64,000 nt of DNA from Collybiopsis luxurians FD-317 M1. Lineage: Eukaryota; Basidiomycota; Agaricomycetes; Agaricales; Omphalotaceae. Below, in pieces: positions 1 through 64,000 of the stretch. The stretch's first letter is position 1; each line of letters begins with the position of its first letter. The translations under genes and the position numbers were made by a program. Below the pieces are notes generated by a model. That model saw only the letters and a program-made list of their open reading frames with translations, made no database searches and had not been told where the DNA came from. The stretch is from positions 62,001 to 126,000 of the forward strand of contig KN834787.1 of the NCBI GenBank assembly GCA_000827265.1, given 5' to 3'.

Positions 1-120
1 CCGTGTAACTGCTCGCTCACACATTGCTTCAGGCTCGAAGATGCAGAGACACCGTGGATTGAACTTGACGATGATGGAGAAGAACTAGATTTCCCTATTG
101 ACAGTGATGAGCCGGTTTAG
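1..120 (+). CDS. 3' end of an unidentified gene entering from the left edge
   Basis: Frame 1 is open from the first base and ends at a TAG at 118-120, giving about 39 codons. The tail is strongly acidic, with a DDDGEELDFPIDSDEP stretch before the stop, after a short Cys/His-containing piece. Acidic C-termini of this kind occur in many eukaryotic proteins, including some transposase relics, so no family can be named. Everything upstream lies outside the window. The region after it (121-1529) is AT-rich and holds no convincing gene. Confidence 0.4.
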   Translation, partial: PCNCSLTHCFRLEDAETPWIELDDDGEELDFPIDSDEPV

Positions 121-1023
121 GTTGCATTATACTCCGAGTCTGCCCCCCTTTCCTATGCGTGTATCAATACTTTATAATGTACTATCGCCCGAATGAGATA
201 GGGTATGGGGCCACAAGTAGCAGGGGCCGCAAGTAGCAGGAGGCCGAACACCTATTTTTGTTTCTTACAGTCTTCATGAGGAGGGAGAAGTACTTAGGCA
301 TATGATATGTATGTACAAAAAGTAGTTACTGAAATGGGATGGACGTACTGAGAGTTTTCATCTGATCAGTACTACCAGACCCTCAACCCTTGTCGCTATG
401 ATTAAAGACATCTTGAGGCTTGAGGCTTAATTTGAAAGGACTGATTGGGTCCCTCTATGAAGGAGTGAAATAATAAAATTGAATGACATTACAGTCATAC
501 TTTCCTTGAAAGTCCCAGCTGGGTGTCCTTCACAGGTTTCCATTGGGAGGGAGAGTCCCAGATACTGAATGTTTCATTTTTTGAGAAATAATAATGAAGT
601 CTTGACTCCTGAAGGTAGAAGGCAGCGAGGGCAAGAAAACTGAACATACTCAGAACGGACCACAGTAAAAAATGAGGAAAAAAGGATGCGAAATGGACGA
701 TGGAAGGCACCTGCAGTGCCATTTATGGCAGGAGCAAAGGCGTAAACGAGCCGAACCTAAAGGTATATAGGGTGACTAAACTAACTGCCAGGTCTTAAGC
801 TCGAGTACCATCAAAGTTATTTCTACTGTCCTTCTGGACGATAGCAATCCGTGTGGAAGGGTTCGAGTTAGCTCTGGGATTCCATCGCGACTTTGTAGGA
901 ACCCAGCTGAGGCGAGCAATCTACGGGCTTGGCACTGATGATACCATTCATACCTGAATACTCGGATAGTTAAAAAAAAAGAAAAATACCAGCCATAAAT
1001 TTCCGTATAGCCCACTGTCTATT

Positions 1024-1062
1024 CTAAGAGTCTGATGCTCTATCCGATTGAGCTAGGCGGGC
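1024..1062 (-). tRNA. 5' half of tRNA-Lys(CTT), fragment
   Basis: On the minus strand the sequence from 1062 begins GCCCGCCTAGCTCAATCGG, which is the acceptor 5' strand plus D-arm/A-box of eukaryotic tRNA-Lys. It continues through the anticodon-arm 5' side and a CTT anticodon. The following bases show neither the anticodon 3' strand nor a B-box (GGTTCGAANCC) in the next ~150 nt. One extra A is present in the D loop. I read this as a broken tRNA or a tRNA-derived fragment, not a working gene. Confidence 0.55.
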
Positions 1063-1529
1063 CTTGCATAACATTTTCTTTCACCTATCTTTCACATATC
1101 AGATACGAAATCCAGGTATGGTAGAACTACAGGAAACTAACTGCATCATGTGGATAACGATACAAAAAGGAACGACAGAGAGAGGAGGGATAGGCCGAGG
1201 AACTTGAGAAATTGATTCAGTGAAGATGACAGGTTGACTTCATGCACAGCGGCTCAAAATTCTCCACTCTGACAGAAGATTCCTGTGCCTCTTTCTCTGC
1301 CTTTGCCACCTACCCCTGGAATGCAACAGGAACTAGGAGCAGATGTGCTTATTGAATTTAACAGTGCTTATGTGCAGACCTTGGAATCTAATTCTGTGGG
1401 CAAAATAAGTTTCCAATGATTTATCGCAAATCAAAAGGTGTCCAATCTAGAAGACCAATTACCTCTATAGTCTCTCGGACCTTATTATACAGATAAATCT
1501 AGAATAAGTTACTTTTGAAAAATTAGATT

Positions 1530-3797
1530 CTAGTCGTGAGTGCTGTGAACGCTGCTCCTTCCACTGCAACAACTACCCGAGCTTGATTCAGCGTCCTCAG
1601 CGGCAGCCCAAATTCGACTTTTCCTCCGACTGTCAGCTCGTTCTCTCTCCTGCTCCTCCCTCTCTCGTTCTCTCTCTCCCTCCTCCTCCACCCTCTTTTC
1701 CACTTTCTTAACCTCTTGTTCCCAGTCTGGCGTCCACACGCTCATCGCAATGCCAAAGCCGGCGCAATAGATGAGCGCGATTGTAAGTCCCACCCAGAGA
1801 CCCGCAAGTCCCATATGTGTAGAGGATGAGAACGCGAGGAAGATACCAAACGGAATTCCGAGAACATAGTACGCGCTGTATAAGGAAGGGGTTAGGTTAG
1901 GTCAAATGTAAGGAGCTTTAGAGCACAGCATGCGCACGTAATGTTCAGTACTGCACCCAAGACTTGTTTACTCCTCGCCCGTAGGATGCCAGATGTAATA
2001 CCCGCAGTGGCGTCAAAAATTTGGAAAGTGGCAAGAAGAGGCATGATGGAAGCGACTGTTGAAACGACATCTGAATAAAAATAAAGATCAGAAGAAGGGA
2101 AGAGGAGATAAGAGTCTTGAACGCTGACCTGGGTCATTATTGAACAAGTATGCGAAGGAACCACGGAAGACAAGAAGTACAACGCTATTAAGAAGAGCCG
2201 ATAAGAAGAGCCAGCTTTGTCGCAGGAGAAGACTATACCTCATGACACCTGCAATAACAAACCCGACTATTACCGCGCTTTTAGCGGCTGCTCCAGCTCG
2301 TAGAGCATCCCCATCTCCAAGAAGATTTCCGATGCTACATTAGACTTATTTCAGACGCTGTATGCAGATCAAATAGGTGCGAACTAACCGTATTGAGGCA
2401 GCGATTCCCAATGCGAAAGGGCCTTGCCAGGTGGTAGATGAGGTTATGACAAGAATGGACTGAGAGGCTAGGATGACATCGGAGCCTAACCTGATGGAAG
2501 AGGCAGTTGTAAGAATTTCAGTGAAGTATCAGAAGGCACGAATGTAGAGACAAATGTGCAAGAAGGATTCGTACAACTCACTGAGATGCGACCAAGGCAA
2601 CGATATCCCATGCCCACCATTCCGATACGGTTTGCCCTATTAATATTATATATCAGCTAGAACACTGACGTCGGAGCCGAATATTTACTGACCGACACCA
2701 GCTAAGCCCAATTTGAATAGGAGACTCAGATTTCTCAATCCAAAGACACCTCGCAAATTACTCAGGGTAATGGGATACCAAGCTTTCCTGTCAACCCAGA
2801 AGATCCCATAAACCATGTATGACAGCGCCAGGAGATAGTATGATATGGATGTGGCTATTGGGGCTCCGATAAACCCAAGCCTGGTTGCTGGCGGTCCCCA
2901 TACTGTTCGAAATAGACATGAGAATGGGACACGTACGAAGAACCAAAAAGAGGCGTACCAAGGAGATAATTTAAGAGCACATTAATCGGTGCAACGACGA
3001 TAATGATACGGGTAGGAACGGAAAATAGACCTATTAACAACTACGATTAAGCGACCGTCTCTCATGAGGAATGTCAGCGGCTCAAGACGGACCTTGACAT
3101 TGAAGATACCGTCTAGTTAATTTAACACTAAAAACGTGGAATCAAAAGCAGACCGCAACGTACCTGCTTACACAATTGAATGCAAATGCTAGAAAGGAGC
3201 AATTTGAGAACGGAGAGCCATACAAAGCAAGCATACATACCGGGTATTCCAATACACATGTATCGCAGATACAGCGCAGCCAACTTCGCCACCTCTGGCT
3301 CTTGGTTTAGTTTCAGAAGAACGGCTTCGGCATTGAGCCAGAGGGCGATTATTGGGACCAAAGTCAACCCCACAATTAACGTCATTCTCTGGGTCCAAAG
3401 CCCGACCAGCTCGGGCCTTTCACTGGTCCATGCTGAAGGTAGAACCGTATCCAGCGCACTTGCGAAACCCATTATGATACTCAGCCCAGTCACATTCACA
3501 GTCATCTCCCCAATGGTAATAGCGGCAAGGGCAATTGTTGATATGTGGCCAATAGATAGCACGGAAACAACAACGAGCGAATACTCGAGGATATTAATCC
3601 TGATATCGGGCTGAATTTGAGCCGAGACTTGGTTAAGCAAACAGGACTCACCCAAAGATCGGAACAGCATATTTCATGACAGTCAAAGCCTCGGACCAGA
3701 TTAACTTGAGACTCTCTCGTTCTCGTCGTCTTCCTAGAAGAGGCTGAGTTTCGGAGAGGGAACTAGAACATGAAGTTGGCAATTGAGATTCCTGCAT
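1530..3797 (-). CDS. MATE-family multidrug/toxin extrusion transporter
   Basis: Membrane antiporter of the MATE family, which expels organic compounds in exchange for cations. The first exon (start 3797) encodes a cytosolic tail ending LIWSEALTVMKYAVPIFG. Later exons give the helices: a long exon (about 3615-3240) with NILEYSL, ISTIALAA and LDTVLPSAWT segments, then TRLGFIG, the EWWAWDIVALVASQ segment near 2600 and an ATFQIFDATAGITSGILRA segment near 2000. The last exon (1814-1530) ends with a charged E/R-rich tail and stop at 1532-1530. Every exon examined stays open, so the gene looks intact. A close paralogue at 54440-56707 carries a stop codon. The substrate cannot be told from sequence. 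Confidence 0.85.
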
Positions 3798-6157
3798 TTT
3801 TAGACGAGGTATTTCTGACAGATGGATGGTGTAAGACGCCAAGAATTGCTCGAACACGAGGTGTAGGGCTCTGGAGAATAATGTGACATACCCAATACAC
3901 TGGAAGAGCTGATGCGAGTCGTGACAGTTTGAATCAGGAACGTGCACACTGCAAATAGGACCTATGCAGGAAGTATAAATTATAATAGGGTATGAAACTA
4001 CCCAAAGTAGACAATTTCTGTGTAATAAGGTAAGAAATAAGGAAACAGAGAGAGAACGCTCTACTTCGTAGCAACTAGATGGAGGTGGAGGTGAAAGTTT
4101 ATAGTTCCGGCGGCTATGAGCGCCAATCAGGCTAATATTCATTGGGCGCTAACTCTAACGGATAGGCTCACGAATTACAACGGAACATTATTGAAAGTGC
4201 CCGGGAAAGCTCTCGTTTCCAACACGCCTCCCTCCTACACTCACCATGCCCCCTGCCCGAGGAATCACGCGACACCTATCCCGTAACGAGCAGTTTTTCC
4301 AGCGGTAGTATTCGAGTCTCGAACTCGAGCCTTCCCACTGGTGCTAGAACCGAGGGCAACTTGAGCTTATGGGTCCAGTTCAAACGTACTTTTACATGCT
4401 CACTAATACTGCATACTCACTTACTTCTATATAGACATATAGAGGGACTATCCGAAACTCTCGTATAATGTCTACATAATGGTAAGCACTTAGCTTGGAG
4501 TTTCGAAGGAGCTCTCCTCTTCGTTACTCAAGACTTAGCTAGGTTTCTCGAACTAGGGATAACAGCTCTATTGTTTTCATGTCTCTGCTCATCTTGAAGT
4601 GGTTGATTTAAATTTCTGCCTCGATATTAGAAGGACCGAGAAGGTGCGCGCGCGAAGTTATTCCCAGCCTCGAGTCCTTGTTCGAGTCCAGAGTCCTCCG
4701 CAATTATGTTGGCCGTTGAAAAAGATCTTCGTGGCTTCTCAGGAGTGCCACTGGGGCCGAAAACACGGAGGTTCATCCTGAATCTAAATTCAAGAAGCGA
4801 ACAGGAACCAAGTACAGGCGACAGCCCGAAATGAGTCTTTCATAGATCCTCAACCGTAACAGCGACGATTCAATTAGGCAAATCTCCCTAATGACTCATT
4901 TCTTGCACCTTCCGTCCGGAATCCCATGAAACTTACTCCTCGGAATCTATACAAGCGGCAAAGGCGAAGTAAAAAACTATGGATTTTTGAGGGTGCATCC
5001 GTCTATGAACATCTCTCTCGTCTGGCATTTTTTCCCCAAATCCGGAGATCTGGGCATGGTGTAGTGGTCGTCATAAAGAACCGTGTGCTTGTCCCTATTT
5101 CCAAAGTCACTTTTTTTGAGTGGGTAAGTGACGCGGCTGAGTCTTCCCTATCATAATTAGCTCGGGTACGTCGCAACGCAGTTTGAAGCATTGGCTATAA
5201 TTAGTCGGGATGCTGTCGTTCCAGGAGCATAGGGGAACCCTAGCTACTTTCCACAGAAAACTCGGAAGCAATCATTTTTTAATCTGCAAAACTTGTTCTC
5301 TCGTTGCTGGAGGGCCTGTTGTGTCTCGTTACTGTTTGTCGATGGACCATTCACATTTTGCCGCATTTTTGTGTCCTCGCTAATCCGAGTCATAATCCCG
5401 AGTCCTTGCCTCTTACTCCTTTCCACTACTCTGCCATGAACTCAGAATTATCCACTCCTCATTTTCCTGTCGGTATGGTGTAAATGACCATGCATCTGTC
5501 AATGCTGTGCAGATGAAGAGCCGTAAGTATGTGCATCAGATTTGCCAGTGATCTTTTCGGGGCACCACGACGCTCCGGCCTGATGCTGCGTCGTTTGCAG
5601 AGACTGCAGGTGCCTGTAAGTTATTTTACTTCGTAGCCCTCACGACCCAATTACCAACTACGAGACGCCTTGCCCTCGTAAGGCATCTTGTATCTCCCGG
5701 TACTAAATTTTGCTAATATATTCGCTGGCCTCTTCTCTTATGTTTTCTGTCGACAGATGGCACGAAAGGTGTGTTTTGCTTATATTAATACTGGGATGCC
5801 AAATCGATCCTCAACGATTTGTGCTTGACTTCAAAGACGTAACATAATTTTTCAGGTTCTCTTCTATCTTTCCTTTATGGCTGATGTCTAAATGATCAAT
5901 TTACGGTTCTAATACACATTGCATTACTCAAGATACAGCTATTGGAAGTTACACGCGCTTCATAGGGAAGTAGTATGTACATGTACACCAAATCGACTCA
6001 ATTCCATTGTCTTTCCACCAATTATGAGCGTACATATGTTAGCATGCTTTGATGCTCAAATCGACGTTGATATAAGCATTATGTCAAAGAATAACGTCGA
6101 CTTGGCCGCCGTAGGTTTTGGTCGCCCTCCAGTGAGAGTTCGAAACCCACTGCGCAG
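3798..6157. other. Intergenic stretch without a supportable gene
   Basis: Only short open frames are present, none with a recognisable motif or a convincing exon chain. The MATE promoter should lie just above 3797. I see no tandem repeats or terminal inverted repeats here. Confidence 0.5.
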
Positions 6158-6661
6158 ATGCCACGCGTAGACTCTAGTTCAGAAGTCCCAGATGCATGCT
6201 CTCGACCTTCGCAGGAGAAGATCGGACATTGGCAGACTGGTCCTCCATCAGCGCTCGGTGTTGAAGGCAAACCATTCCGCATTGGGTAATCGTTCACAGA
6301 AAGTGAGAGATATAATTAGCATTTACGCGAAACAGACCAAGGGCTTGTCGTGTGCATCGACCGTGACCGGAAGGCCTCCATTTACTCGGACCGAACTCGG
6401 CTTCAGAAAGAATACTTAGAGTTTAGAGGTGGCAAGAGCAACCCTTCCTTATTTAAGGGTCTCTGCGGTAAGGGTGATTCTCAAGAAATGAAAGCTCGCG
6501 AATACGGATCCGAAGTCTGTATCCACGCCGGTTACACTGCGTCAATCTTATTCCGAATTTGTGGAGCTTATTGGAAGTATGTACACTATTTTATCCACAT
6601 TTAGCGACAATATCCAGAGAGGAAGCTGAGCGAGAAGCTAAGATTCCAATGCCTGAGTAAC
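6158..6661 (+). CDS. Hypothetical protein, probably three exons
   Basis: Open frames on the plus strand can be chained into a small gene. A first exon runs from an ATG at 6158 to a GGGTAATC donor near 6287. A second (from about 6336) contains LVVCIDRDRKASIYS and GGKSNPSLFKGLCGKGDSQ. A clean splice (AA|GTATGT to CCAG) then joins a last exon ending EEAEREAKIPMPE and TAA at 6659-6661. The second junction keeps frame. The first does not, without an alternative site, so the 5' end is uncertain and more exons may lie upstream (a frame starting MSKNNVDLAAVGFG at about 6080 is a candidate). I recognise no family. It lies about 200 nt upstream of the WOPR gene on the same strand. Confidence 0.35.
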
Positions 6662-6869
6662 GTTGCCACTGGAAGTACTACCTGACGCCGGGGGAGCTGG
6701 AGGTATATCAAGGAAAGCCTGTTTATTCATCGAGGTAGCAGAGACCGGGTACGGACCCACAGTGCTGTTCAGATTAGATTCATAACCATGGAAAGCGTCG
6801 TACATTTTGGCAGACTTAATAAAGGACCAAGCTGTCTTCTAGCAACTTCCCATATTTCCTGACGGAAAA

Positions 6870-8064
6870 ATGACTAGCACCCCCTGTTCTCCAGACGTCC
6901 CTCCTTTCCATGGCTACGTAGAAGCAACAGTAGATGCTTTACGCCTGCTTTACGCCGCACAGCGCGGCTATATCCCCCGCACAACACGACCATTGAACGA
7001 TCCCGAGAAAAAATACTCAATTAAAAGCGGAGCTGTTTTCATTTTCAGTGTAGAAGAGAGCGGTATCAAGCAATGGATAGGTATGACCCGGCATATATGA
7101 ATGATTACGATGCTTACTGCCATAGATGGGGTATCATGGTCCCCGCCTCATATTGTTGGAAAATTTGCTGTAGGTGTCATGTGTCGGTACATCCATGAAT
7201 CATTCATCAAACTGAATGTTCACTCTAGGTATACAAAGAAATAAATGAGGGATGTGGCCAAGGAAGCAACAAAGAAATCAAAGCGATGCACAACTCACTA
7301 GGGCTTTCTTCGCAGAGCGGAGGCAGGCTCAGACCGTTGGGTCTGATTAAGAAGGTTTGTGCTTCAAACGCTCAAACAGCCCAAGTATTTGCTTAAAATT
7401 GCCGTATGTCAAGACGATAACGATTACTATAGACGGGCTTGACCTCCACCTCATTTCATATTATACCCAGGAGGATATCCGTGCTGGAAGGCTAAAGGTT
7501 AGTTTTGAGTGGACAGTTGTATCGATTTGATTTTCAATTGATAGATGAGCCAGAGACCATCATCTCGCCTAGACATCATGAAGCTGGACATGCCGCCGAA
7601 TATCTTTCGACGAATAAGCTTCAAGATGCCTCCGAAAGTTGAAGTAGGAGCAGACAAAACGCCGCAACTCTTGTATGTACTTCTCCCGAAATCTCTATCA
7701 CTACTTCAGAACGTAACGAGTTGAGGCTAGCGTGAAAAGACACACCTCAGAGAATGGTTCCATGTCTGGAGCTTCAATCACAGACAAGCGTTTGGATCCT
7801 GAGATGTGGACAAACAATAGTGGGCGCAATATTGACAAGATTTCAACAAATAGTGGAGGAGCGGCTAGCAGGTTAGAATCTGTTTATTATATCATCCCCG
7901 GCCTCCGTTGATGTCATATATTCGAAATTAGTGGCCCTCCAACCATTTTCTCTGGAAGTGAAGCGTTCATAGTCGAAGGAGGTGAATTCAACGCAGCTAA
8001 TGGAAATATCAAAAAGTCTACTGTTTATAATAACTGCGTGTTTCACGTAACGTTTCAGAGATGA
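6870..8064 (+). CDS. WOPR-domain (Gti1/Pac2 family) transcription regulator, copy 1
   Basis: WOPR proteins (Wor1, Ryp1, Sge1, Gti1, Pac2) are fungal DNA-binding regulators of morphology and secreted effectors. Exon 1 (6870-7080) holds the first WOPR block: PPFHGYVEATVDAL, PRTTRPLN, IKSGAVFIFSVEESGIKQW. Exon 2 (7126-7169) continues DGVSWSPPHIVGKF and exon 3 starts at 7229 (VYKEIN). Exon 4 (7414-7497) gives the second block, TIDGLDLHLISYYTQEDI. The last exon encodes a tail with FSGSEAF and GGEFNAANGN motifs and a TGA at 8062-8064. All exons stay open with GT-AG borders, so this is the best candidate for a functional copy. Three relatives lie in the window (12422, 19028, 61040). Confidence 0.8.
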
Positions 8065-9092
8065 TGTGATCATCAAGTCGGGGTATCCATACCTCTGATT
8101 TTTCCGAAGCTTCGGCTGAATAGTCCAAACATTGAAGAGCAGTAGTAGACCCCCCATGTGCCGGTCTGCTCAGGGCATGTAGCGCTGCATACCAATACAA
8201 CATAGAATCATGCCGAGCATTTTTGTTACAGCACGGAAGATGTGGATAGTACTTGTTTCGACATCTGCGATAAGTCCTTGCGGATAATAATAGCGTATCC
8301 TCACCTGAATGGTTATCCAAACCATCTGCGCACTAATCCACCTTTCAAAACTATCCTCGCCGCATATTCGATTTAAAGTTCCATGAACCCTGGACCGGAC
8401 GTCCATAATTCCTCGTCGGTGCCCTTTTTTTCAGAAGGATAATTTGAGTTCGGAGTTCCATCCTATTCTCCATGTTCGGGCTTCTGGGCGCGCATGCTAC
8501 TCCTAAGTAGTTTGGTTTTCATGGGTAGCAGGAGATCTACAGCAGCGTCGCGGGCCAGTTGTGAGCTCGTCCCTACCGCTCATGAACGCCCTGAGGACAA
8601 TGATGCTTGTGCCGCATCAGGGTACCCTTCAGAAATCCGGCGTTCAGATCTTGGACCGTGCCGTGTACTATACTTCCTACAGTAGCTGTCCAAAGACTAC
8701 GAGGCTTAAGGCGCCCGCCGCCCGCCGCCCATAGAGCTTTGACGCTATAACCCCGTACACCTACCGACATTGGAGTTCCCCTGTTCTGGGTTCCCCGTAT
8801 GCCGATAACATTCCCCAGCTGGCAGGCTGATGGTTGTTACTGTCGGTAGAGGGTAAACAGGATGTCGACTCTCGAGCGGTGAGGATTATCATATGACCCT
8901 TATTCGTGTTACCGCCGCAAAGGGTTATGTACCCCCGATCTGAATCTTGCTGTCCTCTTGGGTTACAACGTAATGATCATTGCAACGCCAGGAAATACTG
9001 TACACGAAATTCATCACCTTAAGTACTAACATAAAAAAGACATTATCGAAACATGAACACATCCCGTTTTCCTCCAACAGCTTCCCCTCCCT
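8065..9092. repeat. Intergenic; contains an uninterrupted copy of the 18.0-kb repeat element
   Basis: Bases about 8580-8683 match the two arms of the element at 18010-18056 and 18423-18475. Shared pieces include CGCCCTGAGGAC, GATGCTTGTGC and AATCCGGCGTTCAGATCTTG. The copy here is continuous through GGGTACCC, exactly where the 18-kb copy carries a 366-bp insertion. A short GC-rich run (CCGCCGCCCG-type) sits at 8710-8730. No gene is seen. Confidence 0.55.
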
Positions 9093-11643
9093 CTACTGAA
9101 CACTAAACACCTCCGTATGCAACCCGACCCCACCCAACTCGACCCCCCTCAACAAACTCAACCTCGCAACCGCATTCGACGCCTCCCTCGTAAGACTGCT
9201 TGGTCCGCTTGCACATACACCCACTCCACCTCCCAGTCCAACCCACTGCAACTTGGCCGAAGCCCCCGCCAAAGCTGCACAAGCTTCCGGGTCGCGAGCA
9301 TGAGCAAAGTGTTTACGAGGGATTTCAGTGATACTCAGGTCATTCACTGACGCTGCAGACGAAGGAGCTTCAGATGAACTCTTGGGTTGTTTGGTATCAT
9401 CGTCTTCGAAGACACCAAGGCCGCATGTGCACTGGACACCGCTGCTGCTGCCGTCTTTACCAGCGCAGCAACACTTGTTCCTCCTACCGACCGGCTCCGT
9501 CAACAAATCCTCCAGAATCTCTCCCGTTTTGGGTCTCTGCGCAAGCATCAACACATCCGAGTTCGGTATCACCGGCACCTCTTCCGGGTTACACAAACAC
9601 GTCACATATACCGAGACGTGAAGGTCTAGACCCATATCCTTTCCACGCTCGGCGACAAGATTCGCAATGGGCATCAACACCGATGCGAACCACTGTATAG
9701 TTCCGTACGAGCGGAGACACCAGACAAATTCAATCCTGCGAGTTTTCTCGCCATTGAGCCGGCCACGACGAAGACAGCGACCAACAATGTCGTCCAGAAT
9801 GCCGATAGTGAAAGTGGCACCGCTGCCTCCAGCGATGAGGAGTGCGGTTTCGTATTGTCCGAGATCGACGGAGCAGCCGCCATAAGGACCGTCGAGCATT
9901 ACTTGGATCGGAACTTCTGGGAGGGTAGCGCGGAGATCTGAAATGGATTGATCGTCATTGGAAGGAGATTTCTTCTTCTCGGCGGTCCAAAGAGCGTCTT
10001 TAGCCTGAATGACCTTGCCTTCCGCCTCGGCGTACTTGTTAAGGGCTCGAGTCCAGTCACCAGTTACTCGAGCACCGAGAATGATCCCTCGTCCATTTTC
10101 GGTCGAAGATGGGGAAGCGAGACAGGTAGTGTTGAAGGGAGCATTCATGATCGTGAGTGGGTGACTTTCAAAGACGCGGCCGGAGAAGAAAACTCTGACA
10201 CGAACATGCTGGCCGGCAATCCAATTGGAATCGCAGTCTTGAACGCGAATCTGGAAGGGAAGATTAGTTGCGAATCTAAGCAACAAACAGGGAGGAGTAT
10301 TTACAAGAGTCATATTCGAATCAACTGCGTTAAGGGTGGCATCCTTGATCCTTACACGCAACATTCGCATGAGCATATCAGCTGCGTAAAAGGCAAGGGG
10401 AGGGAAGATCCAGGGTGGAGCATACTGAGTATGGTAGCATATCGTTATGAAAAATGCTACAAAACCCAATACACTACAGATATCATCTCCTCAGTCAGGG
10501 TATAAATAGCACAGCGTAATATTAGCACTCACTGCAAGACCCAAAAGAAACTCCATAATCTCTTCCTCACAGGTCTGATGCTCGTTAGAACGAGCCCACA
10601 GAGGACGCCCAATGCAGCAACTCCGCTGGTCTCCTTCTGCGCGCCGATAATCTGGATATCGTACTGGAGATGGTTCCTGATCCAGAGCGAGCCATGAACG
10701 ACGGCACCGAGGAAAAGACATCTGGAGGACCAGCGATGGATATAATTAAGCTTTTCATACCCATGTCCTGGTCCAAGAAGGAGGGAGACAATCGAGTTTT
10801 TTGTCGCAAAGAGAAAAACGACCGGAAGCTGCGCAATTGCCATGAAGCCTGGGAAAAAAGTCTATATTAGGATAAAGCAGGTCGGTGCAGAGACAATGAA
10901 TTACCTGCTCGATTAGAATTGTTCACGAGTTGAGAGCCCGTAATAATACAGATGAGCACGATAATAAGATATGCGAGGATAACAAAGACTACAATGCAAC
11001 TGAACATTAGACCAAGTAAAGAATCGAAGTCTAAAAACTCACTCTGCCCAGCGTTTAGGCCGAGTCCAGGCAATGTCCACAGAGCGATAGATCTCATTGC
11101 CGACAAAACGCCTGCAACTTTTCGTACTACTGAAGATCTGGTTTTCGTTGGAGCTGGAGGGCCCGAATCACTAGGGTCAACAGCTTCATATTTTCCACTG
11201 CCACTCCAATCCTCCTCGATACCAAAGAACCCGGTAAAAGCTCTTCCGTTGCGGATGGACTTGGTCAAACGGGGAGCTGAGAATAGGATGGTGGCACCTA
11301 GACATGAAGCCCAAATGATTGAGAACTTTGTTTGCCATTGGGGATCGATGAGGTAGGAACTGTTAAGGCTAATTAGTACAAACTGCGGAAAGAGAACTAA
11401 TCGGAAACGCACTTGTAAACCTGCAACGCAGTAGGAACTGTAGGAGGAGTTCCGAAACTCATCCTGGCCCGTCTGTCTTCGAAAGGCTGAAAAATTCAAT
11501 GCGCGGAGAAGATGTCCACTGTAGTGACAAAATGCTGGATCCTGTTCGCCTATGAGATGGAAGACCAGAGCAAAGGACACAACCAGGGATACGGATCCCA
11601 TGGCTCTGAGGCGTGCGAATTCTTGAGTTGGCCGAGACGGCAT
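9093..11643 (-). CDS. FRE-type ferric/cupric reductase (NADPH oxidase-like)
   Basis: Plasma-membrane flavocytochrome that reduces extracellular Fe3+ or Cu2+ for uptake. The N-terminal half (about 11640-10870) has hydrophobic helices and QWQTKFSIIWASC. The exon around 10843-10530 carries haem-binding histidines in LNYIHRWSSR and VVHGSLW. The C-terminal half (10469-9093) has the FAD-binding motif HPLTIMNAP, an NADPH-binding segment GPYGG and AGGSGATFTIGI, and ends at a TAG at 9095-9093. Introns are frequent; one (about 10263-10310) removes a short open stretch before IRVQDCDSNW. The start is uncertain: I chose the ATG at 11643, but another frame opening near 11695 may supply the true N-terminus. 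A decayed copy lies at 57420-58818. Confidence 0.8.
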
Positions 11644-11715
11644 GGACCAATCCGATCGCACCGGTTCGTAACGTGGCAACGACGGCTGCGGGCAATATGC
11701 GGACGATACTAGCTG

Positions 11716-11764
11716 CTCGACCAGAATTTCACAACGCTACTAGCGTTGTGAAATTCTGGTCGAG
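11716..11764. repeat. Perfect 49-nt palindrome (24-bp arms, 1-nt centre)
   Basis: The left arm begins CTCGACCAGAATTTCACAAC and runs to 11739. C11740 is the centre and 11741-11764 is its exact reverse complement. Symmetry stops at the next base on each side. It sits just upstream of the ferric reductase N-terminus. The arms would form a stable cruciform or RNA hairpin. It could be a fold-back mini-transposon or a sequencing/assembly fold-back. Confidence 0.9.
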
Positions 11765-12421
11765 TAGACAGACAAAAATGGACAGAATTCCGAGATATTA
11801 TTGCTGAATGTCTAAGACGAAGACGTTAGATAAGGACTGTAGAACAACGAGTGGGGCAACTCACTAGATACACATAGACAGTGTGTAAGAAAAACTAAAG
11901 ACTTCAGTGAAAAAGTCAGCAAGACTGCGAACGAGAAGGTGCAAACTCACCCAGAATTTCAACGCCTGTAAAGACTCCAATGATCCTCTGCTACCATCTC
12001 TCATCCACTAGAATCTCCTGAACCTCCAGCAGACGCTCCGAAAACTTTGAGCCAGGAAACCGAAAACCATGGTGGCCAACTGAGATAGAAAGAGAAAGCA
12101 AGAAGAGAGGGGAAAAAGCGCTCATGAGGCAGTTTTGCGAAACCGTGTGAAAATGAGGCATTTCGGCGAGTCAGGCGTTCACTGTCCCACGCCACAAACC
12201 CTGGTCTCGTTAGATGGGAAATCAGATAAATAATGATTGGTACTCGCAGTCGCTTAACAAAACAGGCGACCCGAACGAACTTCCAGATATTAAGTTACAT
12301 ACAGTTCAAACACTAGTGCTGTATTCTGTCCGTGTTCTTCAGCACAAAGTCGATATCCAACCAGTCAACCTTCAAGATGCTCAGATGCTCCTTAGAAGAA
12401 GCAACGGAGATAATAAATCCT
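11765..12421. other. Intergenic stretch without a supportable gene
   Basis: Between the palindrome and the 3' end of WOPR copy 2. The part from about 12285 to 12421 is the 3' flank shared with WOPR copy 3 (about 18915-19027), including TACATACA, TCAAACACTA and CTGTATTCTGTCCGT. No gene motif is seen. Confidence 0.45.
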
Positions 12422-13634
12422 TCATCTTTGTGAAGTCATGTAAAATACACAGTGATTGTAGGTTGCCGATTTTGCAATATTCCCATTAACTGCATTGAAT
12501 TCACCTCCTTCAATCATGAATGCTTCACTTCCGGAAAAAATACTTGGAGAACCACTAGTTATATCAATAATTGAAACCGGAGGAATACAGCAATTATATT
12601 CATACCTGTCAATCCCCCCGCGGCTTCGTAAAGAATCCTCGTAGGCATTGCGCCTACTGTTCGTTTGCAGTTCATAATTCAATCGCTTATCTGCGGCTGA
12701 AGAACCGGCCACAGAACTACCTGAGGTGTGTCTTCTTGCGCTAGTCCGTTTTATCATAGTCTGGAGTTGCGACACTAGCTGTAGGAAAGGGGCTCACCAA
12801 AGCCGGGATATTATCTCTGGTCCCACTTCGACGTTCAAAGGGATCTGGAAATTTACAAGTCGAAAAATATTTGGCGGTATGTTAAGCCTCATGATATCTG
12901 GACGAGACATAGGCCTCTGGGATACATGTCAAATGAATATATGATCATTATTTCCATTGTCAGTGCGAACCTTGAGCCTTCTGTTGCGAATATCCTCCTC
13001 GGCATAGTATGAAATGAGGTGGAGATCAAGCCCCTCGATGCTAATCGTTATCATCTTGAAATACCGGATGGTTCTCCGTGAACACTTAAAGGGTGAACAC
13101 TTGAAATACAAACCTTCTTGATCAGACCATTAGGCTTGAGATTGCTACTACTTTGGAACTTGTACCCTGAAGAAAGCCCTGGTGAGTTGCGCTTTTGTTC
13201 AATGGCTACTATACTTACCCTTGGGGCCTCCTCGATTACTTTCATTTCGGTTCATTTCTCGGTAAACCTGTAGAATAAACTTGCCGGTAAGTTGCTAATT
13301 GATGTACAATTCGACAAATGGCACCTACAAGAAACTTTCCGACAATGCGAGGTTGGGACCACAAGACACCATCTGTAAAGTAATAAGCATCGTAATAATT
13401 CGTATGCGCGGGTGCCACACCTGTCCACTGCTTGATACCACTTTCTTCAACATTGAAAATGAAAACAGCTCCACTTTTAATGTAGGATTTTTTTTCCAGG
13501 CTGTTCAAAGGACGTGTTGTACGAGGAAGAACACTTTGATGCGCGGCGTAAACCAGGCGCAAAGCATCCACTAGTCTTTCTACATAACCATGAAAGGGAA
13601 GGACGTCCGTAGAACAAGAGTTGCCAGTCATCAC
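12422..13634 (-). CDS. WOPR-domain (Gti1/Pac2 family) transcription regulator, copy 2
   Basis: Reads from ATG at 13634. Exon 1 has FHGYVERLVDALRLVYAA, PRTTRPLN and IKSGAVFIFNVEESGIKQWT. After a small intron, DGVLWSQPRIVGKF continues, then VYREMNRNES and NGLIKK, the second WOPR block ISIEGLDLHLISYYAEEDI (about 13050-12960), a Ser/Arg-rich linker and a last exon with FSGSEAFMIEGGEF and NAVNGN, stop at 12424-12422. Splice sites can be placed throughout and no internal stop is forced, so the copy may be active. A TATATA lies about 70 nt upstream of the start (near 13703). It is the first element of the cassette that also includes esterase and kinase-like genes. Confidence 0.75.
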
Positions 13635-13925
13635 TCAGAACAACCCTGTTTGAGCAGTTGAGGAGTTTGTAGACGGGATGAGGTTAGATAAAAGATGGGT
13701 CTATATAGCTTTTTAAGGGGAACCGCGAATGTCCTGCATGAACTGTCAGATAAGAATGGTACTCACTGTCAAAACTCAGATCATGATGGGTAGCTACCGA
13801 CATGCTTACAGACGCCAGCAAGTCCCATATTGTACATAATCTATAAACGGCATGATGCTATACCGGAAGCAAGTAGGCAGCCAGGCATTCGGCTCAACGT
13901 TACTGGATATACACCCACACATTGA

Positions 13926-15110
13926 GTGCAGGAAAAGATTCATCACTGTTACCGGCAGCACCAGATGTTCGTCCCAATGTTATGTCAAACTAGATGTACA
14001 CGCACTTACACACTGAGTGCCCGAAAAGATTCAGATCCGCATAATCGGAATCGGCAAGCACCCGATATTCGTCTTGATGTAGAATCACTTACGCACGGAG
14101 TTCCTAAAAAGACTTGGATCAGCATCATCGGAATTGGCAGCACCAGACATTGGTCTTGACTTTCAATGTTCCTGTATCACCCCATTTGGTAGCACTAGTC
14201 AAATTGTGCACAATATCTGTCGCGGGGGCTCACTGTATCAAACTTGATATAGACAACTTACACTGAGTTCCCGAAAAGACCTAGATCAGCATCATCATCG
14301 GAATCGGCAGCACCAGACATGACTCTCAGCGTTGCTGTATCAAACTTGACATAGATGCACTTACACAGTAAGTTCCCGAGAAGAGTTAGATCAGCATCAT
14401 CGGAATCGGCAGCACCCACTGCGGCGGACCCAAAATTTTGCATCCGAAATTATCACCAAAATTTTATATTGAAAATCAAAGTTTTTTTTCTTTCGAACAT
14501 TTCGCCAGTAACTGTACCTCAGGAAGTGCCCCGATCCCATAGGCCTCTACTCAGACTGGGGCAGTTAGACACCGTGGACATTTAAACGACATAGCCACCA
14601 AACTTGATATCGACACATTTGCACACTGAATTCCCGAAAAGACTTAGATGTGCATTATCGGAATCGGGGGCACCAGACGTTCGTCTCAACTCTCAACGTT
14701 GCTGTATTAAACTTGATATAGACACACTTACGCACTGAGTGCCCGAAAAGACCTAGATCTGCATCATCGGAATCGGCAGCACCAGACATTCGTCTCAGCG
14801 TTGCATGTTGCACATTGAGTGCCCGAAGAGACTTATATCAGCATCATTATTTCCAGCAGCACCAGACATTGTGCTCAATATTGCTATACATAAGAACATA
14901 CATCTGCCCACTGAGTGCCTGAACTGAGGCTGAAAAGATTCAGATCAGCATCATCGTTGCCGGCTACACTAGATATTCGGCTCACATTGCTAGATATACA
15001 TAAGAACATATACCTGCCCGCTGAGTGCCTGAACTCACACTGAAAAGATTCAGATCAGCATCATCGTTAGCGGCTGCACCAGACACCTGCCCACTGAATG
15101 CACCAGATAC
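13926..15110 (-). repeat. Tandem array of ~100-bp exon-like units
   Basis: Roughly ten degenerate units share CGAAAAGA, CAGATCAGCATCATCGG, GGCAGCACCAGACAT and, in most, TGTATCAAACTTGATATAGA. On the minus strand each core reads like a tiny exon: ATG, then SGAADSDDADL, LFGNSV or GHSV, followed by a GTAAG-type donor, with an acceptor-like CAG before the next unit. Two units at 14258-14443 lie in one open frame. The array is interrupted by a 53-bp insertion (14180-14232) and a unique stretch (about 14430-14590). Remnants recur near 20900-21080. It may be a decayed repeat gene or a minisatellite that mimics exons. Confidence 0.6.
14180..14232 (-). mobile_element. 53-bp miniature element with 8-bp target duplication
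   Basis: The segment is flanked by CTGTATCA at 14172-14179 and 14233-14240, which forms a continuous array unit when one copy is removed. Its reverse complement (AGCCCCCGCGACAGATATTG, then TGCACAATTTGAC and GTGCTACCAAAT) matches the left end of the element at 19835-20293 almost base for base. An 8-bp duplication is typical of hAT-type transposition. It is an extremely short non-autonomous relative or a deletion derivative. Confidence 0.65.
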
Positions 15111-15496
15111 TCTGCCCATCGTGCGATTTAAAGAACAAATTCATCGGACAATGATCCAACTTGTAACAGTACAACTTGAAGGTATGGTGGACCAGAGCAG
15201 TCTTCTACAAGTCCAGTAGGCATTAACTCCACTTATACAGAACACCCGAAGAGGAAAGGGAAAGTATCCAAAGATAGCAGCCCTCCTGAGATACTGTACA
15301 GTTCGTGGATTGGCCCGATATCTCTTCCATCAAGCCAATAGAGAGCACGGACATAATCGGGGAAGTAATCCCAGTACGCGCGGTCACTTCAAAAACATCT
15401 TGCCCGAAAGGTTCCCATCTTACAAGGTAGAAGCACAAACAGTGATCAAAACTGCAAGTACATACAGCATCCGTGTATTAGATCCCACATCATTTT

Positions 15497-17861
15497 TCAC
15501 TGTCCCGTCAAGGCGCTTACACTCTCCCAGAAACTAAGTAAGGAATCAAGATCAATATCTAAAATCCAATCTCGTCTACTCACCTACACCGCTCAAGCAA
15601 CCCCGGGTCCGTCATCGTCGAATGAATATCAGTCGTATTACTAACAATAGTCACATTAAACACCATCTCCGTACTGCCATTGGAGAACATCTTCCAAGGT
15701 GGCGTGATATCATCTTTCGGATCGACCTTCTTGTTTGGATCCAAGGAAATTACAAAAGATAGGAAGGATTGCGAGAACGAAGCTTGAAAGGGTGCATTGG
15801 GAACGCTTATTGGGCCTGTGCTTTTCATCAAGTAAACGAAATGAGTTTCTCTCGTGGTTGACCAGGCTGGTATACCGCTTACTGAGGGAAGTAGTAGTAC
15901 CCATCCATTCCATGAAGGGCCGGAGGAATCGCTAGAGTTTTGTTTAAAGTAATTAATAGACAGCGTCTAGGCGCTCAAGTTGCGAGAAAAACGAACCGAA
16001 TTCTCCCTGTTCGTCATTAGTATCACCACTCGATCGGCAAAGAAATTTCTACAAACCTTGAAGACATTGAACCCATGCTCATGGAATGCATTCAGCAGAT
16101 AATAGCTCGGACATTTGAGTATCGCTGGAAAGAAATTACTAGGTACGAGGTATTTTGGGGAACGGAAAGAACAACTCTCACAATCTCCCATAATATTGTT
16201 GATCGCACCCAAGGTAGAACCTCCAACGTTTGCATACTGCTTCGCAACTTCCGCTTTTTGAGCCTGACTGAATTTCGGGAACAGCTCCCCCGCATAGGTC
16301 GCGGTATTCATCACCACACCAGTCTGGTTGACAAAGATCACGCCTTCATTCGTATTGGTAACAGCGAGAAGTGCTTCCCCATTGAATTTTCCTTCTCGAA
16401 GGGCTATGGTCGCTCTCTGCGTAATGAAACTCCCATCAATGACAGGCACAAACTGAACTGTCCCAAAGAATCCAGTATTTTGAATGTTACTGTTGACTTC
16501 ATTCAAAACAGCGACATCAGCGGCTCGAAGACAAGCCAACTGGTCGATCGCGGATGAGCAGCTATGAAGGGTTGAATACCATGAGATAACACCCCCGGGA
16601 GAGCTCAATGGATTGGTACGAACTTGCTTTGCGAAACCACTGCCGAAAAGAGACCCTAAGAGAAAAATGAATCCCAAGAGGTCAGCGTGGGATTGGAAAG
16701 CAATAAGTACCTCAGGGATAGGATCATCGAATGGATATTGCGAAGGCAGGAATGTTGAGCTAGTGATTGCACCTCTGAAGAGTGGCGGTGAGGTTTTGCC
16801 GTCCTGAGCGATTACATGCTGAAGAACAGATCCGGCGCCTAAATATCGGTACAGTGAGACTTTCATAATTCTTCATCCACGCCCAAAGCCATCCCTTACC
16901 CGCCGATTCACCCCAAATAGTGACTTTCTGAGGATCCCCGCCGAATTTTGCAATCTACAAGAAATAAGCTGATGTCTTGTACCTTGAACACCAATTTCTG
17001 GAAAAATACCAACTCACGTTTTTGTGTACCCACTGTAACGCCAAATGCTGGTCCACTGCACCGATACATCAGAATCAGAGCATATCATCCGTGTTTCGGA
17101 AATTTCAACGCACAAAGTCCGGCATTGAGATCTCCATTTTCCTTCACGTCTTTCCCAGCAAGGAAACCTGTCCGGTATTCTGACTTTATGGGAGTCCACC
17201 GACCTACTGACAAAAGCACGTACCGAAGAGACCTAATCGGTATTGTATAACGACAGCGATCACTTCATTTTTAGCCTCTTGAAGAAGATCTGATCCAAAA
17301 TAGGACGATCCATTTCCCCCGAAATATCCTCCGCCATGGATCCAAACCTACAAGCGAGTTTCGTTCATTCAATGACTAATCAAAGAAGCGACCCTTGACG
17401 AGATACGTACGACGGTAGGAAGAGAAGGCGTCGGAGAAATACTCCTTCCAGGTACAGTAACACTATACGGGTTGCGTCACACTCCGGAAATTCCACAAGC
17501 AAAGCTACATACCTGAGAAAGAGACAATCCTCCGAATCTGTAGGCAGACCTTGAACACACTCCGGCGGCTCTTTGTCGGCTACTTGTAATCCATTGATAT
17601 GTGGAGGAGGTTGGGGAGCTCGAAAGCGCAATTGACCTGATTACATCGATTGAGATGCAATTCGATAAGGAGACCAGAAGAAAAATGCTAACCAGTCGGA
17701 GCCGCCGCATATCTTATACCCAAGAAGTTCGTCACATCGGTATTTGGGTCAAATACCCCCTCGTATTGCGCATTACCTACATTTACGATAGGGGCTTGGG
17801 TAGGTGCAGCTAAACTTGACGCTGCGAGTGCAGCAAGCAGCAAGAGTCCTGGCTTGAACAT
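15497..17861 (-). CDS. Secreted type-B carboxylesterase, copy A
   Basis: Alpha/beta hydrolase of the carboxylesterase/lipase family, acting outside the cell on ester bonds. From ATG 17861 a signal peptide (FKPGLLLLAALAASSLAAP) leads into the family N-terminus (VGNAQYEGVFDPNTDVTNFLG, LRFRAPQPPP, SEDCLFL). The oxyanion segment VWIHGGG, the nucleophile elbow WGESAG (its codon split by an intron near 16895), the acidic residue in TNTNEGV and the histidine in ALHGMDGYYYFPQ (about 15915) are all present. The last short exon ends WESVSALTGQ with TGA at 15499-15497. No inactivating change is seen. It shares a shortened signal peptide with copy D, and kinase-gene sequence follows both. Confidence 0.8.
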
Positions 17862-18009
17862 ACCGCGAAAAAGCGAGGAGTAGAGCCCAAACTAAGCGGC
17901 ATTCTCCCTCTTAAATCTCACTTGACCCCGGACATGATTGGTGCCTCCAAGACTCATGGGGTAAAAGCGGTGTACGTCTCGTTCCCGTGTTCGGATCAAG
18001 TTTCCTAAT

Positions 18010-18488
18010 GCCCATGACCGCCCTGAGGACGGTGATGCTTGTGCAGCATCGGGACATTGCCTGTTGTATAATCATCTGGAGGTCCCCGATTTTTTTCGCA
18101 CTTGTTTATTTGTATTTGAAATGCCAATCAATTGGGCCGGTGGGCTTAAATCATGCCCGAACGAACTTGATCAACTCAGCTGATAAACATGGTACACAGT
18201 CTAAGCCATGATCTCCCGAAGCGCATTGTTTATTGGAGGCACGAAGAAGGACGTCAAATCAAAGAAATTGCAAAGCTAGCCGGCTGCTGCGAATTAACAG
18301 TCTATATAAGAAAGGCAGTCGCATGTCAAACGCCTCGGTCCGAAGTGTCTGAAGGCAGGCACAAATACAAATAAACAGGTGCGAAAAAATCGAGGACCTC
18401 CAGATGATTATGCAACAGGCAATACTTCTCAGAAATCCGGCGTTCAGATCTTGGACCTTGCCGTGTAATACACTTCCTTCCTTCCTGC
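18010..18488. mobile_element. Small insertion element with 8-bp target duplication, carrying a nested element
   Basis: Flanked by TTCCTAAT at 18002-18009 and 18489-18496. The paralogous region downstream of esterase D (near 35445) has a single TTCCTAAT followed by TTGAAA, i.e. the empty site. Without the nested insertion the element is only about 110 bp, and another copy sits at 8580-8683. Terminal inverted repeats are not obvious, so the superfamily is inferred only from the 8-bp duplication. Confidence 0.6.
18057..18422 (+). mobile_element. 366-bp Tc1/mariner-like non-autonomous element with ~62-bp inverted repeats
   Basis: The left end TTGCCTGTTGTATAATCATC and the right end, its near-perfect inverse ending GGCAA at 18422, match over about 62 bp. 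The right flank is TA and the left flank CA; the empty site at 8627 has a TA, consistent with a TA target duplication. Inside, 18189-18374 encodes MVHSLSHDLPKRIVYW, IKEIAKLAGC and TVY. This resembles the N-terminal helix-turn-helix of Tc1/mariner transposases, followed by no DDE domain. It is an internal-deletion derivative nested in the element at 18010-18488. Confidence 0.75.
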
Positions 18489-18609
18489 TTCCTAATTTGA
18501 AATAAGCGCTGCCTCATGCTCTCTCATAACCTCACGAGGACATTCGGGAAGCAGCTGTCGAAGTGGAGAAAATAGCTATCCCCTTTTATCGGTCAATGCG
18601 ATTCGTACC

Positions 18610-18900
18610 TCAGGTAGGATGCTCAAAATTCAAAACTGTTCCAATCATCCCCTTCTCGTCAAATCGCTCACGGTCCCATAGATCGTGTGAAAAACTTCCC
18701 TCACCAGTCCTGGGCATCTTTCTGGCACTTCGCACGCCCGAAATCGATCAGCCTGAATCGTCTGTCTTGCAATGACCTCATCAAAGGGAACTCGCTATGA
18801 TCTCCCAGTTGCATGAGAATATTTCGAGGGAAGAAGGATCCCTGAGTCCAGCCGTGGTAGTGCATGTGGAGGACAAGAGCGGCGCATTCTTGTCTATAGA
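18610..18900 (-). pseudogene. Truncated 3' exon of the kinase-like gene
   Basis: Nearly identical to exon 2 of the kinase-like gene at 35691-37825: QECAALVL, HYHGWTQGSFFPRNILMQ, LIDFGRAKCQKDAQDW. Similarity stops at 18900, at the splice acceptor, and the first exon of about 590 codons is absent; WOPR copy 3 flank follows directly. The piece therefore has no start and cannot make a full protein. Its upstream flank also matches that of the complete gene (from about 18499). Confidence 0.8.
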
Positions 18901-19834
18901 GTTGATATTTTATTTGAGTTACATACAACTCAAACACTACTGCTGTATTCTGTCCGTACAAAATTGATATCCAACCCGTCGACTTTCAAGGCGCTCCCTA
19001 GAAGAAGCAACGGAGATAGTAGATCCTTCATATTTGTAAAGTCATGTAAAATACACAATGATTGTAGGTTGCCGACTTTGCAACATTGCCATTAACTGCA
19101 TTGAATTCACCTCCTTCAATTATGAACGCTTCACTTCCAGAAAAAATACTTGGAGAACCACTGATTACAGGTATGTTATAAAACCGGAAGAATACAGCAA
19201 CTATATTCATACCTGCCAATCTCTCCTTGGCTTCGTAAAGAATCCTCGTAGGCATTCCGCCTACTGTTCGTTTGCAGTTCATGATTCAATTGCTTATCTG
19301 CGGCTGAGGAGCCGGCCACAGATCTACAGCGTGAGGTATATCTTCTTGTGCTAAATCCGTTTCATCGTGAGCTGGAGCTGAGTCACTAGCTTCAAGAGAG
19401 AAACTCACCAATGTCCAGCCATTACCTCTGGTCCTACTTCGACATTCCAAGGGATCTGGAAATTTATAAGTCGAAAAATATTTGGCGGTATGTCGAGCCT
19501 CATGATATCAGTACGAGACACAGGCCTCTGGATAAAGTATATGTTAAATGAATACATTATCATTATTTTCATATTCAGTGCGAACCTTGAGTATCCTGTT
19601 GCGAACATCCTCCTCGGTATAGTATGAGATGAGGTGCAGATCAAGCACCTCAACGTTAATCGCTATCATCTTGGAATCCCGCATGATTTTCCGTGAATGC
19701 TCGAAGGGTGAAATACAAACCTTCTTGATCAGGCCATTAAGCCTGAGATTGCTTCTATTTTGAGGTTTGTACCCTGAAGAGAGTCCTGGTGAGCTGCACT
19801 TCCGTTCAATGGCTGTGCTTACCCTCGGGGCTTC

Positions 19835-20293
19835 GAGCCCCTGCGACAGATATTGTGCACAATTTGACTGGTGCTACCAAATGAATGTTTGTGCACAATC
19901 CTTTGGTCGCACCAGTCGAGGCCACCCTAAAATAGATAAGATCAGATGTAACTACCCTAAACCCTAACCTAACCCTAACCCCTAACCTTTCGCACTTCGC
20001 GCGAGCACCCTGCGGGTGCGCCTAACCCCTACCCCAGCGCGCCTTCGGCACGAGCCTAACCCCTAACCCTAACCATCTAACCACCTAACCACCTACCTGA
20101 CCCCCCGATAGAGCTATTTGTTGGCAATGTCGCAGACAGTTCCCACATGTTAGGGCTAGCTCTGCTAGCCCTAACAGGAACTGCCTGCAACATTGCTTGA
20201 TCTTAGGGCGGTCACCGGTAGTTACCAAAGAATTGTTCACAATTGTTTGTTTGGTAGCACCAAAGATTGTGAACAATAGCTGTGGCATTGGGT
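19835..20293 (+). mobile_element. 459-bp hAT-like miniature element containing telomere-type repeats
   Basis: GGGGCTTC flanks the element at 19827-19834 and 20294-20301, while WOPR copy 2 (about 13221) has a single uninterrupted GGGGCCTC-type site. The two ends align as imperfect inverted repeats over about 65 bp (GACAGATATTGTGCACAAT and GGTGCTACCAAA against CACAGCTATTGTTCACAAT and GGTGCTACCAAA), and each contains a small TTGTGNACAA palindrome. The middle holds CCCTAA-type repeats (19953-19989 and 20054-20100), two GC-rich hairpins, and a hairpin with TTAGGGCTAGC/GCTAGCCCTAA arms (20150-20174). No protein is encoded. Confidence 0.8.
19953..20100 (+). repeat. Interstitial telomere-like repeats (CCCTAA)n
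   Basis: Runs such as CCCTAAACCCTAACCTAACC and CCTAACCCCTAACCCTAACC are variants of the TTAGGG telomere repeat used by basidiomycetes. They lie inside the 459-bp element and are separated by two short GC-rich hairpins (about 19990-20050). The second run degrades into CTAACCAC units. This is not a chromosome end, because unique genes continue on both sides. Confidence 0.85.
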
Positions 20294-20724
20294 GGGGCTT
20301 CCTCGGTTACTTTCATTTTGATTCATCTCTCGGTAAACCTGTAGAATCAACTTGCCATTAGGGTTCAAAAACTCCAATTGATGTACATTTCCACACAGGC
20401 CAGTGGCACCTACAAGAAACTTTCCAACAATACAAGGTTGAGACCACGAGACTCATCACGATCTGCAAAGTAATAAGTGTCATAATCATTCGTATATGCA
20501 TGTGCCATACCTGTCCACTGCTTGATACAACTTTCTTCAACGTTGAGAATGAAAACAGCTCCACTTTTAATTGAGGATTTTTTCCCTACGCCATTCAAGG
20601 GACATGTTGTACCAGGCAGAACACCTCGATGGGCGGCGTAAACCAGGTGTAGAGCATCCACTGGTCTTTCTACGTAACCACAAAAGGGAGGAGGGACGTC
20701 TGTAAGACAAGAGTCGCCGGTCAT

Positions 20725-21396
20725 CGCTCAAAGGTGCCCTACTGTCATGTCGTCTTCAGCCGGCGGGTGCGTTACTTAGAGATGTACGCTCGCGCGGCCG
20801 GCAACACACTACATCATTACCGTTTCAACCAAATAACGGTGCCTCGCGTACTATCAACGTCCGGCTATCGTTCACGAGCCTATATCAAACTATGTGGCAC
20901 CTACGCCTGAAAAAACTCAGATCAACATCGTCGTGGGTGGTTACCGGGATACAGCAGGTTATACAGCACCAAACATTCAGCTCATTGCTGCCATACCAAG
21001 TGCTCGAAACGGAGTCATCCCACTGCCTGTCGCTATTGAAACTCGCAGAGAACCATGATTCAGCTTGCAGCGGTACCGGATACGGTCAACCAGTAAGGAT
21101 TGCTCCCACTGAAACAAAACGCACCTATTCCTAAAGAGGAAACGAAAATACCCTCCCGAGATTCTGTACAGTCGTGGTTCAGTGGCCTAATGTAATTTCT
21201 AACATTTCTCATTCATCACGAGCCAATAAGTAGAGAGTATGGATAATATCGGAGATGTAATGTCAGTATGCGCAGTCAATTCAAAGACACACTACCCGAA
21301 CGATTCTCCATCTTACCCGGTAGAAGTTCAAATAGCATTCAATACTCTGCGAGTACTTACAGCGTCCGTGTATCATCTTAATTCCCACATCATTCT
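20725..21396. other. Spacer with remnants of the exon-like array and esterase 3' flank
   Basis: 20890-21080 shows faded copies of the 13.9-15.1 kb units (AAACTCAGATCAACATCGTC and similar). From about 21140 to 21396 it matches the 3' flank of esterases A and C (GAGATTCTGTACAGT, GGTAGAAGT, CAGCGTCCGTGTAT). No gene is seen. Confidence 0.5.
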
Positions 21397-23859
21397 TCAC
21401 TGTCCCGTGAGGGCGCTTACACTCTCCCAGAAGCTAAGTAAAGAATCAAGATCAATATCTAAAATCCAATCTCGTCTACTCACCTACACCGCTCAAGCAA
21501 CCGCGGGTCCGTCATCGTCGAATGAATATCAGTCGTATTCCCAATAGCGGTCACATTAAACACCATCTCCGTATTCCCAATGAAGAACGTCTTCCAAGGC
21601 GGCGTGATATCATCTTTTGGATCGACCTTATCATTTGGATTCAAGGAAATCACAAAAGATAGGAATGATTGCGAGAACGAAGCTTGAAAGGATGCATTAG
21701 GGAAGCTTACTGGGCCTCTGCTACATTTGATCAAGAAAATGAAATGAGATTCTTTCGTGGTTGACTATACCGCTGCTTACTGAGGGAAGTAGTAGTTCAC
21801 ATCCATTCCGTGAAGGGCCGGAGGAATCGCTAAGGTTGTTTTATAAGGAGATCAGTGAACATCGTCCAAGTGTTCAAGTTGCAAGAAAAACAAACCAAAT
21901 TCTCCCTGTTCGTCATTAGTATCACAACTCGATTGGCAAAGAAACTTCTACAAACCTTGAAGACATTAAACCCACGCTCACGGAATGCATTCAGTAAATA
22001 ATAGCTTGGACATTTGAATATCGCTGCAAAAAGAGGTTATTACTAGGAACTAAGTGTTTTGAGGGACGAAATGAACGAATCTCACAATCTCCCATAATAT
22101 CGATGATCGCACCCAAGGTAGAACCTCCAACATTTGCATACTGCTTCGCAACTTCCGCTTCTTGAGCCTGACCGAATTTTGGGAACAGCTCTCCTGCATA
22201 AGTGGCGGTATTCATTACCACACCGGGGTGGACAAAGTCTACGCCTTCATTCGTATTGGTAACAGCGAGAAGTGCCTCCCCGTTGAATTTTCCTTCTCGA
22301 AGTGCTATGGTTGCTCTCTGCGTAATGAAACTTCCATCGATGACAGGCACAAACTGATATGTCCCAGAAAATCCAGTATTTTGAATGTTGCTGTTGACTT
22401 CATTCAAAACAGCAACATCAATAGCTCGAAGACAAGCCAACTGGTCGATCGCAGATGAGCAGCTATGAAGGATTGAATGCCATGAGATAATACCCCCGAG
22501 AGAGTTCAATGAATCAGTACGAACTTGCTTTGCGAAACCACTGCCGAAAAGAGACCCTAAGAGGAGAATGAATTCCAGGATATCAGCGTGAGATTGGAAA
22601 GGAAGATGTACCTCAGGTATAGGATCATCGAAAGGATATTGCGAGGGCAAGAATGTTGAGCTAGTTATTGCACCTCTGAAGAGTGGCGGCAAGGTTTTGC
22701 CGTCCTGAGCGATTACATGCTGAAGAACAGATCCAGCACCTAAATATCGGTACGATAAGACATTCATAATCCACGTCCAAACCCATCCCTTACCTGCCGA
22801 TTCACCCCAAATGGTGACTTTTTGAGGATCTCCGCCGAATTTTGCAATCTACAGAAATAAGCCGATGGCTGTTGTCATAGAGAACAATTTCTGGAAAAAG
22901 CTCAGCTCACATTTTTGTGAACCCATTGTAAGGCTAAGTGCTGGTCCACTGCATCGATATGTCAGAGTTAGAGAATATCATCCTACTCAAGTTTTGAAAA
23001 TTTCAACGCACAGAGTCCCGCATTGAGATCGCCATTTTCCTTCACGTCTTTCCCAGCAAGGAAACCTGACCAGTATTCTGATTTGGTGGAGGTTCTGCGA
23101 CTCACTGCTGAAAACACGTACCGAGGAGACCCAGTCGGTATTGTATAACGACAGCGACTATTTCATTTTTGGCCTCCTGAACAAGATCTGATCCAGGATA
23201 GGGCGATCCACTTCCGTCGAAATATCTAGCTCAGTTCAGTTTTAGTTTATCATCAGAATCGAGTGCGACATGCCCTCCGCCATGGATCCAAACCTAAAAG
23301 CAACATACATTCATTCAATGATTGATGAAAAAAGTGACCCCTAACGAGATACGTACGACAGTAGGAAGAGAGGGCCTGGCGGAAATACCCATTCCAGGTA
23401 TAGCAACACTATACGCAGACAGAGAAAACCAGGTTGCGTCATACTCTGGAAGATCCACAAGTAAAGCTATATACCTGAGAAAGAGACAATCCTCCGAATC
23501 TGTAGGTAGGCCTTGAACACACTCCGGTGGCTCTGTATCGGCTACTTGTACTCCATTAATTTGCGGAGGAGGTTGAGGAGCTCGAAAGCGCAATTGACCT
23601 GATTACAATGATTGAGATTCAATTCGATCAATGCCACGGTTCAGCGAAGGAGACCTGAAGAGAAATACTAACCAGTCGGAGCTGCCGCATATCTCATACC
23701 CAAAAAGTTCGTCACATTGGTATTTGGGTCAAACACCCCCTGGTATTGCGCATTACCTACATCTACGATAGGAGCTTGGGTAGGTGCAGCTAAACTCGAC
23801 GCTGCGAGTGCAGCAAGATATGGTAACAACCCAAGCAGCAAGAGTCCTGGCTTGAACAT
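21397..23859 (-). CDS. Secreted type-B carboxylesterase, copy B
   Basis: ATG at 23859 starts a signal peptide six codons longer than in copies A and D (LLLLGLLPYLAALAASSLAAP). The rest follows the family: FRAPQPPP, CVQGLPTDSEDCLFL, the GESAG elbow near 22795, a TNTNEG acidic site near 22250, an HGMDVNYYFP histidine near 21800 and a last exon ending at a TGA at 21399-21397. A one-codon deletion changes the segment after NEG. No frame break is seen. Its 5' half (23859 down to 22619) is repeated exactly in copy C. Confidence 0.8.
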
Positions 23860-26800
23860 ACCGCGAAGAAGCAAGGGGATAGAGCCTCAACCGAGCGACA
23901 GTCCCACTCTTAAATCTCACTCGACGCGGGATATGATTGGTTCACAGCTTTGCCGGATTCATAGGCTCATGAGATAAAACCGGTGAATTTGGGTGGTGCA
24001 CTTATTTGTCAGGTAGAGGCAGGGTGAAGGGAACACTGAAAAATGCGCTGTACCGTTCTGATGTTCAGACTAAGATTCCTATTTTGAAGCCATTTGTCGC
24101 GAGTTTTGTTTTCAATTACCTGGGCGCTGAAATGTCTCGTACCATATTGTTCAACAACTCGGAATTTCATTTGTTCATAGACCACTGTGAGTCCTTCTCC
24201 GTTCACTTTCAAGATGGTGGCTTTAAGATACTCCAGACCCAGAAGACCTTGCCTATACAGCCCCATGTTTGCCGGAAGGATCATAATGATCTAGAAGCCG
24301 ACCATGACTCTCATACTATTGCTTGTTAAGATGGTCCTGTCAATTTCATCAAATGCATTTTTCCTGACATGGAATAGACCTTGCAAGCAAGATGCCAACA
24401 TGCATTGCGTATTTATCCTCACGAGGACATTCAGAATGCAGCTGTCGAAGTAGAGAAAAATAGGTTACAAGTTAATGGTCGAGGAGAGTTCAAAGCTAGC
24501 CCTCTATAAACTTTCGTATAAGCATTTCAATTATAATTAAATGCTTTACCCTTTGTCCTTTCGAGAGCATGCATCATGTATCTATCTGGTGCTTATAAAA
24601 TGCAGCAACAACAGCTACTGACTGCAGGCCTTCAGTTTTATGGATTATTGGATTCTGCCATCTTGCCGTTGATGCACTTCCTTTTTTTCCCAGTATCTTC
24701 TCTACTTCCTCCGAGAAGCCAATCATGTTTTGGGGCTTTTCAAGCTCAATAGTAAGTGCTCAAGTGAGCTGTCTTTCATTTTTGTCCCATAGAATCTTCT
24801 TTGAGGGAGCCTTTCTCTGGTTTCTAGTAGCAGCATTCTGCAGTAAGTAGGTTCTGTCTTAGGAATAAATTGAGGATGCAACTGGTACTACCAGGTCACA
24901 GTCTGATTGTGGTCAGTCACTTATATGTCATCATTGGAACTTGATGCATAGTGGGCCAATGCTAACGCGTGGCGGGACTCGTGCCCTTTTCAGTGATGGA
25001 TCAGGCTGGATCATTGATCATCGATGTAATGAAAACGAATTACAATTGTATAAATTGCAAAAATTAGATCAATTCAAAATTGCCTGCCTTGGATTAGGCA
25101 CAGACTTGTCAGAGCAGAAACTCAGCATTCCATTCCATTCCATTCCATGCACTCGTAACTTGGAAGCACCCTTTGACCTAGGATTGAACATTCCAGGATC
25201 CATGGGTGAATGGGTGCATATTGTCATTCCTTTTGGCATATGCCCTATACAGATAACGGAAGGCAAGTTGTCCATGAGGCGAGTACCAATATCCCTGCCT
25301 CGGAAGTGCATTTTGATGATGCAGATTATTTCGACCCCATTTGAACTGTGGACCCAAGCTCTTCCTTTAATAGTACTCACACCTACTATTAAATTACGAA
25401 GCCAGAATGAAATGAAGGAATCGTTATGGGCAATTTGGCGCTACAGGTGTCTCCCTATAAGGAACGTGGTTTTTCCATACATGAATGAATTTAATCTAGT
25501 CTTTCTTATTTTCCCATGCCCTTGTTAGACCTGAACCTTTTGGTAGGTAGTCTGGTAGGAGTGTCTACGTAGATAGATATTTAATAGTAATTGATTACTG
25601 AAACCAATCGTAGACATTCCCGGGTCTAGGGGAAAGGGAACTACGGTGAATTTTGATCTACTGGTTCTTGTGCTCTGGCCCAAGCGCTGCATTGAGAATT
25701 TCCTACGAGACAGTGCACACTGGAGATCTAACATAGGGACCTCTTTGACAATACTAATGGGTGTGTCGCTCTTCCCTAAAGGGTTAGCATATTCACCAAA
25801 AGTGTGAGTTCTGGTTCTTGTTTGCGTCTCTCCCATATTTTCTGCATACAGGATGTACTCAACCATGACACGTTGCTTCGCATGTTCAGCTGCGTGGACA
25901 CAACGAGACTCAGATAACTTCTATCACATGTTGTACCACCTAGTATCAACAACCATGACAACGATGAGCAGGCATTACATAGATAGGTATTCTTATATGT
26001 ACATTGTATTTGAACGTTCTTCTGGCAATCAACTTACCTTATTGCGATATGAGTTCCTGGATGTATGCCTTGAGAAGTACCAATTCATAACTATACATAT
26101 ATAATCGTCATACATATGTACTTGTGCACCCGTATTTCAACTCCTCATGTCTTTCCTCTCGACAGTACAAGTCCTACAGTCTAAAGCGCAACTCAGTTGC
26201 ACTGTATATCCTGACTTACATGAGCGATCCATTGAACCGTAACTTTTGAAGAAAAACCTATATTCTTCTCACGAGGTCGGTCAGGGTGCAATTAAAGTAT
26301 CGTTATCAAGGAGACAATTGGGCTGACAGGAACATCTACAATGGTTCAGATTATTCCATCTGTAATTGAGGGAGACGGGATAGTAAGTGGGATGTGGGGA
26401 CGGTAAAAGGGCAATGACAATGCGCACGATATATTCTATATAGTTGTCATTTTGGAAAAGGGCGGGAGGCGGGACAGTGAGCGGGATCAATCGTATGTGT
26501 TGATCGGGTTATATATTTGGGACTATCAGGTGAATAGCACCTTATTGCCGATTCCATTGAGTTTCAGATCCCTACGTTTGGCATTGCAGCAGAGGGATCC
26601 TGCCATCACACTTAAAGTTCGTCGCCAGATCTCATACGATCTTATAGGTGAGGAACGTGGACTCCGGAAGCGCAACGACCCAAATGGGTGAAATGTTGCA
26701 TTGACCTCAAGACGAGCCTGAGGATCAGTGAGGATCCTACTTGACCACTACACAACTGAAAGCCTATTCCTGTTCCCGTTCAAACTCAGACCATTATCCA

Positions 26801-28315
26801 ATTTGCAACAGTACAAGATACGGTCACTGAACAGGGCAGGAGTCTTTTATAAGTCTGGTATGCATTGACCAAAACTCACCTGTACCTGTGAAAGCATCTA
26901 TGTATAGCAACCCTACTGAAATACAGTACAGTCTATTCGTGGATTGTCACAATGCAATTTCTAACATATCACTCATCAAGCCAATACTCAATATCATGGA
27001 GGTGATGCGTGGATATGCCGTCAGTTTAAAAACTGACTACTCAAAAGGTTAATGCTCTGCAAGTACATACAGTGTCCGTCATATCCCACATCATTCTTTA
27101 CTGGCCCGTCAAGGCACTTACACTCTCCCAGAAGCTAAGTAAATCAAGATCAATATACAAAATCCGATTTTGCGCCCACACTACTCACCTACACCGCTTA
27201 AGCAACCCAGGATCCGTCATCGTCGGATGAATGTCAGCCTTATTCCCAACCGCAGTCATATTAAACACCATCTCCGTATTCCCATTGAAGAACATCTTCC
27301 AAGGCGGCGTGATATCATCTTTCGGATCGACCTTCTTGTTTGGATCCAGGGAAATTACAAAAGATAGGAAGGATTGCGAGAACGAAGCTTGAAAGGGTGC
27401 ATTGTGAAAGCTTATTGGGCCTTTGCTACTTTTAATTAAATGAGATAAGTTTCGTTCGTGGTTGAGGTGTACCGCTTACTGAGGGAAGTAGTAGTTCACA
27501 TCCATTCCGTGAAGGGCCGGAGGAATCGCTAAGGTTGTTTTATAAGGTGATCAATAGACATCGTCCAAGTGCTCGAGTTGCTAGAAAAACGAACCGAATT
27601 CTCCCTGTTCGTCATCAGTATCACAACTCGATTAGCAAAGAAACTGCTACAAACCTTGAAGACATTAAACCCATGCTCATGGAATGCATTCAGTAAATAA
27701 TAGCTCGGACATTTGAATATCGCTACAAAAAGAGGTTGCTATGAGCAAGGTATTTTGAGGATGGAAAGAACAAATCTCACAATCTCCCATAATATCATTG
27801 ATCGCACCCAAGGTAGAACCTCCAACGTTTGCATACTGCTTCGCAACTTCTGCTTCTTGAGCCTGACCGAATTTTGGGAACAGCTCTCCTGCATAAGTGG
27901 CGGTATTCATTACCACACCGGTCTGATCGACAAAGATTACGCCTTCGTTTGTATTGGTTACAGCGAGAAGTGCCTCCCCGTTGAATTTCCCTTCTCGAAG
28001 TGCTATAGTCGCTCTCTGCGTAATGAAACTCCCATCAATAACAGGCACGAACTGAAACGTTCCAAAGAATCCAGTATTTTGAATGTTGCTGTTGACTTCG
28101 TTCAAAACAGCAAGATCAGCGGCTCGGAGACAAGCCAACTGGTCTTGCGCGGATGAGCAGCTATGAAGGGTTGAATACCATGAGATAATACCCCCGAGAG
28201 AGCTCAACGGATTAGTACAAACTTGCTTTGCGAAACCACCGCCGAAAAGAGACCCTAAGAGAAAAATGAATTCAAAAAATCAGCGTGAGATTGGAAAGCA
28301 ATCAGTACTTCAGGG
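22619..28315. repeat. Tandem duplication, unit 1 (5,697 bp)
   Basis: Every open frame and every line I compared from here is identical to the sequence 5,697 bp further on. Left of 22619 copies diverge (CCTCAGGTAT against CTTCAGGGAT). The unit spans the 5' half of esterase B, a 3.2-kb spacer and the 3' half of esterase C. Confidence 0.9.
23860..27097. other. CpG-poor spacer of the duplicated unit, no assignable gene
   Basis: 23900-24330 is esterase 5' flank related to that of copies A and D. 24416-24460 keeps a short relic of the kinase-gene tail. 24460-26750 matches nothing else in the window. It holds a 195-codon plus-strand open frame (24941-25528) and minus-strand frames of 103 and 113 codons, none with a family motif. 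Low CpG content suggests an old, silenced insertion. 26760-27097 is esterase 3' flank. Confidence 0.4.
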
Positions 28316-29556
28316 ATAGGATCATCGAAAGGATATTGCGAGGGCAAGAATGTTGAGCTAGTTATTGCACCTCTGAAGAGTGGCGGCAAGGTTTTGCCGT
28401 CCTGAGCGATTACATGCTGAAGAACAGATCCAGCACCTAAATATCGGTACGATAAGACATTCATAATCCACGTCCAAACCCATCCCTTACCTGCCGATTC
28501 ACCCCAAATGGTGACTTTTTGAGGATCTCCGCCGAATTTTGCAATCTACAGAAATAAGCCGATGGCTGTTGTCATAGAGAACAATTTCTGGAAAAAGCTC
28601 AGCTCACATTTTTGTGAACCCATTGTAAGGCTAAGTGCTGGTCCACTGCATCGATATGTCAGAGTTAGAGAATATCATCCTACTCAAGTTTTGAAAATTT
28701 CAACGCACAGAGTCCCGCATTGAGATCGCCATTTTCCTTCACGTCTTTCCCAGCAAGGAAACCTGACCAGTATTCTGATTTGGTGGAGGTTCTGCGACTC
28801 ACTGCTGAAAACACGTACCGAGGAGACCCAGTCGGTATTGTATAACGACAGCGACTATTTCATTTTTGGCCTCCTGAACAAGATCTGATCCAGGATAGGG
28901 CGATCCACTTCCGTCGAAATATCTAGCTCAGTTCAGTTTTAGTTTATCATCAGAATCGAGTGCGACATGCCCTCCGCCATGGATCCAAACCTAAAAGCAA
29001 CATACATTCATTCAATGATTGATGAAAAAAGTGACCCCTAACGAGATACGTACGACAGTAGGAAGAGAGGGCCTGGCGGAAATACCCATTCCAGGTATAG
29101 CAACACTATACGCAGACAGAGAAAACCAGGTTGCGTCATACTCTGGAAGATCCACAAGTAAAGCTATATACCTGAGAAAGAGACAATCCTCCGAATCTGT
29201 AGGTAGGCCTTGAACACACTCCGGTGGCTCTGTATCGGCTACTTGTACTCCATTAATTTGCGGAGGAGGTTGAGGAGCTCGAAAGCGCAATTGACCTGAT
29301 TACAATGATTGAGATTCAATTCGATCAATGCCACGGTTCAGCGAAGGAGACCTGAAGAGAAATACTAACCAGTCGGAGCTGCCGCATATCTCATACCCAA
29401 AAAGTTCGTCACATTGGTATTTGGGTCAAACACCCCCTGGTATTGCGCATTACCTACATCTACGATAGGAGCTTGGGTAGGTGCAGCTAAACTCGACGCT
29501 GCGAGTGCAGCAAGATATGGTAACAACCCAAGCAGCAAGAGTCCTGGCTTGAACAT
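27098..29556 (-). CDS. Secreted type-B carboxylesterase, copy C (chimeric)
   Basis: Same architecture as copies A and B: long-form signal peptide, VWIHGGG-type oxyanion region, GESAG, TNTNEG, HGMDVNYYFP, stop TAA at 27100-27098. The 5' half (29556 to about 28316) equals copy B exactly and the 3' half equals copy D exactly. The switch lies in a ~65-bp block (28316-28386) that is the same in B, C and D and encodes part of the FLPSQYPFDDPIPE exon. Reading frame is kept across the junction, so the hybrid may be functional. Confidence 0.8.
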
Positions 29557-32500
29557 ACCGCGAAGAAGCAAGGGGATAGAGCCTCAACCGAGCGACAGTC
29601 CCACTCTTAAATCTCACTCGACGCGGGATATGATTGGTTCACAGCTTTGCCGGATTCATAGGCTCATGAGATAAAACCGGTGAATTTGGGTGGTGCACTT
29701 ATTTGTCAGGTAGAGGCAGGGTGAAGGGAACACTGAAAAATGCGCTGTACCGTTCTGATGTTCAGACTAAGATTCCTATTTTGAAGCCATTTGTCGCGAG
29801 TTTTGTTTTCAATTACCTGGGCGCTGAAATGTCTCGTACCATATTGTTCAACAACTCGGAATTTCATTTGTTCATAGACCACTGTGAGTCCTTCTCCGTT
29901 CACTTTCAAGATGGTGGCTTTAAGATACTCCAGACCCAGAAGACCTTGCCTATACAGCCCCATGTTTGCCGGAAGGATCATAATGATCTAGAAGCCGACC
30001 ATGACTCTCATACTATTGCTTGTTAAGATGGTCCTGTCAATTTCATCAAATGCATTTTTCCTGACATGGAATAGACCTTGCAAGCAAGATGCCAACATGC
30101 ATTGCGTATTTATCCTCACGAGGACATTCAGAATGCAGCTGTCGAAGTAGAGAAAAATAGGTTACAAGTTAATGGTCGAGGAGAGTTCAAAGCTAGCCCT
30201 CTATAAACTTTCGTATAAGCATTTCAATTATAATTAAATGCTTTACCCTTTGTCCTTTCGAGAGCATGCATCATGTATCTATCTGGTGCTTATAAAATGC
30301 AGCAACAACAGCTACTGACTGCAGGCCTTCAGTTTTATGGATTATTGGATTCTGCCATCTTGCCGTTGATGCACTTCCTTTTTTTCCCAGTATCTTCTCT
30401 ACTTCCTCCGAGAAGCCAATCATGTTTTGGGGCTTTTCAAGCTCAATAGTAAGTGCTCAAGTGAGCTGTCTTTCATTTTTGTCCCATAGAATCTTCTTTG
30501 AGGGAGCCTTTCTCTGGTTTCTAGTAGCAGCATTCTGCAGTAAGTAGGTTCTGTCTTAGGAATAAATTGAGGATGCAACTGGTACTACCAGGTCACAGTC
30601 TGATTGTGGTCAGTCACTTATATGTCATCATTGGAACTTGATGCATAGTGGGCCAATGCTAACGCGTGGCGGGACTCGTGCCCTTTTCAGTGATGGATCA
30701 GGCTGGATCATTGATCATCGATGTAATGAAAACGAATTACAATTGTATAAATTGCAAAAATTAGATCAATTCAAAATTGCCTGCCTTGGATTAGGCACAG
30801 ACTTGTCAGAGCAGAAACTCAGCATTCCATTCCATTCCATTCCATGCACTCGTAACTTGGAAGCACCCTTTGACCTAGGATTGAACATTCCAGGATCCAT
30901 GGGTGAATGGGTGCATATTGTCATTCCTTTTGGCATATGCCCTATACAGATAACGGAAGGCAAGTTGTCCATGAGGCGAGTACCAATATCCCTGCCTCGG
31001 AAGTGCATTTTGATGATGCAGATTATTTCGACCCCATTTGAACTGTGGACCCAAGCTCTTCCTTTAATAGTACTCACACCTACTATTAAATTACGAAGCC
31101 AGAATGAAATGAAGGAATCGTTATGGGCAATTTGGCGCTACAGGTGTCTCCCTATAAGGAACGTGGTTTTTCCATACATGAATGAATTTAATCTAGTCTT
31201 TCTTATTTTCCCATGCCCTTGTTAGACCTGAACCTTTTGGTAGGTAGTCTGGTAGGAGTGTCTACGTAGATAGATATTTAATAGTAATTGATTACTGAAA
31301 CCAATCGTAGACATTCCCGGGTCTAGGGGAAAGGGAACTACGGTGAATTTTGATCTACTGGTTCTTGTGCTCTGGCCCAAGCGCTGCATTGAGAATTTCC
31401 TACGAGACAGTGCACACTGGAGATCTAACATAGGGACCTCTTTGACAATACTAATGGGTGTGTCGCTCTTCCCTAAAGGGTTAGCATATTCACCAAAAGT
31501 GTGAGTTCTGGTTCTTGTTTGCGTCTCTCCCATATTTTCTGCATACAGGATGTACTCAACCATGACACGTTGCTTCGCATGTTCAGCTGCGTGGACACAA
31601 CGAGACTCAGATAACTTCTATCACATGTTGTACCACCTAGTATCAACAACCATGACAACGATGAGCAGGCATTACATAGATAGGTATTCTTATATGTACA
31701 TTGTATTTGAACGTTCTTCTGGCAATCAACTTACCTTATTGCGATATGAGTTCCTGGATGTATGCCTTGAGAAGTACCAATTCATAACTATACATATATA
31801 ATCGTCATACATATGTACTTGTGCACCCGTATTTCAACTCCTCATGTCTTTCCTCTCGACAGTACAAGTCCTACAGTCTAAAGCGCAACTCAGTTGCACT
31901 GTATATCCTGACTTACATGAGCGATCCATTGAACCGTAACTTTTGAAGAAAAACCTATATTCTTCTCACGAGGTCGGTCAGGGTGCAATTAAAGTATCGT
32001 TATCAAGGAGACAATTGGGCTGACAGGAACATCTACAATGGTTCAGATTATTCCATCTGTAATTGAGGGAGACGGGATAGTAAGTGGGATGTGGGGACGG
32101 TAAAAGGGCAATGACAATGCGCACGATATATTCTATATAGTTGTCATTTTGGAAAAGGGCGGGAGGCGGGACAGTGAGCGGGATCAATCGTATGTGTTGA
32201 TCGGGTTATATATTTGGGACTATCAGGTGAATAGCACCTTATTGCCGATTCCATTGAGTTTCAGATCCCTACGTTTGGCATTGCAGCAGAGGGATCCTGC
32301 CATCACACTTAAAGTTCGTCGCCAGATCTCATACGATCTTATAGGTGAGGAACGTGGACTCCGGAAGCGCAACGACCCAAATGGGTGAAATGTTGCATTG
32401 ACCTCAAGACGAGCCTGAGGATCAGTGAGGATCCTACTTGACCACTACACAACTGAAAGCCTATTCCTGTTCCCGTTCAAACTCAGACCATTATCCAATT

Positions 32501-34012
32501 TGCAACAGTACAAGATACGGTCACTGAACAGGGCAGGAGTCTTTTATAAGTCTGGTATGCATTGACCAAAACTCACCTGTACCTGTGAAAGCATCTATGT
32601 ATAGCAACCCTACTGAAATACAGTACAGTCTATTCGTGGATTGTCACAATGCAATTTCTAACATATCACTCATCAAGCCAATACTCAATATCATGGAGGT
32701 GATGCGTGGATATGCCGTCAGTTTAAAAACTGACTACTCAAAAGGTTAATGCTCTGCAAGTACATACAGTGTCCGTCATATCCCACATCATTCTTTACTG
32801 GCCCGTCAAGGCACTTACACTCTCCCAGAAGCTAAGTAAATCAAGATCAATATACAAAATCCGATTTTGCGCCCACACTACTCACCTACACCGCTTAAGC
32901 AACCCAGGATCCGTCATCGTCGGATGAATGTCAGCCTTATTCCCAACCGCAGTCATATTAAACACCATCTCCGTATTCCCATTGAAGAACATCTTCCAAG
33001 GCGGCGTGATATCATCTTTCGGATCGACCTTCTTGTTTGGATCCAGGGAAATTACAAAAGATAGGAAGGATTGCGAGAACGAAGCTTGAAAGGGTGCATT
33101 GTGAAAGCTTATTGGGCCTTTGCTACTTTTAATTAAATGAGATAAGTTTCGTTCGTGGTTGAGGTGTACCGCTTACTGAGGGAAGTAGTAGTTCACATCC
33201 ATTCCGTGAAGGGCCGGAGGAATCGCTAAGGTTGTTTTATAAGGTGATCAATAGACATCGTCCAAGTGCTCGAGTTGCTAGAAAAACGAACCGAATTCTC
33301 CCTGTTCGTCATCAGTATCACAACTCGATTAGCAAAGAAACTGCTACAAACCTTGAAGACATTAAACCCATGCTCATGGAATGCATTCAGTAAATAATAG
33401 CTCGGACATTTGAATATCGCTACAAAAAGAGGTTGCTATGAGCAAGGTATTTTGAGGATGGAAAGAACAAATCTCACAATCTCCCATAATATCATTGATC
33501 GCACCCAAGGTAGAACCTCCAACGTTTGCATACTGCTTCGCAACTTCTGCTTCTTGAGCCTGACCGAATTTTGGGAACAGCTCTCCTGCATAAGTGGCGG
33601 TATTCATTACCACACCGGTCTGATCGACAAAGATTACGCCTTCGTTTGTATTGGTTACAGCGAGAAGTGCCTCCCCGTTGAATTTCCCTTCTCGAAGTGC
33701 TATAGTCGCTCTCTGCGTAATGAAACTCCCATCAATAACAGGCACGAACTGAAACGTTCCAAAGAATCCAGTATTTTGAATGTTGCTGTTGACTTCGTTC
33801 AAAACAGCAAGATCAGCGGCTCGGAGACAAGCCAACTGGTCTTGCGCGGATGAGCAGCTATGAAGGGTTGAATACCATGAGATAATACCCCCGAGAGAGC
33901 TCAACGGATTAGTACAAACTTGCTTTGCGAAACCACCGCCGAAAAGAGACCCTAAGAGAAAAATGAATTCAAAAAATCAGCGTGAGATTGGAAAGCAATC
34001 AGTACTTCAGGG
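28316..34012. repeat. Tandem duplication, unit 2 (5,697 bp)
   Basis: Second copy of the unit at 22619-28315. Identity with the start of a third repeat continues to about 34083, where esterase D turns to its own sequence (CGGTGAGG instead of CGGCAAGG). Confidence 0.9.
29557..32794. other. Second copy of the CpG-poor spacer
   Basis: Identical to 23860-27097, including the 195-codon frame (30638-31225). No gene can be assigned. Confidence 0.4.
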
Positions 34013-35228
34013 ATAGGATCATCGAAAGGATATTGCGAGGGCAAGAATGTTGAGCTAGTTATTGCACCTCTGAAGAGTGGCGGTGAGGTTTTGCCGTCCT
34101 GAGCGATTACATGCTGAAGAACAGATCCAGCACCTAAAAATATCGGTACGACAAGGCATTCATAATCCACGTCCAAACCCATGCCTTACCCGCCGATTCA
34201 CCCCAAATGGTGACTTTTTGAGGGTCCCCGCCGAATTCTGCAATCTAAAAATAGGCAAATGTTTCTTTTCAGCCACAACACCAATTTCTGGAAAAAGGTC
34301 AATTCACGTTTTTATGTACCCACTGTAAGGCTAAATGTTGGTCCACTGTACCAATATGTCAGAATTAAAGTATCTCATCCGACTCAAGATTCGAAAATTT
34401 CAACGCACAGAGTCCCGCATTGAGATCTCCATTCTCCTTCACATCTTTCCCAGCAAGGAAACCTGTCCAGCATTCTGACTTGGTGGAAACTCAACGACTC
34501 ACTGACAAAACACGTACCGAAAAGACCCAATCGGTATTGTATAACGACAGCGACTACTTCATTTTTGGCTTCCTGAAGAAGATCTGATCCAAAAAAGGAC
34601 GATCCATTTCCCCCGAAATATCTAGCTCAATTCAGTTTGAGTTTATCATCAGAATCGAGTACGACATACCCTCCGCCATGGATCCAAACCTAAAACGAGC
34701 ACATTCATTCAACGATTGATGACAGAAGCGACCCTTTACGAGATACGTACGACGGTAGGAAGAGAAGGCGTGGGGGAAATATTCCTTCCAGGTATAGCAA
34801 CACTATACCAGCAAACCGGGTTGTGTCACCCTCCGAAAATTCCACAAGCAAAGCCACATACCTGAGAAAGAGACAATCCTCTGAATCTGTAGGCAGGCCT
34901 TGAACACACTCTGGCGGCTCTTTGTCAGCTACTTGTACTCCATTGATATGTGGAGGAGGTTGAGGAGCTCGGAAGCGCAATTGACCTGATTACAACGATT
35001 GAGATTCAATTCGATCAACGCCACGGCTCAGCAAAGGAGACCAGAAGAGAAATGCTAACCAGTCGGAGCCGCCGCATATCTTATACCCAAGAAGTTCGTC
35101 ACATCGGTATTTGGGTCAAATACCCCCTCGTATTGCGCATTACCTACATTTACGATAGGGGCTTGGGTAGGTGCAGCTAAACTCGACGCTGCGAGTGCAG
35201 CAAGCAGCAAAAGTCCTGGCTTGAACAT
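32795..35228 (-). CDS. Secreted type-B carboxylesterase, copy D
   Basis: ATG at 35228, short-form signal peptide as in copy A (FKPGLLLLAALAASSLAAP), FRAPQPPPHINGVQVAD, CVQGLPTDSEDCLFL, GESAG near 34190, and the 3' half shared exactly with copy C, ending at a TAA at 32797-32795. It is probably the ancestral donor of the 3' half of copy C. It lies about 460 nt from the end of the complete kinase-like gene, the arrangement also seen (truncated) behind copy A. Confidence 0.8.
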
Positions 35229-35690
35229 ACCGCAAAGAAGCAAGGGGTAGAGCCCAAACTAAGCGGCAGTCTCCCTCTTAAATCTCACTTGACCCCGGAC
35301 ATGATTGGTGCCTCCGAGACTCATGGGATAAAAGCGGCGTATTTGGGTGGCGTATTTGTCAGGTGGAGGCAGGATAAAGGGAACACTCAAGGATGCACTT
35401 CCGTACGTCTCGTTCTCGTGTTCGGACCAGGTTTCCTAATTTGAAACCATTCGCTGTGAATTTTGTTCGCATAACGGCAATTATCTGGGCGCTGAAATAA
35501 GCGCTGCCTCATGCTCTGCGGCTCTCTTACTCAATCCCGGAGCTTTTAAAGCGTGTTCTGGAAGGAACTGCTGAAGTCAAGAAATCTTATTCATTGCAGG
35601 CATCGCATAACCTCACGAGGACATTCGGGAAACAGCTGTCGAAGTGGAGGAAATAGCTATCCCCTTTTACCGGTCAATGCGACTCGTACC

Positions 35691-37825
35691 TCAGGTAGGA
35701 TGCTCAAAATTCAAAACTGTTCCAATCATCCCCTTCTCGTCAAACCGCTCACGGTCCCATTGATCTTGTGAAAAACTTTCCCCACCACCCCAGTCCTGGG
35801 CATCTTTCTGGCACTTCGCACGCCCGAAATCGATCAACCTGAATCGTCTGTCTTGCAGTGACCTCATCAAAGGGAACTCGCTATGATCTCCCAGTTGCAT
35901 GAGAATATTTCGAGGGAAGAAGGATCCCTGAGTCCAGCCGTGGTAGTGCAAGCGGAGGACAAGAGCGGCGCATTCTTGTCTATAGAGTCCATCCTTTAGT
36001 TTCAATAGAATCCAGTGAAAGTGAGTAATGAAGGTTCATACCTGTCGTCGAAATCAAGCTTGTAGGGATTAATCGGCGTTCCGCAGTCTTCGAGTAGAAG
36101 GATCGGACTAAAGTACCTAGAGCTTTCCTCCGCTCCCTCTTTCGAGTAGTATCCGTAAAAAATGGGGGTAATTGCGCCCATAGGCGTAGGATTGAGGAGT
36201 GGCTGAGTGAGTGTATATCCAGTCCAGTGTTGAGAAAATTGAGCGCCAAAACGCTGATAGTTGACCGCTTCCTTTTCCAGATGATCGTCGCCCGCGAGAG
36301 ACAGTTTTGCAATTACAGAAACTGGCGCCGTAGGAGGGACTGGTCTAGGAAGGGGGCCAGATATGGAGTTTTGCATAAGATGAAGGCAGGGTGCAGGGGT
36401 CGTTGACCCCGGGTCATACCAGGGGACAGTATCGATGTACACCGTCGACATAGATCCAGTATATTCGAAGTAAGACACCTTCGCGTGATCTCGAAGCGTA
36501 TGCGTGCAGGTTGAGTCGCTTGCTCCTGTCGGGTCGAAAACTTTATTGGCAGTGAATACAATTTCGGGTCGATGCGCCTCTTGTAGAACAAAGTTTCCGC
36601 TGCTCTCAGCACTGGAACCAGTCTTCATCTTCTCAGACCGTTTTTGCAAAACTTCGCGAGCAGCCTTCTCCACGCACGTCATGCATATTTTTGGTTTTGA
36701 GAACAAAGTGCGGGGTAGATCCCACTCTGCACGGTACACAAGCGAGTGATTCCCTTTCCCAATGACGTGCGCGGGGGAGATAAAGAGATGGGCTTCTGGT
36801 GTAAAAGACGGAGGAGGGGGAGGGGGAGGCACGGTTAACTTGTGCGCATTCCCTGCTACGGGAGAAGAGCCCGTATGCTGCGATTCGTCCCCGCCAGTCA
36901 GCTCCAAAAGCACGCCCACCTCAATGGGATCCGTACGGTTAGAGCTATTTTCAATCTTCATGCGTTCTACTTCAATTGATTGTCGAATGGAGTCGGCTGT
37001 AAGATTGAGGTGATATTTGTGTATTCTATCCCGGGAGATCGAGGTCCAATCTCCTTCGTTGTCCACTTCAGTAGCATGCAAAAGTCGGAATGGATCATGC
37101 ACAATTAACGTCTCCGGGAGCAAATGGAAGGGAATGGGTGACTGAAGGGTCGGAGGATTCGAGGAGAAGGGGACCAAAGGCCATGGATCCGGATATTTAT
37201 CGTAGTCAAATGGACGAACAGAGGACCCGTCGTCCACCTCCTGAACCAACACATCAGTTATGATGAAAAAAAGTGAAAATGGAAACCGACAAACCTCATC
37301 ATCGATTTTTTCTTCATCCTTTAGTGACTCACCACACGAGCCCATCATAATCATGAGGTCCTTCGCCTTGAGGATTTCCAAAATGTCAGCAGCGGGACGC
37401 ACTCTGGGCTCTTCTTCAGCTGCAGCCCAGGCCATCTCATCCTTTGCGTACTCTGCTTCCCCGTTGTATTTCATCCAAGCTGAAAGCCTGCTGCCGGTAG
37501 ATATAGTACTCAAGAGAAACATCTCGGGCCCTCTTTGAAATCGAAAAAAATCCATGAGCGTAGCACCCCAAAGATGAGTACTGTTCGGGGTGTGTTTTCC
37601 AGGAGGCAGTTCGCGGATAATATCTCCTTTCGGGTCGCGGGGCCAAGTTCGACACACGATTCGAGTACTTTTCTCAACACCGTTTGTAATTCCTAGATGT
37701 TTTCCGTGAAGCTTTTGATACAAATCGAGGAACCACTGATATTCAGGACCTGACTTATCGAACATGTTCTCGAGTGAATTTAGGCGAGAATGCTCGAAAG
37801 GGTCTCGATGATGATCTGTGGACAT
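35691..37825 (-). CDS. Agaricomycete protein-kinase-like protein
   Basis: Exon 1 from ATG 37825 encodes a ~390-residue N-terminal region without known motif, then a kinase-like domain: glycine loop VIGKGNHSLVYRAEWDLP, a PPPPPPP run just before it, the beta-3 lysine in VIAKLSLAG, the alpha-C glutamate in HLEKEAVNYQRF and the hinge LLLEDCG. An intron at 36041-35980 (GTATGA..TATAG) joins exon 2, with HYHGWTQGSFFPRNILMQ and LIDFGRA. An in-frame intron also lies near 37260-37315. In the catalytic loop the usual HRD aspartate position is serine, as in related mushroom proteins, so activity is doubtful. The stop is at 35693-35691. A truncated copy lies at 18610. Confidence 0.75.
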
Positions 37826-38140
37826 GATGGTAATAGCTAATATTGGTGTGGGTTGGTGGTGAACAAGGTGACCGTTGAACCGATTTAAATTTTAGTGAGC
37901 CACCGGTGGCACCGTGGCCCCTCCGATGGCCGGCGCAAACACGGTGACATGACTCGCACGTGGACGCGAGTGTGCCCAGGCCCCACTGCACACCTTTTCA
38001 ATTCCACATCGACAGATAGCTATTCAAGTTTTGAACCCTCAAATTTGAGTTACTTCATTTGCATTGATATAATGCTACATTGTACATGACCCATGGCCAG
38101 AAACATGGACTTCTCATTCCGTTAACAACTCTCCACAAGC

Positions 38141-39845
38141 TCAAGACGAGAACCCTGCAATGATACCATCATAGGCAGGCTTCAGCTCGAAGTTCTTCAC
38201 ACAAAGCAAGACCGATTCGTCAGACGGAGCGGTGTCAGAGTACGAACAGACTCTTACCTCGTCCCATGGATCAGCGGCACCTTGTCCGGCGAACGTACCG
38301 GGAACCCAAGAATACTAACGAGACGTAAGCTGTCTACTCATAGCAGGCAATTAAAATCCCAAGGCTCACCTTATCCGTGCTACATCAAAGTGAAAGCAGA
38401 TACAACATCAAAGAAAAAATCTCAAGACACCATTTCACACTTACTATTCCCAAACAGTCACCTAAAACGAAAAGACAGTCATTCATACCGCTCCCTTCAA
38501 ACAAAGAAAAAACCAACATACCCCAACACAATCAGCCACAGCACGACACGCCGAGATCACTGTCTGGTAGTCCGTCTGCTGCTGCGCAAGTAGCGCATCC
38601 GTCTCGGGCAGCGTCATCCGGATATCCAGCTCCGTCACAGCAACCTCCACGCCGAGCGCAGTGAACGCCTCCATCTGAGCTTGCAACGTCGTCGGCACTT
38701 CGCCGAGGATAAAGTGGCTTTCGAGGCCGATACCGTGGATGGGGACTCCTCGCTCTTTGAGACCGGAGACGAGGTTGGCCATGGCGGTGGCTTTGGCGCC
38801 TTCACCTTCGATGTTGAAGTCGTTGATCTATAGGAAGACATTTGGAAAAGTGAGGGGTGACTGAAATGCAAGGACTTTTTTTCCTTTCACTCACATATAG
38901 TTTTGCATTCGGGTCAGCAGTGCTTGCTGCTTGCAGAGCCAACTCGATGTAGCCTTCTCCAATCGTGTCGAAGAATACATTGGACGCAAATGTGCCATCA
39001 TCATTGAAGGGTTCTATGTTCCATCCTATGAGTCCAAAAAGATTTACAGAAACTTCAAGGGCCGCATACCATTGACCACATCCCAGCTATCTAAGTAAAA
39101 CAAAGTCAACATCAAAGCTCAAGGTCACCTAAGGACAGTACGCACATCTGCAAAAAAAAACAATAAACAATCAGACAGATAAAAAAAAAGAATAATCCCC
39201 GCTCACATATCACCCCGATAGTGTCCAATAACTGTACTGACATGATTCTGCATAACGCTAATCAGCGTCGCGTTGTCGAAACCGCTGTCGGAGACCCAAG
39301 CTGGGAGTTGACTGCCCCACACAGTGTTATGGCCTGGAAACGATCACACATACAGAGAAAGAAGAAATCGTGAACCAGAAGAAAAACACGCATCACAAGC
39401 AGCGCGAACCTCTCATAATCTGCCCATTAGCTTGCGCCAAAGCGACAATAGCATCTCCATTCGTAAACGTAAACACTCCTTGTTCAGGTTCCGTCGCGTC
39501 CTAAAAACAATTATCTCAGTGGCCTTATCCTATCCTATCCTATCGCAAAGGTAACAACACGACTCATAAAACAATACCCACCCACTTCATAGCATTCTCC
39601 GGACTCAGCTGTCCGAACAACGACTTGTTACTCAGAATCGACTTGTACGTCGGATCTTCGTTCAAAAAAGGATTATCCGTCGCCGATCCGAAGTAAAGCT
39701 TTCCAGCTGCCTGGGCCGCGTCATTCGTCCCAATAGTCGAAGTCGCAGCTGGGGCGTTTGCTGTTTTACTCGAGGGTAAAGCAAGGGTCAGAGTGACCCA
39801 GGCGAGTAGAGAAACGAAGGTAGTGTGAACGATAAAGGATCTCAT
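38141..39845 (-). CDS. Endo-1,4-beta-xylanase, glycoside hydrolase family 10
   Basis: Secreted enzyme that cuts the xylan backbone of plant cell walls. ATG 39845 starts a signal peptide ([20 protein letters not shown]) and the catalytic domain follows without a cellulose-binding module: [49 protein letters not shown] with the acid/base Glu, [18 protein letters not shown], and the nucleophile Glu in [10 protein letters not shown], ending [12 protein letters not shown] and TGA at 38143-38141. The acid/base Glu codon is split by an intron (G|AA). A 6-nt micro-exon (39142-39147) is needed to read ICAWDVV. Length of about 340 residues fits the family. Confidence 0.9.
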
Positions 39846-40074
39846 CGTTGGTTGGCTTCGTTTAACGTTTTACGGAAGAGGATGAAGCGAGGATGAGTTT
39901 TCCTGAGGTATAATGCGAGGTTTTAAATCTCAACGGTCAGCGCGGGAATAGCGGAAATTTAACAGGTAGCAATTATACTGGCTCGTAGAAACGGATAGAT
40001 GGCCCCCAGGCGTCGAAAGGGTTACCTAGTTCAGTGACTTCACGCAGAGGCACATGCACATGAGCCTGGGTATG

Positions 40075-40871
40075 TTATTTTCGTTGCGATGAGAACCGGA
40101 TACCTTGCAACGGTATGGGATCGGATAAAAGAGGAGCATCAAAGAAGTATTTATGGTCTCTAATTGAGCCCGGGATGCGCAGTCGAGTGAGTGCTGCTAT
40201 AAGAATCTGTTCTTGGATCGCCTCGTACGCATGGACAAGAAGCGGCAGAAAGTATTCATTCCGATATTGAACGAGTACTAAAATATTCTCGGATTTTCCG
40301 GTCTCTCCCATCCCGCTGAATCATCATTAACTCTAAACACAATCTATAAAAAACGAGGTACCCTACCTCAAGGAATACTCGAAGCCAGCCACACTTCTGG
40401 ACTCGCTACACTATCCCCAATCCAAACGCTGACTGAGTGCGAGACAAACCTTTTTGTCATCCAACCGAAAAATATAATGATGGAAGTGATAAGTGGATGA
40501 ATATCCAAGATGACTACGTCGAAGAAGATGAGACTTTTGGTCCAAGAAGGGACAGCCAAGGGAAACTCCTCACCACGCAACCCGAATCCGGCAGACATCC
40601 CACCCAGCACGTTCCGTACGATCCATTCCTTGTCCAAATTATCGTCTGTCATGAAATCGAGGATATCAAGGTTCAAATCAAAGGGAAGGGGCGTCGAGAC
40701 TGTTCCATTGGAAGGAGGCGTACGATGAGCGACTCGTGAAGGTCTCCAGATCGTAAGGAGGAAGAGAAAGAACAATTTGGTGAACGATGAATAGAACAGA
40801 ACCAGCGGGATCAAGGAGAATCTAAGGCCACGTTTGAGTAGTTTCTGGTAAATGCTCTCCAAACTCAACAT
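40075..40871 (-). CDS. Hypothetical membrane protein
   Basis: ATG at 40871 opens a 167-codon frame with a strong hydrophobic segment near its start (FSLIPLVLFYSSF, KLFFLFLLTIW) and others later (IFFDVVILDI, LITSIIIFFGW), and a conserved-looking DKEWIVRNVLGGMSAGFG. A downstream frame (40311-40075), ENILVLVQYRNEYFLPLLVH to its stop, is probably a further exon, but the splice that joins them is not clear because exon 1 reaches a TGA at 40370-40368. I recognise no family. Confidence 0.4.
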
Positions 40872-41696
40872 ACCGGAACTCTCTACGAATGACAGACCGT
40901 GAACGGTTCACAACCCGAAGTACAGCATAGCATGCAGAAATAACGCCTATATGAAATGCCATCGATTCTGTGTATTGAAATTGATTTTGTATGTGCGTGC
41001 GTGAGTGAAGCTTTAGGCAAACCTATACAACATCCGAGAAATATCCTTGCGAAGCCTGATATCGTCTCTATAGCCCACGGAGAAAGACTGGGTGATCTCT
41101 CTGCATGGTTCTCGGTGAGCAGGCTCCAGCGTATAACTGGTTATCTCTTCGGTCACTGACGCTAAAATCGACCCCGTCTTGAATCACTCACAAGCATCGA
41201 CAAAAGTCAAGGCCAAGCCCAACCGTAAGACAAGATGCCAGCGAGACTAAATGAAAGAAAGGCTTCAGTTTCAATATTCAGAATCTCAGAAAAAAATACA
41301 CACCAATTCCCTCCCGTCCACCCCTTCCCGAGTTTGGCTCTTCGCCAGCCCAGTCCCATCTTCTCGTCTTGGTTCCGAGCCCCGATTATACAGCAGATGC
41401 CTATACACAGCGGGTTTTAAAAGTAAAAGGTCGATAAGCAGCGTCATTTCGTCGTGCTCGACATATGGGTCGGCAAAGTTATGGCATTCGGGCTGAAGGG
41501 GATGAACTCAGACAAAATACGAGGTTGAACTCGATAGAGTACGAACGCACTGCTCTAGTCGCAAGTTATAAGCCGATTGGTATACAGTGTAAAGGAACGG
41601 AAGCCAGTGGGTGCAAGTCGTACAGACGGGCATGATGGACGTCAGGGAAAAAGGCGTAATGACCAAATAAGGTAACGAAAACAGTATACAAGACAT
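40872..41696. other. Intergenic stretch without a supportable gene
   Basis: Short frames only. It separates the minus-strand membrane-protein gene from the 3' end of ZPR1. Confidence 0.45.
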
Positions 41697-43565
41697 CTAT
41701 GATTCTACCTCTACCTCTGCCTTCTTCTGTTCAGCCTGCTCAGACTTGACTTCATCCTCCTTCCCCGACTCATACCCTTCCACCTTCATATCATTCAACC
41801 CAAGCTCCTCATTCTGCTCCCAAGTACGCTCGTACAGTTCGATTTCTATCGCAGGATCTGGATCGGGAGCGTACAAGTTCTGGATGTACGAGTTTGAGAG
41901 CGGGTCGTCGAGAATGAGAGTGAACGGCTGTTCAGCAGATTTGATCTAAGAATGCAAAGATTAGTGTCTCGAACGTTCGAGATTAAAAAGTACCAACCTG
42001 CTTCAAATTGCCCAAAAATTTTTCAAACTTCTGGCGGTCCTCAGCGGCCTCTGGTGTATTGGCAACGCTATCTCCCGAAAAGATCTTTTCGGACAGTTCC
42101 TCGTACACTTGCTCCAGAATACCTTCGAGAGTGGTGAAGCGACCGCCGAGGGTACCACGGGTGAGGACAAGATCAATTTCGGGTATGGTAAGGCCAGCAG
42201 TTTCAGACTTATGCAAGGAGTGAGTACGATTTACGCGGAGACAGGACGAGAATACGAACCTTCAAGATGTCACGACTAAGATCTTCCCGATCCTCCACCT
42301 TCAAAGTCATACGTCTACCTTTTTCAGAGATGGCTGCACCAGATTTGACTTCGTTATCGCGATAGCCACAACGGTCGCAGTTGGTCGACATGATAAGGAC
42401 ATCCTAAAGACCAAGCTCAGAAAATGGCCTGAACAGGCTGAAACACTGCCCACCTGGAAGTACGGGATGTTGACCTTCTTCATTTTGGTATCCAACGGAT
42501 ACCCACAACTGGAACAAGTCCCAGGGAAGACATAAATTTCCTCATTCGCATCCTCTGCGCCGGCCTCATCATCATTCAGGGACAGTTTGGCCGTAGTTTG
42601 AGCTACACCTGGTTCAAATGTCAGTTACCCAACTACATCCAAAGCAACAAAAGAACGAACTAGCTGATTCATCTTCAGCGGCAACCAAACCCAGCGCGAT
42701 ATTGTGCTCCAGAGTCCTGGGGTACGTCCGCATGTTCCACTTGGGATCCGCCATACTCCCGATAAATTCGATCCACGAATTACCAGACGGATCATCAAGA
42801 GCAACAGTAAACGCAGGCATAGGTAAATCCTTCTCCGACGCCTTGCCAACTTTTGCATCCGCATCAGTACCATCTATATCGCCTTCCTCGTCTTCATGAT
42901 CGCCTAGAATTGGTTCGAGTTTATCGATAATGTCCTGGATTTTCTTGTATGACTCTTCGTCCTGAATGCGGCGCAGAGGTTGATCCATGTTAAGGTCAGC
43001 AACGATATCTCGTATGAGACCTTCAACGGTAGTAAGTTGGCCGCGAGCAGAGGATGGGAGAGTGAGTTGAAATTCTGGAATAACGATGGATGCGTTGGCG
43101 GAGCGAACAATTTGTCGATTCAAGTCTGATCGAGCTAAGATTCTAGCCGTGTACAGAGTACCTTCAGCTATAAATTCAAAGAAGTGCATCAGATCGAGTG
43201 AACCTGAGTCATGTCAAGTCTGACTTACGTCTGATAGCGCCCGCAGATTGTATCTCATTGTTCGACGTCCCGCAATGTTCACATCGAAATGACATGACAA
43301 TGACTTCACGAAAATACGGAATCGACGTGAGCATCATGCGCGTTATTCCCTACTGATACTTCACATAAGCAATTGCCCTCCAAAAGAAACACGAAAATCG
43401 CACCTGTTCGCCACATTTCATACAAAGACTCTCAATTTCTTGCAAGGGTCTGTCTTCATCGACGTCTGGATCGATAGTATCGCCTTCAGTTTCAGGGAGC
43501 TGGTCAGCTTTATCGGCGATAGTTCCAATGGTCGGAAAAAGTTCTTCTTTCGTCTCCTGCGACAT
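41697..43565 (-). CDS. ZPR1: Zinc finger protein ZPR1
   Basis: Conserved eukaryotic protein that binds translation elongation factor eEF1A and is needed for its folding and for growth. From ATG 43565: an acidic N-terminus, then the first zinc finger (SLCMKCGEQ, with [16 protein letters not shown] in the next exon), the first ZPR1 domain ([20 protein letters not shown] to the [11 protein letters not shown] segment), the second finger (CSSCGYP near 42500 and [18 protein letters not shown]), and the second domain ([34 protein letters not shown]). It ends with a Glu/Lys-rich tail and TAG at 41699-41697. Both halves of the duplicated architecture and all finger cysteines are present. This is a core gene in the stable part of the window. 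Confidence 0.92.
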
Positions 43566-43879
43566 AATGGTGGTTGCGAGTCAAGAAAGGTCGTTTCTCG
43601 AGTCAAGGAGTCGAAGTGAAAAAGTTGAAAGATTAGATAACGCGATCATGATGGGCGCTGATATCAGGGCGCCATTTTATTACCTTTTTTAGCATCACCT
43701 GCAAAAGAGTTCGGAGATGGTGAGATGCTTCATTGATAAGGCCTCAGGAGCAAAAGACAAGCTGAACTATCTCGAAAAGAAAAAGATAATAAATTACACT
43801 CGAATACAAAATTGAATGGCACACTCGACCAGATAGCAAAAAACAACGGTAACGGTTCAAAGCACACATATCATATCAT

Positions 43880-45260
43880 TCACATTTGCCAGAATATTGA
43901 CCTTTTGTCGTCGCAGTAATAGACCCTTTGAAAGTCGCAGAGCTCGACCGATCGTTGACTTTGGGTAATATCTCTTCCAGCGGCTTGACATCTATTCATA
44001 AACCAGCAAACGTGTTGTTCGGTTAGCCTCTCGGAGACTGGAGTGGAGAATACTTGCATTTATAGTGGCCTTTGACCCGGTCGTAATATTCAAACCAAAT
44101 ATTTCCGGAGGCAATCAGCTTCAACTCCCCTGTCCCTTGTATAGTACACGTAGTGACGTTTAGCTTGTAAACGAAGCCCATCCGTTGTCAGTACACATAT
44201 CACAGGGAACGCCGGTGCCACGACAGTACGTACCTTAGCGTGGCATTGCTTGTCTTCGGGTACAGTCACGTTGAATCTCGATGTAACCATTTCGCCGAAC
44301 TCGGCAGTAAAACTGTTCAGTAAACAGCGTCAATAAGTAATTCTCGTTGGAGGAAGAAACTCAAGTACCTCTTGGTAAGTGTATTCGTGATCGATGCGCT
44401 CACTGCCGTCGTGTCAGTCAGGCCTGCAATCTCTTCGAATTCGACCGAGGCTTGATAGGTCTGCATGACTCCAAGGGTTGCCGCTTCTGTCTTCCACGAT
44501 GAGATCTTTTCGGTGCAAATCTAGTTAACAAACGTACGGCTGACGGTGTATTGCATAGAACCCTTGTATCCTTCCTCGACCGCTACACTGACTATCCCAT
44601 GACTCCCATCGAGCTGTCCTCCTACGTTGGATCTAGAGCTCGAACAGGTTGGCACACCTAAGGGAAGGATCTCAATCGCCATGAAAAGGAAGGTCAAAAC
44701 GGAACAAGTCTTACCTGTGTACCTGATCTTTATCTTCTCTGCAGCGACACACACCTGCGCCCCTGGGACATCACTTTCCTAGACCGAGCCTATCAATCAA
44801 CGCCGCACGGAGGGAAGGCAGTGGCAGTTCCAATAACACACTTTTTCGTCATAGGTCAAGTAGTTGCGCTTTTTCTTACTATACTGCTTGTCGCCAAAAT
44901 CTTCTATTTTTGACCAGCCAGGAACTGTGTATCAACGTGAATGTTTAGGAGATGAAGTCCGAAAAAAAGAGACAGGGTACAAACGAGTTTTGAGCTCATT
45001 AACTGTCAAGTTCGTGCATGAAGAACCGATCTTGTCCTCCCGAGGCTTGAAAGCCAGCCTTCTGGACAACCAGCCTTCGTCTATCAGTTCACGATCTTGT
45101 GGATTTGCCACTCCTGGGAACGGCACAGCGGTGACACATAGGAGAAACCAAGTCAAACCCGTCAACTATGCGGAAAAACGTGGTCGTCAGTACTCCTATC
45201 TTCTCGACAAGAGTAACCTGAAAGCATCAAACGTACCGTTGCAGCTACCAAGCCGATCAT
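43880..45260 (-). CDS. Small secreted beta-rich protein, possibly ETX/MTX2 (aerolysin-like) fold
   Basis: A chain of short exons gives a protein of about 220 residues. Exon 1 is only 24 nt (ATG 45260, donor GTACGT). With exon 2 it forms a signal peptide (LTGLTWFLLCVTAVPFPGVA). Later exons are rich in Ser/Thr and alternating polar/apolar residues: GYKGSMQYTVS, TYQASVEFEE, AVSASITNTLTKS, TSRFNVTVPEDKQ, FKGSITATTKG, ending SGKCE and TGA at 43882-43880. The SITNTLTKSF and FNVTVPEDK pattern recalls the beta-hairpin region of ETX/MTX2-like proteins, but this is only a pattern match. One intron near 44060 appears to use a GC donor (GCAAGT). Function is unknown. Confidence 0.5.
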
Positions 45261-46574
45261 TCCAAATTAAATAAACACAAAAAAATACAAAGGATCGTAA
45301 CGGAACTCGTTGAAAAAAGTTGATCCAATTATTCGTTCTTCCAGAGAACAGACGAAGTAAAAGAGAGTATTGGAATCTCTTCCAGAGAGGTTTTAGATTT
45401 TGGAAGTACTCGGGATCGTGGGCGCCCCGCTGAAACTGCGCTTTTATAGATAGGCGTGCGGATGCAAAAACGATATCTGTTATCAACGGTTCAAGAAGCC
45501 AAGACTGTACAGACACTATCAGGGATGCGTATAGCATATGGTTCGAAAAAGACGGCTCGTCATTGGCTACGGTGGGCCGTGGTCCGCTTGATGGGGAGGC
45601 ACCGAAGTGATGAGGGGGGTGCTAGAACCATTTCCAATGGTTGAAACGTGCGTTTTTGGCGATATACATCGATTCTTCCGCGGCCACATAGCCAGCTGTT
45701 GACTTCGAGCTTCGACTTAGCTTGAGAGTCTTCGAGAATTACACAAAGTATACTTTCGACAGAGTTCTTGCAGGCCAAGTCTTAGAAATTTCTATGCGAT
45801 ATCAGAGGTCCAACAGCCAGGGCGGCGGGGCGCATCAATTTCCCGGCCCTGGATGTGGAGCTCCCTACACAGGCGCTGCACTGCAACTTCAAATGGGCAA
45901 GATATTCATCGCTCGCTTGAGCTTCTGCTTCCTTGAATGGCTTACTATCAGTTTCTGAGTCTCCTTTACTCAGTTCGGGTGAAGTAAAAAGACTTTTCGA
46001 TAAGCTTGAAACCAGATGAGATAGCAAATAGCAACCGGAAGACCGTACAGCGGGCCTGAAGGGCTTTGCATTGCTGTGGATAGGTGAATGGGAAATCCTA
46101 CTTAGTTTAGTTGGTGGCAGGGTGGCGGCAAGTTCACGGAAAAATAGGCGCCGTATGTCAGCGCCTTTGTTCTTGTGTTCTACGTTCTACGTTCTACGAC
46201 CCTTGAAGTTCTTCTACAAGCGTACCACGATGTACACCGATAATCCATAAGATATGCTTATATCTGATTTTCCAGGACCACGGCTCCAAAAATGAGTAAA
46301 ATCCTAAATGCTGATCTAGGACTCAATGCTCATTCTATGGTGCAATTTGGCAACTTCTGTATTCAAATTGGACGCCATTGCTTTCCGTTTACTGCCTTTT
46401 TTGTGCTCATCGAATGTTGCAGTGCTTGTTTAATCAGTGGTTCTGAATTTTCCTTCTCCTTAATTAAACCGGAAAAAAACTTCAAAAATAACTGCTCAGC
46501 GCTCAGTGCTCATCGCCAAGTTACTTTCACAAGTTCCTATTCTCCGAGGCCGCTGTTTTAGAGCGCAGAGGTAA

Positions 46575-47365
46575 GTATGACTCCTTGACTCTTTCAAATT
46601 CTCGGTACCGACAACGCGACCTGCCATCCCCTGGTAAATCTCACTTGAGGTATCCAAAACGATTGCAATACTTTTATAAGTCCAGTTCCATCCGCTGTCT
46701 CAGTATGTTGGCCTTCGCTCTTTCAAACTCTCGGTACCGACAACGCGACATCCCATCTCCCGGTAAATCTCACTTGAGGCATCCAAAACGATTGCAATAC
46801 CTTTATAAGTCCAATCCGCTGTCTCAGTATGTTGGTAGTTAGTTAGTTAGTTATTACACAGCGTGGTCCCATTGCGGAACTACCGGAAGCGATGGGGACT
46901 GTATCTAAGTACATGTTGCGAACAGTACAATAATGAACACTACAATAATGAACACTTTACTTTATTTACCCTCGAGGCATCAGTCATTCCTCTTCCCCAA
47001 TCGCGACCAACCCTACAGTTACACAGACGAGTTCAGTACCTCAAGGGCACGGTAGATCTGCAATGAACTAGGCGGCCAAACAATACTGAAATGAACTCAA
47101 AACTCCACTTCACTCTCCGGGTCCTTCTCGCCATCATTCTGGGAGAGATTTAATGTCAATCCTGGCATGCGATAAGGGTAAGTAAGACTCCTTGGCTCTT
47201 TCGAATTCTCGGTACCGACAACGCGACATCCTATCCCACGGTAAATCTCACTTGAGGCATCCGAAACGATTGCAATGCTTCTATAAGTCCAGTTCCATCC
47301 GCCGTCTCAGTATGTAGGTAAGTAAGACCCCTTGGCTCTTTCAAAGCCTCGGTACCGGTGCGACA
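46575..47365 (+). repeat. Three to four copies of a ~125-bp repeat with a GGTACC core
   Basis: Copies begin at about 46588, 46717 and 47192, with a partial one at 47336. They share CTCGGTACCGACAACGCGAC, GGTAAATCTCACTTGAGG, AAACGATTGCAATAC and CTGTCTCAGTATGT. GGTACC falls at 46604, 46733, 47211 and 47351. Copies 1 and 2 are adjacent; copy 3 is separated by unique sequence. No protein is implied. Confidence 0.8.
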
Positions 47366-47805
47366 GACCACTCCATTATAGTTTGATGCAAATCCGACTT
47401 GATACGGGGAATCAATTTAATCTTCGCCATGAAGTGTAAACAGCTGCTTATCCATGACATAATTCATCAATGGGGGAAGGGGTCATTCTGTAATCCTCTT
47501 TAGGCGAAACTTACCCGCCGTTTTGAGAATCTTGGCCGTTTCGAGGATGTTTTTTCTACGTCTGTCGCAAGTATAAGGTATTATCTGGAATGCGGTTGGA
47601 TCTAGTCGGTACCGAATGCGACAAATGAGCTATTTATGGAGGTCAGACTATCCGGTCTGTTGCGTTATGCCTTGCGGGACTACTTTTTCACAGTATGATT
47701 CGCACCGACGACCACTTATCGTTCACTAGGACAAGTGCCTCGTAATATCCGAAAAAATCCATCTCAGTTGAATGTGAACCGAGGTTCTGGATTCTTTGAG
47801 TAGGA

Positions 47806-47812
47806 TATATAA
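47806..47812 (+). promoter_or_regulatory. TATA box of the homogentisate dioxygenase gene
   Basis: TATATAA lies 47 nt upstream of the ATG at 47859, followed by a pyrimidine-rich stretch (TTTCTCTCCCCTTC) that would suit a fungal transcription start. Confidence 0.55.
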
Positions 47813-47858
47813 GAGCATCGTTTCTCTCCCCTTCGAAACATTCTCCAACTTCTTAAGC

Positions 47859-50077
47859 ATGTCTAAATTCAACAAATCTGCTTCCTATAGTGTAACAGCT
47901 GCGGGATCGTTCGCTACGGAGCCTCGTGGTGAGAAGGACCCCTACAGATATCAGGTAGGGTTTGGAAATAAGTTCGCGAGCGAAGCTATGTAAGTACACT
48001 ATTTTGTTTCTCATAGTCGGGGATGGCAATGTTCTCTAATCTTTGACTTGATAGACCAGGAGTTCTACCGAATGGTCAGAACATGCCTCAGAAGCAGAAG
48101 TATGATCTATATATGGAAGGCGTAGGATTTTCATACCATATACCAGTCTCGGAGATATCTGACGATAAAATAAATGTCTAGATGACTGGGGCCTCCTTTG
48201 TTGCTCCGCGAGCAGAGAACTTGAATGCGTACGCTTCCAAGTTCGTCCATGCTCAATAATACGCTCAACCGTATTATTATACCAGATTTCTCTATCGCAT
48301 TCGACCTTCGGTTGCTCATCAGGGCTTCACCAGACTGCCTGACAATCCAGACGTAAGTATACAATGTCTTGTATCATTCGAATTCCAGTCACACACAGTC
48401 CTTCGAAATGCTATAGCTCGAATCCACTTTTCTTCCTTTGAATTCAAAGGTTCACACTAGCCCAACTCAGCTGGCTTGGCACCCCTTCGATCTTCCGTCC
48501 GATGACAAAGAGGTTGATTTCGTCGACGGAATTAAGACTCTTGCAGGTAACGGAGACCCAACATTACGTGAAGGTCTCGCCGTGCATGTATACCTGGCAA
48601 ACTCTTCAATGGGAAGAAAGGCTTTCTGCAACACCGATGGAGATATGCTGATTTTGCCACAACAAGGAAGGTTGGATATACAGACGGAATTTGGAAAGTA
48701 AGTTCCTTTGTTGCTTTGCCTTTCCATTGCCTAACTAGCTTAGGATGATGGTCCGCCCTGGTGAATTAGCTGTCATTCAGAGGGGAATGAAATTCAAGGT
48801 CAAGTTGCCCGATGGTCCTTCCCGGGGATGTGAGTTTTTCCCTTCTCTGCATTTGCTGTATGTCCTCTGATAGATATTCTACTCGGCAGACATTCAAGAA
48901 ATATTTGGTTCCCACTACACGCTGCCAGAGCTTGGACCCCTCGGTGGTCATGGACTGGCCAATCCTAGAGACTTCGAAACTCCGCTGGCGAGTTTTGATT
49001 TGGATCAGAACCATTGGGATAGTACGTCACTTGCCGCTGTTCCTTCTCCTGTATACTGACATGGAATGGATGTATTCTATAGTTGTGTACAAGTGAGCGC
49101 AAGGCATATCACCTACCGAAGAGATGTGACGCTGATATTTACTGCTATAGAGTGTGTGGCCAGCTGCACTCGTGCTCTCAGGAACATACTCCGTTCGACG
49201 TCGTTGCATGGCATGGCAAGTAAGTCTCCTTTCACTTTTTCATCTGTCGACCATCACGAGAGAACTTTCACTAACTGCATGTGCATCCAGTTATGTTCCC
49301 TACAAGTACGACATGACTAAATTCGTCTTCGTCGGAAGCATCTCCAAAGACCATATCGATCCCTCTATTTTCTGTGTTCTCACTGCCAAATCGAAAGCGG
49401 CTGGGGTTCCCCTTGCGGACTTTTTGATTTTCAGTGGGAGATGGGATGTAGGAATTGATACTTTCAGACCCCCAGTGAGCACAATCCTTGAGCTGAATTG
49501 GATTGATTTAGCTGACTTTGTGCAGTATTACCATCGAAACTCCTCGACCGAGTTTATGGGCTTGATATACGGTGATTACAACGGAAGGAGCGATGGCTTC
49601 CAACCGGGAGGGGCGAGTTATGAGACTGGATTTTGTCCACATGGCGGTTAGTTTTTCTCTTTGCTTGCCTACTGCCATTACTATGCCAATCCTTAACGTC
49701 CTTGATAGTATCCTACGAAGAATTCGAAAAGGCAACCGAAGGCGAGCTCAGGCCGATGCGAATACATGAAAATATGCTGGCGTTCATGTTCGAATCGAGT
49801 ATGATGTTCACGATAACCGACTATGCTATGAAGAGGAGTGGCAAGCTGCACGGTGAGTTTCAAGTATTTCAGCATCTGCCGCTCAACATACTGAACTGCG
49901 TCGCCCCGTGCAGAGCATGAACCCAAGATGTGGGATAACCTGAAAGCCCAATTCATGAATCACCTCGAGGAGGTGGAAGCCGATCTCAAGAAGGCAGGAT
50001 TGCCTGGGCTGGTGGATGATCCAATCGTAAGAAACGGACATGTTGGTACCAAGCAAAATGGGGTAAACGGTCATTAG
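47859..50077 (+). CDS. hmgA: Homogentisate 1,2-dioxygenase
   Basis: Iron enzyme that opens the ring of homogentisate to maleylacetoacetate in tyrosine and phenylalanine breakdown. Thirteen exons read cleanly: 47859-47989 (YQVGFGNKFASEA), 48055-48119, 48182-48228, 48286-48352 (RIRPSVAHQGF), 48450-48697, 48744-48829, 48890-49021, a 10-nt exon 49083-49092, 49151-49219 (PFDVVAWHGN), 49291-49474, 49526-49646, 49709-49852 and 49914-50077. The iron ligands are visible: His in YYHRN, Glu in TEFMG and His in CPHG. Length (about 440 residues) fits the family. No fumarylacetoacetase or maleylacetoacetate isomerase gene is adjacent, so the catabolic cluster seen in many ascomycetes is not present here. 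Confidence 0.93.
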
Positions 50078-50701
50078 TGAAATCGCGTTGCACTTGTCTC
50101 TCGCGTTGGATGTAGTCTAATTATTTAGTCCTTATGCTTACAGTGCCGTCTACAGTATGTATAGCCATTGAAAATTTTGACCTAATTCGAAATCAATTGC
50201 AGGGATGCGGAGTAAGGGGAGTGAGGGGACGACATCTCTTCCTTCCATCCTTTATTTTAAGGAGGATTTCCGTACCAGCCGTGGACTTTCGGACTTTGAG
50301 GCCCCTGATCGAGTTATCAATTATCGGCATCGGGGACCGATCTGGCGGCTTGGTCATGCCGAAGAAATGCCGGGATCAGGAACTGGGCGAGAAATTCGTG
50401 GCCAGCAAGTATCTTACTATCCGCATAGTATGCTAAGAAGTTCTGCATCGGGCCTCAGAAAAGTTCTGGCTAGAATTGCTTTCCGTAATGAAAGATGTCC
50501 GTGGACGAGCAACAAGTGAGACGATCAAGTGATCTGTACAATTTGGTTCCGCGTTAGCGTTGTTGTTTTCCATGCCCATGTCTCTGAAGATATGAGGTCT
50601 AAACGTCGGGGGTCGGGCATCGTCCTGACCAGTATAAATCAAGAATGAATTTCGGAGACCAGTATCGCTTGCAGGCTTAACCTCCAAAGTCCTTACCCCT
50701 C
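50078..50701. other. Intergenic stretch without a supportable gene
   Basis: Overlapping short frames only; probably 3' flank of the dioxygenase gene and promoter of the DUF6534 gene. Confidence 0.5.
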
Positions 50702-52634
50702 ATGCCTACCGTGCCTACTCTCGCAACGTCCCTGGGAGCCATCCTCATTGGTACACTCCTCGGCATGTTGTATGCCACCCTTATTTTTCCCTCCTCTTCG
50801 CAACTGACAAGGCTTTCAAGATTTACAGGCATCTTGATAGTACAATGTGTCATCTATTGGAAGAGCGCACGAGAAGGCGATACTTGGCGTACAATGTCCC
50901 TGGTAAGCAAAGCAATCTCCTTGCAAAGGCTTTATGAATCACAGGTCTCCTACGCAGGTCGTCATCTTATTGTGCGTTGAAAAACAGATTGGAACGTTCT
51001 CGACCTGACCTTATCAACAGGCTTATGGACCTTCTACATTCTCTGTTCATCTGGATGGCCTCGTGGGACTGGTTTATCACCGGAAAAGAGCAAGATCCAG
51101 ATTTAATCCCTCTGTAAGCCGAATGACCTTACTTCGTTTCTTCATAAAGCTAACTTTGGTCGCTTACTCTGTAGTACACTCCCTGTATGTCCGGTCTATG
51201 ACTTAAACCTTACTCGAGACTGACTTGGCCCTCTTCAAAGATCGCGGTCATAATTACAGTAAGCGAAATTCATGTGATGCGATACCCGGAATGTCGAGTG
51301 ATGTTTCACTTCCAGGCCATATTAACATGGGTAACACATAGGTCTGCTCGATTCTTCTATGGCCATTTGTTTGAGCACTAAGCCGACATTCCTAGCATGT
51401 ACTCGTGGAGGATCTTCAAATGTAAGCGCACCTTACTCAGGGAATTTTCTCAAACGAGGTCACTCACCCGCGGCGTTCTCAGTGACCTACAGAAACTATT
51501 GGGTCACTTTTCCTATCGTAAGTACCTTCTTCAGTTTTTTTAAGTGCTCGGTCTAATGAAGTCTGGGATCCATTAGACTATGCTTGCCGTTCTCCGAGTT
51601 GGTACGTATCGGTCGCTCTCCATATGTCGCTTATCTAACCTTCAATTGTACAGTTGGCGCCATAGGTACATTGGATGATATTATAGACAGTTCCTCTTTA
51701 AATTCAAACGATCTATTAGTCGCAGGAGCATACATGTATCACTTGAAAACTCTGTCGGCGTGTAGAGCTAAGATCGGCGTAAGCGGCTCTTTTGTTCATA
51801 TTCTTTTCAGAATGGTTTTTTGTTTCTCTCGTAGTGGCTCTTCTCTGGCGGTCTTGCGCTGTCTTGCATTGTCGATATTCTGATTACAAGCGCTATGATG
51901 GTATCTTTAATCTCCTTACCTTTCGCCGTCCTCACTGACTTGATTTTTGAAGATTATCCTCAAACAAAGCCGCGCGAGATCTCTCAGGTGCATAGAGCTT
52001 GCAAATCTATCTTTGTGCTCTCTGACAATACTATCTAGTATGGATAGCGTGATCGATTCACTAATCGTATACACGTTAGCCACTAGTGCAGTCACTGCGT
52101 AAGTCGGATTGATTTTCCTCTCCAACACGAGCTCTGACAAGTATGGCAGGTTAACGACCGTAGCATCTCTCATTTGCGTGCGTACTCTCAGATTTTGGAG
52201 CAACTTGTCCTCTGAAAACACGACTGATGCAGTGGCTGTCAATGAAGAATTTGGTTTTCCTAGGTCTTCATCTTGTTATATCTAAACGTAAGTCCAGATA
52301 CTGAAAATTCTTCATGAAGCGTATTAACTTACTCTTCATCATCTAGTATACGCCAATTCGGTTCTAGCAATGTATGTCTTGCATTTATTTATCATACTCA
52401 AACTGGATGAATCTTGACGTCTAATCGCATAGGCTGAACTACCGACCACTTCTTCGTGCGAGCAAGTCCACGTCAGGATCAGGCGGCGTTATTGACTTTG
52501 AGGTTATTCGATTGAGGAATAATTTTCCGGGACGCTCAGGACTTCCCATGACTAAACCGACCTCATTACCTATGGTTGAAGTCAACGTTAACAAAACTAT
52601 GCAGATGCACACCGACGACTCTGTAGAAAAATAG
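50702..52634 (+). CDS. DUF6534-type seven-helix membrane protein
   Basis: Agaricomycete family of integral membrane proteins of unknown role. ATG 50702 opens TLATSLGAILIGTLLGMLYA, the usual first helix. Short exons follow: LMDLLHSLFIWMASWDW (51021-), a THRFFYGHLF segment near 51345, NYWVTFPI and AVLRV, LALSCIVDILITSAMM (51836-51900), IILKQSRARSL, DSVIDSLIVYTLATSAVTA (52036-52098), LTTVASLI, and VFILLYLN with YANSVLAMLNYRPLLRA. A hydrophilic tail follows (SGGVIDFEVIRLRNNF to HTDDSVEK), with TAG at 52632-52634. The middle exon borders (51180-51560) are uncertain. The order of motifs leaves little doubt about the family. Confidence 0.75.
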
Positions 52635-53882
52635 ATGTAAATCCAGAAAGTCAATCATTCAATACATCATGATACCCTTGAAAGAATTAATCGTCGTTGC
52701 AGCTCAAATCATCTCAGTTAGTAATAACTCTTTCTTCACGCAAATGCAAGGCCAATTCTGTAGATAGTTTCGAGCTCTGTAGGTTGAGGAGAATGGGTGA
52801 TGGCTATGCGAGGACCGCTGAGCGGTTTGTAAAGGACCATGATTAAGACTATTCTAATTCGATTTTGCAGCCACACTGACGATGTTTCGACTGTCGTCGG
52901 GAAAAGTCTCGATGAAAGGTGGAGATAAACAGTAGGATCCCAAATAACAGTGCAAGCCGGTAGTGTCGTGAGTGATTCCACATTTCCAGCACCTCGAACT
53001 CCGGCGCCTGAAAGCGCCCTTTTTGAAGGAGTGTGGCGACTGGAGTTCTTGCTACCGTTATCATTGCCCTGCGCAGCCGTCGACGGATGCGAAGACATAT
53101 AAACGATGCTTCGGGGCCATAACCTGTATAACTGTGTCAACGTACAGAAGATGAACCGGCGTGATACTAAACGAGAGATGAATGCCATTCAACTTGAGTC
53201 AGAGTTTGGGAGAGAAAGAGAAAAGCCAACATGGACGATTCAATGTTTTTAATCAACTGGCTTGCAGTAGCACTGTTGCATTGTGGTCACTCTTTTTGAC
53301 GAGCAACGGGTCAAGAATCGATTCCGAGGACAAAACAGTAGTAGATCAAAAAAACTTTTGTGCATTTGTACTACTCACAAACGCGACTCCAGCAGAAAAG
53401 CACGAAGTCGAACGCACCATTTTCTGCTCTGAGAATCACTATCTCCCTTCCCTTTCCTGCAAATGTAAAAAAGAGACTATGATAGCCATTGTGATAGAGA
53501 TTCGTCTGAGGACGGCCCCCCCTCAACCATCGATTCAGTCACCTAAGGGTAACCACAACCAAGGAACATAGAGTAAAGGAATCCCGTATTGTAGACCATC
53601 CTTGCATGCAGTGAAGGAGGAAAATTTTTTTAAAAGAGTTCGAAATTCTGTAAACAACCGTAGTTCAGGAACAAGATCAAATGAGGAAGACCAAAACAAG
53701 CTTTCGCAAACACGAGCTCGGAACGTCATATCCGTCTAACCTGTGCTTTATTCGAAGATTATTCACTAATGGGTACTTAGTATAATCGCTCCCAAGACTT
53801 TTCGTTTTTTTGAAAGCAGTATTGAGAACAGACGGGTTATGAGAAGGACTGAACGCGTCGCGATATCCAAAGACATACGCGT

Positions 53883-53900
53883 ACGCGTGACGTCACGCGT
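53883..53900. promoter_or_regulatory. 18-bp palindrome combining CRE and MluI (MCB) boxes
   Basis: ACGCGTGACGTCACGCGT is perfectly symmetrical. A CRE (TGACGTCA, 53888-53895) overlaps an ACGCGT box on each side, with further ACGCGT boxes at 53877-53882 and 53853-53858. CRE is the site of bZIP/ATF factors and ACGCGT that of the MBF cell-cycle factor. Which gene it would serve is unclear, because the nearest starts are more than 1 kb away. Confidence 0.5.
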
Positions 53901-54154
53901 CCTCGACACCACCTCGAATCGTTAGCTGCGTAATACTATGTACAGAACCTAGCTATGAGCCGTATAAGCGCGAAGTCGGTGCAATACATTAAAGGGATTG
54001 TTATTTGCGAGTAAGCACTTATTTCGAAAACAAACGATTTATCCTATGGTATCCAAGCCTTTACGTTGCCCCTTCGCAGAACACTGTTCCGAGAATAGCG
54101 TGTCTCGTATTCCTCAATATTGCTGTACAAGTAGTACATCGAGGGGACAAAGGT

Positions 54155-54155
54155 C

Positions 54156-54199
<44 letters not shown>
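54155..54199 (+). repeat. CAA trinucleotide microsatellite
   Basis: About fifteen CAA units, one changed to CGA, in a non-coding stretch. It is open in several frames as poly-Gln, poly-Asn/Thr, but no gene context supports translation. Confidence 0.9.
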
Positions 54200-54439
54200 T
54201 AAAAAGCTGAGAAAGCCCCACAGAAAACTTCAATGAACTGTTGTCGACCCTTAGACTGATTCCACGGTTGGGCATGATTTATACCAGCCACATTCTTAAT
54301 GAACCTATTCGAAGGCCAGTCCGAACAATAATACTATTTCTCATTGAAAAGCGCGAAGGGATTTAGAGTCGGGCTTTGGCTGTTTGCTCCGGCACCTTCC
54401 TGAGTGCCATCTACCAAGATCAGGTCTTCTTTCCTACCA

Positions 54440-56707
54440 TTACAGCCCCTCCGTCCTTCTTTCCCTTGCTCCCAACTCAACCCTCTCCTTCTCCCCTTCC
54501 AACGCTACCCTCATCTCGGCCTTCCTAACCTCCTCCTCCCAATTCGGCGTCCGCACACTCATCACAAGGCCAAAACTAGCAATATAAACAAGCGCAAACG
54601 TAAGCGCAACCCAAACTCCCGCAAGTCCCATATGCGACCATTTGGAAAAAACTAGGAGGAAACCCAGCGGGATTCCGAGGACGCAGAATGCACTATAACA
54701 AGGGAGTCAACATCAAATCAAAGTCGGAAATTAGAACCAGTCTGGCTCTTGAAGAAAGCAGAGAATGCGTACGTAATGTTCAACGCCGCATCCAAAATTT
54801 GTTTGTTCCTCGCCCGTAGAATCCCAGATGTAATACCCGCAATGGCATCGAAAATCTGAAAAGTTGCAAGGAGAGGGATGATAGATGCGACTGTCGACAC
54901 GACGTCTATATGGAAATAATCAATAATTAACGGAAGATAAATATAGCTGAGAACCCGTTTTAGGACTCACCAGGATTGTCGTTGAACAGTTATGCGAATG
55001 AACTGCGGAGGGCAAGGAGTACAATGCTAATACAAATATAAAAATTTTTGAGACAAAAAAAAAAAACCGATGTTCCGAAGGAGAAGGCTATACCTCATAA
55101 TCCATGAAAGAACGAGGCCAACCAACACCGCGCTTTTTGCAGCGGCTCCAGCTCGGAGTGCATCTTTCTCTCTAAGAAGATTGCCGATCCTGTACAGTCA
55201 ACAATTTAGTCCGATCTGAGGCTCCCGATCGATCGGACTGACTAACCGTATTGAAGTTGCTATTCCCAATGAGAAAGGACCTTGCGATAAAGTAGATACA
55301 GTAACAAGGAGAATAGCATAAGATGCCAGGACACTATTTGAACCTAGCCTATTGGTGAGAAGTGACTCCGTCAGAATCAAAATGAGGAAACAGAAGGCAT
55401 GAACTGGGGAAGACAATCCTGGGGGGAGAGAGGCAGACAGAGATGAGGGGAAATGCTCACTGAGATGCAGCCAGTCCGACAATATCCCAGGCCCAGCATC
55501 CCCATACAGTGCTCCCTGCAAGCAATCATTCAAGTAAGCGCAGAAATGCCGATGTCAAAGTGGGATAGCCACTCACTGACCCCAGTTAAACCTAACTTGA
55601 ACAACAAACCCAAGTTGCCGGACCCCAATATGCCCCGCAGTTTGCTTAAAGTAATGGGATACCAAGTTTTCCTGTCACCACAGTATATCTGATAAACCAT
55701 GTACGACAGCGCAAGAAGATATTATGATATGGTTGTAGCAATTGGAGCACCGATAAATCCGAGACGGGTTACTGGCGGACCCCAGACTGTTTAGAATGGA
55801 GATGAGAATGAGACGTCTGCTGGATGTAAGCGGGGAATTAGGAAGAAACCTACCTAAGAGATAATTCAAAAACAAGTTGATTGCTGCGACGACCACCATG
55901 ATTCGGCCTGGAACAGAGTATAGGCCTATTTATGGTCGCGACTTAGATATCTCTCCCAAAAAAAAATCAAAAGAAAAACGCGACGAACCTTGACATTGCA
56001 AAGACCGCCTGGTAGGTCCAGTTTATGAATGTAGAATCCAAAAGAAAACCGCGATGTCAACGTACCCACTGAAACAGTTGAACGCAAGAGCTTGAAAGGG
56101 TAAACAGGTCTAAGAATGAATGGCTACACAATACGACTGCGAGTACTTACCAGGTAAGCCAATACACCTGCATCGCAGATACAAACCAGCCAACTTTGCT
56201 ACCTCCGGCTCTTGGTAAAACTTTAGCAGGAGAGCTTCAGTGTGGAACCAAATATTGATTGTTGGCAGCAAGACAAGTCCAACTATCAATGTCATGCTCT
56301 GCGCCAATAACCCAACCAGCAACCAGGGATTAGTCCATGCTGAAGACAAAACCGTGTCCATAGTAACTGTAAATCCGGATATGATACTCAATCCAACGAT
56401 GTTTACAGACATCTCCGCGATGATGGCAGCGGCAAGGGCAACTGTCGATATGTGCCCGACAGAAAGGACTGCGACGCCAACGAGGGAGTATTCGAGAATA
56501 TTCATCCTTCGTATACCGAGATAAATTCAAATGGAGACCTTTACGAACAAACGAGACTCACCCGTAAATTGGGATAGCAGATTTCATAATAGCGAGAGCT
56601 TCAGACCATATTAGCTTCAGGCTTTCTCGTTGTCGCTGTTTTCCTAGGAGAGGTTGAGTTTCGGAGAGCGAAGTTGCAGTTGAGGTTGGCAATAGGTTCT
56701 CTTCCAT
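54440..56707 (-). pseudogene. MATE-family transporter, second copy with an in-frame stop
   Basis: Exon for exon paralogue of 1530-3797: LPTSTATSLSETQPLLG and LIWSEALAIMKSAIPIYG at the start (ATG 56707), NILEYSLVGVAVLSVGHIS, TVLSSAWT, ATFQIFDAIAGITSGILRA, and the last exon MGLAGVWVALTFALVY. In the exon with RLGFIGAPIATTIS the next codon is TAA (55724-55722), where the other copy has TAC, followed by YLLALSYMVY. The rest of the frame is well kept, so inactivation looks recent, unless the stop is a sequencing error. It lies near the decayed ferric reductase copy. Confidence 0.75.
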
Positions 56708-57419
56708 TGTTTAGATGGAAGAGGTCAAGAAAAGCCCTTACATGTGCGTGAGCATTAGCTCTATACCGAACGGCATCAAACCCAATCAGTCACGGAGGTG
56801 AATCCTCTCCGACCCTCGGCGGTGTCGATAACTTTATGTGCCTTTCAATATTTGATTTGGTTCTGGTCATTGCAAATGCCATGAGTTGCAGTTGTGGTGT
56901 ACAGTAAGTATGTAGCCAAGTTTACACACAAGGTTGGACTTGGCGGCGCTTGTATATGTCGAGACGAGCATCTATTGTCCATTTTCGTCGGCTGGAGACA
57001 AGGTCACGTGAATTCCGGTTCGCCGGCTGTCATCATGAACAGGTGCAATAGCTTCCACTCACACGGGACGCAAAAGCCATGGCAGTACTCCAGCAGTACT
57101 CCGACAGTACTCTATGCACATGATCTTGTGAACTCAATTACTTTTCTTTTCTTTGCGTATATCCAGTATCTACTTGATTTCCTAGTCACATTGCTTATTT
57201 TAAGTAGGAGACAGTTATAAGCTCTCTATAGCATCAAAAAGGTTTTTGCAATAGCTCAAAATGTCTGCTGTTGACTTACCAGGAGCCCACCAAGTTGGTG
57301 CATTCAGTGAATTTGCTATTTACGCGAAAGAGCCCGATTGAATTGAGTTCGGTCATAAGTCAAGTTATGCTCGGCATGCACCAGCACAAGGTGTACTGCC
57401 GTGGGTATGCCAGATGTAC

Positions 57420-58818
57420 TGCCATGGCTCTTGCGTCCCATGTCATATTTTATTTTTCCTATGAAAAACTCGATTTGCTTCTCTCCTTTGCCCAAGAAAT
57501 GGATACTAAAACTTAAAAGCTCAATTATATCCTTTGCTGGTCTGCCAGATGTCTTTTCCTTAGTGCCATTCTTCACGGCTCGCTCTGGATAAGAATTTGT
57601 CTTCAGTACAACATACAGATTATCGGCGTGCAGAAGGAGACCAGCAGCATTGCAGTATTGGGTGTGCTCTTTGAGCTCATTCTGACAAGCATCAGACCTG
57701 CGAAGAAGAGATTGTGGCATGCTACCACTCCATTTATGCTTCGCCGTGGATCTTCCATCCCTTTGCCTTTTACGCAGCTGATATGGTCATGCTCATGTTG
57801 TGTGTAAGGATCAAGGATGCGACCCTTACTGCAGTTGATTCGAATGATGCTTGTAACATGATGCTTGTAAATATCCCCCCTGTTTGTTCCTTGGATTCAC
57901 AACTAAATCTCCCTTCCAGATTCTCATTCAAGACTGCAATTCTAATTGGATTGCCAGCCAACATGTTTGTCTCAGAGTCTTCTTCTCTGGCTGTGTCTTC
58001 GAAAGTTACCCACTCACGATCATGGAAGCTCCCTCGAACACTACCTCCCTCACTTCCCCATCTTGACCAAAAGTGGATGAGGAATCATTCTTGGTGTTCA
58101 AGTGACTGGTGACTGTACCCGAGCACTTAACAAGTACGCTGAAATGGAAAAAATGCTCTTTGAACTGCCAAGAAGAAGAAATCTCCTCTCAACAATGACC
58201 AATGCATTCCATTTCAGATCTCCATGCTACTCTCCCAGAATACTCGATCCAAGTCTACTCTGTTGATCTCAGGTGATATGAAACCCCACCCCTCATCGCT
58301 GGAGGCAGTGGCGCCACTTTCACCATCTGTGTTCTGGACTGCATTGTCATTGGTCGCTGTGTCTATTGATGTCCACCCAGTGGTGATAAAATCCAGAGAA
58401 TCAAATTGATGTGGTGTCTACATCCTATGTTCATACAGAACTATGCGCAGGTCTGCACCAATATTCATGCCCATTGCGAATCTCATTGCTGAAGGCCGAC
58501 AGGATACAGGTCATATCATTGTATATGGTGTGTTTGTATAACCCAGTAGAGGTGCTGGTAATATCGAATTCAGATGTGTTGGTGCTTGCGCAGCGGCCAA
58601 AAACAGGTCAAATTTTGGTGATTTTGGTGACAGAAATGATAGTGATATGAGATAACCAAATCCCTCCTAGACATTTTGCTGGCGCTTATGTCGTGGAAGC
58701 TTGTGCAGCTCTGGCAGGGCGCACAAGTGGGCCAATCAGTCTTATGAGTGAGCCGTCAAATGCAGTTGTGAGCTCAAGTTTGTTGAGGGGCATCGAGTTG
58801 CATACAGAGGTTTCTTAG
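57420..58818 (+). pseudogene. Decayed ferric reductase copy
   Basis: The nucleotide sequence follows the intact gene (9093-10843) from its RWSSRCLFLG region (57525, now SFAGLPDVFSLV-like in a broken frame) through FYAADM, LTIM (58010), the AGGSGATFTI region (58300) and the EVFS C-terminus with TAG at about 58816. Several frameshifts, stops and a deletion of about 110 bp near 57715 destroy it. Many CpGs of the intact gene appear here as TpG or CpA. It is on the opposite strand relative to the intact gene. Confidence 0.8.
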
Positions 58819-59085
58819 CATTCAGAAGTTGAGTGAAGGAGGGGAGGAAGATATAAAGCTGTGGTAATGTGTTTGACTTTTTTTCTGTTAATCATATCCT
58901 TGTTACTTGGCTGAGTATTGCAAGTGAACACAATCACATGACTCTCAATTGTTGACCTTCCTAAGTAAACTGTCTGGCTCATGATCGCTCTTCCTGGTCT
59001 GACTATGAAAGAATCATTCTTACCTCATTAAGCATTGAGATTTCAATGATGCTTTATCCTCAAGGTTTACATCTACGTATTGCGG

Positions 59086-60769
59086 GGGTATAGGTATAAC
59101 TAGACACACTCACACTTGTGCCTGGGCCTCACACTCACACTTGGCAGACCCATGCTCACACTTGGCAAGCTCACACTCACACTCGGCCAGCTCATGCTCA
59201 TACCCAGTCAGGATAATTGGGTAGTAGTATATACTAGCTGTTTATTGTATATCAAATACCACTTCTTCTTGTACCACCATCTCCCATTGCACCCATGGTT
59301 GGGCAACAGAATGATGAGCAGCTTCAGAATCTCATTGGATGCGTTCCAGCAGATCTTCTACATAAATTTCATGATGAAGTATGTGCTCCCATCATCATCA
59401 CACTTCCATCAGATGCGCGTCATTACTGTTTAGATTACTCATGCATCTATTCTACAGTGTGTTACAATGCCGAGTATATTGAGAGGAACCCTGCAAAGTT
59501 TCTCAGCTTTACCTGGATTGATTTTGACATGTTATGTGACTATTTCTGACATGAAGGCTGTGAAGATCTTCTTAAATATGTGTAAATATTTGTATTATGG
59601 ACTAAGTTGTACTATAAATGCATTTATATATATGCTAGCATCGGAACCCCATATCAAGCAAGAAGATGCCGAAATTGACAACTCATCAATGTTCCCTGCC
59701 TTGGCTGTTGTGCGAACATGCGTAGAGAAGGATCAGAGTGGAAATGAATCTATCTATATCTACAACTCTGATGAAGCATCTGAAAGAGAAGATGGTAATT
59801 TTTTTACTCAGATATTGCTGCTTCTTACTCCGCTGAATCTTTGTTCCCTAGATATTCAGAACAGTGATGGGTCTGACAGTGATGGGTCTGATGGCATTGA
59901 GGGCATGAATCAAATCTAGTTCCTCTGGCTGGGCTGCTCCTATACATCAATCAAAAGCTCAAGCACAATCTCGTACCAGTCCTTATCCCACAAATAGTAA
60001 GTTTTCTGAGCTCTGAGCCTCCGACTACTGCAGCTACTGATGTTGTTTCCAGTCACAGTGCAAACTCAGTTGCTGTTGTCACAGCCACCACAAACACTCA
60101 CGCACAATTTGCTCTGTTGTGCGTAAGTTTTCATTTTTGCATTTGAGAATAATCTTATATATGAGACAAAGCTCTAGACTACATGCAGCTTGGACCAGCA
60201 AGTCTAGTGCCACAAGTTTATGCAAACATGCAACAGCTGCCAACATATAGCTCAAGCTCAAGCTATGTTCAGGATATGGACTACTCTCTCTTCCGTATGT
60301 TTAGCTTCCCCATATTCGCCATATGCTGTATTAATTTCTATTCTGTAGCCCAAACTAATGCAATGGAATTCTTGAATCAATCAGCCCCATCTTCAAATGT
60401 AAATCCTGCCAATTTCAACTGGAACTCCTTGGATAGTCTCACTCAAAACTAATAATGTTTTTATTTAAGTCAGTATGCTATCTAATTGATCTTGTATATA
60501 CTCTATATAATCAACTGAAAGCCCCTTCAAAGTCTCAAAACTAAGGACAGGTGAGCATGGACCCAAGTCTGAGCTTGAGCGGCACGAGTCTGAGCATGAC
60601 CAGCAAGAGTGTGAGTGTGAGCTGGCTAAGTGTGAGTGTGAGCTGGCTAAGTGTGAGTGTGAGCTGGCTAAGTGTGAGTGTGAGCTGCTTGAGTGTGAGT
60701 GTGAGGTGCTCAACTGTGAGTGTGAGGCTCAGGTACAAGTGTGAGTGTGTCTGATTGTAAGTACACCTG
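59086..60769. mobile_element. 1.7-kb hAT-like element with subterminal repeats
   Basis: Flanked by TATTGCGG at 59078-59085 and 60770-60777. The ends are imperfect inverted repeats (right end CAGGTGTACTTACAATCAG read inward, left end GGGTATAGGTATAACTAG), both followed by AGACACACTCACACTTG. Next come many CTCACACTCACA/GCTNAGTGTGAGTGTGAG units (59105-59210 and 60570-60745), like the subterminal repeats to which hAT transposases bind. Internal frames (59295-59549, 59467-59919, 60183-60452) have no recognisable transposase domain, so the element is non-autonomous or decayed. Confidence 0.7.
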
Positions 60770-61039
60770 TATTGCGGGAATCCTTCCAAGGGTATCAATT
60801 TTGTGTGAGAACTTCAGCCAATTTGCAATGGGTTTGGACCTCCCAAGTGTACAGAGGAACATAGTGTGCTAAATATAAAACAAATCCAGAAATGAACAGT
60901 AACTTCAGAAAAAAGGGTGTGGTACATGGCAATTTAGTCAGCTTAGAACACTGAGTTGTATGTACATATACAAGGAATCAGGAAAAACAAATATAGAGGT
61001 TAATCTACAAAATTCAACAAACAGCCACAGTTTCAGCCT

Positions 61040-62954
61040 ATGTTCCACATGAAGTAATTGTGGATGGTCGACTTTGTGATATTCTTGCCAGCCACATTGT
61101 ATTCACCTCCTTCAACTTTGAATCCTTTGCTTCTGGAGAAAAACCACAGAGAATGGCTGACCAGTATGTGATTTCAATGAACACTATCATAATGAACAAA
61201 AAGACCCTTACCTGCCAATAGCTCCTTGGTTGCCTATAGGAACCTCATTTACATTGTGCCTACTACTCTTCGTTCACTGTCTAGGGTTCACTTTCTCATT
61301 TGTGGTTGTAGATTTGGCCATAGGAGTGCTATCCAAGGTGTATGAAGATGTGTAGCTCTGACACATCAGGGATAGCAGTGCTTACAAAGTCAAAATGTCC
61401 AAATTGTTATTTACAGACCAACCTGAGCCATACAACTGGCAAGCCTCTCCAAAAAGAAGGGAGGGCAAGGAGTACAAGGATCATGAAGGACAGCTGCAGC
61501 TATCTCTCTCAGGTCCCAGCATCCAAGATAAACGCTGAGTGCTCAGATCTCAACTTGTATCATAATGAGAACTGAAATCAGAGACTCGGACATTATCAGG
61601 TTCTCTCGATGCCACATCATTTTGGTACAGACTGCCAAACTGCATTCTGGAATGATCTATAGAATAGATATGCTCTGTAAGTACCAGAAAATAACTGTAG
61701 AACATGACATTGACCAATCAGAACTTGCCCAGGATTCATTTCAGCTCAATTTGTTGCTTTCCCTTTGCAATCCTCCTATATGCGTAGGCAAGGTTGTAGG
61801 AGATAGAGGCCACATGTCTTGGCCTTGCAGGTCGGGGTCCTGTTTGAGTGGTATCTACCCCACCTTGCCTCCTATGGCTTGAATGCGAATGGGCAAAGCT
61901 GGCACTTTGAGAGGTCAATGGATATAGATGATTCAGGGTGTGATCCACTGGAGAGTGCATAGGGGATGTTAAAGAACTAGGATGGCTGTTTGAGGGTTCT
62001 TCAACCTTGCAATTGACAGTACCTTGCTCCTCGGGCTTGGGGCTGCTTTATTTGGGCTACAATCTCATCTGTTCAGATGAAGGCAAACTTACACAAGGCG
62101 TAGCTTTCCATATGATCCTGTCTCAGCCTGGGGAGATACCCTGAAATTTGTTAGCCAAAAGATGCATGGCGGCATATAGATTCCCATGATATCCAGGTGA
62201 GATGATGGCCGCTGTCCAATACATTAAACAATAACATTGATCAAGAAACAGATTCAATACAGACCCTTAGTCTTCTGTTGTGAATGTCTTCAGACATGTA
62301 GTATGATATAAGATGAACATCAGACCCTTCTATTGTCACAGCGATAGTCTCCAAATATAATTTTCAGCAAAAATTTTGAAGACAGTGACCACAGTGATAA
62401 ATACCTTCTTGATCAGACTGTTGGGCTTGAATGTTCCTTGATCACCTTTGTTCTGTGTGCTCGAGCTTCCCTTCTATCCTGAAGACAGTCCAGGTGAGTT
62501 GCAATGAATGGGGACATTTCTGGGTTCCTTCCCAGTGTATGTCTTCTTGTGGCTTCCTCAGCTACTAGCTCGTTCTTTTATTTCCCAGTAAACCTAGAAT
62601 AAACATGGTCTTTGGCTCTGTCACTGCTAGTAGATCCGAAGCAACTCACCAAAAAATTTCCAGCAATACAAGATGGAGACTACAAAAGTCTGTCTTCAAA
62701 GCAATGTGAGTCTCAATATTGGTTACAAGCCAGTGTTATTGTACCTGTCCATTGTTTATACTGCTTTCTTTGACACTGAATATGAAGATGGTGCCACTTT
62801 TGATTGTGGACCATCATTCAGTATCATTCAAATGACAAGTTATACAGGGAATGATGCCCTGTTGTGCTGCATGGATCAGTCATAAAGCATTGACAGTTGT
62901 CTCCACATAGCCATGGAAAGGTGGAATGTCTGGGGAACAGGAGTTGCTGGACAT
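61040..62954 (-). pseudogene. Decayed WOPR-domain gene, copy 4
   Basis: From ATG 62954 the minus strand reads CSPDIPPFHGYVETTVNAL, then breaks. KWHHLHIQCQ-like remains, an EGSDVHLISYYMSEDIHNRRL match to the second WOPR block (about 62345-62270) and the tail (KVEGGEYNV region, about 61100) follow in different frames. The middle (about 61330-62200) is longer than in the other copies and may hold an insertion. CpG is scarce. It is closest in arrangement to copy 1, with the ferric reductase next to its 3' end. Confidence 0.7.
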
Positions 62955-64000
62955 TGTTTAGTGCATTTGAGTTTGAGGTAATTGAACAATTGAGAGTTGT
63001 GGGGAGTCAATGGAAGTACTAAAGCTTTGCTTTATTATGATTCCTGAGGCGTGTGGTGCTTTTCATAATCATGCATCTAATCTAGACAATGCTATTGATC
63101 TGGACCTGACCTCTACTGCTTGGATGAAAGCACAGGATTCCCCCAGCATTGGATAGGGTTCCCTATGGATAACATTACTGAATCAGAGCTTTACTTGACA
63201 ATTTTAGCTCAACACTCTCTTTCTCTGGATCTTGCCTTCAGATACTGGTAAAAAGTATGTAGGTATTTTCATCATCAGAGATTCTACCAAAATTTAGATG
63301 TAGATTTGGAAATACTCATAAGCTTCCATTTACTTCTGTCAAATTCAAAACGTTCACCAAAACTAGATACATTTGAATACACAGGGCTCACTCCTACCAC
63401 TGGAAGATACTTTTGGGTCAGAATCTTCCTTGTTCTAGAGTCATGCCCTAGTCCGTCTAATGCAAATGATGGTCAAAACATATTTACGCATGAGCAGCTC
63501 TTACCGGACTTTGCTAGTCTCACTCAATCATCAAATTCCTCCCCTTCCATGGAGAATTTCTCAGGCTCAAAGCATGTCAATTGCCACTGGAAACAATCAA
63601 TTTGAATTTTTCAAAGGGTTGATAAGTAAAGACAGCTCCCAGATGCTGTTTACTGCTTCCCGGCTCCTGGAGATATAACAATGATTGGTACCACACTATA
63701 GCTTGTTCTGATCCACCCTCAATCTCCAGACATGGGAATCATCCCATTTATCATCTGGGTGCTGCAACGGGGTCATCGGAAGGATTTATAGTAGTGCATT
63801 CAGCTTTACTATGACTTTGTTTGTTTGAAATCTTATTGTTTAATCTAGCAAACAAGTTTCGACATGCATATGCAACTAGTGGGTGAACTAAATTGTACAC
63901 CCTCTGAAAGTACCGCCTTATTTCGGCACCCATTGTACTTCACACTGAAGGAACACTACTGAAAACTTTGATTCAATATTCTGAATGGTATACTTGATAA
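62955..64000. other. CpG-poor sequence without a supportable gene
   Basis: Short plus-strand frames (e.g. 63306-63605 with EYTGLTPTTGRYF) may be remains of an older gene or transposon. No motif or pairing with other parts of the window was found. Confidence 0.4.

Follow-up and report, generated by a model that had tools for sequence, protein, structure and literature searches.

The element described here lies in a window of 64,000 nucleotides (the whole stretch of Collybiopsis luxurians DNA that was analysed). By its copies, target duplications and terminal inverted repeats it belongs to a non-autonomous, MITE-like family of DNA transposons, F1, and its telomere-repeat core is a module common to several element families, which is a new observation. 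We regard it as probable that F1 is a MITE-like family, likely moved by a KDZ transposase, that carries a telomere-mimic module inherited from captured telomeric DNA. Under this explanation, F1 would be a cut-and-paste transposon that makes 7-bp target duplications through a KDZ (Kyakuja-like) transposase, and its interior would be an inherited module in which a 73-nt hairpin with a TTAGGG-type apex is followed by a TTAGGG/TTAGGGG tract of fixed polarity with small GC hairpins. Telomeric DNA would have been captured by an ancestor of several families, which is the simplest origin, and then carried along and dispersed, and the module would supply most of the assignable interstitial telomere sequence of the genome.

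The original prediction described an element with inverted ends around a core of CCCTAA-type repeats and hairpins, and both parts of this description are borne out. Element positions 8-73 and 390-453 form inverted ends with 79% identity over 66 bp, the outermost 7 bases being without a match, and the 39-nt arms of the window element are 82% complementary. Each end carries two palindromic ATTGTKMACAAT-type motifs in its inverted arm, and the stretch between the two left-arm motifs is gone in some F1 copies. The core consists of CCCTAA/CCCCTAA runs, small GC hairpins and one 33-bp hairpin; folded as DNA, it has z-scores of -7.07 (plus strand) and -7.02 (minus strand), and none of 200 shuffles was equally stable. 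The target duplication had been given as an exact 8 bp. An exact 8-bp GGGGCTTC repeat is indeed present at both flanks, but with the family-wide ends the duplication is the 7-bp GGGCTTC: the base that follows TTGGGT is nearly always G across the family, and in other F1 copies the left flank varies at the matching position. This G is therefore part of the element, which ends at 20294. The features of the locus are as follows.

19828..19834: left target-site duplication, GGGCTTC
19835..20294, plus strand: F1 element, GAGCCCC...TTGGGTG, with family-wide ends, one base beyond 19835-20293
19842..19907, plus strand: left inverted arm, matching the right arm over 66 bp with 79% identity
19852..19863: palindromic motif ATTGTGCACAAT, from the sequence
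19889..19899: palindromic motif TTGTGCACAAT of the left arm
19955..20097, minus strand: telomere-like tract of TTAGGG/TTAGGGG units with GC hairpins within, degenerate nearing 20097
19991..20003: small GC hairpin 1, loop TTC, inverted in some copies
20005..20019: small GC hairpin 2, GCACCC/GGGTGC, aligned with F3
20037..20055: small GC hairpin 3, loop inverted in some copies
20124..20196, minus strand: conserved 73-nt hairpin with a 33-bp stem and a 4-nt bulge
20150..20174: hairpin apex, TTAGGGCTAGC-loop-GCTAGCCCTAA, at 36 genome places versus 0 in the control
20224..20287, plus strand: right inverted arm, pairing with the left arm
20232..20243: motif ATTGTTCACAAT of the right arm, from the sequence
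20266..20277: motif ATTGTGAACAAT of the right arm, from the sequence
20295..20301: right target-site duplication, GGGCTTC
20410..20727, minus strand: neighbouring WOPR (Gti1/Pac2) ORF outside the element, PF09729, E=1.7e-9

The comparison genome comprised 64.3 Mb in 200 contigs. Forty candidates were scored with the whole element, and extra F1 copies were found through searches with each end and with short end patterns. Dozens of full-length copies with 78-98% identity to the window element were present, and F1 occupies at least 60 dispersed places when fragments are counted. Both ends were read in 57 copies, which displayed an exact 7-bp target duplication in 35 cases, one of the same length with a single mismatch in 12 and an exact 8-bp duplication in 2; a convincing duplication was absent from the remaining 8. 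No strong target-site motif was seen among the 35 duplications. A 14-base F1 end pattern had 39 exact matches in the genome, against ~0.5 expected by chance in our own arithmetic. Some pairs of copies, such as L013 and L014, are identical across the aligned columns, which suggests recent movement. No autonomous copy with both F1 ends appeared among the end-pattern matches listed (for one pattern, the first 100 of 178). Subtelomeric clustering was considered and rejected: 10 of 60 positions were no more than 50 kb from the end of a contig, a zone that makes up at most 31% of the genome.

Partial and compound copies were also recorded. Only the left end was found at six places (C19, C21, C31:582779, C62, C83 and C112) and only the right end at six others, including C64:263045, C76, C9:367734, C21:739765 and C57:302834, while in L080, L122 and L124 F1 left ends are fused to other sequence. 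L095 (3395-4595) and L119 contain inserts of ~0.8 and 1.2 kb within the F1 core, with inverted-looking ends, which appear nested by eye. In L016, a full F1 copy at positions 501-1388 (C36:194350-195237) is accompanied by a partial one, both oriented alike and with an identical right end.

The telomere repeats are an integral part of the mobile unit that spread them, as had been proposed. The original prediction allowed that no other copy might carry both the ends and the repeats; in fact, of the 52 copies that were aligned with both ends, 51 contain CCCTAA and 48 have at least three such units, counting those of the apex. The core units are also those of the real chromosome ends. At five contig ends the true telomere consists mostly of TTAGGG distally and TTAGGGG proximally, and these are the two unit types of the F1 core; arrays graded from terminal TTAGGG to inner TTAGGGG were seen at the contig ends L110, L111, L112, L098 and L113.

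The exact (CCCTAA)3 pattern had 33 matches in the genome, versus 2 for the reversed pattern. Apart from the matches at the five contig ends, these form eight interstitial loci, of which six lie in F1 and two in F2, a related family described below. A looser three-unit pattern gave 294 matches, versus 2 in the control, and the 100 of these that were listed make up 41 interstitial clusters. Thirty-one of the 41 have an F1 place no more than 500 bases away (for two of them an apex or end motif is its only sign), while among these listed matches a further 2 clusters are F3-like and 8 are without an assignment. One of these 8, at C16:725474, looks like an F2 tract by eye; the other seven lie at C8:883304, C10:1121282, C13:252260, C16:167081, C20:151034, C23:497221 and C23:663165. 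Interstitial telomere sequences are commonly taken for scars of fusion or break repair. Since the assignable sites here are carried by transposons (all 8 of the exact loci, and 33 of 41 clusters among the matches listed), a scar origin is not to be assumed.

A 73-76-nt hairpin with the base GCAATGT/ACATTGC and a TTAGGG-type apex, together with TTAGGG units on the same strand, was found in F2, F3 and F4 as well as in F1. Five representatives exhibited the order GCAATGT-stem-apex-stem-ACATTGCCAA followed by TTAGGG units on the same strand, and the base, apex and tract polarity were alike in all five. F2, which comprises both non-F1 (CCCTAA)3 places, has its own subterminal palindromes of the ACTTGCAATAGCAAGT type with a hairpin and tract as in F1; its copy L052 shows by eye a plausible 7-bp duplication with one mismatch, and none was recognised in L074. 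The end pattern GAGC-N10-GATATTGT is, again by eye, common to F1 and F2. A query with the F2 core matched F1 copies with E-values of 1e-11 to 1e-8, and a query with the F3 core matched F1 and F2 places. F3 (at C132) and F4 (at C62) are both defined by their cores alone. The small GC hairpins of the tract align between F1 and F3 with 43 of 56 positions identical, and by eye GCACCC/GGGTGC in F1 corresponds to GCAGCC/GGCTGC in F3. Five places (C62:219192, C47:98823, C34:202897, C13:411494 and C8:1023818) match the F3 core with equal score and may represent a young F4 family; the C62 copy, read in part, has the apex GTTAGGGTTAGC.

Pairing in the hairpin stem was assessed in a set of 12 hairpins (six from F1, three from F2, two from F3 and one from F4), for which three partly deleted F2 rows of a 14-row set were left out. 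In the 12-hairpin set 88.6% of cells pair, and both-side changes occur in 23 cells, compared with 9.5 +/- 2.2 in shuffled data (0 of 500 shuffles as high) and 1-7 when slid. The 14-row set gave 85.7% pairing and 27 both-side cells, compared with 13.5 +/- 2.9 (0 of 500). Counted by position, 9 pairs changed on both sides in the smaller set (8 of 500 shuffles as high) and 7 in the larger (244 of 500); further pair types numbered 20 (149 of 500) and 21 (308 of 500), respectively. These last two measures are thus little or no better than in shuffles, while the number of compensated cells exceeds every shuffle. The presence of the module in F1 to F4 with compensatory stem changes indicates that the tract is old and is not a late repair scar at the window locus.

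Stem compensation by itself is no proof of selection, because the palindromes are readily flipped or lost. A tree of 49 F1 copies was computed from 258 columns that lie outside the core and is weak, with 5 of 42 inner branches starred; on it the loop of the apex switched between AGA and TCT at least six times, and three hairpin blocks recognised by simple text patterns underwent 10, 9 and 14 state changes. Among 52 copies the apex loop reads AGA in 21, TCT in 10 and otherwise in 2, and 19 have none intact; one or more hairpin blocks are missing from many F1 copies, and these blocks are evidently dispensable. The arms of a hairpin may correct each other without selection.

The module could accordingly be functionless, telomeric DNA having been captured once in an ancestral element, when gap repair was aborted or telomerase acted on an excision break, and passively handed down thereafter, with the likeness of the stems due to descent and palindrome self-correction. 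We consider this account quite plausible, though short of probable. The loop flips and hairpin-block changes fit palindromes that are unstable, correctable or lost, and parts of the F1 tract have changed towards ATCTAACC-type units. What argues against it is that cores which can hardly be aligned elsewhere still have the base, the apex and the polarity of the tract in common. In a typical MITE the ends are the part expected to be conserved.

As for what the module does, binding of telomere proteins or DNA folding is a guess. With less confidence than we attach to its origin by telomere capture, we infer that the module has been kept through DNA folding and/or host TTAGGG-binding proteins; it might aid end pairing, replication or a chromatin state. 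A more specific version, in which a selected telomere-mimic module recruits telomere-binding proteins or telomerase, for example protecting or pairing excised ends or setting the chromatin state, and has persisted while the lineage diverged into four or more core types, is put forward tentatively and seems to us rather doubtful. A telomere-like hairpin common to several mobile families makes the use of telomere proteins by transposons testable, and it would scatter binding sites for such proteins among genes.

The F1 apex had no match in prokaryote or viral contigs. Four prokaryote or viral matches to the TTAGGGTTAGC apex were rejected as unrelated to the module, since they lack the GCAATGT/ACATTGC base within 120 bases and have at most one double telomere unit per locus. 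MITEs with tandem repeats or microsatellites in the core, such as Xenopus Xstir, insect (GTCY)n and bivalve elements, are listed in the references and tables of PMC6947457; like F1 they are short and non-autonomous and spread an internal repeat, whereas the repeat in F1 is the host telomere unit and stands beside a hairpin common to several families. No description of a telomere-repeat-carrying MITE in fungi was found among the papers listed from openly licensed PMC text, judged by titles and the openings of abstracts.

The mobiliser had been expected to be a hAT element; a canonical hAT is not supported. The 8-bp duplication of canonical hATs occurs in 2 of 57 copies and most have 7 bp, and a KDZ transposase gene is the one coding gene for which a matching 3′ terminus came to light. 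The genome has 96 KDZ-domain matches. The gene concerned, on contig C7, contains CxC2 and KDZ domain pieces and is degraded; its last large ORF is followed, at a distance of ~0.5 kb, by AATTGTGGCATTGGGTG, 17 bases of which equal the terminus of one F1 subfamily, and the window copy is alike at 13 bases, a match too weak for BLAST by itself (E=0.07). A left end and a duplication were looked for at this locus and not found, and the match is thus one of the 3′ end alone. Judged from the 7-bp duplications and this one degraded gene, a KDZ (Kyakuja-like) transposase is likelier than a canonical hAT to have mobilised F1. Kyakuja elements of Agaricomycetes, as described in PMC12730594, make 7-bp duplications and have CA..TG ends without terminal inverted repeats. 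F1 resembles them in its 7-bp duplications and its 3′ terminal TG but is non-coding and has GAG..GTG ends with inverted arms; for this reason we do not file F1 as Kyakuja, though mobilisation by a KDZ transposase is likely.

Movement of F1 by a hAT7-like hAT transposase, and not by KDZ, appears unlikely. The hAT7 elements of rust fungi make 7-bp duplications, according to PMC12730594, as F1 does, and the duplication of the window copy reads as 8 bp by chance. Against this stands the KDZ gene on C7, no other coding gene with a like terminus having come to light, a weak point in that genes were sought by their KDZ domain.

That the host telomerase RNA gene gave rise to the hairpin next to the tract seems to us very improbable. 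In vertebrates, fragments of telomerase RNA do occur alongside telomere repeats (PMC8537989), and vertebrate ITSs and TERC-ITSs resemble F1 in having internal telomere repeats, sometimes beside a structured fragment. Both are presented there as independent break-repair insertions, and spread of TERC-ITSs by transposons is ruled out by the authors; at the sites examined here the situation is the opposite, a transposon lineage carrying the telomere repeats. Even with E-values as high as 5 allowed, Rfam gave no telomerase RNA for window positions 19700-20450 (agaric telomerase RNA may lack a model), and it gave no known family above the gathering scores, the sub-threshold matches being only miRNA-, snoRNA- and CRISPR-like. 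In vertebrates, interstitial telomeric sequence usually arises by break repair (PMC8537989). As an account of the window locus, with the tract inserted secondarily between unrelated ends, break repair is practically excluded, since the tract, both ends and the 7-bp duplication travel together in dozens of copies, and 51 of the 52 aligned ones have the tract between these same ends. Break repair could be the origin of the tract in the F1 ancestor. These results show that mobile DNA, and not break repair, accounts for the internal telomere sequences examined in this genome.

The original prediction also placed the element in a WOPR exon. A WOPR match does lie nearby, ~116 bp from the element; a position of the element inside an exon is no more than possible. 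Two minus-strand ORFs at 15967-16872 and 21991-22848, by eye very similar type-B carboxylesterases, lie on either side of the WOPR gene and the element and are suggestive of a local duplication. The best relatives of the neighbouring esterase ORF are from agarics (Gymnopus, Marasmius, Moniliophthora, Mycena and others), the top match having 51% identity over 97% of the query. A further minus-strand ORF at 18701-18985 matches a Kdo/WaaP-like kinase (PF06293) only just above the cut-off, with 21.7 bits against 21.3.
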